This document shows, in pieces, positions 1 to 64,000 of a stretch of 64,000 bases of DNA. The DNA comes from Candidatus Methylomirabilota bacterium (GTDB taxonomy: Bacteria; Methylomirabilota; Methylomirabilia; Methylomirabilales; Methylomirabilaceae). The position numbers and the translations under genes are program-made. The stretch is from NCBI GenBank assembly GCA_016207095.1, contig JACQQF010000020.1:1-64000 (forward strand), in the 5' to 3' direction. The notes beneath the pieces were generated by a model. That model did no database searches, was not told the DNA's origin, and was given only the letters and a program-made list of their open reading frames with translations. Numbering within the stretch: the stretch's first letter is position 1; each line of letters opens with the position of its first letter.

Positions 1-250
1 GCGCTACCGGAGAAACTTCCAGTCGGCTCTAGCGTTTCTCACCGACATAAAGCCAAACCTCCAGATCGCCAGATATGGCGAGCGAGTGCGTGACGAGGCT
101 GAGCAGATCTTTCGGCAATATGGACGAGATCATCGCCTTTCCTTCTGTGATGCCATTTCCTTTGTCGTGGTGACCACGCTTCTGGATGAAGTCCCCTGCC
201 TGACGTTTGATCAAGACTTCCGCAGACTGGGCCTGACAGTGATCCCCTAG
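1..250 (+). CDS. PIN-domain (VapC-like) protein, C-terminal part
   Basis: Open from the left edge (frame starting at base 2) to a TAG at 248-250, so only the last 82 codons are present. The visible end carries LSFCDAISFVVV followed by TFDQDFRRLGL, the typical third and fourth acidic positions of PIN-domain ribonucleases: an Asp in an SFCDA context, then a D-x-D before the last strand. Proteins of this kind are usually Mg-dependent RNA-cleaving toxins of type II toxin-antitoxin pairs. It is the only plus-strand gene in the first 50 kb. The N-terminus and any antitoxin lie outside the window. Confidence 0.75.
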   Translation, partial: RYRRNFQSALAFLTDIKPNLQIARYGERVRDEAEQIFRQYGRDHRLSFCDAISFVVVTTLLDEVPCLTFDQDFRRLGLTVIP

Positions 251-266
251 GGAGAAGCAGAGTCTT

Positions 267-533
267 CTAACGGCTCTGCCGCCCAATCCCTTCCAGGGCG
301 AGGAGGATCTTCTCCCGCGTCTCGGAGTCGAATTCATGGCCATAGAAGCGGAGGAAGAGTGCCCGCCGGAGGGCGGCAGGCGAGGCTAGCGGGTCCTTCT
401 CCGGCACAGAGGCCCTGACCAACGCCTGTGCCATCGCGTGCATCGAACAGCCCATCCTCACGCGTTCCTCCCCCGAACCCTCCATCAGCATGGCCACAAA
501 CATCTGCTCGATTTCAGGAGGCGTATCATTCAT
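267..533 (-). CDS. Small conserved-looking hypothetical protein (88 aa)
   Basis: The ATG at 533 follows a strong GGAGGTAA ribosome site that overlaps the stop codon of the upstream vapC, so this is the third gene of a vapB-vapC-orf operon. The product is a short, soluble, mixed-charge protein starting MNDTPPEIEQMFVAML, rich in Glu and Arg, with no membrane segment and no motif I recognise. It could be an accessory protein of the toxin-antitoxin pair or an unrelated passenger. Coupling and ribosome site support it being real; function is unknown. Confidence 0.6.
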   Translation of the reverse strand: MNDTPPEIEQMFVAMLMEGSGEERVRMGCSMHAMAQALVRASVPEKDPLASPAALRRALFLRFYGHEFDSETREKILLALEGIGRQSR

Positions 534-537
534 TCGC

Positions 538-996
538 TTACCTCCGCTCTGCTACTACCAGATCCCTCAGCCGGAGGACGATGCTGTGGCCCTTCATCTT
601 CTTCAGGAGTCCCTCGTCGGCCGTCAGGAGAGGAAATCCCACCACCTCCGCCAGGGCGATGTAGGTGGCATCGTACACCGCGATCCTGTAGGCCCAGGCG
701 ATGGCGTTGACCTTTCGCAGCAGGTCCCAGGAAGTCTGGTGAATCTCCAGGTGCAGATCGTGAAGCAAGTCAAGTGCTGAGGCTACATCAGCTTCCTTGG
801 CGCGGGCGCTATAGCGGATGGCGTTGGCGATTTCTAGAAGTCCGAACTCAGGCAGAATCAGCTTGCACAGGCCGGACGTGTGGCGGTCCCGGATCGACAG
901 GGCCAACTCGCGGTCAGCCTCGCCCTGCCGGACAAACCATTTCGCTGCGACCGACGCGTCCAGCACATACCCCTGATGATACGCGGCGACAGTCAC
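538..996 (-). CDS. vapC: VapC-type PIN-domain ribonuclease toxin
   Basis: 152 aa with the PIN layout: N-terminal YVLDASVAAKWF (first acidic residue), LPEFGLLEIANAI (conserved Glu), VYDATYIALAEVVGFPLLTAD (third Asp and the closing T-x-D). By family knowledge such proteins are Mg-dependent endoribonucleases that cut tRNA or rRNA when freed from their antitoxin. It starts with GTG, overlapping the stop of the upstream antitoxin by 4 bases (GTGA), which indicates translational coupling. Autoregulation through the operator upstream of the antitoxin is likely. Confidence 0.88.
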   Translation of the reverse strand: MTVAAYHQGYVLDASVAAKWFVRQGEADRELALSIRDRHTSGLCKLILPEFGLLEIANAIRYSARAKEADVASALDLLHDLHLEIHQTSWDLLRKVNAIAWAYRIAVYDATYIALAEVVGFPLLTADEGLLKKMKGHSIVLRLRDLVVAERR

Positions 997-1265
997 TTTG
1001 GTGAACCATGCCGAGCGTCACGAAACTGGCGGATAATGGAAACGGGGTCCCAGTCCCCAAGTTTGTCCGCCAATTCGTCCATCCGCTTGCAGGCCTCCTG
1101 CATCTTCCGGCGCCGCTCGAGCTCTTCCCTTTGCTCTAAGGCGTGCCGGAGATACGCCTCGGCCGCCTTCTGGAGAAGGGCGCTGCGATTGATCCCTTCC
1201 TGCTCGGCCTCGGCATCGACCGCCTTCAAGAGATCATCACTCATAAACACATTGACACGGGCCAT
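993..1265 (-). CDS. vapB: VapB-type ribbon-helix-helix antitoxin
   Basis: 90 aa. The first 45 residues (MARVNVFMSDDLLKAVDAEA, then NRSALLQKAAEAYL) are a ribbon-helix-helix DNA-binding domain; the rest is a charged helical tail of the sort that wraps a toxin. The ATG at 1265 is preferred over an in-frame GTG at 1271 because GGAGGT sits at the right distance only for the ATG. It neutralises the VapC encoded next to it and should repress its own promoter, which contains an 8-bp inverted repeat. Confidence 0.88.
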   Translation of the reverse strand: MARVNVFMSDDLLKAVDAEAEQEGINRSALLQKAAEAYLRHALEQREELERRRKMQEACKRMDELADKLGDWDPVSIIRQFRDARHGSPK

Positions 1266-1296
1266 TATCACCTCCAGTGTGGTACTGTTAGATTGG

Positions 1297-1332
1297 TATA
1301 TAACACACTATTGATATGCTGTCAAGTGTGTT
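1297..1332 (-). promoter_or_regulatory. Promoter and inverted-repeat operator of vapBC
   Basis: On the minus strand, TTGACA (1325-1320) and TATATA (1302-1297) are separated by exactly 17 bp. A perfect inverted repeat, AACACACT at 1302-1309 and AGTGTGTT at 1325-1332, brackets the spacer and touches both hexamers, where a ribbon-helix-helix repressor would block RNA polymerase. The predicted 5' UTR is about 25 nt and contains the GGAGGT ribosome site. Confidence 0.75.
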
Positions 1333-1337
1333 TTCTT

Positions 1338-1366
1338 GAGATTGCGTCGCTGCGCTCGCAATGACA
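1338..1366. repeat. Short dispersed palindromic repeat
   Basis: GAGATTGCGTCGCTGCGCTC followed by GCAATGACA. It can form a small stem and resembles the ends of the longer repeat at 22769-22854. Confidence 0.45.
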
Positions 1367-1392
1367 ATTCGAGCGAGAGTCTGCTTGACTGG

Positions 1393-3129
1393 CTACTTAT
1401 GAGATTCGCGGCGGGACTTGTCGGACCAGGCCAATAATTTCTCGAGCGGCATGGCATTCACGACGTCCGACTTGCCGATCCAGGCGCGGCGAGCGGTGGC
1501 GACGCCAAGGGTCATGTTCTCCAACTGATCGAGGAAGTGGGTGTCAGTGTCGATTGAAAGCATCACCCCCAGCTCCTTTGCACGTCGTGCATGGTGATCG
1601 TTCAGGTCGAGACGAGAGGGCTGGGCATTGATCTCCACGGCCTTGCCATGCTGCTTGGCCGCCGCGAAGACAGCCTCCAGGTCCACGTCGTATGGATCGC
1701 GCTCGCCGATCAGGCGGCCGGTCGGGTGGGCGAGGATATGAACATAGGGATTGCTGAGCGCCTTGACGATTCGGGCCGTCATTTCCGCACGGCCCTGTTT
1801 GAACCGGGAGTGAACGGCGCACAGCACGATGTCGAGCTGAGCCAACACCCGGTCGGGGAAGTCCATTCTCCCATCGGCCAGGATGTCGCACTCGCTGCCA
1901 GCCAGGATGCGGAGGTTCGTGTACTTCTTGTTGAGGGCGCGAATCTGTCCTATCTGCTCGATCAGCCTCTCCTCGGAAAGGCCGTGGGCGACGGTGGACG
2001 ATCGGGAATGATCCGACACGATCACGTATTCATACCTCTTCCGGTGGGCCGCTTCGACCAGCGCCTCCAGGTCGTGATGCCCGTCGCTCCAGTTGGTGTG
2101 GGCGTGCAGGTCGCCGCGCAGGTCGTCCAGCTCAAGAAGGTTCGGCAGACGCCCCTCAAGCGCAGCCTCGATCTCGCCGGCATCTTCCCGAAGCTCGGGC
2201 GGGATATACGGCAGGCCGATGGCCCGGTAGACCTCTTCCTCGGTGGCACCGGCGAGTCGCTTTCCGGTGGCCTCACTGAATACGCCATACTCGCTCACCT
2301 TGAGCCCTTTCCGTGAGGCCAGCTCGCGCACACGGATGTTGTGTTCCTTCGAGCCGGTGAAGTATTGGAGGGCGGCGCCAAAGCACCCGGGCTCGACAAC
2401 GCGCAGGTCAACCTGGATCCCTTCACGGTGCCGTATGGTCGCCTTCGTCTCTCCGTGAACCAGCACCTCAGCCGCCTGTGGCAGCGATGTGAAGATTTCC
2501 ATCACCTTTGCCGGTTTCGTTGAAGTGATCAGCAGGTCGAAGTCCCTGACGGTCTCGCGCATGCGCCGCAGACTTCCGGCCATGCTGATCTTCTTCACCT
2601 GAGGCAGCTTCTCGAGGGCCTGGACGATCTCGCGCGCCAAGGGCAGGGCACGCCCCAATGGCATCCGCTCCCGGCCCTTTTTAACCACTTGAATCCCCTT
2701 CACGATGTTCTCGATCGTCTTCTGTTTGATCCCCGGCAGGCCGAGGAGCTTCCCCTCTTGAGCAAGGGCCTCCAGCTTCTCGACGGAATCGACCTGAAGC
2801 TTCTCGAAGAGCAACTTGGCGGTCTTGGGCCCGACGCCCGGGATCGCCATCAGCTCGACGACGCCGCGCGGGATCTCTCTGCGCAACTCCTCCAGGTACT
2901 CGATCCGTCCCCTGTCAAGCGCCTGCCCGATCTTCGCCGCGAGATCCTTGCCGATCCCCGCGATCTCAGTGAGACCGCCACGCGCTGCCACCGCCTCGAT
3001 CTCTTCAGTCAAACTCTCCAGGTTCATGGCGGCCCGGCGATAGGCACGGATCTTGAAGACGTTCTCGTCTTTGATCTCGAGCAGGTCAGCGATCTCGTTG
3101 AACAGTTTTGCGATCTCCAGGTTTCTCAC
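1393..3129 (-). CDS. polX: Family X DNA polymerase / PHP phosphoesterase (PolX)
   Basis: 578 aa, the normal length of bacterial PolX. Helix-hairpin-helix segments (AIPGVGPKTAKLLFEK near residues 95-110) precede a nucleotidyltransferase core with GSLRRMRETVRDFDLL near 185-200, whose two Asp are metal ligands, and VDLRVV near 240 for the third. From about 340 a PHP domain follows (DLHAHTNWSDG, VSDHS, ILAHPTGR, DTDTH), which in this family gives 3'-5' exonuclease or end-cleaning activity. The role is gap filling in base-excision or end repair. The start is taken as GTG at 3129 (VRNLEIAKLF); the in-frame extension to 3192 is heptamer-repeat DNA and looks non-native. It lies directly after the Clp1-like kinase gene. 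Confidence 0.92.
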   Translation of the reverse strand: MRNLEIAKLFNEIADLLEIKDENVFKIRAYRRAAMNLESLTEEIEAVAARGGLTEIAGIGKDLAAKIGQALDRGRIEYLEELRREIPRGVVELMAIPGVGPKTAKLLFEKLQVDSVEKLEALAQEGKLLGLPGIKQKTIENIVKGIQVVKKGRERMPLGRALPLAREIVQALEKLPQVKKISMAGSLRRMRETVRDFDLLITSTKPAKVMEIFTSLPQAAEVLVHGETKATIRHREGIQVDLRVVEPGCFGAALQYFTGSKEHNIRVRELASRKGLKVSEYGVFSEATGKRLAGATEEEVYRAIGLPYIPPELREDAGEIEAALEGRLPNLLELDDLRGDLHAHTNWSDGHHDLEALVEAAHRKRYEYVIVSDHSRSSTVAHGLSEERLIEQIGQIRALNKKYTNLRILAGSECDILADGRMDFPDRVLAQLDIVLCAVHSRFKQGRAEMTARIVKALSNPYVHILAHPTGRLIGERDPYDVDLEAVFAAAKQHGKAVEINAQPSRLDLNDHHARRAKELGVMLSIDTDTHFLDQLENMTLGVATARRAWIGKSDVVNAMPLEKLLAWSDKSRRESHK

Positions 3130-3150
3130 TGCATCACCGGATAGCAAACA

Positions 3151-3182
3151 GTCCGAGGTACGGGGTGCGAGGTGCGACGTAC
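3151..3182. repeat. Heptamer repeat (GTGCGAG flavour), short copy
   Basis: Imperfect 7-bp units of the GGTGCGA type lie between the kinase stop and polX. Only one arm is visible, so this is a reduced copy of the family seen in the his region. Confidence 0.6.
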
Positions 3183-3195
3183 AAGGACCCACGCG

Positions 3196-4284
3196 TTACA
3201 TATGGATTTCTACACTTTGATTAGTGGCGTCGCCCAGTTCTTCTCCGGATGGGTCGAGACGGATGCTTCCAAAGTGGACGATGCCGACTCTGTGAGGCTC
3301 GGCGCACGGGCTCAGACAGAGCACTCGCCCCGAAGTCAGATCGAGGTCCTGCAGCAGACCGAGAGCGAGCAGCTCGCCATCCGCGTCCGCAAGCCCCAGG
3401 AGCAGACCTCGAATCTCGTGAGTCGCGGTGACCCGAACATCCGACACGCCAAGACGACTCTTGGCGAGCGGCAGTCCATGGAGTGATGGTGCACCCTGTA
3501 CCAAGAGGAAGGCTTCGTCTTGGCTTCGCTCGCCCCACACGACCTGTGCCCCAAGCTCTTCCGACAGGCCTCGCAGCCCGGCAGGATCGAGTGGCTTCCC
3601 GCCGTATATCCAGCTCCCCTGGACTCCGACCCCGTGCAGCGAGATCCCAACGACGGAGGACTCTCGAAAATACTCAACGAACCGTTGCGCCCTATAGCTT
3701 CGCCGGACCTGAAAGGATCGGGGGATGACATGCGGGCTCACGGGGAGGCGAGAAATCACCATCCCCTTTCTGCCTTCGAAGAGGCGGAGGATCGGCTCTA
3801 ACTCGTCATCTCTCTGCAACGCGATGAGGTGGTGTGGTGCCAGGAGGTCGATCTTGTGAAACTTGAGGCGACGCGCGGAAGGACCGAGGATGAAGCCGGT
3901 GGTATCAACCAGCAGGACCTCCGCCCCCATGGCAGAGGCCCTCTCGGCAAGCCGTTTAAGGCCAGCGGCCAGTGGCAGCATCTGTCCCGCTGGGGAGACG
4001 GCACCAACGAACCTTAGCGCGATAGGGGCAAAAACCGGCTCGATCTGGGCAGGGACGGCGAACGCGAGGCCCGCCGTCGCGGGTGGCCCGACGGTCGATT
4101 GGCCGATGTCGCCATCGACAAGCGCGACGCGCCGGCCAGCCGCCGTAAGAGTGCGCACGAGCCAACACGCCAGCGTCGTCTTGCCGGAGTCGGACGCTCC
4201 GAGGAGGACGGCCAATCCGCCCTCAGCATCGATCCTGGCGGAAAGCGCCCTCCAATCGTCAGGCACCTCGATGAGCCCCGACAT
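3196..4284 (-). CDS. Clp1/Grc3-family P-loop polynucleotide 5'-kinase-like protein
   Basis: 362 aa. The N-terminus has a Walker A loop, LLGASDSGKTTLACWL (near residues 27-43), then VALVDGDIGQSTVGPPA, the D-x-D-x-G-Q-S segment characteristic of the Clp1/Grc3/Nol9 family that phosphorylates 5'-OH ends of RNA or DNA. A Walker B-like VLLVDTTGFI follows near residue 125. The C-terminal half is a beta-rich accessory region. Bacterial members are little studied. Its position just before polX suggests a shared role in nucleic-acid end processing, which is inference. ATG at 4284. A generic MinD-like or GTPase protein is the alternative. Confidence 0.75.
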   Translation of the reverse strand: MSGLIEVPDDWRALSARIDAEGGLAVLLGASDSGKTTLACWLVRTLTAAGRRVALVDGDIGQSTVGPPATAGLAFAVPAQIEPVFAPIALRFVGAVSPAGQMLPLAAGLKRLAERASAMGAEVLLVDTTGFILGPSARRLKFHKIDLLAPHHLIALQRDDELEPILRLFEGRKGMVISRLPVSPHVIPRSFQVRRSYRAQRFVEYFRESSVVGISLHGVGVQGSWIYGGKPLDPAGLRGLSEELGAQVVWGERSQDEAFLLVQGAPSLHGLPLAKSRLGVSDVRVTATHEIRGLLLGLADADGELLALGLLQDLDLTSGRVLCLSPCAEPHRVGIVHFGSIRLDPSGEELGDATNQSVEIHM

Positions 4285-4317
4285 ACCATTCCATCTACTA
4301 CATCGGAGGTTGCTCCG

Positions 4318-5682
4318 CTAGCGGCCGGAGCCTTCGATGCCATACGCCCTGATCTTTCGGTGAAGGTTGCTCCGCTCGATCCCCAGGCGCTCCGCGGCCT
4401 TCGTGACGTTCCACTGGCTCTCCTCCAGCCGACGCAGGATGAACTCCCGCTCGAACCGCGATCGCGCATCACGTAGCGTGCCGTCGGGAGTGGACCACAC
4501 CTCCCGCTTTGGTCCACCTCGGCGAAGAGACGACGCAAGATCGAGAGGCTGGATGGTTCTCGCCGCCACCATAATGGCCAGTCGTTCGATGACGTTCCTG
4601 AGTTCTCGGACATTGCCGGGCCACTGATACTCAACCAGAAGCTCCATCGCCTCCGGCGACAGATCCTTCTCTGGCTTCCCGTACTCCTGACAGAAGGACT
4701 GGAGAAAGTACCGGGCCAGAAGCGGGATATCTTCCTGGCGTTCCCGGAGCGGCGGGATCTCAAAAGGGATGACACTCAAGCGATAAAAGAGATCTTCTCG
4801 AAAGGCGCCCCGACGGATCTCTTCCAGCAGATCCTTGTTGGAAGCAGCGATGACCCGGACATCCACGGTGAGGCCCTCGCTTCCGCCGACCCGTTCAAAG
4901 GTCTGCTCCTGAAGGACACGGAGGACCTTGGCCTGTGTTTTCAGGCTCATGTCCCCCACCTCATCGAGGAAGATCGTGGCCCCGTCACCTAACTCGAACT
5001 TGCCGCGCCGCTGGCCCGTGGCGCCGGTGAACGCACCCCGTTCATGGCCGAACAACTCGCTCTCGATCAACTCCTCCGGAATCGCGGCGCAGTTGACGAC
5101 GACAAACGGCTTATCACTCCTGGCGCTGTTGCGATGGATGGCCCTGGCGATCAACTCCTTCCCGGTGCCGCTCTCCCCCCGAATCAACACCCGCCCGTTG
5201 GACGGGGCGGCTGACAAGATCTGCTCACGAAGCATCCTGATCGCCTTGCCCTCTCCTACGATCTCGTAGCGCCGATCAAGCGTCTCGCGGAGCGATCGAT
5301 TCTCCCACTCAAGCCGGTGCAGATCCAGGGCATGGCGGACCGCCAGATGGACCTTCTCCAGGTCTAGGGGTTTCTCCAGGTAATCGTAGGCCCCAAGCTT
5401 GGTGGCCTTCACGGCCGTCTCGATAGTGCCGTGCCCCGAGATCATGATGACAGGCAATTCCTCGTGTATCCGCTTGATCGCCCCCAGGGTTGCCAACCCG
5501 TCGATCCCTGCCATCCAGATATCGAGGATGACCAAATCGGGGGGGCTCTTGTGAATGGCGCGCAACGCCTCGTTCCCGTCCCCAACCCCTGAGACACGGT
5601 ACCCCTCGTCCCTGAGGATGTCCACGATCGACTTCAGGACCTTCTGTTCATCGTCAACGACTAGGATCTGTTCGTGGGCCAC
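4318..5682 (-). CDS. ntrX: NtrC-family sigma-54-dependent response regulator (NtrX-like)
   Basis: 454 aa in the standard three-part layout. The receiver starts ILVVDDEQKVLKS, with the phospho-Asp in LVILDIWMAG near residue 53. The AAA+ domain has Walker A RGESGTGKELIARAI and an intact sigma-54-contacting GAFTGA (HERGAFTGATG). A Fis-type helix-turn-helix at the C-terminus contains VTKAAERLGIERSNLHR. It activates sigma-54 promoters when phosphorylated. Its start overlaps the 3' end of the kinase gene by 22 bp, so the partners are translationally coupled. NtrX by pairing with an NtrY-type kinase; regulated genes are unknown. Confidence 0.92.
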   Translation of the reverse strand: MAHEQILVVDDEQKVLKSIVDILRDEGYRVSGVGDGNEALRAIHKSPPDLVILDIWMAGIDGLATLGAIKRIHEELPVIMISGHGTIETAVKATKLGAYDYLEKPLDLEKVHLAVRHALDLHRLEWENRSLRETLDRRYEIVGEGKAIRMLREQILSAAPSNGRVLIRGESGTGKELIARAIHRNSARSDKPFVVVNCAAIPEELIESELFGHERGAFTGATGQRRGKFELGDGATIFLDEVGDMSLKTQAKVLRVLQEQTFERVGGSEGLTVDVRVIAASNKDLLEEIRRGAFREDLFYRLSVIPFEIPPLRERQEDIPLLARYFLQSFCQEYGKPEKDLSPEAMELLVEYQWPGNVRELRNVIERLAIMVAARTIQPLDLASSLRRGGPKREVWSTPDGTLRDARSRFEREFILRRLEESQWNVTKAAERLGIERSNLHRKIRAYGIEGSGR

Positions 5683-7922
5683 GGCCCGACTCCATCGCCA
5701 TTATCCACTGAGAATGGAAGGGCAGGCAACTCGATGATGACCCGCGTCCCCCTCGGGACGTTGTCTTCGATGCGGATCTGCCCGGCATGCTCGGCCACGA
5801 TCCGGTGCACGATGGCCAGCCCAAGGCCGGTGCCGCCGGGCTTGGTCGAGAAATAGGGAAGGAACAGCCGCTCCCTGTCGGCGCGGGGAATCCCCGGGCC
5901 GCTATCAACGACCTCCAGCGCGACAACGTGAGTCTCCTTCAGGAATCGCGTCCTGATGGCGATCTCTCCCTCCCCGTCGAGGACATCCAGGGCATTGTCC
6001 ACCAGGTTGATCAGCGCCCGCTTCATCTGCTCGGGATCCAGGTTCACGGGGGGAAGCTCCGGGGCAAGGTCGCGGGCGATCTTGACCCCTTTCGGGGCGG
6101 CTGCGTAGAGCGTCAGCACCATCTCCACTACCAGGTGGAGGTCGTTGGGTTTCGGATCGGAGGATGGCATCTTGGCCGCATACCTGGAGAATTCGTCTAC
6201 CAAGCCCTTGAGCCCGTTGACCTCCTGGATGATCGTCCGCGTGCACTCCTCGAATGCCTGCTCGTAATCAGGCGCTCGGTCGGCGAACTTCTTCCTCAAC
6301 CGTTGCGCAGCAAGTTGGATCGGGGTCAACGGGTTCTTGATCTCATGCGCGATCCGCCTCGCCACCTCCCGCCAGGCCATCGTCTGCTCGGCGCGGATCC
6401 GCTGAGTGATCTCTTCCAGCACCACAACCCTCCCCAGATGGCTCTCCGCGCGGTCGGTCAGACCGCTGATGTTCACGACGATGTTGGCGACCCGGCCATT
6501 GCGCTGAAGCGTGAGCTGTTGATCCACGATCCCGCTTGCATCGTCCGCAGTCCGCTCCAGCAGGCCGCGAAGCGGGGCGAGCGAGCCGCCGCCGAGGAGC
6601 TCGGTATAGTGACAGCGCCGCATCGAACGCCCCTCCAGCCCCAGGATGTGAATGGCCGCCGGGTTGATCGTCGTGATCATCCCCTGCCGATCAAGCGACA
6701 GGACGCCCGTGGCGATATTCTCCAGGACGGTCTCCATGTAGGCTCGCCGCTGGTCTAATTCCACGTTCGAGTGCTGGAGGTCAAGGTTGGCGCTCTCCAG
6801 TTCCGCCTTGCTCTGCCGCAGGTCCCCCGTCATCCTGTTAAAGGAGTTCACCAGGATCCCGATCTCATCGTCCGCCTTGGCGTCAACCCTGAAGGCCAGG
6901 TTCCCCGCAGCAACGGCCCTGGTCGCCTCGGCCAGTTGCTGAATCGGCACGGTGATACCGCGGGCCAGGTAGATCCCGACCCAGACAGCGGCGAAGATGA
7001 TCACGAGGGTCACCATGAGGAAGAGCATGATGTAAATCCCCTTAATGGGGTTCTTCAGCAGCTTGAGCTGCTGGTACTCTTTGACCCCACGAGTGACCTC
7101 GCCGACCCTTGCCGAGAGTCCCTCGGGAATGTAGTGGGTTGCCACCAGAAATGTGGCCCGGCCTTTCGAGTCCGACATGGCGATCGGAGCCACCCCGCGG
7201 ATCACGTCCCCCCCGGGGATCGCCTGGATCAACGCGAAGGTCTCGCCCCTCCCGCCACGCCGGAGCGCCGGGCCGAGCGCGGGCAGGTCGGCCGGCAGTC
7301 GCCCCTTCGCGCGAAGCCCCAACAGCTCGGCGCCGGTCCCATCAATGATCTGAACCGCACCGAGGTTGTACTCCGTCATCTTCTCGGCCATCAGGCCGCG
7401 CGCCAACTCCTGTCCCTCCTCGCTGTCGAGGCCGCCCGGATCGATGCGCGAGGCCATCTGGCGCGCCTGGATCACGAGGGTCTCGTGGGCAACCCTCTCG
7501 AACAGTTGGGCCACCTCCAGCGAATTCTGGAGCGACTCCTCCACCTTGATGTTGAACCAACTATCTACGCTGTTGGTGATGAGGTTGCTCGCCACGACAA
7601 AGAGGAGGAAGGCCGGCAGGAGTGAGAGGCTCACAAAGGCCACCACCAGCTTGACACGAAACTTGGAACCCAGCAGATTATCCCGACGCTCGAGATAGAC
7701 CTTGAAAAGGCTCCGAAAGACCAGAAGGACCAGGATCAGGAGGAGGACCATATTCACGTTGACGAGCGCGAAGATCAGGATGTTGCTGGCAATCGGAGTA
7801 GGAAATCGGAGTTGATGGATCAGGACCTGGACGGTCGTCAATACCACGACGAGGGCGAGGACGCCCCCTAGGATGAGGCGGGTACGGCGCTTGCGACGAT
7901 CTGGATTGATCGGGACAGTCAT
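5661..7922 (-). CDS. ntrY: NtrY-like membrane sensor histidine kinase
   Basis: 753 aa. Hydrophobic segments near residues 15-37, 44-68, 91-113 and 295-317 anchor an extracytoplasmic sensor loop. A HAMP domain (residues about 320-370), a PAS domain (ETVLENIATGVLSLDRQG), a HisKA domain with the phospho-His in RRIAHEIKNPLTPIQ and an ATPase domain ending GTGLGLAIVHRIVAEH follow. The four N-terminal membrane segments plus HAMP and PAS are typical of NtrY, which senses nitrogen, redox or envelope cues in different bacteria. It phosphorylates the adjacent NtrX. The upstream region carries nested transposon-like elements rather than an obvious promoter. Confidence 0.92.
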   Translation of the reverse strand: MTVPINPDRRKRRTRLILGGVLALVVVLTTVQVLIHQLRFPTPIASNILIFALVNVNMVLLLILVLLVFRSLFKVYLERRDNLLGSKFRVKLVVAFVSLSLLPAFLLFVVASNLITNSVDSWFNIKVEESLQNSLEVAQLFERVAHETLVIQARQMASRIDPGGLDSEEGQELARGLMAEKMTEYNLGAVQIIDGTGAELLGLRAKGRLPADLPALGPALRRGGRGETFALIQAIPGGDVIRGVAPIAMSDSKGRATFLVATHYIPEGLSARVGEVTRGVKEYQQLKLLKNPIKGIYIMLFLMVTLVIIFAAVWVGIYLARGITVPIQQLAEATRAVAAGNLAFRVDAKADDEIGILVNSFNRMTGDLRQSKAELESANLDLQHSNVELDQRRAYMETVLENIATGVLSLDRQGMITTINPAAIHILGLEGRSMRRCHYTELLGGGSLAPLRGLLERTADDASGIVDQQLTLQRNGRVANIVVNISGLTDRAESHLGRVVVLEEITQRIRAEQTMAWREVARRIAHEIKNPLTPIQLAAQRLRKKFADRAPDYEQAFEECTRTIIQEVNGLKGLVDEFSRYAAKMPSSDPKPNDLHLVVEMVLTLYAAAPKGVKIARDLAPELPPVNLDPEQMKRALINLVDNALDVLDGEGEIAIRTRFLKETHVVALEVVDSGPGIPRADRERLFLPYFSTKPGGTGLGLAIVHRIVAEHAGQIRIEDNVPRGTRVIIELPALPFSVDNGDGVGPWPTNRS

Positions 7923-7977
7923 GTGCCTGCCTGTTTTATAGGCGTATTTCTAGTGCCGTTCCAACTCGTTTCGGCTA

Positions 7978-8045
7978 ATGCCGTTCCAACTCGTTTCGGC
8001 TAATCGCCAAGAGATGTTCTGTTACCCAAATAGTTGGAACGGCAC
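7978..8045. mobile_element. Inner MITE copy 1 (68 bp, internally deleted)
   Basis: Begins ATGCCGTTCCAACT and ends AGTTGGAACGGCAC. Both sides are flanked by TA (7976-7977 and 8046-8047), as expected for a 2-bp target duplication at a TA site in the outer copy. Confidence 0.8.
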
Positions 8046-8088
8046 TAACTGTCGACAGGTGTCGTGCTAAGAACTATCGCTTTCCCTG

Positions 8089-8189
8089 GTGCCGTTCCAA
8101 CTTTTTCGGAGAGATAATGACGCGATGCAGAGGCCGATTAGGTTGCCCACACATCATGGTGTCGCGAGGCCAAATAGTTGGAACGGCAC
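8089..8189. mobile_element. Inner MITE copy 2 (101 bp)
   Basis: Begins GTGCCGTTCCAACT and ends AGTTGGAACGGCAC, flanked on both sides by TG. The interior differs from the other copies, so only the ends define it. Confidence 0.78.
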
Positions 8190-8229
8190 TGGCCTCACCG
8201 TTTTCGCGCAAATAGGTGGAACGGCACTA

Positions 8230-8485
8230 GGAGCGTCGAGGTCGCGTTGGGGTTATCGAAACCAGGGCAGAGCAGACACAACAGGAGGTAGAGGGGGAAA
8301 ATCGGCTTGACGCAGTAGCTCGCTGTCTTGGCCTGCACGACCTTCACCTCGGCTGGCACCCCGAACTCTTCGGCCACTATAGCCGAAATCTCGGACGGAT
8401 TGCAAGGGCAAAGTCGATAACCGACAACGCGGTGCCGCGAGGAAAATGGGTGGGATGACCGTGTGGGGAGTAACGGAATACGGAA
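8230..8485. other. Intergenic stretch without a convincing gene
   Basis: A short minus-strand reading frame (8195-8377) encodes a hydrophobic piece with PIFPLYLLLCLLC but has no ribosome site, runs into the MITE and cannot be matched to a family. No RNA gene or strong hairpin seen. It may hold decayed coding DNA. Confidence 0.4.
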
Positions 8486-9406
8486 TTATGAGGGGACTTT
8501 GAGCGGTCGACCTGGCTGAAGCAGCGGCCTTGCCCATCGCTCGATCACACTATTCCGAGCGGAGGCCACTTGCTGAAGGTCAAGGTGACGCTGGATTTCC
8601 TGCACGAGCCTGGTATGGAGAAGGTGGCCCGCGTTGTGGGCGATGACAGTCCCTACAACAGGTCGGCCCAGAAGATACAGATCTCCCAGGAGATCCAGCA
8701 CTTTATGGCGGACCAACTCATCGCGGAAGCGGAGATCGCCGTTGAGGACCCCGGCCTCGCCGATCACCACCGCGTTGTCGAATGAGCCACCCAGAGCCAA
8801 ATTGCGTCGGCGAAGCTCTTCGACATCCTTGACGAACCCATAGGTCCGACAACTCGCGATCTCGCGGACGAACGTCTCGCGGGAGAGATCGAATGCGACC
8901 GATTGCTCTCCCAGAAGCGGATGGTCGAAGCGCATCGTGTAAATGACCTGAAGTCGCTCCGAGGGAACGATCTGAATGCTGCGGCGTTCGTCCTCAACGA
9001 CGAGACGCTCCTTCACCTTGAGATAGGTTCTGGGTGCCATCTGGCGTCGCAGGCCCGCTCGCATGATCAGCTCCACAAACAGCGCAGCGCTGCCGTCCAT
9101 GACGGGGACCTCTTCGCCGTCGAGCTCCACCAACACGTTGTCCAACCCCATCCCGGCGAAGGCCGCCATCAGGTGCTCGATCGTCCTCACCTTCACCCCA
9201 TTCTTCCCGATGGAGGTGGCATGATGAACATCGGTGATGTTGGCGGGCTGAGCCTCGATGGTCGGCGCGTCCCGAAGATCGATCCGCCTGAACACGACAC
9301 CGGAGTTGGCCGGGGCCGGACGGAGGCTCATTCGGACCGGCTGTCCAGTGTGAAGTCCTATCCCTTCGCAGGTCGCTACCTTCTGAATCGTCCGCTGATG
9401 GCTCAA
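8486..9406 (-). CDS. lpxC: UDP-3-O-acyl-N-acetylglucosamine deacetylase (LpxC)
   Basis: 306 aa, full length. This zinc enzyme carries out the committed step of lipid A synthesis. Visible motifs: TIEHLMAAFAGMGLDN near residues 75-90 (catalytic Glu and first zinc His), VRHKVLDLLGDLYL near 235 (second His and Asp zinc ligands) and AHNAGHLLH near 265 (catalytic His). The TTG start at 9406 is supported by a GGAGGGG ribosome site just upstream. Being alone rather than beside ftsZ suggests a dispersed lipid A pathway. Its presence implies a lipopolysaccharide-type outer membrane. Confidence 0.95.
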   Translation of the reverse strand: MSHQRTIQKVATCEGIGLHTGQPVRMSLRPAPANSGVVFRRIDLRDAPTIEAQPANITDVHHATSIGKNGVKVRTIEHLMAAFAGMGLDNVLVELDGEEVPVMDGSAALFVELIMRAGLRRQMAPRTYLKVKERLVVEDERRSIQIVPSERLQVIYTMRFDHPLLGEQSVAFDLSRETFVREIASCRTYGFVKDVEELRRRNLALGGSFDNAVVIGEAGVLNGDLRFRDELVRHKVLDLLGDLYLLGRPVVGTVIAHNAGHLLHTRLVQEIQRHLDLQQVASARNSVIERWARPLLQPGRPLKVPS

Positions 9407-9649
9407 AATCCCCTCCCAAGTGATCCCGATATACCCGCACTCAAGAATAAGAACAGATAATCCGACGGCTCAAGGCGCAACTTGGCGACTAGGCGCTGAG
9501 AGTGTTTCTGCAAGCGATGTACCAGTTACCTACTGAATGGAGAGCGAAACTCCACTATAAAATAACAGTAAATCCAGCTAGTTATAAAGCTATCCCCGGC
9601 GGATGGTCTATTGGATGTGCGCAGATGTTGAGATGCTGCAACAGGTGTG

Positions 9650-10150
9650 TCAGATAAACCTCGCTGCCCACCGGTGAATCAGCCGCTCCAAGGCATCGCG
9701 ATACGGCCGCTCCTCGAAAGGGGCGAGCAGCTCTTTGATCCGCCCCTCCGCGCCGCTCGACGGGACCGGTGGTGCTTTGTGAACGCGGGCTTTTGGGGTG
9801 TCGAGGGCCGAACGGCGGGAAGCCCGGCCGATCCTCAAGATGATCTCTTCCACCGCCGGCTCCCCAAGCTCCTTATTCAACATTACCTTCAGCTTGTGGC
9901 GCAGCATGTGGAGCTCGTGTAGCCAGATCGGATCCTCCACGCACACGCACAGTCGCCCCTCTCTGAAGGTTTCAACGGTCGCCCGCTCCCGAATCCTCAA
10001 GGGGATGGCCTGCTCCCATGCCCTGAGCAGGGCAAGATGGCGAATCACCCCAACGAGACCCATTCCTTCGAGGGCCCCTAGGAGAATATCCCCGCACCTG
10101 GAGGGGCTGTTCCGCTCGGCACCTTCAGTGGATAGCCCTGTCTTCCTCAT
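9650..10150 (-). CDS. dciA: DUF721 / DciA-like protein
   Basis: 166 aa. The N-terminal half (LLGALEGMGLVGVIRHLALLRAWEQAIP, then FREGRLCVCVEDPIWLHELHML) matches the DUF721 KH-like fold of DciA, the ancestral loader of the replicative helicase DnaB. The tail is basic and poorly ordered. The ATG at 10150 is chosen over an upstream GTG at 10159. It sits in a group with RNase HI and a zinc-ribbon protein. Assignment rests on pattern recognition of a weakly conserved family. Confidence 0.72.
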   Translation of the reverse strand: MRKTGLSTEGAERNSPSRCGDILLGALEGMGLVGVIRHLALLRAWEQAIPLRIRERATVETFREGRLCVCVEDPIWLHELHMLRHKLKVMLNKELGEPAVEEIILRIGRASRRSALDTPKARVHKAPPVPSSGAEGRIKELLAPFEERPYRDALERLIHRWAARFI

Positions 10151-10245
10151 CCGACACACTCTACCCGTGGCACCAGCATTTCGGATTCGGGCACCTGGAG
10201 GTAGGCCGCCAATTGAAAATGAAACAGATTGGCCACGCGGTCCGT

Positions 10246-10851
10246 TCAGGTTCGCCCTTGGTCTCGGCCTGACGCGGCCAGGGCTTCGTCGATGGCCCGA
10301 TTGGCGAGCGCGTCCGCCTGACGATTGCGCTCGCGACCGATGTGCTCAATGTGGAAAGATGGAAAGGCCTTCATCAAGTCGCGCGCCTGGGAGTGGAGCT
10401 CGGCAAGGCGGGGATGTTTGACCCGGTATCGACCCTCGACTTGTCGCACCAATAATTCGGAGTCCGACAGGATCGCGACGTCCGCCGCCTTCAGTTTACC
10501 CGCCTCGTCCAGGGCGAGAAGGAGGGCTTCATATTCGGCGACATTGTTGGTTGCCTCGCCGATGTACTTCCAGAGCTCCCGCTCCGGCGGCCCGCCCTCT
10601 TGCCGAATCATGACGCCGATCCCGGCCGGCCCCGGATTCCCGCGAGAGGCTCCGTCGATGTTCATCACGAGGCGCAGTCCCCCTGTCGCGCGCGAGGGTA
10701 AAGGCGGATACGCCCGTTCAATCAGCTCCGCCGCCTCCAGCAGGTCGGCTCGATCTTTCGAAGAGAGGCGTGGGGATGGAGATGTTTCGATATCCGTGGC
10801 GGCCCTTGCCGCCAGTCGTCTGAGGGCGGTGCAGATCCTATCCGATCCCAC
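10246..10851 (-). CDS. rnhA: Ribonuclease HI family protein with N-terminal extension
   Basis: 201 aa. From about residue 60 it is a bacterial RNase HI fold: NIDGASRGNPGPAGIGV (first catalytic Asp), NNVAEYEALLLAL (Glu), ILSDSELLVRQV (second Asp) and HIGRERNRQADALAN (last Asp). All four metal-binding acids are present, so it should cut the RNA strand of RNA-DNA hybrids. The first 60 residues are an unassigned helical extension. GTG start one base after the stop of the zinc-ribbon gene, hence co-transcribed and coupled. Confidence 0.9.
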   Translation of the reverse strand: MGSDRICTALRRLAARAATDIETSPSPRLSSKDRADLLEAAELIERAYPPLPSRATGGLRLVMNIDGASRGNPGPAGIGVMIRQEGGPPERELWKYIGEATNNVAEYEALLLALDEAGKLKAADVAILSDSELLVRQVEGRYRVKHPRLAELHSQARDLMKAFPSFHIEHIGRERNRQADALANRAIDEALAASGRDQGRT

Positions 10852-10852
10852 G

Positions 10853-11557
10853 TTATCCTTTCCCGTAGAGGATGCGACCGCACCGTTCGCAGGTCAGAAT
10901 CTCCTCGTTCCGGCGCACCTCGTTATACAACTGAGGGGTCAGGGCCACATGGCAGCCCTCGCAGGAACCGTCCCTTGCCGGTGCCACGGCCAAGCCGGCA
11001 CGACTCTTGAGGAGGCGGAGGTATTGCTGCAGCAGCGACGACTCTACATTCTTCGATTGGCTCTTCCTGGCCCCCTGTAACTCAGATAGCCGGCCCCGTA
11101 GCTGTCGAAGCTCGGCCTCCTTTCGCTGTGTGTCCCGGAGGGCCTCCGCCTCGCTGGATCGAACCCTCTGTTCCTCCTCGGCCCGAGCCTTCAGTTCCAC
11201 CTCGATCTGATCGAGGAGCACGAGGATCGCTTCCTCCAAGACCGACACCTTGTGTTTCAACCCCTCGATCTCCTTGAGGACCGCGGAGTATTCCTGGTTG
11301 GTCTTGATCTCAAAGAGCCGGCTCTGTCGCTTCTTGAGTTGGTCAGTAACCTCCTCCAACTCGCGCTCTTGTTGGCGGCGAAGCTTCATCATCCTGTCCG
11401 TCTCCGCCGTCACCGCATCGAGGGCGGCCTTGGCCTTCCTCAGCTGCTCCTCAATCCTTCGAATCACGCCTGGGATGGCGGCGGCAGCCGCCTCGACCTC
11501 GGCGATTTCAGAGTCAAGCCGCTGTAGCTCGACAAGCCGTTCTAAATCCGCCAGCAC
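10853..11557 (-). CDS. C4-type zinc-ribbon coiled-coil protein (DUF164 family)
   Basis: 234 aa. Residues about 5-180 form a long coiled coil very rich in Glu, Arg, Lys and Leu; the C-terminus is a four-cysteine zinc ribbon, GSCEGCHVAL then LTCERCGRIL. This layout is the conserved bacterial CT398-like zinc-ribbon family, often next to RNase H-like genes; proposed links are to nucleic-acid transactions or secretion but the function is not settled. GTG start. First gene of the unit that continues with rnhA. Confidence 0.85.
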   Translation of the reverse strand: MLADLERLVELQRLDSEIAEVEAAAAAIPGVIRRIEEQLRKAKAALDAVTAETDRMMKLRRQQERELEEVTDQLKKRQSRLFEIKTNQEYSAVLKEIEGLKHKVSVLEEAILVLLDQIEVELKARAEEEQRVRSSEAEALRDTQRKEAELRQLRGRLSELQGARKSQSKNVESSLLQQYLRLLKSRAGLAVAPARDGSCEGCHVALTPQLYNEVRRNEEILTCERCGRILYGKG

Positions 11558-11577
11558 CTATCGCTCCAGTGAAACAG

Positions 11578-11648
11578 CCTTCAGCCATCAGCCATCAGCA
11601 GAGATGATCTGCAGAGCTGAACGCTGAGCGCTGAAAGCTGACGGCTCT
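11578..11648. repeat. Heptamer hairpin (TCAGCCA flavour)
   Basis: Left arm of TCAGCCA-like 7-mers, a short centre GAGATGATCTGC, and a right arm of GCTGAAC-like 7-mers that can pair with the left. Lies between the zinc-ribbon gene and the tRNA. Same flavour as 46493-46553. Confidence 0.75.
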
Positions 11649-11652
11649 GAGG

Positions 11653-11729
11653 TGGTGGGCCCACCTGGACTCGAACCAGGGACGACCCGGTTATGAGCCG
11701 GGGGCTCTACCCAACTGAGCTATGGGCCC
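11653..11729 (-). tRNA. tRNA with CAT anticodon (Met elongator or Ile2)
   Basis: 77 nt on the minus strand including an encoded CCA end. Acceptor GGGCCCA pairs with TGGGCCC; D arm GCTC-GAGC; anticodon stem CCCGG-CCGGG around loop CTCATAA; T arm CCTGG-TTCGAGT-CCAGG. The anticodon CAT serves either elongator methionine or, if C34 becomes lysidine, isoleucine AUA. The GGGCCC acceptor resembles many Ile2 tRNAs, but this cannot be decided by eye. It lacks initiator features. Confidence 0.93.
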
Positions 11730-11736
11730 ACGTGGG

Positions 11737-11817
11737 TTCATAGTTCAGGGTTCAGGGTCTAGGGTTTAGGGTTCAGAAGGTTTTACCTATGAATTATGAA
11801 CACTGAACTCTGAACTA
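11737..11817. repeat. Heptamer hairpin (GTTCAGG flavour)
   Basis: Left arm of GTTCAGG, GTCTAGG and GTTTAGG units at strict 7-bp spacing; right arm of GAACACT and GAACTCT units complementary to it. Sits between the tRNA and the MITE downstream of rpoD. Confidence 0.78.
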
Positions 11818-11832
11818 GGCGGCTCCGCCGGC

Positions 11833-11935
11833 TAGTGCCGTTCCAACTTGTTGAGGCTAGTCAGCAATAGGTGTCCTGCTGAGAACTGTCGCTTTCTCTA
11901 ACCTTATCATCTTGGCGTAAGTAGTTGGAACGGCA

Positions 11936-11938
<3 letters not shown>
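11833..11938. mobile_element. MITE-like element supplying the rpoD stop codon
   Basis: 106-bp element with ends TAGTGCCGTTCCAACT and AGTTGGAACGGCACTA, matching the outer copy at 7951-8229 with its insertions removed. Read on the minus strand, the terminal TAG at 11938-11936 is the stop codon of rpoD. Confidence 0.85.
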
Positions 11939-13999
<2,061 letters not shown>

Positions 14000-14012
14000 C
14001 CGTCTCTCCTCT

Positions 14013-15830
14013 CTACACCAAGCCTCGACCTTCGCGCCCCGACTGGACGGCACGATGCGCTTGATCCTTCTTGAGCGAAAGCCACCGCGCCTGAAGGCGT
14101 TCGAGCGTTGTGTAATCCCCGGCGCGCTCGGCCTCTTTCATCAGTTGCTGGAGCTCCTCGCCGGCGCGGCGCTCGCCCCTGGCCTTCACCCACCCCAGAC
14201 AATCGGACAGGGTGCGCTCGATCGCATCCTCTCCCTCGTACTCTTCGAGATCCGTCGCCAGCAGCTCGCTGAGAACTCGCTGTACCTCCGGCTCCTCCAT
14301 CGCAAGCGACACGGGGCCACCGGCCGTTCGGGACCCCATCACCGCAGACTCACAAATCCTCCGGAGGGTCCGGTCCTCCATCTCGTCCGGCCGAATGGCC
14401 TCGCGCACCCGATGGGCGGCGCCGGGATGATGAAGCGCCAGGTGAATCAGCCTCCATTCCGTGGACGGCAACGATTTGGGTCGCAGCACCGGTGGGATCA
14501 GTTCCTCCGGCGGAATCAGTTCCTGCCGACGTCCTCTCATCTGAAGATTGAGCTCGCGCACGATGGCGTCGTTGGAGAGCGCCACTCGCTGCGCGAGCTT
14601 CTCCACATAACGGTGTCGCGTGATCTCGTTCTCGACTACAGCGAGGAGCGGAAGGACTGCGTTCACGGCAGCCCCCTGACCGTCTGTGCTCGTCAGATCG
14701 AACCCCGAGACCCTCCGATCCAGCAAGAACTCCATCAGGTCCTTCGATCCCTCCAGCGCGTCCGAGAAGGCCGCGGCGCCCCGCTCCTGGAGGAATCGAT
14801 CGGGGTCCTTGCCCTCCGGCAGCAGGATCACCCGCCAATCGAGACCGCTGTTGAGCAGGCTCTCAACGCTTCGACGCGCGGCAGCGATCCCCGCCGCGTC
14901 CGGATCGAAGACCAAGAGCGCCCGGGTGGTGTAGCGGCGGAGCAGCGCGATCTGCTCGGTGGTCAGTGCGGTGCCCAGGACCGCCACGCTATGTTGAAAC
15001 CCACGAATGTGCAGGGCGATCAAGTCGAAGTACCCCTCCACCACGATGACCAACCCCCGGTCGCGGATCGACGAGGCCGCCAGGTGGAGGCCAAACAGAT
15101 GCGCCCCCTTCTTGTAAATGGACGTCTCGGGGGAGTTCAGGTACTTTGGGTCGGAGCCGTCGAGCGTGCGACCACCGAAGGCGATCACCTTGCCTGACGA
15201 ATCGCAAATCGGGATCATCAGTCGGTTCCTGAAGCGGTCGTACGCCCCACCCCCCTCCTTGCGGGCGATGGCCAATCCCGCCCGCTCCACCTGCTCCTTC
15301 GAGAAGTCTCTGCGCAGCAGGTGCCGAAGCAGCCCCTCCCAAGAGGCCGGTGCGCAGCCAAGCCCGAACTGTTCCAACACCGATTCAGGGATGCCGCGCC
15401 CCCGCAGATAGGCACGCCCAGCCGCCCCGTCCGTCTGATGCGCGAGCTGCTGGCGAAAGAAGCCCGCCGCCGCATTGTGGATCTCCAGCAGTTGGAGTCG
15501 TCCTTCCTCATCCCGCCCAGGCCCGCTCGCTCCGCTGAAACGCGCCGGAAGATTGATCCCGGCTCGGTCGGCCAGGAAACGGACAGCCTCGGGGAAGCTG
15601 AGACGCTGTTGTCTCATCAGGAACCCGATCGAATCCCCGCCCTCCCCGCAGCCGAAGCAGTGGAAGATCTGGCGCTCAGGGTTCACAATGAAGGACGGCG
15701 TCTTCTCGGTGTGGAAGGGACACAGTGCCTTGTGGTAGCGGCCGGCAGGCCTCAGTGGAAGGTAGCTGCCGATGAGCTGAACGATGTCAGTGCTCGCCAG
15801 CACCCGGGAGACCGCCTCTTCTGGGATCAT
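14013..15830 (-). CDS. dnaG: DNA primase (DnaG)
   Basis: 605 aa, normal length. N-terminal CHC2 zinc ribbon ([11 protein letters not shown] then [15 protein letters not shown]), a TOPRIM catalytic domain with [13 protein letters not shown] and [13 protein letters not shown], and a C-terminal helicase-interaction region. It makes RNA primers for replication. The ATG at 15830 is preferred over the longer frame to 15911, because that extension overlaps mutS2 and an AGGAGGA ribosome site lies between the mutS2 stop and this ATG. Followed by rpoD as in the classic rpsU-dnaG-rpoD operon. Confidence 0.95.
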
Positions 15831-15846
15831 CGCCGGCCGGTCCTCC

Positions 15847-18261
15847 TCATGCCGCACCGCCCAGAGAGACGGTATGGGAGTGAAGCTCAACGATGGTGAT
15901 ACCGATCCCACCCTCCAGATAGTCGCCTAGCCTGAAGCTCGCGACCAGGGAGTGGCCCTGGAGAAGTTCTGTAACCGTTCTCCTGAGGACACCGGCGCCC
16001 TTCCCGTGGATGATCCGGACGGTGGGGAGCCCGGTCAAGAATGCATCTCCCAGATACTGATCCAAGCGCCGGGCCGCCTCGCTTGCATCGCACCCGATCA
16101 GATTCAGCTCTGCGGGCGTCTCCGTGCTCGCCCTGGAAACCTGAACGGAGCTGGGGGCCTCGTTCCGACGCACCCCCCCCTCCGGAACCACCGCGTCCAG
16201 GGGAAGTCTGACCTTTCCCAGGGGAAGCTGTATCTCGACCATTCCAGCGGGGGTCGGCTCACCGCTCACGATGCCCCGCTGATCGAATCCCTTGATCCGA
16301 ACCTGCTGCCCGTGGCGAACGCGTTCGGCGCGTGACGCATCTGGCTCTCGACCCGGACCCGCCGCCTCGGCGAGCGCAGCCTCAGTCCGACGCTCCACCT
16401 CGGTGAGCCGCTCGCGAACCTCCCGCGCTGCCTTCCCACGGGACTCCGTTGACCTGAATTCACGGAGCAGCCGGTCGATCTCGGAGCGGGCCTCGACGAC
16501 CGCCTGATCGACCTCCCGCCGAGCCTGCCGCTGGCGCTCCACCGCTTCCGCCCACGCAGCGTCCCGTTCCGCCTCGGCCTCACCGCGTGCCCTGGCCGCC
16601 TCTTCCAGCTCCCGGGCCAAAACGGCGCGCTCTTCGGCCACGCGGCGCTGCTCTCCCTCCAGGCGCTCCACCAACAGGCGCAGCGGATCGCCCCCTTCAC
16701 CCAACAACGTCGTGGCTCGCTGAATCACCTCCGAGGGAAGACCGATCCGGGATGCGATTGCAAGGGCGTGGCTTCGACCGGAAGGCCCAATAGATAATCT
16801 ATACAGAGGTCTCAGGGTGTCAAGGTCGAACTCGACGCAACCATTTTCGATTCGGTGGTGCGAATAGGCGTAGGCCTTAATCGCATCCAGATGCGAGGTC
16901 GCAATCAACAGCGCGCCACGCTCCAGGAGCGCCTCAAGGATCGCGATCCCCAGGCACGCCCCCTCCACCGGGTCGGTGCCCGCGCCCAGCTCATCCAGCA
17001 GGACCAAGGTCCCCCGCCCCGTCGCTCCCAGGATTCGGCGGATCTGACCGATGTGGGAGGAAAATGTGCTCAGGCTCTGCTCGATGCTCTGCTCATCTCC
17101 GATGTCCGCCATCACTCCGCTGAAGAACGGGACCTCGGAGTCCGGCGAGGCGGGTAGATGCAAGCCGGCGACCGCCATAAGCGACAGCAAGCCTGCGGTC
17201 TTCAGGGCAACGGTCTTGCCCCCGGTATTGGGCCCGGTGACAAGCAGCGCGTCGAAATCCCCGCCGACTCGCAGGTCGATAGGGATAACCTCCCGCCCCC
17301 CTGTCGCCGAGGTCTGTCTCAGCAGAAGCGGGTGCCTCGCCTGGAGCAGGACCAGCGGCCCCGATTCCTTGAGGGTTGGGGGGGCGCAGTCGAGCCGGTC
17401 GGCCAATCTCGCCGCCGCGTATCGGAGCTCCAGCTCGGCCGCTAACAGCAGCGTCCGCAGAATCGAATCGGCCCTCGGTCGGAGCGCGGCGGTGAGGAGC
17501 GCGAGCACCCTCCTGACCTCCTCCTCTTCGGACCGCTGCAGCAATCGTCCCTGGTTATTGAGCTCGACAACCTCTTGTGGCTCCAGGAAGACGGTGACGC
17601 CGCTGGCTGACCGATCCTGCACCACACCCTTGAGAGCAGTTCGGTAGTTGGCCTTTACGGGGATCACGAACCGGTCGTTCCTGAGGGTAATGATCGGCTC
17701 GGCGATGAAGGGCTGTAAGGTTAAATCCGTCAGCAGGGACTGCAGCCGGCTTTGTATCAGGCTGCGAAGGTCGTGGAGTCGCCGTCGTACATGGGCCAGT
17801 TCCCGGCTCGCTGTATCCTTGACCTCCCCGGTTTCTTCGATGGCCCCGCGGATCTCCGCTACCAAGTCGGGCATCCCATCGAGCTGAGAGGCGATCGCGT
17901 GAAGTCGCGGGCACAAGCCCCTGGACCGGCCGAGCACAAGGCGGATCGCTTCACTCGCCTCCAATGAGACGGCGACCCTGAGCAGATCCATTGCAGGCAA
18001 GACCGCGCCTTCCGGCCGGGCGAGCCGGATCGACTCCCTGATGTCAAAGAGTCTGTCAAAGGGAAGCGCCGTCTCCTTGGACAGCAGGACTCGAAACTCC
18101 CCGATCTCTTCCTGGACCCCTCGCGCCTCTACCAGTGTGCGAAGCGGGCGCACACCTCGCGCCAGTTCGATTGCCACGGGTGATGCGGCCTCCGCCGCCA
18201 ACATCTCCCGGATTGCGGACCACTCTAGTAGTGCGAACGTACGTTCGTCCAGCGTGTCCAT
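15847..18261 (-). CDS. mutS2: Endonuclease MutS2
   Basis: 804 aa. It lacks the N-terminal mismatch-reading domain of MutS and has the MutS clamp and ATPase core (Walker A GPNTGGKTVALKT; VLLDELGAGTDPVEG), a long coiled coil, and a C-terminal Smr nuclease domain with LNLIGCDASEAARR and RIIHGKGAGVLR. MutS2 acts in recombination control and, in some bacteria, ribosome rescue. ATG at 18261 (MDTLDERTF) chosen over TTG at 18303. It stands between yqeY and dnaG; a hairpin upstream may separate it from yqeY. Confidence 0.93.
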   Translation of the reverse strand: MDTLDERTFALLEWSAIREMLAAEAASPVAIELARGVRPLRTLVEARGVQEEIGEFRVLLSKETALPFDRLFDIRESIRLARPEGAVLPAMDLLRVAVSLEASEAIRLVLGRSRGLCPRLHAIASQLDGMPDLVAEIRGAIEETGEVKDTASRELAHVRRRLHDLRSLIQSRLQSLLTDLTLQPFIAEPIITLRNDRFVIPVKANYRTALKGVVQDRSASGVTVFLEPQEVVELNNQGRLLQRSEEEEVRRVLALLTAALRPRADSILRTLLLAAELELRYAAARLADRLDCAPPTLKESGPLVLLQARHPLLLRQTSATGGREVIPIDLRVGGDFDALLVTGPNTGGKTVALKTAGLLSLMAVAGLHLPASPDSEVPFFSGVMADIGDEQSIEQSLSTFSSHIGQIRRILGATGRGTLVLLDELGAGTDPVEGACLGIAILEALLERGALLIATSHLDAIKAYAYSHHRIENGCVEFDLDTLRPLYRLSIGPSGRSHALAIASRIGLPSEVIQRATTLLGEGGDPLRLLVERLEGEQRRVAEERAVLARELEEAARARGEAEAERDAAWAEAVERQRQARREVDQAVVEARSEIDRLLREFRSTESRGKAAREVRERLTEVERRTEAALAEAAGPGREPDASRAERVRHGQQVRIKGFDQRGIVSGEPTPAGMVEIQLPLGKVRLPLDAVVPEGGVRRNEAPSSVQVSRASTETPAELNLIGCDASEAARRLDQYLGDAFLTGLPTVRIIHGKGAGVLRRTVTELLQGHSLVASFRLGDYLEGGIGITIVELHSHTVSLGGAA

Positions 18262-18409
18262 CCTGTGCAGGGCTTCTCCAGACGGTGTCGGTGATAGGGA
18301 CAAGGAATGTCAAGGAATCGTAGGGGTCGACCCATGGGCGGCATTCCCCTCAATGCGACAGTGAGAGGGGGGCGAAACACAACACGAAGCCGTAACGGCT
18401 GGAAAGAAT

Positions 18410-18433
18410 AAGGGACCCTCTATCGAGTCCCTT
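18410..18433 (-). terminator. Possible intrinsic terminator after yqeY
   Basis: AAGGGAC and GTCCCTT form a 7-bp stem around a 10-nt loop; on the minus strand it is followed by TTATTCTTTCC, a broken T run. A weak or partial terminator between yqeY and mutS2. Confidence 0.5.
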
Positions 18434-18490
18434 GAACCACGGGCCATGACCCGGGAAGCGATACCGTTGCGGAGAGGAAAGCGCCCACGC

Positions 18491-18943
18491 TTACCGCCGC
18501 GACAACGCGTCCCTCACCATTTGGCTGGCCACCTTCCCATCGGCCCGACCGGAGATCTCGGGCATCAACAAGGCCATGACCCTCCCCATATCTTTGAGGG
18601 AAGCGGCGCTCGCGGCCAGGACAGCTTCGTCTACCTTCTGCCGCAACTCATCCGTGGAGAGGGGCGGCGGCAGATACGCCTCGAGGAGCCTCAGCTCGGC
18701 CTCCTCCTTCGCAGCCAGATCGGGTCGCCCCCCTTTCTCGTACTGCTCGATCGCCTCATTCCGAAGCTTGCAAGAGGCGACGACCGCTTGAATGATCTCC
18801 TGATCGTCAAGCGCTCCCCGCTTTTCGACTTCCCTGTTCTTGATCAGCGTGCTCAACAGGCGGAGCACCGAGGTCTTCAGCCGATCCCTGCTCTTGAGCG
18901 CCTCCTTCAGGTCGCCGGCCAATCGCTCCTTCGAGAGCCCCAC
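18491..18943 (-). CDS. yqeY: GatB/YqeY domain protein
   Basis: 150 aa. Helical YqeY fold: KSRDRLKTSVLRLLSTLIKN near the N-terminus, EEAELRLLEAYLPPPLS centrally and GKVASQMVRDALSRR at the end. YqeY resembles the tRNA-recognising tail of GatB; its role is not settled, though a link to tRNA amidation is often proposed. It starts with GTG 3 bp after the rpsU stop, the usual rpsU-yqeY pairing ahead of dnaG-rpoD. Confidence 0.93.
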   Translation of the reverse strand: MGLSKERLAGDLKEALKSRDRLKTSVLRLLSTLIKNREVEKRGALDDQEIIQAVVASCKLRNEAIEQYEKGGRPDLAAKEEAELRLLEAYLPPPLSTDELRQKVDEAVLAASAASLKDMGRVMALLMPEISGRADGKVASQMVRDALSRR

Positions 18944-18946
18944 CGC

Positions 18947-19144
18947 CTACTCCGGGGTGAAGCGCAGGCGCTTCAAACCCTTTTTTCTGGCGGCCATGGA
19001 CTTTTTTTTGCGGCGGACGCTCGGCTTCTCGTAATGCTCCCGCTTCCGGAGCTCCGACAGCACCCCGGCCTTTTCGCACTGCTTCTTGAAACGGCGGAGG
19101 GCGCTTTCAAATGACTCGTCCCCCTTGACCGTCACGCTCGCCAT
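18947..19144 (-). CDS. rpsU: 30S ribosomal protein S21
   Basis: 65 aa, highly basic: [34 protein letters not shown] and an Arg/Lys-rich end. S21 sits on the 30S platform and helps mRNA binding at initiation. First gene of the macromolecular synthesis cluster rpsU-yqeY-mutS2-dnaG-rpoD, which ties translation, replication and transcription output. Confidence 0.96.
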
Positions 19145-19174
19145 CCCTTTTACACCCCCCTTGTCTGTGGCGAT

Positions 19175-19274
19175 CTTATCAGTGATAAGAGACTCTCTCT
19201 CATGAGGACACGCGGCGAGCAGATAGTATGACTTTTAACGTTTTATGATGGCACCGACAAGCTCCGATTGTCAA
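19175..19274 (-). promoter_or_regulatory. Candidate promoter and palindrome upstream of rpsU
   Basis: On the minus strand TTGACA (19274-19269) is followed after 18 bp by CATCAT (19250-19245), a weak -10. Between it and rpsU lies a perfect palindrome CTTATCA-G-TGATAAG (19175-19189), a possible regulator site. The rest of 19145-19488 shows no gene. Confidence 0.38.
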
Positions 19275-19488
19275 TGATTTTCACTCCGCCGATGCTGTCC
19301 TAATTTGAGCTAAGCCGAAAGCAAGTTTTCAAGCACCCAGAACCATTCTGGGACATTCCCCCCTCTCGTGCTGTACCGAATGCATAATGAAAGCGCCTAA
19401 CGCCCGCGCGCAGCGGCGAGGGCGGCACTGCGAAGCTCGCTTTCTCCTTTGGGAATCAGGGCCGACCGTCGCCCGCTGCATGCGGCTG

Positions 19489-19863
19489 TTACCGCGGCCG
19501 GTCACCATCGGCAGCGATTCGGAGGACAATCGCGCCCCGGTCGAGGGCCTTGTCCAAGGTCCACAATGTGCAGGAAGATAAAAGCGCGGCTCCGAGGAGA
19601 TGGATATCGACCCACCCAAGACCACGCCCATAGAAGCGATGCCGGTCGATGAGACGAAGCAACTCGTCATGCTCTGCGACTCGGGCCTGTGGCAGCGCCG
19701 CCAGCAGACTGAGTATCTCCTGGCGATTGCGCAGTCGCCCGCAGGACAGCTCCCCGATGACGAAGGGATGACACACGACCGACCCCTCGTTGAGTAACTC
19801 GACGAGCCGTCTGTTTCCTCTGGCCAGGTGGTCGATCCAGACAGACGTGTCAACCAGGACCAT
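19489..19863 (-). CDS. vapC: VapC-type PIN-domain toxin
   Basis: 124 aa. PIN motifs: MVLVDTSVWIDHLARG (first Asp), FVIGELSCGRL (Glu), RGLGWVDIHLLGAALLS (third Asp) and LWTLDKALD (last Asp). A likely Mg-dependent endoribonuclease. Its ATG shares one base with the stop of the upstream antitoxin (TGATG), so translation is coupled. It ends in GC-rich DNA without an evident terminator. Part of an accessory patch that also holds hicBA. Confidence 0.9.
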   Translation of the reverse strand: MVLVDTSVWIDHLARGNRRLVELLNEGSVVCHPFVIGELSCGRLRNRQEILSLLAALPQARVAEHDELLRLIDRHRFYGRGLGWVDIHLLGAALLSSCTLWTLDKALDRGAIVLRIAADGDRPR

Positions 19864-20057
19864 CAGACTGCCGAGCGTCGGCGACGGATCGGCCGGAGTG
19901 CCTCCTCAGTCCCACCCAGCTTGGCAAGACGACGGGCACTTTCGAGCGCGATGAGGGCCTCCAAACCGAGACGAACCAGAGCGGTCTTCTCGGTGATGCC
20001 AGTCAGCCGCGCCGCCCGCCTGAGCAGGGAGTCGTCTATGTTGAGTGTTGTTCTCAT
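19863..20057 (-). CDS. vapB: VapB-type ribbon-helix-helix antitoxin (64 aa)
   Basis: MRTTLNIDDSLLRRAARLTG with ITEKTALVRLGLEALI is the VapB-type ribbon-helix-helix signature; the short basic tail (RPIRRRRSAV) would contact VapC. The ATG at 20057 is favoured over a longer frame to 20144, which would overlap the promoter. There is no Shine-Dalgarno sequence, because the promoter -10 box lies only 7 bp from the ATG, so the mRNA may be leaderless. Confidence 0.88.
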   Translation of the reverse strand: MRTTLNIDDSLLRRAARLTGITEKTALVRLGLEALIALESARRLAKLGGTEEALRPIRRRRSAV

Positions 20058-20064
20058 ATGCACC

Positions 20065-20093
20065 AGTATGCATCGGGGGTACAACCTTGTCAA
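20065..20093 (-). promoter_or_regulatory. Promoter of vapBC, predicting a leaderless mRNA
   Basis: Minus strand: TTGACA (20093-20088), 17-bp spacer, CATACT (20070-20065). Seven bases separate the -10 box from the ATG at 20057, so transcription should start at or 1-2 nt before the start codon. ATGCA and TGCAT half-sites around the -10 could be the antitoxin operator. Confidence 0.68.
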
Positions 20094-20133
20094 GCCCCAA
20101 GAACGCGATAACGTGCCGTTGGGCCGCTTATCA

Positions 20134-20355
20134 CTACCGGCCAAGTAGCTCGTCTACGGTCAGCCCGATGTCTCGGGCAATCTTGCGAAGGAGGGTTGGC
20201 GAGATGTCCCGGCCAGGATGGAAGGGCACCGTTGTGCTGCGGCCATCGGGATGACGGAACTGCTTGTGCGAGCCACGCTGGCGGACTTCTACGAAACCGA
20301 GCTTCTGGAGGTGTGCGACGACTTCGCGTGGCTTCAGAACGGGGACTAACCCCAC
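20134..20355 (-). CDS. hicA: HicA-type mRNA interferase toxin
   Basis: 73 aa with the HicA dsRBD-like fold: [20 protein letters not shown], then [20 protein letters not shown] containing the conserved G-S-H catalytic His, and [17 protein letters not shown]. HicA cleaves mRNA and tmRNA independently of ribosomes. The start is a GTG at 20355, 2 bp after the hicB stop; the longer frame to 20499 overlaps hicB and is rejected. The order hicB before hicA is the reverse of the E. coli arrangement. Confidence 0.92.
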
Positions 20356-20357
20356 CT

Positions 20358-20567
20358 CTAGGCCACCTGGATCCGCTGAACACCGACGAACTCCGACTCC
20401 AGCTTCGGCTCGCCGTCCTCGAGAAGCATCTCGACTACTTCTCTCAGGTTCTTCTGGAGCTCCTCGAGATCTGCGCCCTGGGTGTGCGCACCGGGCCACC
20501 CCGGGACATGGCCCACCAGAAAGCCCGTCTCAGGGTCTCGCTCCACCACGAAGTCGAAGGTTCGCAT
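20358..20567 (-). CDS. hicB: HicB-type antitoxin
   Basis: 69 aa with the partly degraded RNase H-like HicB fold: [20 protein letters not shown], then [20 protein letters not shown]. No separate DNA-binding domain is attached, so autorepression may need another surface or may be absent. The ATG at 20567 lies 9 nt after GGAGG, which decides it over an upstream in-frame ATG at 20597. It binds and blocks HicA, encoded immediately downstream. Confidence 0.92.
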
Positions 20568-20629
20568 AGCTATTTGCCTCCAACTCTGCGCTCGCAACGA
20601 TGCCGCGAGTCGCGCACTTGGTCCAGTCG

Positions 20630-20687
20630 GCCCAACGTTAAGCTCAGCCGTCGCGGTTAGCGATCGGCCTGAAGCGCAAAGTTAGGC
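20630..20687. other. attC-like integron recombination site
   Basis: 58 bp. On the minus strand it begins GCCTAAC (fits RYYYAAC) and ends GTTGGGC (fits GTTRRRY). Inner arms GCTTCAGGCCG and CGGCTGAGC pair fully except for two bulged bases, T and G, which is the hallmark extrahelical-base pattern of attC sites. A smaller stem (TCGC-GCGA) closes the end. It lies just downstream of two AT-richer orphan genes, as a cassette attC would. No integrase gene is in the window. Confidence 0.6.
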
Positions 20688-20754
20688 ACGAATCACAACA
20701 ATACGAAAAACTCACGTTCTTAGTGCTCCTAGACATCAGGACAGAAGCTGCCGG

Positions 20755-21222
20755 TCATTTTTTCTTTGTCAAGATCAGCTCTATCGCTTCGATCTTTTCC
20801 ATTTTGGTATAGTTGAGCCGCACAGAATACATCAGGCCGAGGTCCTTCTGTGCTGCAACCTCCATATCTTTTTTCAATTCATCTGTCATTGGTGGTAGGG
20901 TACGGATCGGAAAATAATTGCCGACGATAACCAAATGTGGTGGATTATCATCGTTCTGAAAAAAAGGCTGAACAGAAAGACCAAATCCGGTTGATTGATC
21001 GAAGCCCATAACGGCGACTCCGGTTTCATGTTTAGTTGATTTTTTAACCCACCCAGGAACGAAAAACTTTTGAGAATCCTTTTCCCACTCCGGCCTAGTT
21101 AAACTGAAGACATAATCAGCGTCTTTCTTGCTAATGATGGTCTCTTGGGCCTCTACTCGGCCTTGAAGGCTTGAGAGTCCGATCACCAGCACTACAGTGA
21201 AGTAGGTAACAATCGAGTTCAT
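20755..21222 (-). CDS. Secreted protein of unknown function (155 aa)
   Basis: Starts MNSIVTYFTVVLVIGLSSLQ and continues through VEAQE, a plausible signal peptide with cleavage near residue 26. The mature part is charged, beta-rich and Lys-rich and has no motif I know. Visibly more AT-rich than its neighbours, which suggests recent acquisition. The ATG at 21222 overlaps the stop of the upstream gene by 4 bp (ATGA), so the two are coupled. With that gene it forms a two-gene unit ending just before the attC-like site. Confidence 0.65.
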   Translation of the reverse strand: MNSIVTYFTVVLVIGLSSLQGRVEAQETIISKKDADYVFSLTRPEWEKDSQKFFVPGWVKKSTKHETGVAVMGFDQSTGFGLSVQPFFQNDDNPPHLVIVGNYFPIRTLPPMTDELKKDMEVAAQKDLGLMYSVRLNYTKMEKIEAIELILTKKK

Positions 21223-21695
21223 GCAGACACAGCCAGGTACTTCCGAAATCTTTTTCGAGTCTCGGTTATTCCATCCTGTTGGAACCAAAGAAGGAGCTTA
21301 CTGTGCTCTTCAATCACCCTGGAACGCTCTTCGCCGACTGGCAACCCGGGCTCACCGGAGCTCGGATACATCTTTTCATGCAATGAAGCCAGACTCATTC
21401 CCTTCTTGTACAGTTCTTCTATATGCTCCCTGACTTCATCAGCAAATAGGAACTCAGCCTCAGCCGTAGCGGCGTAGAATTTCATTGCCATCCCATATTT
21501 CGCCGTTCCAGCATCTCCCATCTCTCCGTAAAATACCTTAACCGCTTTAAACACCGCTAAACGGCGATCATAAAGCTCGTGAGTTAATCGGCCCCTGTTG
21601 GTGCGCCACTGCTGATATGCTATGTACGTCATCACAACGGCGATCAGAGGCGTCAGCCCGGCGCTCAACCCCTCGATAATGCTCTTAATGTCCAT
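21219..21695 (-). CDS. Membrane-anchored protein of unknown function (158 aa)
   Basis: One N-terminal transmembrane segment (LTPLIAVVMTYIAYQQWRT, near residues 14-32) followed by a soluble helical domain with LYDRRLAVFKAV and AEAEFLFADEVREHIEELY. The Y-I-A-Y-Q-Q-W-x-T-N motif and the L-Y-D-R-R-L helix recur in a widespread uncharacterised bacterial family, which I recognise by pattern but cannot name. Lower GC than the surroundings. Coupled to the secreted-protein gene downstream. Confidence 0.7.
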   Translation of the reverse strand: MDIKSIIEGLSAGLTPLIAVVMTYIAYQQWRTNRGRLTHELYDRRLAVFKAVKVFYGEMGDAGTAKYGMAMKFYAATAEAEFLFADEVREHIEELYKKGMSLASLHEKMYPSSGEPGLPVGEERSRVIEEHSKLLLWFQQDGITETRKRFRKYLAVSA

Positions 21696-22013
21696 TGCCT
21701 GCCTCGTCGAGCGGTGTACTAAACCATTTTGCCGGGCTTCCTGGAAGACTCAGCCTAACCAATGAGTATACTGGTCAGCATATCCCGGGCCTCAAACATC
21801 TAACGAGTGCGGCAATTCTCCTGTGTTTCCAAGAATTGGCAAGATTCTCCGGACTCCGCCGCGCCGACGAATACTGGTCAGCATAATCCGATCATGGCTG
21901 CACCGAGCTGAGCGTCAAGGTCTATGCGATAGTGCGGATGGCATAGCCATTTGCTCACCGCCGAAGATTTACTTAGGAAACCTCGGGCCTGGCTCAAACG
22001 AGGACACTATTCA
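21696..22013. other. Gene-free stretch with a 14-bp direct repeat
   Basis: TACTGGTCAGCATA occurs at 21769-21782 and again at 21872-21885. No reading frame, RNA gene or strong hairpin seen. It marks the upstream edge of the AT-richer patch. Confidence 0.5.
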
Positions 22014-22358
22014 CTACGCCGGACGCCAACTCAGTCGTTGTCCTCCCAGCAGGTGGAGGTGAAGGTGAAAGACGACCTGCCCGCCTTCGCTGTTGCAGTT
22101 CAGCACCAGGCGGAAGCCCCGCTCGGCGATCCCCTTTTGCCTGGCGACGTTGTTCGCCACCAGGAGGAGGTGTCCGAGGAGTCGATCATCACTTTGGCTT
22201 GCATCAAGGAGCGTCGCGAGATGCCGGCGGGGAACAATCAAGATGTGGATCGGCGCCTTCGGGTTGATGTCCTCGAAGGCTACGGAGTCATCGTCCTCGT
22301 AGACGATCTTGGCAGAAAGCTCCCGCTTAACGATCTTACAGAAGAGACAGGTTTCCAC
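22014..22358 (-). CDS. hinT: HIT-family nucleotide hydrolase (HinT-like)
   Basis: 114 aa. The N-terminal CLFCKIVKRELSAKIVYEDD is the usual HinT opening, and the active site is FHLHLHLLGG, the His-x-His-x-His triad with its following glycines. HinT enzymes hydrolyse purine nucleoside phosphoramidates and adenylated amino acids. It lies downstream of the his operon in the same direction but is separated by about 500 bp of repeats, so it is probably transcribed on its own. Confidence 0.94.
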   Translation of the reverse strand: METCLFCKIVKRELSAKIVYEDDDSVAFEDINPKAPIHILIVPRRHLATLLDASQSDDRLLGHLLLVANNVARQKGIAERGFRLVLNCNSEGGQVVFHLHLHLLGGQRLSWRPA

Positions 22359-22419
22359 GCCCAGCCCTCACCCCTCATATCAACGCATCAAATACACTGT
22401 CATGGTGAAGGAACGAGTT

Positions 22420-22475
22420 AGTCGAAGCCCTGAGCCCTTCGGCTTCGCTCAGGATAGACTCCGCGAAGGGGACCG
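22420..22475. repeat. Dispersed repeat containing a GCCCTTCGGCTTCGC core
   Basis: GTCGAAGCCCTGAGCCCTTC followed by GGCTTCGCTCAGGATAGACT resembles a repeat scattered in many environmental bacterial genomes. Imperfect inverted symmetry; no coding potential. Confidence 0.5.
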
Positions 22476-22574
22476 ATCAATCCCGGAATCGCGAGATTGA
22501 TTCGCGGAGTTCACGCTGAGCAAAGCGAATGTGCTCACTAAGACAACGTAACAGCATCTAGTGCCCTGAATCAG

Positions 22575-22723
22575 AAGTTTGCTTCAGAAATCCCCCCTCC
22601 CGTGACGGGAGGGGGTGTGGGGGAGGGTGAGTGAGTATCAGGCATCCGCCGTCGTCACCCCCACCCAAGCCCTCCCCCATCTAAGGGGGAGGGGGAACAT
22701 TATGGTCCGAATTTTTGACTCAG
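22575..22723. repeat. 149-bp dispersed repeat, copy 1
   Basis: Begins AAGTTTGCTTCAGAAAT and ends GACTCAG, with GGGAGGGGG/CCCCCTCCC-type inverted segments between. A near-identical copy of the same length lies at 52698-52846. Confidence 0.88.
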
Positions 22724-22768
22724 GACGCTAGTGAGTGTGTACTATAGCAAACGACATAAATGTTGTTT

Positions 22769-22854
22769 CATTGTCATTGCGAGCGACCAACGGGAGCGTG
22801 GCAATCTCGCCGCTTTTGGGATTGCTTCAGTCACTTCGTTTCTTCGCAACGACA
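22769..22854. repeat. Palindromic dispersed repeat (CATTGCGAGCG type)
   Basis: CATTGTCATTGCGAGCGACC at one side and CGTTTCTTCGCAACGACA at the other, with GGCAATCTCGCCGC in the middle. Resembles the half-copy at 1338-1366 and repeats common in environmental genomes. Confidence 0.6.
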
Positions 22855-22874
22855 CCCTATTTAAGGCGTTTGCA

Positions 22875-23564
22875 TTAGTCGGCCTTCGATTTCTTCCCGC
22901 GTCGCTTCTGTAATTCCCGCGCAGGCTCTTGCGGCGCGATCCCGTGGTACGCCAGCAGGACGAGCGTATGGAACCAGAGATCGGCCAGCTCGTGAACGAT
23001 CTCCGCAGGCCTTCCGTTCTTGGAGGCGACCACCAGTTCTGCCGCCTCTTCTCCGATCTTTTTGAGGATCTGATCTTGGCCCTTCGCGAACAGGCCCGAG
23101 ACGTACGAATCGGCCTTCGGATTGACCTTTCGATCCGCGATGACCTCGAAGATCTGCTGGAGGATGGCGAGACTCCCACCGTACACCGCCTCCGGGTCGA
23201 ACCGCTGCCGCAGCACCTCCTCCGACACCTCAGGGGATGGATGAAGGCGCCGGAAGAAACAGGAGCGTCGCCCCGTGTGGCAAGCCGCCACCACCTGCTC
23301 TGCCTTGACCAGCAGGGCGTCCTCGTCGCAATCGAAATAGATCTCCTGCACCCGCTGGACGTTCCCCGACTCCTCCCCTTTTTGCCAGATTCGCCGCCGA
23401 GAGCGGCTGTAGAAATGGGTGAGGCCGGTCTGGAGTGTGAGGCGCAACGACTCGTTATTCATGTAGGCAAGGGTCAAGACCTGCCCGTTCGTCGCATCCT
23501 GGACGATGGCGGGAATCAGCCCGTGTTCGTTGAATTTGAGTTGACTTGGATCGAATCGCTCCAT
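22875..23564 (-). CDS. hisIE: Bifunctional phosphoribosyl-AMP cyclohydrolase / phosphoribosyl-ATP diphosphatase
   Basis: 229 aa. Residues 1-115 are HisI ([58 protein letters not shown], with the zinc Cys). Residues about 130-225 are HisE ([19 protein letters not shown] and [17 protein letters not shown]). Together they catalyse steps 2 and 3 of histidine synthesis. ATG at 23564, 7 bp after hisF. Last gene of the his operon. Confidence 0.96.
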
Positions 23565-23570
23565 CGGGCC

Positions 23571-24419
23571 TCACTCCCTTACCGGCACGCCCTTGCGGCG
23601 CAGATAGGCTTTCGCGTCTTGAACCGACCAGTCGCCGAAGTGGAAGATGGAGGCGGCCAGCGCTGCGTCGGCCCCCCCCTCTGTCAACGCGTCGTAGAGG
23701 TGATCGAGCGTGCCGGCCCCCCCCGAGGCAATGACCGGGGTTCCCACGACGTCTGTCACCGCCTTCGTGAGGGCGAGATCGTAGCCATCCTTCGTCCCGT
23801 CCCTGTCCATGCTGGTCAGCAGGATCTCACCGGCCCCGAGCTTTTCTCCTCGCCTCGCCCACTCGACGGCATCGAGTCCCGTAGCCGTCCGCCCGCCGTG
23901 CGTATACACCTCCCACAACAGTGCGGGGTGCGGGGTGCGGGGTGCGGAATTGGCGTCGACTTGGTCCCCCTTCACCTCGGACCTCGCACCTCGGACCTCG
24001 CACCTCGCACTGTGGTTGATCTGCTTCGCGTCGATCGCGAGAACGATGCATTGGCTGCCGAACCGCTCGGCGGCTTCGGTGATGAGCTCCGGGCGCTCGA
24101 CCGCTGCGGTGTTCAGAGAGACCTTGTCGGCCCCTGCCAGAAGGAGGGCTCGGATATCCTCCACCGTCCTCACCCCGCCGCCGACGGTGAGCGGGGTAAA
24201 GGCCATTTCGGCTGTCCGCCGGACCACGTCCATTAGGATCTGCCGCCGCTCGTGGGAGGCGGTGATATCGAGGAAGACCAGTTCGTCCGCCCCTTGCTGG
24301 TCGTACAGAGCCGCCACCTCTGCCGGATCGCCCGCGTCGCGTAGGTTCACGAACTTGGTCCCCTTCACGACCCGACCGTCCTTGACGTCAAGACAGGGGA
24401 TCACTCGTTTCGTCAGCAT
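23571..24419 (-). CDS. hisF: Imidazole glycerol phosphate synthase cyclase subunit, with a 30-codon repeat insertion
   Basis: 282 aa, about 28 longer than usual. The (beta-alpha)8 barrel motifs are intact: [19 protein letters not shown] with the catalytic Asp, [36 protein letters not shown] with the second catalytic Asp and [14 protein letters not shown]. It makes IGP and AICAR using ammonia channelled from HisH. Between AIDAKQIN and WEVYTHGGR lie about 30 residues (including [12 protein letters not shown] and SAPRTPHPA) encoded by a heptamer hairpin. That point is a surface loop in known HisF structures, so the enzyme may still work. Start at 24419 ([10 protein letters not shown]). Confidence 0.95.
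23921..24010. repeat. Heptamer hairpin inserted in frame in hisF (90 bp)
   Basis: Left arm of four GTGCGGG units, a 30-bp centre, right arm of CCTCGGA and CCTCGCA units. Total length 90 bp, exactly 30 codons, with no stop in the hisF frame. Confidence 0.9.
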
Positions 24420-24427
24420 CTTTCTCC

Positions 24428-24602
24428 AGTGCCCGTCCAACTATCTCGCTATGAGTCGGAAACGACTCTGCCGGGTCAAGAAACGAGCATAGCAAGGCGC
24501 GGCTCACGGGGCCGACCGAGGCGTACATCCACAAGTGTACGTCGCAGGGAGTGCCCCTGGAGCCAGCAACGTCGCTAGGCGACGTTAATTGGACCGGCAC
24601 TA
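24428..24602. mobile_element. Longer MITE-like element (family B) between hisF and hisA
   Basis: Right end AATTGGACCGGCACTA, left end AGTGCCCGTCCAACT, so its ends are variants of the MITE ends. The interior of about 140 bp matches, inverted, the element at 33408-33552. The terminal TAG (24602-24600, minus strand) is the hisA stop codon. Confidence 0.78.
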
Positions 24603-25322
24603 GGTCGCGGCTGCGATCGCCTCCTTCAGCGAGAACGAGCCCTCGTACAGCGCTTTGCCGATCAAGACACCGATGATGCGAGATGGGTCCAGCGCGGCCA
24701 TCCGTTTCACATCGTCGAGCGTCGCGATCCCGCCCGAGGCGATAAGCGGATGGCGGCTCGCCTGCGCGACCCGCTGCAAGGCCTCCACGTTCGGCCCCGT
24801 GAGCATCCCGTCCCGCCGGATGTCCGTATAAATGATCGCTGCCAGTGGAAGATCAGCCGACCTGGCCGCAAGCTCGGTCGCCTGGAGACGGGTGTGCTCG
24901 GCCCACCCGCGAATGGCGACCTTGCCATCCCTGGCGTCGATCCCCAACAAAACTTTCCCCGGATAGCGGCGGCACGCCGCGATAAGAAACGTTTCATCCT
25001 CGATGGCGGCAGTCCCGAGCACCACCCGCTCGATGCCGGAGGCAAACGCCTGCTCCAAGGCAGCCAGACTCCGCAGCCCGCCGCCGAGCTGGATAGGAAC
25101 CTTCACCGCCTTGGCCACGTCCGCAGCGACACCGAGCTGCCGCGGGCTTCCGGAGAAGGCACCGTCAAGATCGACCAGGTGCAAGATCGGCGCCCCCTCG
25201 TCTTCCCATCTCTTGGCCACAGCAATCGGGTCGCTGGAGTAGGAGGTCTGGTGGAGGGGATCGCCTTGGGCCAACCGAACGACCTCCCCCCCTTTCAGGT
25301 CGATCGCCGGGATGACCAGCAT
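24600..25322 (-). CDS. hisA: ProFAR isomerase (HisA)
   Basis: 240 aa, normal length. Barrel motifs: VIPAIDLKGGEVVRLAQGD with the catalytic Asp, LHLVDLDGAFSG, QLGGGLRSLAAL, RVVLGTAAIED, YTDIRRDGMLTGPN with the second catalytic Asp and LIASGGIATLDDV. It converts ProFAR to PRFAR, the substrate of HisF-HisH. Immediately follows hisH (TAGATG junction). Its TAG stop is formed by the end of the family B element. Confidence 0.96.
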   Translation of the reverse strand: MLVIPAIDLKGGEVVRLAQGDPLHQTSYSSDPIAVAKRWEDEGAPILHLVDLDGAFSGSPRQLGVAADVAKAVKVPIQLGGGLRSLAALEQAFASGIERVVLGTAAIEDETFLIAACRRYPGKVLLGIDARDGKVAIRGWAEHTRLQATELAARSADLPLAAIIYTDIRRDGMLTGPNVEALQRVAQASRHPLIASGGIATLDDVKRMAALDPSRIIGVLIGKALYEGSFSLKEAIAAAT

Positions 25323-25961
25323 CTAAGCTAAAGAGGCGAAGTTCTTCAACAGTTGCAGGCCGAGCGTCTGGCTTTTCTCGGGGTGAAACTGGCAGGCGAA
25401 GAGGTTGTCTCGCCAGAGGATCGAAGTGAAGCGCCGGCCATACTCCGTGGTCGCGGCGACAATGCCTTCGTCGTCGGGCACCACATAGTACGAGTGGACG
25501 AAGTAGAAGAATCCTCCGTCCGGAATGCCCTTGAAGATCGGGGCCTGCCGTTCGATCCGGATTTGGTTCCACCCCATGTGCGGAACCTTGAGCCGCGCCG
25601 TCATCCCACCCCCATTCCTCGATGCCACCGCCTCCGGGAATCGCACCACCCGACCTTTGATGACATCGAGTCCCTTATGGTGACCGAACTCCTCGCTCTC
25701 GCTGAACAGGAAGTGAAGTCCGAGGCAGATCCCGAGAACCGGCTTGCCGACCTCGATCGCCCGCAGGAGCGGCTCGACGAATCCACCATCCCGAAGCTTC
25801 GTGATCCCGTCGCGAAACGCTCCCACCCCTGGCAGGACAATGCCGGAGGCGTCACGGAGCGCCCGCGGGTCGTCCACGATCTTGGCGTCGGCCCCAACGC
25901 GCTCGAACCCCTTCTGGGCGCTTCGGAGGTTCGCGATCCCGGAATCGATGATGGCGATCAT
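25323..25961 (-). CDS. hisH: Imidazole glycerol phosphate synthase glutaminase subunit
   Basis: 212 aa class I glutamine amidotransferase. Oxyanion segment [11 protein letters not shown], nucleophile Cys in [17 protein letters not shown], His in [13 protein letters not shown] with the adjacent Glu. It supplies ammonia to HisF. ATG at 25961 preferred over a GTG two codons earlier because of AGAGGGTGGGG just upstream. Separated from hisB by a short heptamer repeat. Confidence 0.95.
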
Positions 25962-25984
25962 CCCCACCCTCTACGCACGCCGCC

Positions 25985-26013
25985 CTTCGGACGCCGCACC
26001 TCGCACCTCGCAC
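25985..26013. repeat. Heptamer repeat (CCTCGCA flavour) between hisB and hisH
   Basis: Three CCTCGCA-type units; one arm only. Same flavour as the insert in hisF. Confidence 0.7.
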
Positions 26014-26019
26014 CTCTTA

Positions 26020-26607
26020 TTACAGGCTCCCCTTGGTCGAGGGAACTTCCGAAATCCTCGGGTCCAGCGCCGTCGCCTGGTCGAGGCTCTTGGCCAAGCC
26101 CTTGAAAATCGCCTCCACACAATGGTGCAGGTTCTCGCCGTGCAGGATCGAGACATGAAGGTTGATTTTCATATTCACAGTAAATGCCCGCATGAACTCC
26201 TTCACCAGGCTGACGTCGAAGTTCCCGATCCGTCCCTGGAGCTGAGGCGCCTCGTAGACCAGATAGGGACGGCCGCTGATGTCAATCACGACCCGCGCCA
26301 GAGCCTCATCGAGGGGAACAATGCCCCAGGCGAAGCGCCGGATACCGCGCTTGTCACCCATGGCCTGGGCGAACGCTTCGCCGAGCGCTATCCCGACATC
26401 TTCCACGGTGTGATGCAGATCGACCTGAAGGTCACCTTTGGCATGAACGCTGAGGTCGAAAAGGCCGTGCTTCGCCAGTTGAGCCAGCATGTGATCGAGG
26501 AAGGGGATCTCTGTCTGAACCGTGTGCCGACCCACCCCATCAAGGTCGAGCTCCACCGCCACATCGGTTTCCGACGTCTTCCTGCGGATCGAAGCCGTCC
26601 TACCCAT
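26020..26607 (-). CDS. hisB: Imidazoleglycerol-phosphate dehydratase
   Basis: 195 aa, monofunctional (no phosphatase domain). Mn-binding motifs: FLDHMLAQLAKHGLFDL, DLHHTVEDVGIALGEAF, the later FVKEFMRAF-like segment and NLHHCVEAIFKGLAKSL. It dehydrates IGP to imidazole acetol phosphate. The start ATG at 26607 overlaps the hisC stop (TAATG); the longer frame to 26649 is rejected. Histidinol-phosphate phosphatase must be encoded elsewhere. Confidence 0.96.
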   Translation of the reverse strand: MGRTASIRRKTSETDVAVELDLDGVGRHTVQTEIPFLDHMLAQLAKHGLFDLSVHAKGDLQVDLHHTVEDVGIALGEAFAQAMGDKRGIRRFAWGIVPLDEALARVVIDISGRPYLVYEAPQLQGRIGNFDVSLVKEFMRAFTVNMKINLHVSILHGENLHHCVEAIFKGLAKSLDQATALDPRISEVPSTKGSL

Positions 26608-27731
26608 TATCTGACCTCCGCCTTCTTCATTCCACCCCGCACCTCGCACCCCTCGTACTGCTGCATCACCTTGGTCAAGGCGGCGAGAAACCGCTCGTTC
26701 TCTTCTTCTGTGCCGACCGTCACCCGCAGGCAGTTCAGAAGGTCAGGCACTGATCCCAGATTCCTCACAAGGACGCCCTCCGCAAACAACCCTTCGAACA
26801 CCTCATTGCCTGGGTGCGGGGTCCTGAACAGGATGAAATTCGCCTGCGACGGGTAGACCTCGACCCCCGGAATCGCGGTCAACCGCTTGGCCATCCGCGC
26901 CCGCTCCCGGATGACCTCGGACACATTGGCGTCGATCCACTCTCGATGAAACAACAACACGACGGCCGCCGCCTGAGAGAAGGCGTTCACGTTGAATGGG
27001 AGTCGGACCTTCTCCAGCTCGGCCACAAGCGAGGAATGGGTCACGACGTACCCGATCCGGAGGCCGGCCAACCCGATCTTGGAGAGGGTGCGGAGGATAA
27101 TCAGTCGCTCCTGATCGACCAGGTGCGGCAGCATGGTCCGCCCGGCATACGGCCCATAGGCCTCGTCCACGACCACTAACCCGGGGGCGGCCGCCAGGAT
27201 CTTGAGGATCTCCGCTTCAGAAAAGACCCCGCCTGTGGGATTGTTGGGGGTGGCGAGAAAGACCACCCTGGGGTGCGTCCGCTCGATCGCCTCGATGATC
27301 ACGGGTACGTCCGGTTCGAAGCGAGGCCCCAAGCGCACCCCCTCGAAGCGAAGCCCCTGACCCCTCGCAATCAGCGCGTACATCGAGAAGGTCGGGACCG
27401 GCGCGAGAACGGTCGCGCCGACCTCTCCCACCGCCAGAAGCAACAGTTGAATCAGCTCGTCCGACCCATTGCCCAGGACAAGTTGCCCCGGTACCACCCC
27501 GTGCTCAGCAGCAAGGACTGATCTGAGCCGACCCGCCGTGGGATCCGGGTACCGGTTGACCGATACCTCCTCCATGACGCGGAGGAGTTCGTCGCGGATC
27601 CTCTCCGGCAGAGAAAAGGGGCTCTCGTTGGCGTCCAGCTTGACAAGACCGGATCGCGGCTCTTCGGCCCTGTACGCCACAAGCCCCCGAACCTCAGGCT
27701 TCACGAGATCGACAACGCGGGGCGGCGTCAT
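26607..27731 (-). CDS. hisC: Histidinol-phosphate aminotransferase
   Basis: 374 aa PLP enzyme of fold type I. Motifs: KLDANESPFSLPERIRDEL, LVLGNGSDELIQ, LATPNNPTGGVFSE, VVVDEAYGPYAG, the PLP lysine in RTLSKIGLAGLRIGY and LVRNLGSVPDLLNCLRVTVG. ATG at 27731 overlaps the hisD stop (ATGA). The last 15 residues (EGCEVRGGMKKAEVR) come from heptamer-repeat DNA, so the native C-terminus has been replaced or extended. Confidence 0.95.
   Translation of the reverse strand: MTPPRVVDLVKPEVRGLVAYRAEEPRSGLVKLDANESPFSLPERIRDELLRVMEEVSVNRYPDPTAGRLRSVLAAEHGVVPGQLVLGNGSDELIQLLLLAVGEVGATVLAPVPTFSMYALIARGQGLRFEGVRLGPRFEPDVPVIIEAIERTHPRVVFLATPNNPTGGVFSEAEILKILAAAPGLVVVDEAYGPYAGRTMLPHLVDQERLIILRTLSKIGLAGLRIGYVVTHSSLVAELEKVRLPFNVNAFSQAAAVVLLFHREWIDANVSEVIRERARMAKRLTAIPGVEVYPSQANFILFRTPHPGNEVFEGLFAEGVLVRNLGSVPDLLNCLRVTVGTEEENERFLAALTKVMQQYEGCEVRGGMKKAEVR
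26635..26658. repeat. Heptamer repeat encoding the hisC C-terminus
   Basis: CACCCCGCACCTCGCACCCC-type units just before the hisC stop. Reduced copy of the GTGCGAG flavour. Confidence 0.68.
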
Positions 27732-29086
27732 GGTACGTGCGGGGTGCGGGGTGCGGGGTGCGGGGTGGGCTCCTTTCGCACCTCGCACTTCGGACCTCGC
27801 CCCTCGCACCTTATTATCGCCGCCTTCGCATGGCCCTCAAGCCCCTCCAACCGGGCCAACTCCACCAGCGCCGGCTCCAACGTCTTTAACTTCTCCTGGC
27901 TGAAGGCGATCAGGGAGGTGCGGCGTTGAAAGTCATCCACGGAGAGGGGCGACGCGAAGCGTGCTGTCCCGCCGGTTGGCAGGACATGGCTCGGGCCGGC
28001 CAGGTAGTCGCCCAACACCTCCGGGCTAGCGCTACCCATGAAGATGGCCCCCGCATGCTTGATTCTCGGCAGGAGCCCCCATGGGTCGTTGATCAACAGC
28101 TCCAGGTGTTCGGGTGCCACCTGGTTGGCCACCTCGGCTGCCTCGCCCAGATCCTTGACGACGATGGCTGCCCCGTAGACGTCCAGCGACGCCTCCGCGA
28201 TGTTCCGCCTGGACAGCAGCGCCACCTGCCGCTTGACCTCATCCAGCACCTCCTCGGCCAGCCTGCGCGAGGGGGTGAGCAGCAGGGCGCTTGACAGTGG
28301 ATCGTGTTCCGCCTGGGACAGGAGGTCGGCAGCGGTCCAGGCTGCACTGGCCTCCTCGTCGGCAATGATCAGAATCTCCGTAGGGCCGGCGATCATATCG
28401 ATCCCGACCTGCCCGAACACGAGACGTTTTGCCGCGGCAACATAGACATTTCCCGGGCCGACGATCTTGTCCACCCTGGGAATCGAGGCGGTGCCGTAGG
28501 CCATGGCGGCCACCGCCTGCACGCCACCCACCTTATAGATCGCGTGGACGCCGGCCAGATCTGCGGCGACCAGGACAGCCGGAGCAATCCTGCCGTCTCG
28601 GCGTGGCGGCGTGCAGATCACGACCTCGGGGACACCGGCGATCGCGGCCGGGATCGCGCTCATCAGCACCGTGGACGGGTAGGCCGCCGTACCTCCGGGG
28701 ACATAGATCCCCACTCGCTCCAGGGGACGGCAGAGCTGACCAACGATCGCCTCTTCTTCCTCCAGGAACCATGAGGTCCGGAGCTGTCGGAGATGGAACG
28801 CCCTGATCCGAGAGGCCGCCGTCTTGAGCGCATCGAGGGAAGCCGGCACAAGAGCCTGATAGGCCTCTCGGACCTCCTCCGGGGCTACCCGCATCGAGTC
28901 GGCGTCAAGACGGACGCCATCAAACCGCTCCGTCTGCTCGAACAGGGCCGCATCGCCACGCGTCCGGACGCTGTCCAGAATGGCCCTGGCGGACTGCTCT
29001 ACGTCCGAAGGTATGGTGCCATGTCGGGCCTTCAGGTGCGCGAGAAAGTCAGCGCACTCCCGAGACCCGGCCGTCAGCAGCTTCAC
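27728..29086 (-). CDS. hisD: Histidinol dehydrogenase with repeat-encoded tail
   Basis: 452 aa, some 20-25 longer than typical. Zinc-enzyme motifs: [76 protein letters not shown] with zinc-site residues and APEHLELL with the catalytic Glu-His. It oxidises histidinol to histidine. After KAAIIRCE the final 25 residues (including GPKCEVRKE and PAPRTPH) are read from a heptamer hairpin, then a TGA overlaps the hisC start. It overlaps hisG by 4 bp upstream. Confidence 0.96.
27736..27810. repeat. Heptamer hairpin at the hisD-hisC junction (75 bp)
   Basis: Left arm GTGCGGG repeated four times, centre TGGGCTCCTTT, right arm of CGCACTT, CGGACCT and CGCCCCT units. It forms the last coding part of hisD. 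Confidence 0.88.
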
Positions 29087-29751
29087 GCGCGCGCACCCTC
29101 CAATCGTTCGGCCTGCTTTCGGATCTGTTCGATCAATCCCTGGATCCTCAGGTACTTTGTCTTGAGGCTGGCACGATTGACGATGAGCCTCGCGGTCGCG
29201 GTGGCGATCTCCTCGACCTCCACCAGCCCGTTCTTCTTTAGGGTCTCGCCGGTCGCCACCAGGTCAACGATCCGCTCCGCCAGCCCAACCAGTGGAGCCA
29301 ACTCGATGGAACCGGTCAGCTTGATGATCTCTGCCTGTATTCCCTTCCGGCTGAAGAACCGCTCGGCGAGGTTGGGATACTTGGTGGCGACCCTCAGGTG
29401 CGACCAGGAGTGGGGGTCGTCTCGCTCGCGCAGTTCGGCCGGCTCGGCCACCACCAACCGACAGGCGCCAAAACCAAGGTCGAGGGGCTCGTAGACATCG
29501 CGCTGTTGCTCGAGCAGTTGGTCCTTTCCCACGATCCCCATGTCGGCCGCCCCATGTTCGACGTAGGTTGGGATGTCCGAGGCCCGGAGCGTCAGAAACC
29601 GGAGGCGCCGATCCTGGTCCTCGCAGACGAGACGGCGCGAATCCGAGAACTCTCGTACGCAGACGATCCCCATCCCCTCGAACAACTGAAGGCTGTCGTG
29701 GAGCAGTCGCCCCTTCGGGAGCGCGACGGCGACCAGCTCCTTGTCCGTCAT
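29083..29751 (-). CDS. hisG: ATP phosphoribosyltransferase, short form
   Basis: 222 aa, the short form that lacks the C-terminal histidine-sensing domain. Motifs: [35 protein letters not shown] and [11 protein letters not shown]; the PRPP-binding loop is in [15 protein letters not shown]. It starts the pathway by joining ATP and PRPP. Short HisG normally needs HisZ for activity and feedback; no hisZ is in this window. Coupled by 4-bp overlaps to murA upstream and hisD downstream. Confidence 0.95.
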
Positions 29752-31001
29752 TCCGCCACCCGTTCGATGTTGGCGCCCAGACCCAGGAGCTTCTCGTCAA
29801 GCGCCTCATATCCTCGATCCAGATGGTAGACCCGAGAGACTGTGGTGACCCCACTGGCGGCCAGCCCGGCCAGAATCAGCGAGGCGCTCGCACGAAGGTC
29901 GGTCGCCATCACCGGCGCCCCCAACAGCCGAGGGACCCCCTGCACGAACGCGGCATTGCCGACCACCCTGATATTCGCGCCCATCCTGAGCAGTTCGTTT
30001 ACGTGCATAAACCGGCTGTCGAATACCGTCTCGGTGATGACGCTGGTGCCTTCCGCAGTGACCATGAGGGCCATCACTTGCGCCTGCATGTCGGTCGCGA
30101 AGCCGGGATACGGGTGCGTTCTGACATTGACCCCACGGACCGGCCCGTCCGCCCAGACCCGCAGGCTCCGATCGCCCTCCTCGACGCCAATACCAGCCTC
30201 GTGCAGCTTGTTGCTGACCGCTTCAAGGTGCCGAGGAAGGCACCCAGTGATGGTCACGTCACCGCCGGTGATGGCAGCCGCAACCATGAAGGTACCGGTC
30301 TCGACCCGGTCAGGGATCACCTCGTGCAGTGCCCCCTGCAGGCTCTCCACACCCTCAACCGTGATCGTCGACGTCCCCGCCCCCTCGATCCTGGCGCCCA
30401 TCCTGTTCAGGAGGACAGCCAGGTCAGTCACTTCCGGCTCACACGCCGCGTTCTCCAGGACGGTGACACCGTCCGCCAGGCTGGCGGCCATCATCAGATT
30501 TTCGGTCCCGGTGACCGTCTGAACATCGAACGCGATCCTGGCGCCCTTCAGTCGTGACGCCTTCGCCTCCACGTACCCGCCATCCAGACTGATCTCCGCG
30601 CCCATCTTCTCCAGACCGGCGAGATGGAGATTGATCGGCCGAGGGCCGATGGCGCACCCCCCAGGCAAAGACACCCGGGCCCGTCCGAAGCGGGCCACCA
30701 GAGGCCCCAAGACCAACACCGAGGCACGCATCGTCTTGACGAGCCTGTACGGGGCCTCAAACTGACCGACGCCTGCCGCACAAAGGGTCAACGCCTCCTG
30801 GGTGACCTCGGCCTTGACGCCCAGATAGCTGAGCAGGGCGACGATCGTCCTGACATCACCCAGACGGGGAACGCGCTGGAGGCTGATCGGGGCATCCGTC
30901 AGCAAGCAGGCAGCCATGGCTGGCAGGGCGGCGTTCTTTGCGCCACTGACCTCTACCTCGCCCCTCAGGGAGACCCCGCCCCTGATGATCAGCTTATCCA
31001 T
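29748..31001 (-). CDS. murA: UDP-N-acetylglucosamine 1-carboxyvinyltransferase
   Basis: 417 aa. First committed step of peptidoglycan synthesis. [14 protein letters not shown] holds the conserved Lys, [16 protein letters not shown] the reactive Cys (the fosfomycin target) and [11 protein letters not shown]-like [16 protein letters not shown] the substrate loop. Overlaps prmC by 8 bp and hisG by 4 bp, so it is embedded in the prfA-prmC-murA-his operon. Confidence 0.96.
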
Positions 31002-32010
31002 CAGCCCCGCCCCTCCTCCGCGCGAGGACCACTCGATCGTGACCGGCCAGATCCTTTTTCACCTCGGCCGGTCCGAACCCGTCGCTCTTCCGAAGCAGCT
31101 CCCCTGCGGCCCACGACTGACCGTCCCCCACTTCGAGGGCCAGCCACCCGCCGGGCCTGAGATATCCGGGCGCCCCTTCGATGATCCGACGATGAAAGCC
31201 CAGTCCGTCTGGGCCTCCATCCAGGGCTTCGAGAGGCTCGTACGCGGCAATCTCCGGAGGAAGCAAGGCAAGCGCGCCCGACGGGATGTATGGCGGATTC
31301 GAGACGATCAGATCGAACCCTCCTCCGCTCCGCGTCGTGCGAAGCGGCTCGAACAGGTCGCCTGCCAGGAACTGAACTCGGCCTGCCAATCCCAATGCCG
31401 TCGCGTTTCGGCTGGCAATCCGCAACGCGGCTCGAGAGTGATCGAGAGCGTAGACTCGCCCGAGGGGAATCTCCGTGGCCAGCGCGAGGGCGATGGCGCC
31501 GCATCCCGTTCCAAGATCTACGATCTTGGGTGCGAAGTGCGAAGTGCGGAGTGCGAGGGGCACCTGCATCGCAGTTCGCACTTCGCACTTCGCCCCTCGC
31601 ACCTTCTCAAGGACTGCCTCGACCAAGGTTTCGGTCTCCGGCCTTGGAATTAGGACATCCCGGCTGACCGCGAGGGAAAGTGACCAAAACTCTTTCGCCC
31701 CGAGGACGTACGCGATCGGCTCCCTCGCCTCGCGACGTGAGAGCATCGAGGCAACCAGGTCAGCTCTACCGTGAGCGATCGGTCGCTGAGGCTCCAAGAC
31801 GAATCGCCACCGCGGGATCCCCGTGGCGGCCTCCAGGAGGCAGGCAGCGTCGAGCGAAGCGCTCTCCACCCCAGCCCGCTCCAGCCGCTCAACCACCTGG
31901 CGATACGTGAACCCGTTCGGGGTGCGCTGCTTTCGCAGATCCTCCTTTGCACCTCGCACGTCGCACGTCGCACTTCGCACGTCTCTCACCGGCCTCACTC
32001 TCGTGCTCAC
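30994..32010 (-). CDS. prmC: Release-factor glutamine methyltransferase with two repeat insertions
   Basis: 338 aa, about 50 more than usual. The SAM motif [15 protein letters not shown] and the catalytic NPPY motif ([11 protein letters not shown]) are intact. PrmC methylates the GGQ glutamine of release factors, fitting its place after prfA. GTG start overlaps the prfA stop. Repeat DNA encodes part of the N-terminus (about residues 8-24, [11 protein letters not shown]) and a 25-residue stretch ([10 protein letters not shown] to ALRTSHFAP) between the N-terminal helical domain and the Rossmann domain, just before motif I. Confidence 0.94.
31529..31603. repeat. Heptamer hairpin inserted in frame in prmC (75 bp)
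   Basis: Left arm GTGCGAA, GTGCGAA, GTGCGGA, GTGCGAG; centre GGGCACCTGCATCGCAG; right arm of TTCGCAC units. 75 bp equals 25 codons, no stop in frame. Confidence 0.9.
31920..31985. repeat. Heptamer hairpin in the prmC N-terminal coding region
   Basis: Four right-arm units (CCTCGCA, CGTCGCA, CGTCGCA, CTTCGCA) with a weak left arm GGTGCGC. Encodes residues near the PrmC N-terminus. Confidence 0.78.
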
Positions 32011-33083
32011 ACGACAGCCTTCAATTGCTCCGCCTGATCGTGCGCCGACAGCGGCCCGATCAGCTCAGCCAGCTCCCCCTCTAGGATCCGTTGAAGACTG
32101 TGGAGCGTGAGACCGATCCGATGGTCAGTGACCCGACCCTGCGGGAAATTATAGGTGCGGATCCGCTCACTCCGGTCCCCCGTGCCGACCTGCAGACGTC
32201 GCGCTTCGGAGATCTCCGCCTCCTTCTCGGCCCTGGCCAACTCGAGCAACCTGGCTCGCAAGACCTTCAACGCCTTGGCACGGTTCTTGTGCTGCGACTT
32301 CTCATCCTGGCAACTGACCACCATGCCGGTCGGCAGGTGGGTGATCCGCACGGCCGAATCGGTAGTGTTCACAGACTGCCCGCCTGGACCGGTGGAGCGG
32401 AAGACATCGATCCTGAGTTCCTTGGGGTCGATTTGAACCTCCACCTCCTCCGCCTCCGGCAAGACCGCCACGGTGACGGTCGACGTATGAATCCGGCCGC
32501 TCGATTCCGTGACAGGCACCCGTTGCACCCGATGGACCCCGCTCTCGAACTTGAGACGACTGTAGGCCCCTCGCCCTTCGATACCAAGGATCGCTTCCTT
32601 CACCCCACCGGCGCCAGTGAGATGGGAAGAAAGGACCTCCACCTTCCAGCTCTGAGACTCCGCGTAGCGGCTGTACATGCGCACCAACTCCGCGGCGAAC
32701 AGCGCAGCCTCGTCCCCACCGGTGCCGGCCCTCACCTCAAGGATGATGTCCTTCTCGTCGGCCGGATTGCGCGGAAGCAAGAGAAGCATCAACTCCTCCT
32801 CCATCTTCTCCCGCTCAACGGCCAGATCCTGCAGCTCAGCCTCCACCAGCTCGCGGATGTCGGCCTCGGCCCCTCCCTGAAGCATCGCCTTCGCGTCCTC
32901 CGCGGCGACAAGGAGCTTACGATACCGCCGATACCCCTCCACAACCGGTTCGAGGTCGGCATGCGACTTGGCCAGACGCTGGAAGCGGGGTTGATCCCCG
33001 ATCACGGCAGGATCACCCATCTGCTGCACGATCCCTTGAAACCGCTGTTCGACGCCCTTCAGTCGCTCCAACAGGTCCGGCAT
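32007..33083 (-). CDS. prfA: Peptide chain release factor 1
   Basis: 358 aa. The catalytic GGQ loop is [19 protein letters not shown]; the codon-reading tripeptide is P-V-T in [15 protein letters not shown], which identifies RF1 (UAA and UAG) rather than RF2. ATG at 33083 with GGAGGG upstream. Followed by prmC, its methylating enzyme. RF1 function matters here because several stop codons in the window are TAG made by a mobile element. Confidence 0.96.
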
Positions 33084-33116
33084 CGACGCGCCCTCCCGAA
33101 CGAGTGACCCTGCTGT

Positions 33117-33392
33117 TTACGAGGTCGGCTCCCCAGGTCCCACTGTCGAAGGCTCCACAGGGGCGGTCTCTTCGACCGGCGCGTCCGCCTTCGGCGTCCG
33201 ACGATACTTTCTCTTAAACCGGTCAACGCGCCCTTCAGTGTCGATCAGCTTCTGGCGGCCCGTGAAAAGCGGGTGGCACTTGGAACAGATCTCGACCCGA
33301 AGTGCGGGCACGGTCGAGCGGGTGTGGATCACCTCTCCGCAGGCACATGTAATCGTGGTCGGTTGATAGTCGGGGTGGATACCGGGCTTCAT
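33117..33392 (-). CDS. rpmE: 50S ribosomal protein L31
   Basis: 91 aa. KPGIHPDYQ opening, zinc-binding cysteines in ITCACGEVI and [12 protein letters not shown] (the zinc form), then [11 protein letters not shown]. The 25-residue Pro/Glu/Thr tail is longer than usual. GGAGGG ribosome site before the ATG. Between rho and prfA, a common arrangement. Confidence 0.95.
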
Positions 33393-33407
33393 GATCGTCC
33401 CTCCCTA

Positions 33408-33552
33408 TTGCCGGTCCAATTAGCTTCGCCTAGCGGCGTTGCCAGCTCCCGGGGCACTCCCTGCGACGTACCTGACAGTGTACGCCGGGTACCCGCGAAG
33501 TGGGTGCGGCCCCGTGAGCCACGCCTTGCCATGCTCGCTTCTTGGCCCGGCA
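33408..33552. mobile_element. Family B element, second copy, upstream of rpmE
   Basis: Starts TTGCCGGTCCAATTAGC and matches the inverted copy at 24428-24602 over about 140 bp, including GGGGCACTCCCTGCGACGTA and GCCCCGTGAGCC. The far end has diverged or been lost. It separates rho from rpmE and contains small inverted repeats. Confidence 0.72.
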
Positions 33553-33662
33553 TGGTTGTGCGCCAGTTCATAAGGGGAATCGCTAGACGCGCACGAGAAA
33601 CTCCAATTTTTCAGGGGATTACAGACCCTTTTATTATACGTCTAAACACGTGGACCGCTCAA

Positions 33663-33694
33663 TAAAAAATACAGCCCGTCTCTCGGCGGGCTGT
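33663..33694 (-). terminator. Intrinsic terminator after rho
   Basis: On the minus strand ACAGCCCG-CCGAGAGA-CGGGCTGT (8-bp stem) followed by ATTTTTTA. Lies about 30 bp past the rho stop, so rho is a transcription unit of its own, ended by a Rho-independent signal. Confidence 0.85.
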
Positions 33695-33723
33695 TGGGGT
33701 GGCGTCAAGTGGCGTGAGATCGG

Positions 33724-35058
33724 TCAAGAATTCATTGCCTTCAAGAACTCCTCATTGCTCTTGCTTTCCTTCAACTTTTCCAGAAGGAGTTCCATTGCCT
33801 CCACCACCCCCATGGTATGGAGCACCTTGCGGAGGACCCACATCCGGTTCAGCTCCTCCTGAGTCAGCAGGAGTTCCTCCTTGCGGGTGCCCGACCGGAA
33901 GATGTCGATGGCTGGGAAGACGCGCTTGTCCACTAACCTCCGGTCCAAGACGAGTTCGCAGTTGCCGGTCCCTTTGAACTCCTCGAAGATCACATCGTCC
34001 ATCCGGCTGCCGGTGTCGACGAGGGCCGTGGCCACGATCGTAAGGCTGCCGCCCTCTTCGATGTTCCGCGCCGCGCCGAAGAACCGTTTGGGTCGCTGCA
34101 GCGCGTTGCTGTCAACGCCCCCCGAGAGGATCTTGCCGCTCGGCGGGACAATCGTGTTGTAGGCACGGCCCAACCGAGTGATGGAGTCAAGCAGGATCAC
34201 GACATCCCGCTTGTGTTCCACCAACCGCTTGGCCTTCTCGATCACCATCTCGGCCACCTGGACGTGCCGTGTGGCCGGTTCGTCGAAGGTCGAGCTGACC
34301 ACCTCCGCCTTGACGGAACGCTGGAAGTCCGTCACCTCCTCGGGCCGCTCGTCGATCAGGAGGACGATCAGGATTACCTCGGGGTGATTCTTGGTGATAC
34401 TGTTGGCGATCTTCTGGAGGAGGATGGTCTTCCCGGTCCGCGGCGGGGCAACGATCAGGCCGCGCTGACCCTTCCCGATCGGTGTCAGCAGATCCATCAC
34501 CCGCATGTTCAGCTCGTCGGCGGCGGTTTCCAGTCGGATCCGCTGGTTTGGGAAAAGCGGGGTCAGGTTATCGAAGAGAACCTTCTCTTTGATGAGCTCG
34601 GGGTTTTCAAAGTTGACCGCCTCCACCTTAAGCAAGGCGAAGTAGCGCTCCCCCTCCTTGGGGGGCCTGACCTGTCCCGACACCGTATCCCCGGTCCTGA
34701 GATCGAAACGCCTGATCTGTGAGGGAGAGACGTAGATGTCGTCCGGCCCAGGCAGATAGTTGTAGTCCGGCGCCCGCAAGAATCCGAATCCGTCCGGAAG
34801 GACCTCCAGGACTCCTTCTGCGAAGATCAGTCCGCTCTTTTCCGTTTGTGCCTCAAGAATCTTGAAGATCAGCTCCTGCTTCCGGAGGCCACTCGCGCCC
34901 ACCACGTTCAGGTCCCTGGCAATGGACGTCAGCTCGGAGTTGGTCTTCTCCTTCAACTCCACAATATTCATCGACCCGCCTCGGGGGAGAGCCGCCGTCA
35001 TCTCTTTTGCCTCTGCCGTAGTGGTTCGTCTGGTCGATTCGGACGTTGATGAAGCCAT
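33724..35058 (-). CDS. rho: Transcription termination factor Rho
   Basis: 444 aa. N-terminal helical and cold-shock RNA-binding domain ([20 protein letters not shown]), Walker [16 protein letters not shown], Walker [16 protein letters not shown], the Q loop ([18 protein letters not shown]) and the R loop ([11 protein letters not shown]). Hexameric RNA-DNA helicase that ends transcription. ATG at 35058 has AGGAG 9 nt upstream; ATG at 34971 (MNIVELKEK) is a possible alternative. Preceded by a leader of about 290 nt. Confidence 0.96.
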
Positions 35059-35355
35059 TTCTGCGCGCTCCTAATCCTTGATACTGTTGACGGTGATCCA
35101 GACTTGCAACCCTACTGTGGTGCGCCATTCCGGGTGAGCCACATGGAGCGTCACGCACACGAGCGGAACGGCCCAGTCACCCGCAGAAGGCGCCCTACCG
35201 GAAGCATGGGAAACAACGGTCTGAATCGGACAGCAAGATGGGTTAGATCTCGGGCAGCGCCACCCTCGATCAGCTCGCCCTCTCTACCTCGGGCTAGAAC
35301 CAACCGGGAATGAACGCTCTACAGAAGTCAGGTCTTCAGCGACATGTCCGAAGCG
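35059..35355 (-). other. Long 5' leader of rho without a gene
   Basis: Between the predicted start of transcription (near 35349) and the rho ATG there are about 290 nt with no credible reading frame and no clear terminator hairpin. In E. coli rho is autoregulated within its leader; a similar Rho-dependent attenuator is possible but not shown by a motif. Confidence 0.45.
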
Positions 35356-35384
35356 AGTGTAGAGAGGGCCAGGCGCTTTGTCAA
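35356..35384 (-). promoter_or_regulatory. Promoter of rho, overlapping the coaE stop
   Basis: Minus strand TTGACA (35384-35379), 17-bp spacer, TACACT (35361-35356). A perfect -35 and good -10 placed on the last codon and stop of coaE. Confidence 0.75.
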
Positions 35385-36001
35385 GCCTTTTTTGACCCCT
35401 CGGAGTTCATGGTTCGCAGTTGCCCCCACACCCTCTTCACCAGATGCTCCGTCTCTTCCAGGGGCCCGCCATTCTCGATCACGAAGTGCGCGTGGCGGCG
35501 CTTCTCCTCGCGCGGCATCTGCGAACGAATCCGTCGCATCGCCTCATCCCGGCTCAGGTGCCGCTGGGCCATCAGCCGATCGAGCCGAATCGCCTCGCTC
35601 GCTTCCACGAGGATGATCGCGTCAAAGCGGCCGTGCCTTCCGCTTTCGATCAACAGGGCCGCATCCAGGAGACACACCGCCGCCCCATGAGCAGCCGATT
35701 GCTGAATCCGGCGCTCGCACTCTGCGACAATGGCCGGATGCATGATCTCCTCCAGTCGGGCTCGAGCCTGAGGGTCGGCGAACACGATGGCGCCCAGCCT
35801 CTTGCGGTCGATTCGCCCGTCTTCGCCCACAACCTCACGCCCGAACGCTTGGACAATGGTCTCGAAGAGCGGCTGCCCCGGCGCCTGCAGCTCGTGAGCG
35901 ATCTGATCGGCGTCGAGGACCACAGCGCCCAGCTTCTCGAACATGCCGGCGACCGTGCTCTTCCCGGAGCAAATGCCGCCCGTAAGGCCAACAACCAGCA
36001 T
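35381..36001 (-). CDS. coaE: Dephospho-CoA kinase
   Basis: 206 aa. Walker A GLTGGICSGKSTVAGMF at the N-terminus, LDADQIAHELQAPGQP for substrate binding, and the lid region QRHLSRDEAMRRIRSQMP. Last step of coenzyme A synthesis. ATG at 36001 (MLVVGLTGG), 17 bp after the polA stop; the longer frame to 36064 overlaps polA and is rejected. Confidence 0.95.
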   Translation of the reverse strand: MLVVGLTGGICSGKSTVAGMFEKLGAVVLDADQIAHELQAPGQPLFETIVQAFGREVVGEDGRIDRKRLGAIVFADPQARARLEEIMHPAIVAECERRIQQSAAHGAAVCLLDAALLIESGRHGRFDAIILVEASEAIRLDRLMAQRHLSRDEAMRRIRSQMPREEKRRHAHFVIENGGPLEETEHLVKRVWGQLRTMNSEGSKKA

Positions 36002-36017
36002 GCCCTCGGCCCCCCGC

Positions 36018-38642
36018 TCAGTATGCGTGAGCCTCGGCCCAGTTGGTACCGACGCCGAGGTCAACCTTCAATGGAACGCGCAGTGATGTCGCCCGCTCCA
36101 TCTCCTCGGTGGCCACGCGCTTCGCCTCTTCCAACTCGGCCTCGGGCACCTCGAAGAGGAGCTCATCATGAATCTGGAGAATCATCTTGGTGTTCAGTCC
36201 CTCCACCCTCAGGCGACGGAAAATGGCGATCATCGCCACCTTAATGAGGTCGGCCGCCGACCCTTGAATCGGGCTGTTCACCGCCAGCCGCTCCCCGAGC
36301 TGTCGAACAGCCTGGTTCGGGCTCTGCAACTCCGGGATCGCGCGTCGGCGCCCCCAGAGCGTCGTGATGAAGCCGCGCTCCCTGGCCTCCTGCACCGCGC
36401 GGTCGATGAACGCCTTGACCCCTTGATGCATCTCGAAGTAGCGGTCGATATAGAGCGCGGCCTCTTCCTGCGAAATGTGCAGGTCCGATGCCAGGCCGAA
36501 GGGACTCATCCCATAGATGATGCCGAAGTTGATCGCCTTCGCCCGCCGCCGCATATCGGGTGTCACGGCATCCGGCGCCACACCGAAGATTGCAGCCGCT
36601 GTGGCGCGGTGGACATCGGCCCCAGCCGCAAAGGCGATGATCAGGGCCTGATCCTCCGAAAGGTGAGCCAGCACCCGCAGCTCGATCTGAGAATAGTCAG
36701 CCGATACGAGCCAGTGCCCATTTTTCGCGATGAATGCTCGACGGATCCGTTGCCCCATCTCGGTCCGCACCGGAATATTCTGGAGGTTCGGCTCGCTTGA
36801 GCTCAGGCGACCGGTGGCAGCGACCGTCTGATTGAACGAGGTGTGGACTCGGCCGGTTTGAGGTTCGACGAGCTGTGGGAGGACGTCGACGTAGGTCGAT
36901 TTCAGCTTTGCAAGGCTCCGATAACTCATGACCTCTGCAGGCAGCTCGTGGGTCCTGGCCAACTGTTGAAGTACCTCCATGTCGGTGGAATAGCCGGTTT
37001 TGGTCCGCTTCAGCGGCCTGAGCTGAAGTCGCTGGAACAGCACATCTGCCAGTTGCTTGGGCGAATTGATCTTGAACGGCCCCCCGGCCAGTGCGAAGAT
37101 CCGGGATTCAAGTTGGCCAAGCTGTATCTCGAGCTCCTTGCCCAATTCGCGAAGTTGATCGCCATCCACCTGAAATCCGGCCATCTCCATCGAGGCCAGG
37201 ACGTCGATCAACGGCATCTCGATCGCCTCAAACAGGGAGAGAAGTCCTGCCTCTTGGAGCTTCGGAAACAGCGCGTCTTTCAAGTCCTTCACCAGCGTGG
37301 CCTCCCCTGCCACGCGCCTCATGACCGCCTCAGGGGGTTCGACCATCCCCTCAGCCACGGATCCCAACTCGGGCCTCACACCCAACTGCTCAAGCGCCAC
37401 CGCCTCGAGCGAATGATCCGGGCGATTAGGATTGAGAAGATAGGAGGCCACCATCGTATCGAAGGCGAGCCCGCCAAGATGGATGTCCTCCGTGCGCAAC
37501 GCGGCCATGGCCTGCTTGAGGTCGTGCCCGATCTTCCCCGGCCTGACGCCAGAGAAGGCGGGGCGCAGCCGCTCGAATCCCGCCGCCGAAGCCGGCCCCC
37601 GGAAAAGGCAGACCGCGAGGCCCGGCTCTAGACAGACGGCGACGCCACGCAATCGCAAACCGGCCTGCTCGCCGTCGTTGCGCACGACAGCGATGGCCAC
37701 TTCATCCGAGGCCAGAACATCCCTGGCCACCCGTTCCAGTTCCTCTTCGCGATCGAGAGGAATGACGCGCATCGATCCGGACGAGGCTGTGGCAGCGAAC
37801 GTCCGCTGAAGCCCGGTGAACTCCAGATCCCGAAAGAGGGTTTGCAGGGCGGCCTCATCCGGCTGCCGTAGCGCGATCTGTTTGAGATCAAGGCCAACCG
37901 GAAGATCGGTCCTGATCAGGGCGAGACGGCGACTGAGGCGGGCCTGCTCGGCCTGGCTTCTCAAGATCTCTCGCACCTTATTTGATTTCACCTCGGAGAG
38001 GCGAGCGAGCAGCTCTTCGATGGTTCCGAACTGTTGGATGAGGTTCTTGGCGCTCTTCTCGCCGATCCCGCGGACCCCTGGGATATTGTCGATTGCATCA
38101 CCCATCAGGCCCATCACCTCAACGACCTGACCGGGCGAGACACCGAAACGCTCCACGACCTCGGGCTCCCCATACACCTTCTCTTTCATTGGATCGTACA
38201 CCTGCACCCGTGGCTCAACTAGCTGGAGCATGTCCTTGTCGCCCGTGAGGATGGTCACGCGGCGACCCTCCGCCGCTGCCTGCCTGGCCACAGAACCGAT
38301 CAGATCGTCCGCCTCCTGGCCGGGTTGGATCAGAAGGGGGATCCGCATCGCCTCCACCACACGATGGATGTAGGGGACCTGCAGGCTTAGCTCATGGGGC
38401 ATCTCCGCGCGATTCGCTTTGTAGTCGGCGAACCGCTCATGCCGTTCGGTCGGCCCCGGTGGATCGAAGATCACGACCACGGCGTCGGGTCGCTTGTCCC
38501 GGATGATCTTCAGAAGCATGTTGGTGAATCCATAGACGGCTCCCGTCGGCACCCCTTTGCTGTTGCTGAGGAGCGGGAGCGCATGGTAGGCCCGAAACAG
38601 GTAGGAGCTTCCGTCGATGAGGTATAGCGATTCACCTGCCAT
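36018..38642 (-). CDS. polA: DNA polymerase I with degenerate 3'-5' exonuclease domain
   Basis: 874 aa. Residues 1-300 are the 5'-3' nuclease (LIDGSSYLFRAYHALP, TILTGDKDMLQLVEP, GVRGIGEKSAKNLI). Polymerase motifs A (SADYSQIELRVLAHLSED), B (RRRAKAINFGIIYGMS) and C (LQIHDELLFEVPE) are intact. In the middle domain the exonuclease residues look lost: where E. coli has D-T-E the sequence is VAIAVVRND, and where it has N-L-K-Y-D it is GHDLKQAM. So it probably does not proofread, as in Taq polymerase. Start at 38642 (MAGESLYLIDG). Confidence 0.95.
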   Translation of the reverse strand: MAGESLYLIDGSSYLFRAYHALPLLSNSKGVPTGAVYGFTNMLLKIIRDKRPDAVVVIFDPPGPTERHERFADYKANRAEMPHELSLQVPYIHRVVEAMRIPLLIQPGQEADDLIGSVARQAAAEGRRVTILTGDKDMLQLVEPRVQVYDPMKEKVYGEPEVVERFGVSPGQVVEVMGLMGDAIDNIPGVRGIGEKSAKNLIQQFGTIEELLARLSEVKSNKVREILRSQAEQARLSRRLALIRTDLPVGLDLKQIALRQPDEAALQTLFRDLEFTGLQRTFAATASSGSMRVIPLDREEELERVARDVLASDEVAIAVVRNDGEQAGLRLRGVAVCLEPGLAVCLFRGPASAAGFERLRPAFSGVRPGKIGHDLKQAMAALRTEDIHLGGLAFDTMVASYLLNPNRPDHSLEAVALEQLGVRPELGSVAEGMVEPPEAVMRRVAGEATLVKDLKDALFPKLQEAGLLSLFEAIEMPLIDVLASMEMAGFQVDGDQLRELGKELEIQLGQLESRIFALAGGPFKINSPKQLADVLFQRLQLRPLKRTKTGYSTDMEVLQQLARTHELPAEVMSYRSLAKLKSTYVDVLPQLVEPQTGRVHTSFNQTVAATGRLSSSEPNLQNIPVRTEMGQRIRRAFIAKNGHWLVSADYSQIELRVLAHLSEDQALIIAFAAGADVHRATAAAIFGVAPDAVTPDMRRRAKAINFGIIYGMSPFGLASDLHISQEEAALYIDRYFEMHQGVKAFIDRAVQEARERGFITTLWGRRRAIPELQSPNQAVRQLGERLAVNSPIQGSAADLIKVAMIAIFRRLRVEGLNTKMILQIHDELLFEVPEAELEEAKRVATEEMERATSLRVPLKVDLGVGTNWAEAHAY

Positions 38643-38646
38643 AAAA

Positions 38647-38829
38647 TTAGCCCGATTGGGGCATTCCGAGATCCCCCAACTCGTACTGGACAATGCCAAC
38701 CGCCGCGACGGCGGCGGTCTCGGTCCGCAAGGTCCGTCGGCCACACGAGGCAGCCAGACACCCCACCTGCCGGACGAGCCTCACCTCATCCGGCGCCACG
38801 TAGAAATGGTGGGTTGACTTTGGTCGCAT
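38647..38829 (-). pseudogene. rsmE: Remnant of rsmE (16S rRNA U1498 methyltransferase), 60 codons
   Basis: The frame starts with an ATG that shares a base with the prmA stop (TGATG), the position where rsmE is expected. Its first dozen residues (MRPKSTHHFYVAPDEV) fit an RsmE N-terminus and the rest (GRRTLRTETAAVAAVGIVQY) is the conserved RsmE C-terminus around the SPOUT knot. About 180 middle residues are missing, as if an in-frame deletion joined two similar A/S-P-D-E-V segments. It cannot be an active methyltransferase but stays open and coupled. An unrelated short protein is less likely. Confidence 0.7.
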
Positions 38830-39821
38830 CACCCCGCGCCGCGAGCAGACACGACGGGCCCCCTGCACATCAGAGCGACCCACCCACGGCCTTTTCGCCT
38901 GCGCTCCGGAACCATGCTGCAGCGGCGGAATTTCGCCGCGACCCGCTCCTCTTCACTCGCCAGGATCCCAGACGTGATCAAGCAACCCCTTCCCCTCAAT
39001 GACCTTGCGAGACGGGGGGCGAGGCTGATGAGCGGTTCAGCCGTGAGATTGGCAAGGATCAGGTCGAAGGTCCGGCTGCCGGCCGCGTCAAGGGAACCCT
39101 GCTTCACCACGATCCGGCCATCTCCCCCGTTCTGTCTAATGTTCTCAGAAGCGATCCGACAGGCCACCCTGTCGGTATCCAGGGCGAGGACTGTCGCCGC
39201 ACCGAGCCGGAGCGCGGCAATCGCCAGGAGGCCGGATCCTGTCCCCAGATCGAGCACGGCTGGTTCACGGTTGACGGTTGACGGTTCACGGACATTGCTT
39301 TCTGTCAGCCGTGAACCGTTGACACTGAACTCTTGCATGGCGGCTTCGAGCAGCTCGAGGCACATCTTCGTGGTGGGATGCTGCCCGGTCCCGAAGGCCA
39401 TCCCGGGGTCGAGCGTCACGACGATGTCCCCCTCCCTCCCTGCAAACGCGTCCCAGGATGGTGTGATCACCAGGCGCCTCCCGATCCGCACGGGTCGAAA
39501 GAACTCCTTCCAGCGCATCGCCCACCCGCGATCGTGAAAGGGTCGGGTCACAACCTTTGAGGGACCGGGATCCAAACCCATGGATCGGAGAGCAACCAGA
39601 TACGTTCTGACGCGCATCAGCTTTGCCTCGAGGGTGGCGTCGTCAGGAAGGTATGTGCGAAGCTTCAGGCGTGGCAACTCGGACACGACGACCGCTGTCG
39701 CCCCCGATTCAAAGAGCAGGGCAGAGACAAGGTCGGCCACGGTCGGTGAGATGGTGATCGTGACCTCGATGTAACCTGATGAAGGGGGCTCGGCCGCGAG
39801 AGAGCGGGGACGCCTGGTCAA
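38829..39821 (-). CDS. prmA: Ribosomal protein L11 methyltransferase with repeat insertion
   Basis: 330 aa. N-terminal L11-binding domain (IEVTITISPTVADLVSALLF), linker GMAFGTGQHPTTKMCLELLE, SAM motif VLDLGTGSGLLAIAALRLG and LILANLTAEPLI (N-L-T-A). It trimethylates ribosomal protein L11. A TTG at 39821 with AGAGG upstream is the likely start; the ATG-type frame to 39875 overlaps dnaJ. A 69-bp heptamer repeat adds about 23 residues (SRLTESNVREPSTVNREP) just before the SAM motif. The last 20 residues look non-native, next to the rsmE deletion. Confidence 0.9.
   Translation of the reverse strand: MTRRPRSLAAEPPSSGYIEVTITISPTVADLVSALLFESGATAVVVSELPRLKLRTYLPDDATLEAKLMRVRTYLVALRSMGLDPGPSKVVTRPFHDRGWAMRWKEFFRPVRIGRRLVITPSWDAFAGREGDIVVTLDPGMAFGTGQHPTTKMCLELLEAAMQEFSVNGSRLTESNVREPSTVNREPAVLDLGTGSGLLAIAALRLGAATVLALDTDRVACRIASENIRQNGGDGRIVVKQGSLDAAGSRTFDLILANLTAEPLISLAPRLARSLRGRGCLITSGILASEEERVAAKFRRCSMVPERRRKGRGWVALMCRGPVVSARGAG
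39262..39330. repeat. Heptamer hairpin inserted in frame in prmA (69 bp)
   Basis: Left arm GGTTCAC, GGTTGAC, GGTTGAC, GGTTCAC; right arm GTGAACC, GTTGACA. 69 bp equals 23 codons, no stop in the prmA frame. Confidence 0.88.
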
Positions 39822-39846
39822 ATCTTGCCGAACCTCTGCAGCCAGG

Positions 39847-40938
39847 CTAGCCGAAGAAGCTCTTGACCTTCTCAAAGAAGCTCTTGGCTAGAGGGCTGCC
39901 ATCCCCGTTTTCAAGCTCAGCGTAGGCTTCCAGTAATTCGCGCTGCTTTGCGGTGAGCCGGGTTGGCACTTCGACCACGACCCTGACGACAAGATCGCCG
40001 CGGCCACGGCCGCGCAGGCTGGGCACCCCCTTCCCGCGCAGGCCGAATTCGGAGCCCGATTGCGTTCCAGGCGGGATCTTGAGCTTCACCATCCCGGAGA
40101 AGCTCGGGATCTCGAACTCCGCCCCCAGAGTGGCCTGCGCGAAGCTCACGGGGACCTCACAGTACAGGTCGTCGCCATTTCGCGAGAACAGCGGGTGTTC
40201 CCGAACACCAATGACAACATAGAGATCCCCGCGATCTCCCGAACGGAGACCGGCCTCTCCCTCGCCGGTCAGCTTCAAGCGGGTTCCGGTCTCCACACCT
40301 GCCGGAATCTTCACGGTAAGCGATCGATCGAGCCTCGATCGCCCCGTCCCGCGGCAATCTCGGCACAGGTGCTCGATGACCCGCCCCTCGCCCCGACAGG
40401 CCGAGCAGGTCTGGCTGATGGTGAGGAAGCCTTGGGAGTACCGGACCTGACCGCTTCCCCGGCAGGAGCGACAGGTGGCGGCAGAGGTCCCCGGCTTGGC
40501 GCCGCTGCCTTTACAGGAGCCGCATGCCTCGAGCCGAGGGATGACGATCTCCTTCTCCGCCCCAAGCACCGCTTCCTCCAGGGTGATCTCAAGATCATAG
40601 CGGAGGTCGGAACCACGGGACGTGCGGCGACGCGAAGAGTCCCCGAAAAATCCCTCGAAGAGATCCTCGAAGACCGAGCCGAATCCTGCATCTCCGAATC
40701 CCTCGGTACCCGCTCCGACGCCGGCCATGCCGAACCGGTCGTAGGCCGCTCGCTTCTCGGGGTTGCTGAGGATCTCATACGCCTCCGTGACCTCTTTGAA
40801 CCGCTCTTCCGATCCCTTGTCGCCCGGGTTCTTATCCGGATGATGTTGGTGGGCCAGCCGCCGATAGGCCCGCTTGATCTCTTCTGCAGGGGCCTCCCGC
40901 TCAATCCCTAGAACCTCGTAGTAGTCGCGCTTGCTCAT
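39847..40938 (-). CDS. dnaJ: Chaperone protein DnaJ
   Basis: 363 aa, type I. J domain with HPD ([12 protein letters not shown] near residue 30), a Gly/Phe-rich linker ([20 protein letters not shown]), four C-x-x-C-x-G-x-G zinc repeats ([32 protein letters not shown]) and C-terminal substrate domains. It stimulates DnaK. ATG overlaps the grpE stop. dnaK itself is not between grpE and dnaJ. Confidence 0.96.
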
Positions 40939-41576
40939 TGTCCAAAGGTTCCCGGTTCCGGGTTCCGGGTTCCGGGTTCCTCCCCATCAGAACTTAGAAC
41001 CTGGAACTTGGAACTTGGAACTGTGGTTTTCGACACCTTGACCATCGATGGTCGCAGAAGACGCCCCTCCAGCAGGTACCCCTTTCGAACCTCCTCCATG
41101 ACGACATTGTCCCGACCGTCAGGTGACTCCACCTGAGCCACGGCCTGATGGAGGTTTGGATCGAACTCGCGGTCCAGGGCCTCAATGACCTTGACCCCTA
41201 CTTTCTCCAAGGTCGTCTGAAAGAGCCGAAGGATGATCTCGAGCCCCTCGGCGACAGCCCGTGCCTCCGCTGCGGACCTGGCGGTGGCGAGGGCCCGCTC
41301 CAGGCTGTCCAGGACTGGCAGGAATTCCAGGATCAGTGCCTCGTTCGAGAACTTCACGAACTCGCTTCGCTCGCGCACCATCCGCTTCTTGTAGTTCTCG
41401 AACTCCGCATGGAGGCGGAGGAGCCGGTCGTTGAGCGCCTCCACCTCTGCGACCCTCTCCTTTAGTTCGGCCTCGAGTCGACCGATCCTTGTCTCCAGCT
41501 CGCTGGAGGCGGCAACTGCGGTCATGTCGGCCTCGCCCCTTGTCGTTTTGTCCTCTTCGCTTTCCTGTCCCATCAT
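40935..41576 (-). CDS. grpE: Nucleotide exchange factor GrpE with repeat-encoded tail
   Basis: 213 aa. Long N-terminal coiled coil ([19 protein letters not shown]), [27 protein letters not shown] and the beta-wing region FDPNLHQAV and [16 protein letters not shown]. It releases ADP from DnaK. The start is uncertain (ATG at 41576, 41573 or 41525; no clear ribosome site). The final 28 residues ([11 protein letters not shown] to PEPGTFGQ) are translated from a GGTTCCG heptamer hairpin. Confidence 0.93.
40947..41022. repeat. Heptamer hairpin in the grpE C-terminus
   Basis: Left arm of GGTTCCG/GGTTCCC units, right arm GAACTTA, GAACCTG, GAACTTG, GAACTTG. Translated as the tail of GrpE. Confidence 0.88.
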
Positions 41577-41659
41577 TCGATCGCTTCGACTCAACCCGCA
41601 GTCGGATTCCAGATTAGAGGTGGCTCCGTGATCATGAAGGGGGCCGTTCTGGTGTGACG

Positions 41660-42700
41660 CTACGAGGCTGCCTCGGTAAGGATCTTGCTCATGAGCCTGG
41701 CGGTGAAGTCCACCAGCGCCACCATGCGCTCGTATGCCATCCGTTTCGGGCCCACGATCCCCAACACGCCAAGAACATGATCGCCGCTCTTATACGGCGA
41801 GGCGATCAGACTGAGTTCACGCAACTCTCTGATCTCGCTTTCGCCGCCGATGAGAACCCTGACCCCTCCCGGGGCCAGGAACTGATCGAGAATCTTGACC
41901 AACCTTGATTTCTCCTCGAACGCCTGGAACATCTCCTTCATTTTCTTCACATCGGCGAACTCCGGCTGGTGGGCGATGTTGGCCGCGCCCCCGATATACA
42001 CCTCCGCGCCCTCTCCCTCCATCGTCTTGTTGCTGAGTTCCAGCGCTCGGCGCATCAACTGGTTGAATTCGTCACGCTCCTCGGCCATCCTGGCGACAAT
42101 GCGATTCCTCACCTGGTGGAGGGTGACTCCCCCCAGTAAGGTGCTGAGGTAGCGGGAGATCCGATCCAGTTCAGTCTGCTCAATCACCTCGTCAATCACA
42201 ATGACCTTCTGTTGAACAAGGCCGGAATCAGCAACCAGGACCACCAAAATCCGTTCCCGATTGAGATGGACGAAGTCGATCCGCCGCCAGGTGTTCTGAG
42301 TGAGCTTTGGCGCCAGGACGACGGCGGCGAAATGGGAGAGATCCGAGAGGATGCGGCTGGTCCCCTGCATCAGCTCCTCGGCCTGCCCCCAGCTTGGCCG
42401 AATCCCTTTCTCGATCCGGCTTTCGTCCACCTTTGATAGCTTCGGGCGTCGCATCAGGCTATCGACATAGAAGCGGTATCCCAGGTCGGTTGGAACCCTG
42501 CCGGCCGAGGTGTGTGGCTGAGAGAGGTAGCCGACCTCCTCCAGGTCGGCCATCACGTTGCGAATAGTGGCGGCGCTCAGATCGCTCAGATACCGCCTGG
42601 CGATACTCCGGGACCCCACGGGCTCCCCGGAGGTAATATAATCATGGATGACCGCTTTCAGTATCTGACGCTGTCTCGGGGTAATGTCATGCGCGTGCAT
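41660..42700 (-). CDS. hrcA: Heat-inducible transcription repressor HrcA
   Basis: 346 aa. N-terminal winged helix (RQRQILKAVIHDYITSGEPV, AATIRNVMADLEEVGYLSQ, HTSAGRVPTDLGYRFYVD) and a GAF-like dimer core ending LGVLGIVGPKRMAYERMV. It binds CIRCE and represses heat-shock operons. ATG at 42700. First gene of hrcA-grpE-dnaJ-prmA; a perfect CIRCE lies 27 bp upstream, so it is self-regulated. Confidence 0.96.
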   Translation of the reverse strand: MHAHDITPRQRQILKAVIHDYITSGEPVGSRSIARRYLSDLSAATIRNVMADLEEVGYLSQPHTSAGRVPTDLGYRFYVDSLMRRPKLSKVDESRIEKGIRPSWGQAEELMQGTSRILSDLSHFAAVVLAPKLTQNTWRRIDFVHLNRERILVVLVADSGLVQQKVIVIDEVIEQTELDRISRYLSTLLGGVTLHQVRNRIVARMAEERDEFNQLMRRALELSNKTMEGEGAEVYIGGAANIAHQPEFADVKKMKEMFQAFEEKSRLVKILDQFLAPGGVRVLIGGESEIRELRELSLIASPYKSGDHVLGVLGIVGPKRMAYERMVALVDFTARLMSKILTEAAS

Positions 42701-42726
42701 CGGATCCCCTCATGCCTCTTTGTTGT

Positions 42727-42753
42727 TTAGCACTCTCACGGAGAGAGTGCTAA
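42727..42753 (-). promoter_or_regulatory. CIRCE operator of the hrcA operon
   Basis: TTAGCACTC, 9-bp spacer, GAGTGCTAA: a perfect 9-9-9 CIRCE inverted repeat, the HrcA binding site. Confidence 0.97.
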
Positions 42754-42766
42754 ACCCTCAAAAATC

Positions 42767-42798
42767 ATTATTAGGAAATATCATCCCTGTTGTCAAGG
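42767..42798 (-). promoter_or_regulatory. Candidate promoter of the hrcA operon
   Basis: Minus strand TTGACA (42798-42793) and an AT-rich TAATAAT at 42773-42767; the spacing is 19 bp, longer than ideal. CIRCE follows directly, where transcription would begin. Confidence 0.55.
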
Positions 42799-42827
42799 GG
42801 ATTTGCCACGCCTTGCGGGCCTCTGAG

Positions 42828-44000
42828 TCAGAGAAGTTGGACGATCAACTCATTCGCCACCAGGAGCCCTCGCGCTGTGATCTGCACCCGCCCCTCTTTC
42901 AGGCCGAGGAATCCGTCATCCAACAAGCGCACCACCCGATCAGAGGCGCTGAGGTCATCAATACCCAGCATCTCTTTGAACGTCTGCAGGTCTAATCCGG
43001 CCCGCAACCGAAGCCCTAGCATCAGGCGCTCGGACCGCAACGTTTCGTGAGAGACCGGCTCGCTGCCCGCAACGGCGGTCCCCCGTTCCCGGATGGCGCG
43101 CAGATAGTTGGCTGGAAGTAGCTCATTGTAAAATCGCCGCCCACCGAGAAATGAATAGGCCCCGGCCCCCAGGCCAAGATACTCCTGGTGCTGCCAATAG
43201 ACCAGGTTGTGCCGACAATGGAATCCGGGTTGCGAGAAGTTGGAGATTTCGTACTGTTCGAAACCGGCGCCCTGAAGTAATTCTATCGTCATCTGGTACA
43301 TCGCCGCCTCAGTCTCTTCATCGGGCAGCTCAAGGGAGCCTGCGCGATGCTCGTGGTGAAGCCGCGTCCCCTCCTCGAGGATCAGTCCGTAAGCGGAGAG
43401 GTGTTCGGGATTCAAGCGGATGGCCCAGCGCAGCGACTTTACCCAGTCGTCGAGGTTTTGACCGGGGAGCCCGAACATCAGGTCCAGGTTGATATTGAGG
43501 AAGCCGGCGGTGCGAGCCAGCCAGAAGGTCTGTTCGGCCTCATGCGCGCCATGCGACCGACCGATCCGCTGCAGGAGTCCGTCCTGCACGGCCTGAACGC
43601 CGAAACTGAGACGGTTGACCCCACCCTCCCTCATTGCCCGCAGCTTCGGGAGATCCACCGTTCCTGGGTTTGCCTCAAGACTGATCTCCGCCCCGTCCTC
43701 GAGCATGAAGGCCGCTCGACAGTGATCGAGAACATCATGGATCTGTGAGGCTTCAAGGATCGACGGGGTTCCGCCGCCGAAGAAAACGGAACAGATCTGC
43801 CGGTTGCGGACCGATTCCGTTGCGGCCCACACATCGATCTCCTGCGAAAGCCCTGTGAGGTACTGCTCGGCCTGGACCGCATCGAACCGGTAGGTGTTGA
43901 AATCGCAGTAGTAACAGCGCGAGGCGCAGTAGGGGATGTGGATGTACAACCCCAATGGTGCGGGGTGCGGGGTGCGGGGTGCGGGGTGATTCTCCTGCAT
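42828..44000 (-). CDS. hemW: Heme chaperone HemW (radical SAM)
   Basis: About 390 aa. Radical SAM cluster motif CASRCYYCDF within LYIHIPYCASRC, then SVFFGGGTPSIL, ISLEANPGTVD, LSFGVQAVQDGLL and the HemW-specific H-N-x-x-Y-W (RHNLVYWQHQEYLG). It binds heme and an Fe-S cluster; it is not a coproporphyrinogen oxidase. The native start is obscured, since DNA before LGLYIHIP is heptamer repeat. ATG at 44000 lies inside the repeat, TTG at 44042 overlaps the lepB stop, and a TTG codes the Leu just before GLYIHIP. Confidence 0.92.
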   Translation of the reverse strand: MQENHPAPRTPHPAPLGLYIHIPYCASRCYYCDFNTYRFDAVQAEQYLTGLSQEIDVWAATESVRNRQICSVFFGGGTPSILEASQIHDVLDHCRAAFMLEDGAEISLEANPGTVDLPKLRAMREGGVNRLSFGVQAVQDGLLQRIGRSHGAHEAEQTFWLARTAGFLNINLDLMFGLPGQNLDDWVKSLRWAIRLNPEHLSAYGLILEEGTRLHHEHRAGSLELPDEETEAAMYQMTIELLQGAGFEQYEISNFSQPGFHCRHNLVYWQHQEYLGLGAGAYSFLGGRRFYNELLPANYLRAIRERGTAVAGSEPVSHETLRSERLMLGLRLRAGLDLQTFKEMLGIDDLSASDRVVRLLDDGFLGLKEGRVQITARGLLVANELIVQLL

Positions 44001-44034
44001 CGCACTTCGCACTTCGCACTTCGGACTTCGGACT
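43958..44034. repeat. Heptamer hairpin at the hemW start
   Basis: Left arm of GTGCGGG units, centre TGATTCTCCTGCA, right arm of TCGCACT and TCGGACT units. It spans the lepB-hemW junction and supplies the likely hemW start codon. Confidence 0.88.
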
Positions 44035-44038
44035 GTTT

Positions 44039-44673
44039 TCAACGGATCACCATCCCGATCCGCTCCCAGCGCGGTCGGAATCGCTCCCGATCCCAGGACC
44101 AGTAGATGATGAAGGCCTTCCCTTTGATCTTCTTGATCTCAAGAAAACCCCAGAACCGGCTGTCCATGCTGTAGTCTCGGTTATCGCCCATCATGAAGAG
44201 CTGTCCTGCCGGGACCGTGACGGGGCTGAAGTTATCCCGTGGAGAGTGTGGGTTCTCCTGCATCGACGGATCCAGGTGGACCGCGTACGACTCCTGGACC
44301 CGCTTGTCATTGACATACACCTGTTTTCCCCGAACCTCCACCTTGTCACCCGGCAAAGCGATGACCCGTTTGATGAAATCCCTTCCCTCATCCTGGGGAA
44401 ACTTGAAGACGATGACATCTCCTCGCTGCGTATCGGCGAACCAGTAGAGGAACTTATTGACCAGGAGGTGATCCCCGATCTGGAGGGTCGGCAGCATCGA
44501 TCCCGAAGGGATTTTGAACGCCTGAACTACAAAGGTCCTGATCACCAGCGCCAGGAGAATGGCGATGAGGAAGGCCTCTGTGTACTGGCGGATGACCGAC
44601 TTCTCCCGTACCTTCCTTTCCGGGATGGGAGGCTCCTGACGCTCTTGCACCGGTGGTCCCGTCCCCTGTCCCG

Positions 44674-44677
<4 letters not shown>
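44039..44677 (-). CDS. lepB: Signal peptidase I
   Basis: 212 aa. One N-terminal transmembrane segment ([19 protein letters not shown]), catalytic Ser in [15 protein letters not shown], catalytic Lys in [16 protein letters not shown] and box [15 protein letters not shown]. It cleaves signal peptides on the outer face of the inner membrane. ATG at 44677 overlaps the lepA stop (ATGA), the classic lepA-lepB pair; the longer frame to 44812 is rejected. Confidence 0.96.
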
Positions 44678-46482
<1,805 letters not shown>

Positions 46483-46492
46483 GATATAAGCC

Positions 46493-46553
46493 TTCAGCTC
46501 TCAGCCATCAGCGTCCAGCAAAAACACTGACTGCTGAATGCTGATTGCTGAGG
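46493..46553. repeat. Heptamer hairpin (TCAGCCA flavour) upstream of lepA
   Basis: Left arm CTTCAGC, TCTCAGC, CATCAGC; right arm GACTGCT, GAATGCT, GATTGCT. Same flavour as 11578-11648. Confidence 0.75.
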
Positions 46554-46582
46554 GGCTCGGAGGGAAGCGGGCAGGCCGGAGA

Positions 46583-47560
46583 TCACCAGTCTCGATCCCG
46601 GACGAAATCGACCATCGACACCAGGGAACGCTTGGCAGCAGAATCTGGAAAGATGGCGAGGGGCGCCTTGGCTTGCTCCAGGTAGGTGCGGACCTGTTCC
46701 ATGGTGGCCGCGACGGCGCGGTGCCGCTCCACCATCTCCTTCACCTCTGTGAGGTCGGCCTCTACGATCGACTCCTTCGCGACCAGCTCCCTGAGCCTCT
46801 TCCGATCGGCCTCCGAGCCTGCCCGCAGGACGTGGAGCACCGGAAAGGTCACCTTGCCCTCCTTGAAATCGTTCCCCACCGGCTTGCCCAACCGGTCCTC
46901 CTTGGCCACGAAGTCCAGGGCATCGTCGACCAGCTGGAACCCGACCCCCAGATTCAACCCGAACTCCGTCAACGCAGCCACCGCCTCCGCCGAGGCTGCG
47001 GCGATCAGGGCGCCGGCCCTGCAGGCGGCAGACATCAGAGCAGCCGTCTTCGAAATGATAATCTCCAGGTACTCGTCGTAGGTCAGATCAAGGTCACCGG
47101 CCCTCTGCACCTCTCGGACCTCTCCTTCGGTCATCTGGACTGTGGCGTCGGCGAAGGCCTGCATGACGTTGAGGTCACCGTCCGCCACCAGAATCTGGAG
47201 TGACCTGGCGTACAAAAAATCACCCGCCAGGACCGAGACCTGGGGGCCCCAGGTGCGATTCGCCGATGGCAACCCTCGGCGTTTGTCGGCGTTGTCAATG
47301 ATATCGTCGTGGATCAGCGTGGCGGCGTGCATATACTCAGCCACCACGGCGAGCGCGATGTTCCGCGAACCGCCGCGATAGCCGCAGAGCTTCGCCGACA
47401 GGAGCAGGAGCGCGGGTCGGACCCTCTTCCCGCCGCTCTTCAGCACGTACCGTGTGATCTCGGCGATCAGCTCGACCCTACCGCCGATCTCTTGGAAGAG
47501 CCGCTCTTCCACCTGAGCGAGTTCATGGACTACAGGGGCGAGAATCCTCTCGACGATCAC
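46583..47560 (-). CDS. Trans-polyprenyl diphosphate synthase
   Basis: 325 aa. Both Asp-rich motifs are present: LIHDDIIDNADKRRGLP (first) and FQLVDDALDFVAKEDRLGK (second), with SGGKRVRPALLLLSA for substrate binding. Length and motifs fit octaprenyl- or heptaprenyl-type synthases (IspB/HepS group) that make the quinone side chain; product length cannot be read by eye. GTG start after GAGGACCG. Confidence 0.93.
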   Translation of the reverse strand: MIVERILAPVVHELAQVEERLFQEIGGRVELIAEITRYVLKSGGKRVRPALLLLSAKLCGYRGGSRNIALAVVAEYMHAATLIHDDIIDNADKRRGLPSANRTWGPQVSVLAGDFLYARSLQILVADGDLNVMQAFADATVQMTEGEVREVQRAGDLDLTYDEYLEIIISKTAALMSAACRAGALIAAASAEAVAALTEFGLNLGVGFQLVDDALDFVAKEDRLGKPVGNDFKEGKVTFPVLHVLRAGSEADRKRLRELVAKESIVEADLTEVKEMVERHRAVAATMEQVRTYLEQAKAPLAIFPDSAAKRSLVSMVDFVRDRDW

Positions 47561-47603
47561 ATCCGGTCCTCTACGTCAACCGGTCTGGGCAAGGGGTACC
47601 TTG

Positions 47604-47635
47604 CCCACCGCGGGCACAGCAAGCGGCGCCCCTAC
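47604..47635. repeat. Short GC-rich dispersed repeat
   Basis: GCGGGCACAGCAAGCGGCGC followed by CCCTAC; a related copy lies at 56384-56411. Confidence 0.55.
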
Positions 47636-47669
47636 GTGTTGCTGAACGCTTCCGTCAACTGAATCGATG

Positions 47670-49364
47670 TCATTCACTCGGACGACTAGAGTATAGGACA
47701 TATCCTCCCCGCCTGTCCAAGGGGAAAATATCCGGCACCTCCCGCAATCGGGTCTCCACGGCCGCCTTGGTGATGACAAAAAGGCGCCGGGCAGAGGCGC
47801 CAAGCTCTTGAAATTTGACCTCCTGACCCCCCCTGACGGTCACGACCTGGCGGCGCGCATAGAAGACCAAGCTTGGCGCGTTCAGATCGTAGGCTACCAA
47901 CAGGTCAGCGGGGCCGAGTTCCCGCCGGGCCAAGTCGGCGAACTCGCGGAGGGGGCTCTGGAGACCCTCCTGGATGACCGTGGCGACGCGGTGGACGGCC
48001 ACCAAGAGGCACAGGACCATCGTTGTCGCCAGCGCTGCCAGCGCCATGTTCCCCCGGCCTCTCCGCCTGGCCCACACCGCGATGACAGGGCCGAGAACGA
48101 AGAGGATGGCCAGGAGATACGGCGTGAGTCCCAGGTTGAAGGGGGGAACGTCCGGCGCCTTGCGGAGGCGGATGCTCCCGACAATGATGGGGAGGAGGAC
48201 GAGCGCACCCGCAAGCGAACCGCCGATTCCCCCCACCAGCCAGTCAAACGATGTTCCCCCTTTCCCGGCGCGAGCCTCACCGTCGAGGAGCGTCTCCCCT
48301 GCGGCTCCTGCAAGCAAAGCAAGCGCGGGAAAGGCGGGGAAGATATAGGAGGGAAGTTTGGTGCCGGACAGCGAAAAAAAGACGAAGACAACGCCGAACC
48401 AGAGCCATGCAAAGAGCAGCAGTTCCTCCCGAGGCGTCAGGTCACGCCGGAGTCTCGCCCTGGCGCGCCAAAGCTCACCGAAGGCCTTGGGTAACATGCC
48501 GCTCCACGGGAAGAAGCCAAGGAGCACCACCGGTAGAAAGTAGTAGATGGGACCACGGTGCCCGGAGATGACCCCGGTATACCGGACCAGGTGGTGTTTC
48601 ACGAAGAATCCCTGAACGAACGCCCACCCGTTCTCTCGCAACGCGAGGAGGTACCACGGAAGCGCGATGACGGCGAAGAGCGCGAGACCGGCGAACGGCC
48701 GCAACCTGAGAAGTGCCGCCCTGCTCGTCCTGCGGACCCCCAAGAAGAGGCCGATGACGAGGAGGGGAAGGAGAAGGCCGATCGGACCCTTCGTGAGGAC
48801 GGAAAGCGCCATGGTTAGATACGCCACGAAAAGGTATCCAAGGGGAGTCGGGCCCGTGGCGCGATAGGCCGCGAAGAATGAGAAGAGCGTCCAGGTCATG
48901 AAAAAGACAAGGGTCATGTCCGTGACCGCCGCCCGCGCCAGGATGGCGGTCCCGATGTTTGTCGTGAATGCCAATGCGGCGATCAAGGCGCCTCGCTGCC
49001 CAAGCACTTGTCGCCCGAACAGGTAGATTGACAGCACGAGTCCGGTTGCGAACGCGGCCGACCAGAAGCGGGCAGCAAACTCCCCGATTCCGAAGCTCTT
49101 ATAGGCCAGAGCCATCAGCCAGTAGAACAGGATCGGCTTGTCGAAACGCGGCTCGAAATTGAAATGGGGCGTGATCCAGTCGCCCGAGAGGAGCATTTCC
49201 CTCGTGGCTTCGGCGAAGGCGGGTTCATCGGCGTCAAAAAGGGAAAGGGAACCCAGGCGATGAAAGAATAGGAGCAGGCTGAGAAGGATAAGAAAGACGA
49301 TGACACTTCGCTGCCGTCTGTTCGAGCGGCCGACGGGAGCTGTGGCCACCTTAACTTCGCGCAT
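47670..49364 (-). CDS. ArnT/PMT-like membrane glycosyltransferase (GT39/GT83)
   Basis: 564 aa. Around eleven hydrophobic segments. The first loop has LFDADEPAFAEATREMLLSG, the D-E-P/D acidic motif of lipid-linked sugar transferases, then WITPHFNFEPRFDKPILFYW. SGTKLPSYIFPAFPALALL is the typical late motif of ArnT-like enzymes. It likely moves a sugar from a polyprenyl carrier to lipid A, protein or other acceptor. ATG at 49364 overlaps the PAP2 gene by 14 bp. The long frame to 49553 is rejected. Confidence 0.88.
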   Translation of the reverse strand: MREVKVATAPVGRSNRRQRSVIVFLILLSLLLFFHRLGSLSLFDADEPAFAEATREMLLSGDWITPHFNFEPRFDKPILFYWLMALAYKSFGIGEFAARFWSAAFATGLVLSIYLFGRQVLGQRGALIAALAFTTNIGTAILARAAVTDMTLVFFMTWTLFSFFAAYRATGPTPLGYLFVAYLTMALSVLTKGPIGLLLPLLVIGLFLGVRRTSRAALLRLRPFAGLALFAVIALPWYLLALRENGWAFVQGFFVKHHLVRYTGVISGHRGPIYYFLPVVLLGFFPWSGMLPKAFGELWRARARLRRDLTPREELLLFAWLWFGVVFVFFSLSGTKLPSYIFPAFPALALLAGAAGETLLDGEARAGKGGTSFDWLVGGIGGSLAGALVLLPIIVGSIRLRKAPDVPPFNLGLTPYLLAILFVLGPVIAVWARRRGRGNMALAALATTMVLCLLVAVHRVATVIQEGLQSPLREFADLARRELGPADLLVAYDLNAPSLVFYARRQVVTVRGGQEVKFQELGASARRLFVITKAAVETRLREVPDIFPLDRRGGYVLYSSRPSE

Positions 49365-49965
49365 CCTCGAGCGGAAAAGCAGCAAGCCGACAGACGATCC
49401 ACCCGGCGAAAAGCCCGAAGGCTGCCCCGGCCACGATGTCCGAGAGGAAATGGCTGGCGAGATACACCCTGGAGAAGGCCACCATGGTGGCCAACGCATA
49501 GAAGGCCCACGAACCCTTGGGATACGTCCGGGAGAGGACATACGCCAGGGCAAAGGCGGTCACAGAATGGCCGGAGGGAAATGACCTCAGCCAAGAGCCC
49601 TTGCCCACACAGGGAAAGGCAGTGAAGAACCGTCCCGCCCCTTCCGCCAGAGGGCGGGACCGGCAAAACAGGTGCTTCAATATCTGTACCGAGAGGCCGC
49701 CACCGATCACGGCGTAGAGCCCAAGCCGACCCGCCACCACCTCTCGAGGCCGGCCCAGGAGCAGGCCGGTCGCCATGATGATCGCGGCCAAAGCGGCATT
49801 CACGAGGCCGTAGCCTGCAGAGCTGACCCATGTCGCGACCAGGAGCCCCCAGCGCCCCTGCACGGACAAGACAAAGGTCCTAACGGAGCCATCCAGGTAC
49901 AAGACGAGAAACGGCACCAAGGCAAGTAATCCGAGGATATACGCCAGATTCCCTGCCCTGGGCAT
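49351..49965 (-). CDS. PAP2-family membrane phosphatase
   Basis: 204 aa with about six hydrophobic segments and the three-part phosphatase signature: KHLFCRSRP, SFPSGHSVTAFALAYV and SRVYLASHFLSD. It probably removes phosphate from polyprenyl diphosphate or from lipid A. Coupling with the ArnT-like gene supports a role in recycling or supplying the lipid carrier. Start ATG at 49965; the upstream in-frame extension is unconvincing. Confidence 0.9.
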   Translation of the reverse strand: MPRAGNLAYILGLLALVPFLVLYLDGSVRTFVLSVQGRWGLLVATWVSSAGYGLVNAALAAIIMATGLLLGRPREVVAGRLGLYAVIGGGLSVQILKHLFCRSRPLAEGAGRFFTAFPCVGKGSWLRSFPSGHSVTAFALAYVLSRTYPKGSWAFYALATMVAFSRVYLASHFLSDIVAGAAFGLFAGWIVCRLAAFPLEDARS

Positions 49966-50079
49966 TTGGACGGCTTCCCTTGTGGAATGCGATCGATCTC
50001 GCAATCCGACCCCCCCCTTTCCCCGATCTGTGCTGAAGTGGAGGGAGGATAGCACGGAGGGAAGAGTGGGACAAGCGAT

Positions 50080-50286
50080 TTAGAAGAGGGACTGAGGAAT
50101 CGTGATGCCCCCGACGAGATGGTGTGTGTTGTCGCTGATGTCTGCCCGGCCTGAGGCAATGCCGACATCAAGACTGGAATGCGTGAACGTGTACTCGGCA
50201 AACAGGCCGAAGAGCCGCATCGGATAACGTTCCAGAACGCGGTCCTTTGGCGAAGTATAATGCTTGACACCTTGCGAAACGCCCAA
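50080..50286 (-). pseudogene. C-terminal remnant of an outer-membrane beta-barrel protein
   Basis: The frame reads FGLFAEYTFTHSSLDV, then HHLVGGITIPQSLF and a stop. Alternating hydrophobic strands and a terminal Phe are the signature of the last strands of an OmpA/OmpX-like barrel. There is no room for signal peptide or other strands, because upstream DNA is non-coding and contains a promoter for the divergent TonB gene. Likely a deletion remnant. Confidence 0.6.
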
Positions 50287-50292
50287 TAAGAT
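50264..50292 (+). promoter_or_regulatory. Promoter of the TonB receptor gene
   Basis: TTGACA (50264-50269), 17-bp spacer, TAAGAT (50287-50292). Predicted start of transcription near 50299, giving a 5' leader of about 167 nt. Confidence 0.75.
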
Positions 50293-50357
50293 TGCGCGCG
50301 ACCTTGAAGAGCTATTCGGGAAGATAGCCTATGGCACCCGTACCCGAAGGCCGGAAC

Positions 50358-50397
50358 GCCTTGCACGTGGACCTGACTTCGTGCGGGGCTTTTTTTT
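50358..50397 (+). terminator. Intrinsic terminator inside the TonB receptor leader
   Basis: GCCTTGCACG pairs with CGTGCGGGGC (10 bp with two G-T pairs) around a 12-nt loop, followed by eight T. It lies between the promoter and the ATG at 50466 with no gene before it, so it looks like a transcription attenuator or riboswitch expression platform. Confidence 0.75.
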
Positions 50398-50465
50398 GGT
50401 GGCCGGTTCCCGACCTGTATAAGCCGCAAGACGAGGCTGAAGTATCCGAGCACGGAGTTCTAGCG

Positions 50466-52580
50466 ATGCGACGAAGCGCGGCTCTACTCCGCGGCGGCAT
50501 TGTCATCCTATTCCTGATATCTGTACTCGTCGGTCAGGCCGATAGGGCATTGGGCGTCGAGAGGGAAGGTGGTCCATCCTCACAGCAGGAGCAGACTATC
50601 GAGCTGTCGCCAGTGGTCGTAACGGCTACGCGCGGGGAGCGACCAAGCTTCGACGTGCCAAACGCCGTGACGATCGTCGATCGCGAGGATGCCGAGCGGC
50701 AGGCACCGAGGGTCCTCCCAGACCTCTTGCGCGGGGAGACCGGGGTCTTCGTCCAGCAGACCACCCCCGGCCAATCCGCCCCCATCATCCGAGGCCTGAT
50801 CGGAAGCTCGATTCTAATGCTCGTAGACGGGATGCGGCTAAACACCGCCATTTTCCGCTCCGCGCCTAACCAGTATTTTGCGCTGGTGGACCCTTACAAC
50901 GTCCAGCGAATCGAAGTCGTCCGGGGGGCTGGCTCAGCCCTGTATGGCAGCGACGCCATGGGAGGCGTGATCAACGTTCTCACGCCGGTCCCCCGGTTGG
51001 CCAGCGAGCAGTGGCAACTCCACGGCAAGGCACTGGGACAGTTCAGCAGCGCTGACACCTCCTGGGTCAATCGGGTGTCGTTGGAGGGGGGAAAATCGGG
51101 TGTTGCGATACACGGCGGGTTCACCTACCAAAACCACAACGATCTTCGCGGGGGCGGAGACATCGGCATCCAGCGGCCCTCCGGCTACGAGGTGTATGCC
51201 GGCGATGGCGCGCTCTTCCTCGAGCGAGGAAACCAGGATCTGTTCCTCAGCGTCCAGTACCTGAGGCAGCCACAGACCCCTCGCTTCGACGAATTGGTGC
51301 CCGGATTCGGTCGGACTCAGCCCAGTTCGGCTGTCTTCTTCTTCGAGCCAAACGACCGCCTCTTCCTCCACGGGCGATATCGACTCAGGAACCCGCTGCC
51401 ATTTGTGGACGGGCTGGAGCTTCACGTGGCCTTCCAGGAGATCAACGATGACCGGAGGAACCGGGATTTTGGCGGTACGAGGGAAGATCGGGAACGGAAC
51501 CGCGATGCGTTGACAGGCATCACCCTGCAGCTCACCTCACGATGGGGGCAATGGATGACCTTTACCTACGGCGGCGAGATCTATCTGGACGAGGTCAACA
51601 GCAGCCGGGTGGGGCGCAACATCGACACCGGGACGACCTCGACACAACAGAGCCGCTTCGCGGACGGCTCGACGCTCAACAGCTTCTCCTTCTACCTACA
51701 GGACGAGATTCGGGTACATCCGCGCCTGACCGCGGTCCTCGGGGGACGCGTCAGCCACTTCGACATCGACGTCCCCAAAGCGGACCGAGAGGTGGGGGCT
51801 CACCTCACCACAAGCGTTCTGACGGGTAGCCTTGGCCTCCTCTACCATCTGACCCCGACGATCAACCTCGTCACGAATGTGGGGCGCGGCTTCCGCGTTC
51901 CCAATGTCTTCGACCTGTCCACCCTGGGCCCCCGCCCAGGCAACCGCTTCAATATTCCGAGTCCCGACCTGAAGCCGGAGCAGGTGATCACCGTCGATGC
52001 GGGGGTGAAGTTCAATTTCCCCCGATTCACCGGCGAGCTATTCGGCTTCTATGCCGATTACCAGGATAAGATCGAGGATGTCGCAACAGGCGAGGTCACG
52101 CCGGAGGGCAGGCAGATCGTTCAAAGCGCCAACCTCAACAAGGTGACGCTCTATGGAGTCGAAGCGGGCGGGCGGTTTCGCCTCCTGGACAACCTCCAGC
52201 TCTTCGGCAGCCTCACCTTCACCTGGGCAGAAGAGGAGTTCCTTGACGGCAAGACCGTTGCGGCAGACCGGATCCCCCCCGTCAACGGCCAAGTCGGCCT
52301 CCTCTATCGCCCCATGCCCCGCCTGTGGGTCGAGCCCTTCGTCCGGTTCGCCGCCACCCAGGACCGACTGAGCGATCGTGACAGAACAGACCCGCGCATC
52401 AATCCGGAAGGGACGCCAGGCTGGGTCACGGCCAACATCCGGCTCGGCTGGGAGATCACTGAGCGCTTCCGCGCACGCCTTGCGGTAGAGAACATCTTCG
52501 ATCAACCGTATCGGGAGCATGGGTCCGGGATCAACGCGCCCGGCATCAATGCGATCGTCTCCCTCGAGGCCCGCTTCTAG
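50466..52580 (+). CDS. TonB-dependent outer-membrane receptor
   Basis: 704 aa. Signal peptide (LLRGGIVILFLISVLVGQA), TonB box region ELSPVVVTATRGERP, plug domain with PIIRGLIGSSILMLVDGMRL and VEVVRG-like IEVVRGAGSALYGSDAMGG, then a 22-strand barrel ending IVSLEARF. Features such as ENIFDQPYREHGSGINAPG resemble heme/vitamin-B12/iron receptors; the substrate cannot be named. ATG at 50466 chosen over the frame to 50331 because it begins the signal peptide. The TAG stop is formed by a MITE end. The long leader carries a terminator. Confidence 0.92.
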   Translation: MRRSAALLRGGIVILFLISVLVGQADRALGVEREGGPSSQQEQTIELSPVVVTATRGERPSFDVPNAVTIVDREDAERQAPRVLPDLLRGETGVFVQQTTPGQSAPIIRGLIGSSILMLVDGMRLNTAIFRSAPNQYFALVDPYNVQRIEVVRGAGSALYGSDAMGGVINVLTPVPRLASEQWQLHGKALGQFSSADTSWVNRVSLEGGKSGVAIHGGFTYQNHNDLRGGGDIGIQRPSGYEVYAGDGALFLERGNQDLFLSVQYLRQPQTPRFDELVPGFGRTQPSSAVFFFEPNDRLFLHGRYRLRNPLPFVDGLELHVAFQEINDDRRNRDFGGTREDRERNRDALTGITLQLTSRWGQWMTFTYGGEIYLDEVNSSRVGRNIDTGTTSTQQSRFADGSTLNSFSFYLQDEIRVHPRLTAVLGGRVSHFDIDVPKADREVGAHLTTSVLTGSLGLLYHLTPTINLVTNVGRGFRVPNVFDLSTLGPRPGNRFNIPSPDLKPEQVITVDAGVKFNFPRFTGELFGFYADYQDKIEDVATGEVTPEGRQIVQSANLNKVTLYGVEAGGRFRLLDNLQLFGSLTFTWAEEEFLDGKTVAADRIPPVNGQVGLLYRPMPRLWVEPFVRFAATQDRLSDRDRTDPRINPEGTPGWVTANIRLGWEITERFRARLAVENIFDQPYREHGSGINAPGINAIVSLEARF

Positions 52581-52681
52581 TGCCGGTCCAACTATTTACG
52601 CCACAATGGTGAGGCTAGGGAAGGCGATAGTTCCTATCAGGGTTCCTGTCGGCGATTAGCCGAAACAAGTTGGAAGGGCAC
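52578..52681. mobile_element. MITE-like element at the end of the TonB receptor gene
   Basis: Left end TAGTGCCGGTCCAACT, whose TAG is the receptor stop codon; right end AAGTTGGAAGGGCACT. Inverted, the interior matches the 11833-11938 element and the reassembled 7951-8229 element. Confidence 0.82.
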
Positions 52682-52697
52682 TCGTGTCCCGCGTCTC

Positions 52698-52846
52698 AAG
52701 TTGGCTTCAGAAATCCCCCCTCCCTCGACGGGAGGGGGCGTGGGGGAGGGTAAGTGAGTATCAGGCATCTGCCATCGTCACCCCCACCCAAGCCCTCCCC
52801 CATCTAAGGGGGAGGGGGATAATTATGGTCCGAATTTGTGACTCAG
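52698..52846. repeat. 149-bp dispersed repeat, copy 2
   Basis: Begins AAGTTGGCTTCAGAAAT and ends GACTCAG. Same length and nearly the same sequence as 22575-22723. The remaining bases of 52581-52943 hold no gene. Confidence 0.88.
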
Positions 52847-52943
52847 AACACGAGCCGGCCAGCGATGCTAAATCTTGGAGAGAACGGATCGACCGAGATC
52901 GTAAGGGGAAGGCAGAGGGGATGATGGGAGATGTGAGGATCGC

Positions 52944-54221
52944 CTACCGCTTGTCCAGCTTCAGGAGATCATTCGGCACAAAGCCTGACCCTTCCGTAAT
53001 CTTCGCGATGGCAGCGTCGGCTCCGAAGAAGTCTGTAACCCGAACCTTTCCCTTCGAGTCTCCAAGGTCGAGGCCTACGAACAGCTTCGTGGCGGGGTGA
53101 TACACCTCCTGGCCATCGCTCTTGAAGACCCGAAGGAGATCGCCCTCCTGGAGACCGGAGCGACGGCCGGCATTGATCCGAACCCGGCCATCTTCGACGG
53201 AGAGGACGCGCGCGCTCCACTCATATTCGACCGTCTTCTTGAGGATGGCGGTGGACAGTTGATCCGATGCCTGCTTGAGCGCCTCTACCCTGGCCAACGC
53301 CTCCTGCGACCCGGAGCCCGTCTGCGTCCCCTTGGCCGACAACAGGCTCAACGCTTGGCCGGTGAGCCCCTCCCGGATCTCGCCTTTCAACACGACCTGG
53401 GCCTGCACCTGGCCTCGTCGATCCCAGTCACTGCTGACACCGGCTTCATCGAGGAAGATCACGAGCTGGGTTCCCAGGTCCCGTTCCAACAGTGTGGCTA
53501 TCTGCTTGGCGTTGGCGGCCGACGGGCGAATCCCATGGTCCCGAAGAACGCGATCGACCAACGGAGGCTCCACCAGGATCAACCTTGTGTCCTTCTCAAG
53601 GACCGATGTCACAATCTCCAGCGGGATCCGCCCGAACCCCTTCGGGTTCGCCGCCTCGGGCTCGAACCCGACCATCGCGACGCGGTTCACCGGGGCTCGT
53701 CCGTTGACTGAAACGACCTTTGCCCGAGAGGCTCCCACCCCGGTGGCAGCGGCCGGAGCGCCGCCGGCGGCCAACTCGGCCTCGAGCTTGGCGAGTCGCT
53801 CCTCCAGGCCCTTCCGCTTTTGCTCCTCCTCTTTCGACCATCCGAACAGCTCGGTCAGCCGGCCAAGACCCAGGTCAAACGTGCCCCCCGGATCCCGCTG
53901 GCGGAAATACTCACCGGAGACCAGGAACGGCGAGCGTACAATCTTCTCTTCCCACTCCTTCTGACTCTCGGTGAGCGGCTTCTCGGCCTTCTTGTCCTTC
54001 TCTTCTGTCTTCACTGCAGGATCGGTTTTCTCAGACTTGGCCGACTGAGATGCTGGCGCCGAGGCCGCCTGTCCCTTAGAAGGCGCCGCTGTCTTGCTCT
54101 TTTCAGCCGCCTGCTCCCCTCCTTGCGCAGACCAGACCCGGTTCCAGAGTGAGCAGCCGGACTGGCAGAGGGCTGCCATGAGTAGGAGTGAGAGGCTGAA
54201 CCGCCGCGACTTCATACGCAC
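52944..54221 (-). CDS. Putative lipoprotein with CsgG-like and FlgT-C-like segments
   Basis: 425 aa. Signal peptide with a lipobox-like QSGC near residues 20-23, a Lys/Ala/Ser-rich linker, and ESQKEWEEKIVRSPFLVSGE. Residues about 175-310 resemble the CsgG/LpoB fold (NRVAMVGFEP, EIVTSVLEKDTRLILVEPPL, LLERDLGTQLVIFLDE). Residues about 335-425 (DGRVRINAGRRSGLQEGDLL, HPATKLFVGLDLGD) resemble FlgT-C. The same two segments occur in the FG-GAP protein encoded at 58458. Together with the porin pair between them, an envelope complex is possible. Confidence 0.68.
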   Translation of the reverse strand: MRMKSRRFSLSLLLMAALCQSGCSLWNRVWSAQGGEQAAEKSKTAAPSKGQAASAPASQSAKSEKTDPAVKTEEKDKKAEKPLTESQKEWEEKIVRSPFLVSGEYFRQRDPGGTFDLGLGRLTELFGWSKEEEQKRKGLEERLAKLEAELAAGGAPAAATGVGASRAKVVSVNGRAPVNRVAMVGFEPEAANPKGFGRIPLEIVTSVLEKDTRLILVEPPLVDRVLRDHGIRPSAANAKQIATLLERDLGTQLVIFLDEAGVSSDWDRRGQVQAQVVLKGEIREGLTGQALSLLSAKGTQTGSGSQEALARVEALKQASDQLSTAILKKTVEYEWSARVLSVEDGRVRINAGRRSGLQEGDLLRVFKSDGQEVYHPATKLFVGLDLGDSKGKVRVTDFFGADAAIAKITEGSGFVPNDLLKLDKR

Positions 54222-54261
54222 ATGATACTCCTAAACCGAGCGGCGAAGCAAATCCTTTCGG

Positions 54262-54340
54262 AGTTCATAGTTCAGAGTTCATGGACAGATAAAATACAAG
54301 CAACACGGGCAGATCTTCTTACTATGAACTACGAACAATG
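54262..54340. repeat. Heptamer hairpin (GTTCATA flavour)
   Basis: Left arm GTTCATA, GTTCAGA, GTTCATG; right arm ACTATGA, ACTACGA. Lies between the porin terminator and the lipoprotein gene. Confidence 0.72.
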
Positions 54341-54380
54341 ACCTATAGAGACCCCCCGTCTTCAGACGGCTCAATTCAAA

Positions 54381-54418
54381 CGAAAACCCCCTCCCGAATT
54401 GCCGGGAGGGGGTTTTCG
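54381..54418 (-). terminator. Strong hairpin terminator after porin 1
   Basis: CGAAAACCCCCTCCCG and CGGGAGGGGGTTTTCG form a 16-bp perfect stem with a 6-nt loop, flanked by a T run on each strand. It lies 25 bp after the porin stop. It could act in both directions. Confidence 0.88.
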
Positions 54419-54442
54419 TTGATCTCTCTAGCTAGTTCGTCC

Positions 54443-56044
54443 TTAGAAGTTCCAGAGCAACTCCATGGCCAGACGAATGGCGGTTTCATCGGGCGTTGTT
54501 CCGTTGTTCGCCAGTGCCCGGGTGACTTGCTTGAGGCCATCTCCGGGGACGAGGAACGAGAACTGGCCTTTGACCACCATATTCTTATCCAGCCACCAGG
54601 AGACTTCGTTGTCCCAGGCCACGCCGATCTCATGGTTAGTGATCAGGTTAGGGGCACCGCTTGCGGTGGCGGCGCAGACTCCTGCGGCAACGTTCACGAG
54701 GCAGAAATTTTCGTTATACTCCATGTAGTAGACGTTGGTCCGATAGCTCCAGTTCTTGACCGGATCGACGGTGATGCCGCCGCCGATCAGGAGCAAGCCC
54801 GGGTTATCGCCTCGGCCGGTCCCCACCAGACCGCCGACCCCAAGGTTGCTGTTCTGGTTTCCGCGCTGGTCGGGGATGAAGCTGTACAGTATTGTTCCGA
54901 TCACGGGGTTCGTATCGGCAAGGATCGTATTCTCACCGCCGAATGACCCGGTGAACCGCTGGAAGTTCTTCCCGGTGTACCCCCTCAACTTGTTGTCGGT
55001 CGGATTGTCGTCGCCCTCGGTCCACAGCACGCCGATGTGCGGGACGAACCGGAAGCCGAACCACGGGGTCATGTCATAGGCGATATCGCCAAAGAACGCG
55101 TTCGACTCGATGTCGAATTTGTCTCCCGCGACCAGCATCCGCTCCGCCTCACCGAACATATGGGAGTACTGGGCAGCGATCTTAAAGCCGGCGATGCTGC
55201 CGACGAAGATCGGGCTGATGAAGTGGGCATTGACGTTCTGGCAGGTGGTGTTGGCGCCGCCGACGAGACCGCAGGGATCGCCCGTGGGGAAGTTGCCTCG
55301 GACCTTCTGGTCGTTCAACGCATAGATCAACCCGAACTTCGTGTCCTTAAACAACGTGTAGTTGACCCGGGCAGAATAGATGCTGCGGTCATTATCGTAG
55401 CCGGTGTTGGTCTCGGCATTAACTGTGATCACCCCGGCGGCGATGGCAGGGGCGATGATTCTGCGATTGGATTCCACCACCTTGTGATAGCCGAATTTCC
55501 AGTCGAAGTTGGCGACTCCGCCGACCAGATTGAAACCCGGGTCGTCATCGGTATAGACTAGCGACCCGGCGTCCAGATCCACCGTGTAGACGTCCCAGCC
55601 GGCATTCAAGCGAGACAAAATCCAGGGGAGCTTGACGCTGGCGTTCAGCCGCTCGATCCCAAAGGCCGCGAAGTCACCCTGGGTCTGGTTCGAGCGGTCC
55701 ACGGTGCGGGACGACAGGATGTCGTCGAACTCGATCGCGAAGTAGACGTCCCAGATGTCGCCCTTGGCAAAGTTGAAGTAGAGGCGATCCTCCGACCGGA
55801 TGTAGCCTTGGCCGACCACCCCGGCCTCGTTGAGGTGGGCGGTAAACGCTCCGTTCCCAGTCTTCCCCTTAATGCCGAAGTCCCAGTTCTGCTCGTAGGT
55901 CGGGATCATCCTGACCTGGGCCCCGAACTTGGCGGTGATATCGCCGTCGGTCTTGATCACGACGCTTCCAGGTCCAGCATAGGCAACAACCGAGAGCCCC
56001 ATCACCAACATGAGGCTGAGCACTACGAACGCTAGGCGCTTCAT
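54443..56044 (-). CDS. Outer-membrane porin-like protein (paralogue 1)
   Basis: 533 aa. Signal peptide MKRLAFVVLSLMLVMGLSVV ending AYAG, then GPGSVVIKTDGDITAKFGAQ and many alternating beta segments; ends in Phe (LAMELLWNF), as barrel proteins do. Conserved blocks shared with paralogue 2: EQNWDFGI, YIRSEDRLYFNFAKGD, LSSRTVDRSNQTQGDF, HIGVLW and FGGENTILAD. Substrate unknown. GGGGAGGTGAGAGG precedes the ATG. Its own promoter and a strong terminator mark a single-gene unit. Confidence 0.85.
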   Translation of the reverse strand: MKRLAFVVLSLMLVMGLSVVAYAGPGSVVIKTDGDITAKFGAQVRMIPTYEQNWDFGIKGKTGNGAFTAHLNEAGVVGQGYIRSEDRLYFNFAKGDIWDVYFAIEFDDILSSRTVDRSNQTQGDFAAFGIERLNASVKLPWILSRLNAGWDVYTVDLDAGSLVYTDDDPGFNLVGGVANFDWKFGYHKVVESNRRIIAPAIAAGVITVNAETNTGYDNDRSIYSARVNYTLFKDTKFGLIYALNDQKVRGNFPTGDPCGLVGGANTTCQNVNAHFISPIFVGSIAGFKIAAQYSHMFGEAERMLVAGDKFDIESNAFFGDIAYDMTPWFGFRFVPHIGVLWTEGDDNPTDNKLRGYTGKNFQRFTGSFGGENTILADTNPVIGTILYSFIPDQRGNQNSNLGVGGLVGTGRGDNPGLLLIGGGITVDPVKNWSYRTNVYYMEYNENFCLVNVAAGVCAATASGAPNLITNHEIGVAWDNEVSWWLDKNMVVKGQFSFLVPGDGLKQVTRALANNGTTPDETAIRLAMELLWNF

Positions 56045-56280
56045 CCTCTCACCTCCCCGTTAAGATGCCGTGCACGGTCTGCTCGCTCGTCTGCGTCATT
56101 CAGGGGCTACCCAACAATTGGGGCCCCAGTAGCACTCCCCTTGCCTTTTCTGCGTGTTCGTATCACCCCCCCCTTTCGATCGACACCATCGGTTAGGCCC
56201 CCCTGGCTCCATTAGCTCAGAGGACCAAGCTCCTGAAAAAAGCAGCAAAACCACACGTTATCTACACTTGTAGGCGGCAC

Positions 56281-56308
56281 CTTATCACCGCCTCACAAGC
56301 CTTGTCAA
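56281..56308 (-). promoter_or_regulatory. Promoter of porin 1
   Basis: Minus strand TTGACA (56308-56303), 16-bp spacer, GATAAG (56286-56281). The block ACAAGGC....CGGTGATAA is shared with the region upstream of porin 2 (58330-58357), so the promoter was copied with the gene. Confidence 0.65.
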
Positions 56309-56350
56309 GGAATTTTTCACCGGCCTGGGGCGTTCATAGTTCGGTACCCC

Positions 56351-56457
56351 CGCCCGCACCCCGCACTTCAGACTTCGCCCCTGCCACGGGCGCAGCAAGC
56401 AGCGCCCCTACAACGCACTTCGCACCTCGCACACCGTACCTCGCACTTCGCACGTCC
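56351..56457. repeat. Heptamer array with an embedded GC-rich dispersed repeat
   Basis: CGCACCC, CGCACTT, CAGACTT and CGCCCCT units, then a copy of the repeat ACGGGCGCAGCAAGCAGCGC (compare 47604-47635), then CGCACTT, CGCACCT, CGCACTT units. Located right after the stop of porin 2. Confidence 0.78.
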
Positions 56458-56458
56458 C

Positions 56459-58162
56459 TCAGAAATTCCACAGCAACTCCAACGCCAGCCGTATGGCGGT
56501 CTCATCCACCCCCTGGCCGCCGGGTGAGGCGGCTATCCTCGTTGTGATCGTCGTGATATCCCTGACGGCGTCGCCGGGGAACAGGAACGAGAACTGACCC
56601 TTCACGACAAAGTTCTTGTCCAGCCACACCATCACCTCGTTGTCCCATCCAACCCCGACCTCCTTGCTGTTCACAAAACCGGAGTTCGGGCTCGCCGGGC
56701 ACGGAAGGGGAGCGGTCAGCACCGGGATTTCAACCACGGCGGGATTCACACACGGCTTCTCGTCATAGCGGAGGTAATAGGCGTTCGTCCGGTAGACCAG
56801 ATTGGCCAGGGGAGCGACCGTGACCCCGCCTCCGACCAGCATGAGGCCAGGGCTGTCGCCCCGGCCGTTGCTCAGCAAGCCGCCTGTGACGAGCCCCGCA
56901 TGCTGATTCCCCCTGAGGTTCGGGATGAACGAATAGAGGTTGGTCCCAACCACTATGTTGAAATCCGCCAGGATGGTGTTCTCGCCCCCGAAGATCGGTG
57001 TAAAGCGCTGGCCATCGACGTTGCCGACATAGCCTTGCAGCTTATCATCCCTGGGATTGTCATCACCCGAGGCATAGAGCACGCCGACATGCGGGACGAG
57101 GCGAAAGCCCACAAAGGGGGTCAGGTCATAGGCGAGATCGAGGAGGAAGGCTTGTGCATCGATGTCATAGTTCGCATTATTGATGTCGGTCACCGCGGCA
57201 TTCGTAATCCCGGTGTTCCTGGCCTCGCCGAACTGATAGACGTACTGCCCGGTGAACTTGAAGCCCGCGACGTTCGCCGTGACGACCGGGCCGATGTGGT
57301 GGCTGTTCACCTTCGGGCAGGGATTGCCGATGACCGAGAGTGGACCCGGGAGGAGGCGGCATGGATCGCCCGTCGGAAGGAGAAACCGCATGGCCATGTG
57401 ATCAAACGTATAGAGCAGGCCAAGCTTGACATCCTTGGTCGGCGAGAAGTTGATCCGCGCGGAGTAGATATCGCGGTCGTTGTCATAGCTGGTGTTGGTG
57501 ACGGCATTCCTGACGACTGCGCCGGACACCACAGCGGGGAACATCCTCGCTCGGTTTACCTCATCCTTCTTGTGATAGCCGAACTGCCAATCGACGTTGG
57601 CGACGCCGCCCTTGAGCCAGAAGCCGGGATCGTCATCGCCATAGACCAATAGCGCGGTATCGAGGTCTACCGCGTAGATATCCCAGCCTGCATGGAGGCG
57701 GGAAGAGATCCAGGGGAGTTTGATGCTGGCATTGAGGCGCTCGAGGCCGAACGAGTTGAAGTCACCCTGGGTTTGATTCGAGCGGTCCACCGTGCGGGAA
57801 GAGAGGACGTCGTCGAACTCCAGGGCCATATAGACGTCCCAGAGGTCGCCCTTCGCAAAATTGAAGTAGAGCCGATCCTCGGACCGGATATAGCCGCAAC
57901 AAACGACCCCCGCCTCGTTCAGATGGTTGAGAAAGATCCTCGCCGATGGGTTGGTTTTACCGAAGAGTGTCTTGTCGCTGATCCCGAAGTCCCAGTTCTG
58001 CTCGTAGACCGGGATCACGCGGACCTGACCACCGAACGTCGCGGTAATATCGCCGTCGGTCTTGATCACGACGCCTCCAGGTCCGGCAAAGGCAATGTCT
58101 GAGAAATCCATGAATGACAGGAATAGCACGAGAGCAAGAACGGCAGGTAAGCTGCGCCTCAT
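56459..58162 (-). CDS. Outer-membrane porin-like protein (paralogue 2)
   Basis: 567 aa. Signal peptide with LPAVLALVLFLSFMDFSDIA and cleavage near AFAG, then GPGGVVIKTDGDITATFGGQ. Homologous along its whole length to paralogue 1, with insertions in loops (for example DKTLFGKTNPSARIF), and the same C-terminal LALELLWNF. ATG at 58162 chosen because GGGGAGGTGGACG precedes it; the longer frame to 58288 is rejected. The pair arose by tandem duplication, promoter included. Confidence 0.85.
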   Translation of the reverse strand: MRRSLPAVLALVLFLSFMDFSDIAFAGPGGVVIKTDGDITATFGGQVRVIPVYEQNWDFGISDKTLFGKTNPSARIFLNHLNEAGVVCCGYIRSEDRLYFNFAKGDLWDVYMALEFDDVLSSRTVDRSNQTQGDFNSFGLERLNASIKLPWISSRLHAGWDIYAVDLDTALLVYGDDDPGFWLKGGVANVDWQFGYHKKDEVNRARMFPAVVSGAVVRNAVTNTSYDNDRDIYSARINFSPTKDVKLGLLYTFDHMAMRFLLPTGDPCRLLPGPLSVIGNPCPKVNSHHIGPVVTANVAGFKFTGQYVYQFGEARNTGITNAAVTDINNANYDIDAQAFLLDLAYDLTPFVGFRLVPHVGVLYASGDDNPRDDKLQGYVGNVDGQRFTPIFGGENTILADFNIVVGTNLYSFIPNLRGNQHAGLVTGGLLSNGRGDSPGLMLVGGGVTVAPLANLVYRTNAYYLRYDEKPCVNPAVVEIPVLTAPLPCPASPNSGFVNSKEVGVGWDNEVMVWLDKNFVVKGQFSFLFPGDAVRDITTITTRIAASPGGQGVDETAIRLALELLWNF

Positions 58163-58329
58163 CGTCCACCTCCCCGTTGAGATGTCGCGCCCTGAGAAGT
58201 GAGCAGAACTCTCTCCCACTTCGCGAGACGTCTTATGATGAAATCGCAGGAGGATCGAACCGCAAGAGGATAGTTCCCTCTGCATCATCGCAGCAGAAGG
58301 GCCAAGCTGTTCCTAAACTTCGCGGGCAC

Positions 58330-58357
58330 GTTATCACCGGTTCCCACGCCTTGTCCA
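58330..58357 (-). promoter_or_regulatory. Promoter of porin 2
   Basis: Minus strand TGGACA (58357-58352), 16-bp spacer, GATAAC (58335-58330). Matches the porin 1 promoter block. Confidence 0.6.
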
Positions 58358-58457
58358 GCAATTTCTTCCCCCTCACCCCGATCACTCTGAACAGGCCATA
58401 GGGTTGAGAGATATCAGAGCATCCACCCTGGACCCTAACCCCCGGACCCTGACTTCT

Positions 58458-60434
58458 TTACTGCAGGCGAATCGCCTGGATTTCGCTTCTTCCGCCGAAC
58501 CCCAGCCTGCCCTCTTTCATCACCAGCAACAGGAGGTGGCGCCCGAGTCCCCCTCCAAGATCAGCAACGCCATAATCGGCTAGGGTTCCCTCGAAAAGAG
58601 GAGTCTGCCACACCTGTTCAAGTCGGGCGTCATTCCATCTCAGGGCGGTCAACCTCGCTGCCTTGCGCCGCGTTATCCAGCGCAACATTGCAGGTCCGCT
58701 TGCTTCCTCCCGCCCCAAGATAATTTCAGGTCGCGCTCCGTCTTCGCCGCCCTCAACAAGGATCCGAGGGCTGGTACCGCGCCCTGACGAGGCGAGACGC
58801 CCGCTATCTGCGTAGCTCGCAAGCTTCCCAGCCTGGGAATGGACTTCAAGAACCCCTCCCTCCTTCAGCGTCAGGTACCGGATCCCCACGCCGCCACCAA
58901 GATCTGCAAGCTGTAGCCCCGCTAGAGCAAGCCCCGGCGGGGCATCGAGCGTTTGACCCCGGGCGTAGCTACGGCCATCCCAGGCGTACTGGTGGATCGG
59001 GCCCGACGGGCGACCTTCGTGCTGGACCTCCTGACCAAAGAGCTGGGCCGTTTTTCCATCGGAGGACAGCGCTCGGAGGACCAGGTTCGGCATCTCCCAG
59101 ACGAGGTCGAGTCGCTTGTCTCTCAACCGCAGAACGAGGGAACGAACGCGGCTCTTTTGCGAGAGGGTCATGATGATCTCGGCGCGGCCGTCGCCGTCAA
59201 GGTCGGCTGTCTCGAGAACCACGACCGTTTCCTTGCCAGTCAAGGCCAGTTCCGTGATCTGATGGAGGCGTCGGCCATCGATCCGGTGAAGCAAGAGCCG
59301 ATCGGCCGCCGCCAGCAGTAGCTCCGGCGTGCCGTCGCCGTCCAGGTCTCCCACGGCCAGAGCCTGCATCGGCCCGTCGAACTCCGGCCCAAGTCGGAAT
59401 CCTTCCGAAGACAGCCGAGGTCGCGCAGGGCGCGGGGTAGACACCTTGCGCAAATCGACGGGGGCGGCTGCCGAAGGCCCAGGCGGACGACTGGCGCTGG
59501 CCTGCCGGGACCCCGCCAACGGTCGATCCTGAGGGATGAGGCCCGGCTTCACTTCCGCGCTGGCCAACAGGAGAGGGTTGCCGGTCAGCGTCGAGAACAC
59601 CTGAACGTCAAGGGAGGCGCCATTCGGGTGGGGCGTCAAACGGCCCATCAGCAGCGCTTGAGCCTTGCCCCTCTCGGAAAGCTGCTTGAGGATGCGTGGG
59701 TCGGCGAACTCCGCTGCCGCCAGGTTCTTATCGGCGAGCACCATCGATCGTAACTGCCGCTCCTCGATCAACTCAAAGCGACCTGTTCGAAGCAAGGCAG
59801 CCCCGAGATCCTTGGTCACTGCTCGCGTGTTGGCGTCCTTGACACCTTCCACTTCGACATTCGGAAAGGCCACGATCATCCGCGCCATCGAGACCCGAAC
59901 CTGATCGCCCTGCCGCATCTCCGCCTTCTCAGCCCGTTTGGTGATAGCCGCTACAGCGTATCGCTCCCGAACTTGCAGGATGCGGAGCATTCCCAGGTCT
60001 TTGTCCAGCCTCCCCAACGCCTCCATGGTAAGGGGGTGTTTGAACTCCTCCCCTTCGCGGAAGACTTCTAGTTCCATCCCTTGAAAGACGCCATCTGCCG
60101 TTCCACGATCGATCAGAACCTGGTCGCCCTCGAAGCCGATGATCATTCCCTCTACTCGGGGAAAGGCAGCAGCTACGCGGTCGGCCACAACCCGCGTGGC
60201 TTCCGCGAACCGACTCTCCTTCTCGCGGGCAGGACCCGTGGGTCGTCCCTGGGCGGGGGCGCGAGCCTGAGCGAACGCCATTCCGCTCGGCGAGAGGCTA
60301 AGCACGAATAGTGATAATACGAGGAAGCAAAGAAGCAGCGCCCAAGAGATTGCGGTCAACGGGAGGAATTGCCTATCGGCCACTAATGCCCCCAAACTAA
60401 AGCATCGCCACTGAATTCCCTTGCCGGTGGTCAT
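58458..60434 (-). CDS. Secreted FG-GAP/VCBS repeat protein with FlgT-C-like and CsgG-like segments
   Basis: 658 aa. Hydrophobic N-terminal segment (residues about 28-50) consistent with a signal or anchor. Residues about 95-180 (GDQVLIDRGTADGVFQGMEL, HPLTMEALGRLDKDLG) resemble FlgT-C; about 185-290 (MIVAFPNVEVEGVKD, RTGRFELIEERQLRSM) resemble CsgG/LpoB; from 350 on come beta-propeller repeats with calcium-type loops VGDLDGDGTPELLL and ADLDGDGRAEIIM. Shares two modules, in the opposite order, with the lipoprotein at 52944. Likely surface or periplasmic; function unknown. Confidence 0.72.
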   Translation of the reverse strand: MTTGKGIQWRCFSLGALVADRQFLPLTAISWALLLCFLVLSLFVLSLSPSGMAFAQARAPAQGRPTGPAREKESRFAEATRVVADRVAAAFPRVEGMIIGFEGDQVLIDRGTADGVFQGMELEVFREGEEFKHPLTMEALGRLDKDLGMLRILQVRERYAVAAITKRAEKAEMRQGDQVRVSMARMIVAFPNVEVEGVKDANTRAVTKDLGAALLRTGRFELIEERQLRSMVLADKNLAAAEFADPRILKQLSERGKAQALLMGRLTPHPNGASLDVQVFSTLTGNPLLLASAEVKPGLIPQDRPLAGSRQASASRPPGPSAAAPVDLRKVSTPRPARPRLSSEGFRLGPEFDGPMQALAVGDLDGDGTPELLLAAADRLLLHRIDGRRLHQITELALTGKETVVVLETADLDGDGRAEIIMTLSQKSRVRSLVLRLRDKRLDLVWEMPNLVLRALSSDGKTAQLFGQEVQHEGRPSGPIHQYAWDGRSYARGQTLDAPPGLALAGLQLADLGGGVGIRYLTLKEGGVLEVHSQAGKLASYADSGRLASSGRGTSPRILVEGGEDGARPEIILGREEASGPAMLRWITRRKAARLTALRWNDARLEQVWQTPLFEGTLADYGVADLGGGLGRHLLLLVMKEGRLGFGGRSEIQAIRLQ

Positions 60435-60481
60435 GAAAAGCGTATCCAGGCACCCGCGAGGCGGAGGGGATCCACAATCTT

Positions 60482-60507
60482 CCCTCTCCCCGATTGCGGG
60501 GAGAGGG
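60482..60507. repeat. Palindromic hairpin CCCTCTCCCC / GGGGAGAGGG
   Basis: 10-bp perfect stem with 6-nt loop, followed by TCAGGGTGAGGGG. Resembles a very common bacterial intergenic repeat and could act as a terminator after mce. Confidence 0.7.
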
Positions 60508-60558
60508 TCAGGGTGAGGGGAAGCTGCGAGACAGCCAGCCTATGTGAAGGACGGTCTG

Positions 60559-60972
60559 CTATGAACTCGGCCGGTGCTGCTCGACCAGCTCGACCAGGAC
60601 ACCATTGCAGCCTTTCGGGTGCAAGAACGCCACGCTCGTCCCCCGGGAGCCCGGCTTTGGGACCTTATCGATAAGAGGGAACCCGGCCGCATCCAACCGG
60701 CTCAGCGTCCCAGGGAGGTCCTCGACCTCGAGGCAGATATGGTGGATGCCCTCGCCCCTCTTCTCGATGAACTTGGCTGTCGGATTGTCCGAACCGATCC
60801 CTTCCACCAACTCGATCCGACTGTCCCCGAGCTCGAAGAATGCCACCTTCACGCGCTCGACCGAGAGGGTCTCCGTATGCCCACGCTCGATCCCCAAGAG
60901 GGTTTCGAACAGCTTGGCAGAGGCGTCTACATCCTTCACAGCGATGGCGATGTGCTCGATCCGGGTGACCAT
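60559..60972 (-). CDS. mce: Methylmalonyl-CoA epimerase
   Basis: 137 aa, two vicinal-oxygen-chelate repeats. Metal ligands in RIEHIAIAVKDVD (His), GEGIHHICLEVEDL (His) and GVLVELVEQ (Glu). It interconverts (S)- and (R)-methylmalonyl-CoA. ATG at 60972 with GGAGG upstream. Downstream of the mutase gene, completing the propionyl-CoA to succinyl-CoA route. Confidence 0.93.
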   Translation of the reverse strand: MVTRIEHIAIAVKDVDASAKLFETLLGIERGHTETLSVERVKVAFFELGDSRIELVEGIGSDNPTAKFIEKRGEGIHHICLEVEDLPGTLSRLDAAGFPLIDKVPKPGSRGTSVAFLHPKGCNGVLVELVEQHRPSS

Positions 60973-60985
60973 AGAACCTCCAAGG

Positions 60986-61090
60986 ACAGGGGTTAGGGGT
61001 TAGGGTATAGGGTCTAGGGAATGACTATGAGGATTAAAGACGGCATATGCTCAGTCGCCCCCCAAACCCTACACCCTAGACCCTCTACCC
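60986..61090. repeat. Heptamer hairpin (GGGTCTA flavour)
   Basis: Left arm GGGGTTA, GGGGTTA, GGGTATA, GGGTCTA; right arm AACCCTA, CACCCTA, GACCCTC. Between mce and the mutase gene, with about 50 bp in the centre. Confidence 0.8.
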
Positions 61091-61095
61091 TTTCT

Positions 61096-62775
61096 TTATA
61101 TGGTAACTGTTTCGCGGTGCTCACCGAAGATGTTCCGGAGTACGGAGCAGATCTCCCCGATAGTGGCGTAGGCTTTGACTGCCTCGATCAACAGAGGAAG
61201 CAGGTTCTCCTTCCCTCGCGCCGCCCGACCCAACGCCTCGAGCGTTTTGTCCGCTCTATGCTGGTCCCGACTGCCGCGGACCCGGTTCAGCTTGGCTCGT
61301 TGCTCCACCTCAAGCCTGGGATCGACGGCAAAGACGGGGATGGTGACCGGGTCGGCGGTGGCGAACTCATTGAGGCCCACCACGATGCGGCGGCGCTCTT
61401 CAGTCGCTCGCTGTTCCCGATACGCGGCCTCCTGGATCTCGCGCTGTATGAATCCAGCCTCGATGGCTCGAAGCGTCCCCCCCATGGCATCGATCTTCTC
61501 GAGGTAGGCCGAGGCCTCTCGCTCGATCCGATCGGTCAGCGCTTCAAGACAATGCGAGCCGCCAAGCGGATCGACGGTGTCCGCGACGCCGCTCTCGTAA
61601 GCGATGATCTGCTGGGTCCTGAGCGCCAGGCGAACTGCCTCCTCGGTGGGAAGTCCCAGTGCCTCATCACGCGAGTTGGTGTGAAGCGACTGAGCCCCAC
61701 CCAACACCGCGGCCAGGGCCTGCAGCGCCACGCGGACCGCGTTGTTTTCGGGCTGCTGCGCCGTCAGGCTCACCCCGGAGGTCTGGGCGTGAAACCGCAG
61801 CATCCAGGATCTTGTATCGCCGGCTTTGAACCGCTCCCGCATGATCGTGGCCCACAGGCGACGGGCCGCCCGGTACTTGGCCACCTCTTCCAGGAGGTTG
61901 TTCTGGGCGTTGAAAAAGAAGGAGAGCTGGGAGGCGAAGCGGTCCACGTCAAGCCCTGTGGCGATCGCAGCCTCCACATAGGCGATCCCGTCCGCCAGCG
62001 TGAATGCCACCTCCTGGACCGCCGTTGACCCGGCTTCCCGAATATGGTAGCCACTGATGCTGATGGCGTTCCAGCGCGGCAGCTGTGCGGCGCAGTAGGC
62101 GAACGTATCGGTGATGAGACGCATGGAAGGTCCGGGCGGGAAGATATATGTCCCGCGGGCGATATATTCCTTGAGGATGTCGTTCTGCACGGTCCCCGAG
62201 ATCTTGTCGGGCGCGACGCCTTGCTGCTCCGCAACGGCCACGTACATAGCCAGGAGGATGGAGGCAGTGGCGTTGATGGTCATGGAGGTGCTGACTCTGT
62301 CAAGCGGGATCCCCCGCAGCAGGGCCTCCATATCGGTCAGGGAGTCGATGGCCACGCCGACCTTTCCAACCTCTCCCGCTGCCATCGGATCGTCCGAGTC
62401 GTACCCGATCTGGGTTGGGAGGTCGAAGGCGACCGAGAGCCCGGTCTGTCCCTGCTGAAGCAGATAGTGGAATCGCCGATTGGTATCCTCCGCCGTCCCG
62501 AAGCCCGCATACTGCCTCATGGTCCAGAGGCGGCCCCGATACATGGTCGGCTGCACCCCGCGGGTAAAGGGGTAACTGCCGGGAAATCCCAGCCGATCCG
62601 AGTAATCGTTGTCAGAGAGATCCAGAGGGGTGTAGAGGCCTTTCACCTCGATGTCGGAACTGGTCTGAAACCCCCTCTTCCGCTCCGGCGCCCGCTTGAG
62701 TGTGGGCTGGAGGGTCTCCACCTTCCACGCATCGAGGGAGTCCTTCAAGTGTTCTAATCGTTCTGCTTCATCCAT
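61096..62775 (-). CDS. mcmA1: Methylmalonyl-CoA mutase, large (catalytic) subunit
   Basis: 559 aa, the length of a catalytic subunit without the B12 domain. Motifs: [20 protein letters not shown] with the substrate Tyr, [34 protein letters not shown] and [20 protein letters not shown]. It rearranges methylmalonyl-CoA to succinyl-CoA; an isobutyryl-CoA-type mutase is possible. The B12-binding subunit and the MeaB GTPase are not in the window. Confidence 0.92.
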
Positions 62776-62792
62776 CGCTCGTCCCTGAAGGC

Positions 62793-62873
62793 GTTCACGG
62801 TTGACGGTTGACGGACGGAGTGATTGAGTCTGTCTTTGCCCTATCCGTGAACTGTGAACTGTAAACCGTCAAC
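62793..62873. repeat. Heptamer hairpin (GGTTGAC flavour) upstream of the mutase
   Basis: Left arm GTTCACG, GTTGACG, GTTGACG; right arm CCGTGAA, CTGTGAA, CTGTAAA, CCGTCAA. Same flavour as the prmA insert. Confidence 0.82.
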
Positions 62874-62878
62874 ATCTC

Positions 62879-63385
62879 TTATTCGATCACTACCAAGACC
62901 TCGCCACCACCGACGCCTGCGCCCTCCTGGACCTTGATCTCTTTGACCACTCCAGGGCCGGTCGCCTTCAGCTCGTTTTCCATCTTCATCGCCTCGATCA
63001 CAATGACCCCTTGCCCGGCGCTGACCTCCTGTCCGGATGCGACCAGGAGCTTGACGACTTTGCCAGGCATCGGGGCAACAATGGTCTGGGGTCCCCCTTT
63101 GCCCTGGCCCCCGGCGCGAGCCGCCTTTCGCCGGTGGCGGCCCGTCTCCTCAAACTCGATGCGGTGGAGTTCGCCCTCAACCCAAATCGCGAGCACGCCC
63201 TCCCCCTCCTCAACCACATCGACCTCGTACGACCGGCCCTTCACGAGAAGAGAGAACAGGCCCCCCACGATGGGGGTAAAATCGACCTCGTGAGTCGTCT
63301 CATCGAGCTGGACTGCCGCGGGCGATCCCATCGCGGTCACCACCACCCGATAGGTCCGTCCTTGAAAGTCAGCGAGATAACTCAT
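62879..63385 (-). CDS. Biotin carboxyl carrier protein of an acyl-CoA carboxylase
   Basis: 168 aa. The C-terminal half is a biotinyl domain with the attachment Lys in VIVIEAMKMENELKA and the PMPGKVVKLLVASGQEV opening. The N-terminal part (YRVVVTAMGSPAAVQLDE) resembles the BT domain of propionyl-CoA carboxylase alpha subunits, so the alpha subunit is split into two genes here. GGGGAG precedes the ATG at 63385. Confidence 0.9.
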   Translation of the reverse strand: MSYLADFQGRTYRVVVTAMGSPAAVQLDETTHEVDFTPIVGGLFSLLVKGRSYEVDVVEEGEGVLAIWVEGELHRIEFEETGRHRRKAARAGGQGKGGPQTIVAPMPGKVVKLLVASGQEVSAGQGVIVIEAMKMENELKATGPGVVKEIKVQEGAGVGGGEVLVVIE

Positions 63386-63394
63386 AGACTCCCC

Positions 63395-63482
63395 GTGCGA
63401 GGTCCGAAGTCCGAGGTGCGGATATTGACGTTCGTTTCATCGCACCCCGAACCTCGCACTTCGCACCCCGCACTTCGCACTT
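63395..63482. repeat. Heptamer hairpin between the two carboxylase genes
   Basis: Left arm GTGCGAG, GTCCGAA, GTCCGAG, GTGCGGA; right arm CGCACCC, CGAACCT, CGCACTT, CGCACCC. GTGCGAG flavour. Confidence 0.85.
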
Positions 63483-63485
63483 TTC

Positions 63486-64000
63486 TTACCTCCGTCGCAC
63501 CGCTTCGTGTCGAGCGGCCAATTTCCAAAGGCTTTCGGCGGGCCCGCCCTGCCCGCCCGATCCTTGCACTAAGGGCTTCTTGGTGTGCAGATAGAGCGAG
63601 CCGGCGACCAGCGCGATCTCAGCCAGGCCCTCCTTCGCCCCGACCAACCCTTTGGCAAGCCACTCCTCCAGAAACCGGGTATGGATCTGGCCCGCCAGAA
63701 CCTGCGGGTCCTCCAGGATCCGGAGGTGAAACGGGATGCTCGTCTTCACGCCCAGGATCACATATTCGCCCAGGGCGCGCCGCATCCTGCGGATCGCCTC
63801 GTCCCGATCGCGACCCCAGGCGATCAGCTTCGATATAATGGGGTCGTAGTAGATCGAGACCTCGCACCCCTCGTAGATCCCGCTGTCAACCCGGATGCCG
63901 GGTCCGCTCGGGCTCCGCAGCGTGTGGATCCTCCCGGGCGACGGCATGAAGTTATTGAAGGGGTCTTCAGCGTAGATGCGGCATTCGATGGCGTGCCCAC
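63486..64000 (-). CDS. Acyl-CoA (propionyl-CoA) carboxylase, biotin carboxylase subunit, C-terminal part
   Basis: Runs off the right edge; the last 170 or so residues are visible. [40 protein letters not shown] and [15 protein letters not shown] are the C-terminal biotin carboxylase motifs. The enzyme carboxylates biotin on the carrier encoded next. With mutase and epimerase downstream it forms a propionyl-CoA assimilation or degradation cluster, likely PccA type. Confidence 0.93.

Follow-up and report, generated by a model that had tools for sequence, protein, structure and literature searches.

The DNA upstream of the gene for a TonB-dependent outer-membrane receptor in the genome of a methane-oxidising bacterium of the genus Candidatus Methylomirabilis (NC10) carries a predicted promoter followed by an intrinsic terminator, and with moderate confidence we consider a 5′-leader attenuator of the receptor gene to be the best reading of this arrangement. 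Judged by its anatomy, the locus would be a new example of the known leader-terminator kind. RNA polymerase would initiate near position 50299 of the window (the whole stretch of 64,000 nucleotides analysed here), most complexes would terminate at 50358–50397 after ∼99 nt, giving a leader RNA of ∼99 nt, and receptor mRNA would come only from complexes that read through. Activity of the promoter at 50264–50292, a functional terminator and dependence of the receptor gene on this promoter are all inferred. Possibly the terminator holds receptor dosage down to a constant degree; alternatively, a protein or the state of transcription and translation may control it.

Layout of the receptor leader

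Comparisons were made with the leader of a sister species (genome G011, leader on L010). This is also the nearest named record, a MAG labelled Candidatus Methylomirabilis (JACPQX010000159.1), whose receptor is 78–80% identical. The features of the locus in the window are:

50264–50292, + strand: sigma-70-type promoter TTGACA-17-TAAGAT, predicted (–35 TTGACA at 50264–50269, –10 TAAGAT at 50287–50292, 17-nt spacer)
50299–50357, + strand: 5′ segment of the leader, with transcription predicted to start near 50299; 34/50 identity to the sister over 50299–50348, background level only
50358–50389, + strand: terminator hairpin, 10 bp, 12-nt loop, –17.9 kcal/mol
50390–50397, + strand: U tract (T8) of the intrinsic terminator, 8/8 identical at L010:4925–4932
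50398–50465, + strand: post-terminator leader with Shine-Dalgarno sequence, 68 nt in both species
50466–52580, + strand: TonB-dependent receptor, 704 aa, plug and barrel, N-terminal signal peptide

The first-pass annotation had described this order of elements, and the sequence bears it out: the promoter is present with the hexamers and spacing claimed, which recur in the sister except for one base of the –10 box, the GC-rich hairpin with eight T lies at 50358–50397 where it had been placed ∼60 nt past the promoter, and the receptor frame, estimated to start ∼70 bp past the terminator, has its ATG at 50466, 68 nt past the T run and preceded by a GGAG Shine-Dalgarno sequence. The terminator arms GCCTTGCACG (5′) and CGTGCGGGGC (3′) enclose the 12-nt loop. 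The hairpin begins 65 nt past the –10 box and ∼59 nt past the expected start site, in a leader of ∼167 nt up to the receptor start codon.

A promoter scan gave one match in 6 kb against 0.8 expected, which is not significant alone, so the hexamers by themselves are no proof. The combined promoter/terminator scan had skipped the hairpin because its 12-nt loop exceeds the loop limit of 8 used there. In a folding-based scan, 50358–50397 was the sole stable hairpin followed by eight T in the window, and with looser criteria the same scan returned eight matches over both strands versus three in the reversed control. T8 runs occur only twice in the whole window (61% GC). With a G+C-rich hairpin and a U tract directly after it, the element has the form of an intrinsic terminator.

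Strong intrinsic terminators seem to be scarce in the host genome. Searching for a GC-rich-plus-T6 pattern yielded 45 matches versus 34 in the reversed control, and only a handful of the matches are true hairpins; this is a narrow pattern, and its count serves as a guide only, partly substituting for a genome-wide terminator census. The genome encodes five more receptors with a plug domain, none of which has a leader terminator. Elsewhere in the genome, a perfect 11-bp terminator hairpin with T8 (L088:2375–2408, G000:C54) is found downstream of a 582-aa ORF, in ∼1.1 kb devoid of ORFs of 90 aa; it could mark where a non-coding RNA or a mobile element ends. Within the window, a near-perfect symmetric hairpin at 54387–54412, CCCCCTCCCG-6-CGGGAGGGGG flanked on both sides by TTTTCGTT, is located between two minus-strand genes, one ending at 54443 and one starting at 54221, and has the appearance of a terminator for both directions. 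Between hemN-like and lepB-like minus-strand genes, 7-bp units are repeated in tandem in two short arrays (GGTGCGG ×4.6 and TCGCACT ×5) at 43957–44034.

The best models for the receptor are haem/haemoglobin receptors, all of them scoring below the family cut-offs: the haem receptor model TIGR01785 gives 226 bits against a cut-off of 317. Against the BtuB family model, too, the receptor stays far under the cut-off. The nearest solved chains are PhuR, the colicin I receptor and BtuB.

Conservation and distribution of the leader

A single 1-nt indel suffices to align the leaders of the window and L010 over the whole stretch between the –35 box and the ATG. In L010 the promoter reads TTGACA-17-TAAAAT (L010:4798), with an identical –35 box, a –10 box changed from TAAGAT to TAAAAT, and the identical spacer segment CGAAACGCCC; over the promoter region 31 of 38 positions agree. 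This retention of –35, spacer and –10 argues for the attenuator. The hairpin arms are identical to L010:4893–4924 at 19 of 20 positions and the loop at 8 of 12, while the region past the T run matches at 35 of 51. Arms and T run together are thus identical at 27 of 28 positions versus 69 of 101 in the flanking leader (Fisher's exact p = 0.0014), and this contrast, together with the diverged loop, also supports the attenuator. Loop and flanks diverge about as much as third codon positions at the start of the receptor gene (26 changes in ∼78). The stop signal, being almost unchanged in the sister species, is therefore probably real. Selection appears, from this one species pair, to have held the terminator and the promoter hexamers and not the remaining leader. 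It is this conservation in a second species, not the promoter scan, that is decisive for the feature being real.

The 68-nt distance from T run to ATG is the same in both species, and no second promoter is conserved between them (TATAAG at 50418 is CATGGG in L010), which again favours a terminator acting on the receptor transcript. An N-terminal extension of the receptor frame through the terminator was rejected, as substitutions in the post-terminator leader are distributed 10/6/4 over the codon positions of that frame, without third-position bias. Hence the anatomy of an attenuator, a same-strand terminator between a promoter and the first gene, is conserved, in one relative only.

The order of genes for a polyprenyl synthase, an ArnT-like protein and a PAP2 protein (all on the minus strand), followed by the receptor on the plus strand, is common to the window and G011. 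In both species PAP2 is encoded on the minus strand, a further point for the attenuator, and the terminator is not fed by any sense gene. The first-pass annotation had named service to a transcript from upstream as evidence against its reading; the strands of the upstream genes speak against such service. PAP2 is present in twelve other genomes of the genus, and this receptor was not adjacent in any of the eight surroundings checked. Between PAP2 and the promoter, the window contains 176 bp (50085–50260) that are absent from L010. Here, an open minus-strand frame of 57–82 aa (50083–50256) resembles the C-terminal strands of outer-membrane barrels (…FAEYTFTHSS…HHLVGGITIPQSLF*) and lacks the N-terminal part; its single relative, a weak one, is in G049 (38% over 40 aa), and it is likely a gene relic.

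A search of 15 genus genomes with the leader DNA at relaxed E found it only in G011 besides its own genome. Leader and receptor co-occur in these two of the 15 genomes and the leader is found nowhere else among 94 genomes of the phylum; that it always accompanies the receptor argues for the attenuator as well. Collecting homologous leaders and building a covariance model, as had been proposed in the first-pass annotation, recovered the second leader and no wider family: in the 94 phylum genomes, the model matched just those two and, weakly, a site in G034. The G034 match (E 0.0065 per genome) is expected by chance over 94 genomes, falls in a coding region and has no T run. The leader is therefore not without conservation in relatives, the outcome that would have spoken against the earlier reading, and this conservation is confined to one sister species. 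At E up to 1e-100, 95 phylum genomes contain the receptor only in its own genome, in G011 (same genus) and in G029 (same order, 60% identical). The G029 receptor, which is followed by genes for TonB, a cupredoxin and a cytochrome c, has no terminator of such kind in its leader.

Competing explanations

The main rival, which we regard as unlikely, is a stand-alone sRNA gene of ∼99 nt beside a receptor that has its own promoter or is served by minor read-through. Such a gene would account for the full promoter-to-terminator unit with its U8 end and strong 3′ hairpin, and in other bacteria leader RNAs that end within the 5′ UTR are able to function in trans (PMC7815308, PMC5089854). However, the body at 50299–50348 is at background identity (34/50) and thus shows no sign of a conserved pairing seed, and the unit occurs with the receptor only, with no conserved second promoter for the latter. 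In addition, Hfq (PF17209) was absent at E 0.01 from the 95%-complete genome, which argues against an Hfq-dependent sRNA.

It is rather improbable that the terminator is a constitutive insulator blocking stray transcription into the receptor gene, with the promoter-like hexamers being incidental. This would agree with a promoter match at chance frequency and with the intergenic site, flanked by a minus-strand gene on one side and the receptor on the other, but there is no upstream sense gene to shield from, and both promoter hexamers are retained in the sister at equal spacing.

The suggestion of the first-pass annotation that the leader contains a ligand-binding riboswitch or another regulated RNA switch is in our judgement very unlikely to be right, even though architecture and gene type fit and a cobalamin riboswitch precedes another receptor gene of the same genome. 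The 5′ part offers just 59 nt of room. Rfam searches at gathering and relaxed thresholds (E up to 5) returned nothing relevant in the leader and one irrelevant sub-threshold sR2 match; as a positive control, the same search detected the cobalamin riboswitch (RF00174, 79 bits, L092:1196–1397, G000:C20). There is thus no covariance-model match that would identify a known riboswitch, in agreement with the earlier remark that no known consensus is visible. To count as a new class, the leader would have to show a conserved, structured aptamer that covaries across several species, and it is represented by two loci with a 5′ part at background identity. No conserved helix was found in this part between the window and L010, the leaders fold no better than shuffled sequences (z of –1.39 and +0.49 for the window, –0.41 and +0.47 for L010), and duplex energies between upstream sequence and the 5′ arm of the terminator are no better than those of shuffles. 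Lacking an aptamer-like fold, an Rfam match or a wider family, the suggested new metabolite- or metal-responsive switch is not supported.

The antiterminator proposed along with it, CGGGAA (50317–50322) paired with TTCCCG (50407–50412), is located where it had been reported and pairs perfectly in the window; the L010 homologues CTGGCA and TTTGCA retain two of the six pairs. Both segments lie outside the terminator stem and TTCCCG is transcribed only past the U tract. Since its 3′ half is made after the termination point and there is no overlap with the stem, the pairing could not prevent termination, and the proposal is not supported. Two further candidates each gained a mismatch in L010 and are not conserved: the 5′ helix TTCGGG/CCCGAA of the MFE structure, considered as an alternative, and the competitor AAGGC/GCCTT, which would trap the 5′ arm of the terminator. 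As no conserved antiterminator was found, there is no direct sign of regulation. What survives of the first-pass reading is the promoter–terminator leader of a TonB receptor gene, which a relative shares, and not the antiterminator or the ligand switch.

We assign similarly little probability to a lineage-specific, regulated attenuator that responds to a protein or ligand and controls an uptake receptor of NC10 methane oxidisers through a mechanism for which no antiterminator is described. Attenuation by a leader peptide or upstream ORF, in which the ribosome decides on terminator formation, is the most improbable reading. TTG 50304 opens the frame LKSYSGR*, whose first seven codons read LKSCSGR in L010, with third positions accounting for four of the five changes. 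However, this start would be separated by 5 nt from the 5′ end predicted for the RNA and has no Shine-Dalgarno sequence, the stop codon has not been kept, L010 lacks ATG 50331, and no competing helix is conserved.

The 5′-leader attenuator accordingly remains our preferred reading; counted against it are the number of orthologous leaders (only two), the lack of a conserved antiterminator, and the G029 receptor without such a leader.

Comparison with known systems

Uptake of metals or cofactors likely matters for methane oxidation by NC10 bacteria, and a selected leader terminator where strong intrinsic terminators seem few would provide one clean locus; apart from that, the architecture is ordinary. 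A literature search for Methylomirabilis and TonB brought up nothing, by title or abstract, that deals with such a leader or with RNA-level control of uptake, and the literature on leaders and terminators supplied analogues only.

The cobalamin riboswitch RF00174 of the host genome resembles the leader studied here as a cis-acting leader before a TonB-dependent receptor gene; it differs in that RF00174 has no match in the studied leader, whose receptor scores far under the BtuB cut-off. Another parallel is UpsM of the R. sphaeroides dcw cluster, a small RNA produced by a leader terminator (PMC5089854). Both have a Rho-independent terminator in the 5′ UTR that yields, or in our case would yield, a small RNA upon termination, and both are confined to one lineage, whereas UpsM derives from a 268-nt leader with Hfq- and RNase E-dependent processing and the receptor leader is ∼167 nt long in a genome in which no Hfq was found. 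In E. coli, premature intrinsic termination takes place in the 5′ UTR of ispU (uppS) at a 6-bp stem followed by eight U (PMC7815308). Although that site was mapped by experiment in a gene of another class, and the receptor leader is known from its sequence, the two share the same anatomy.
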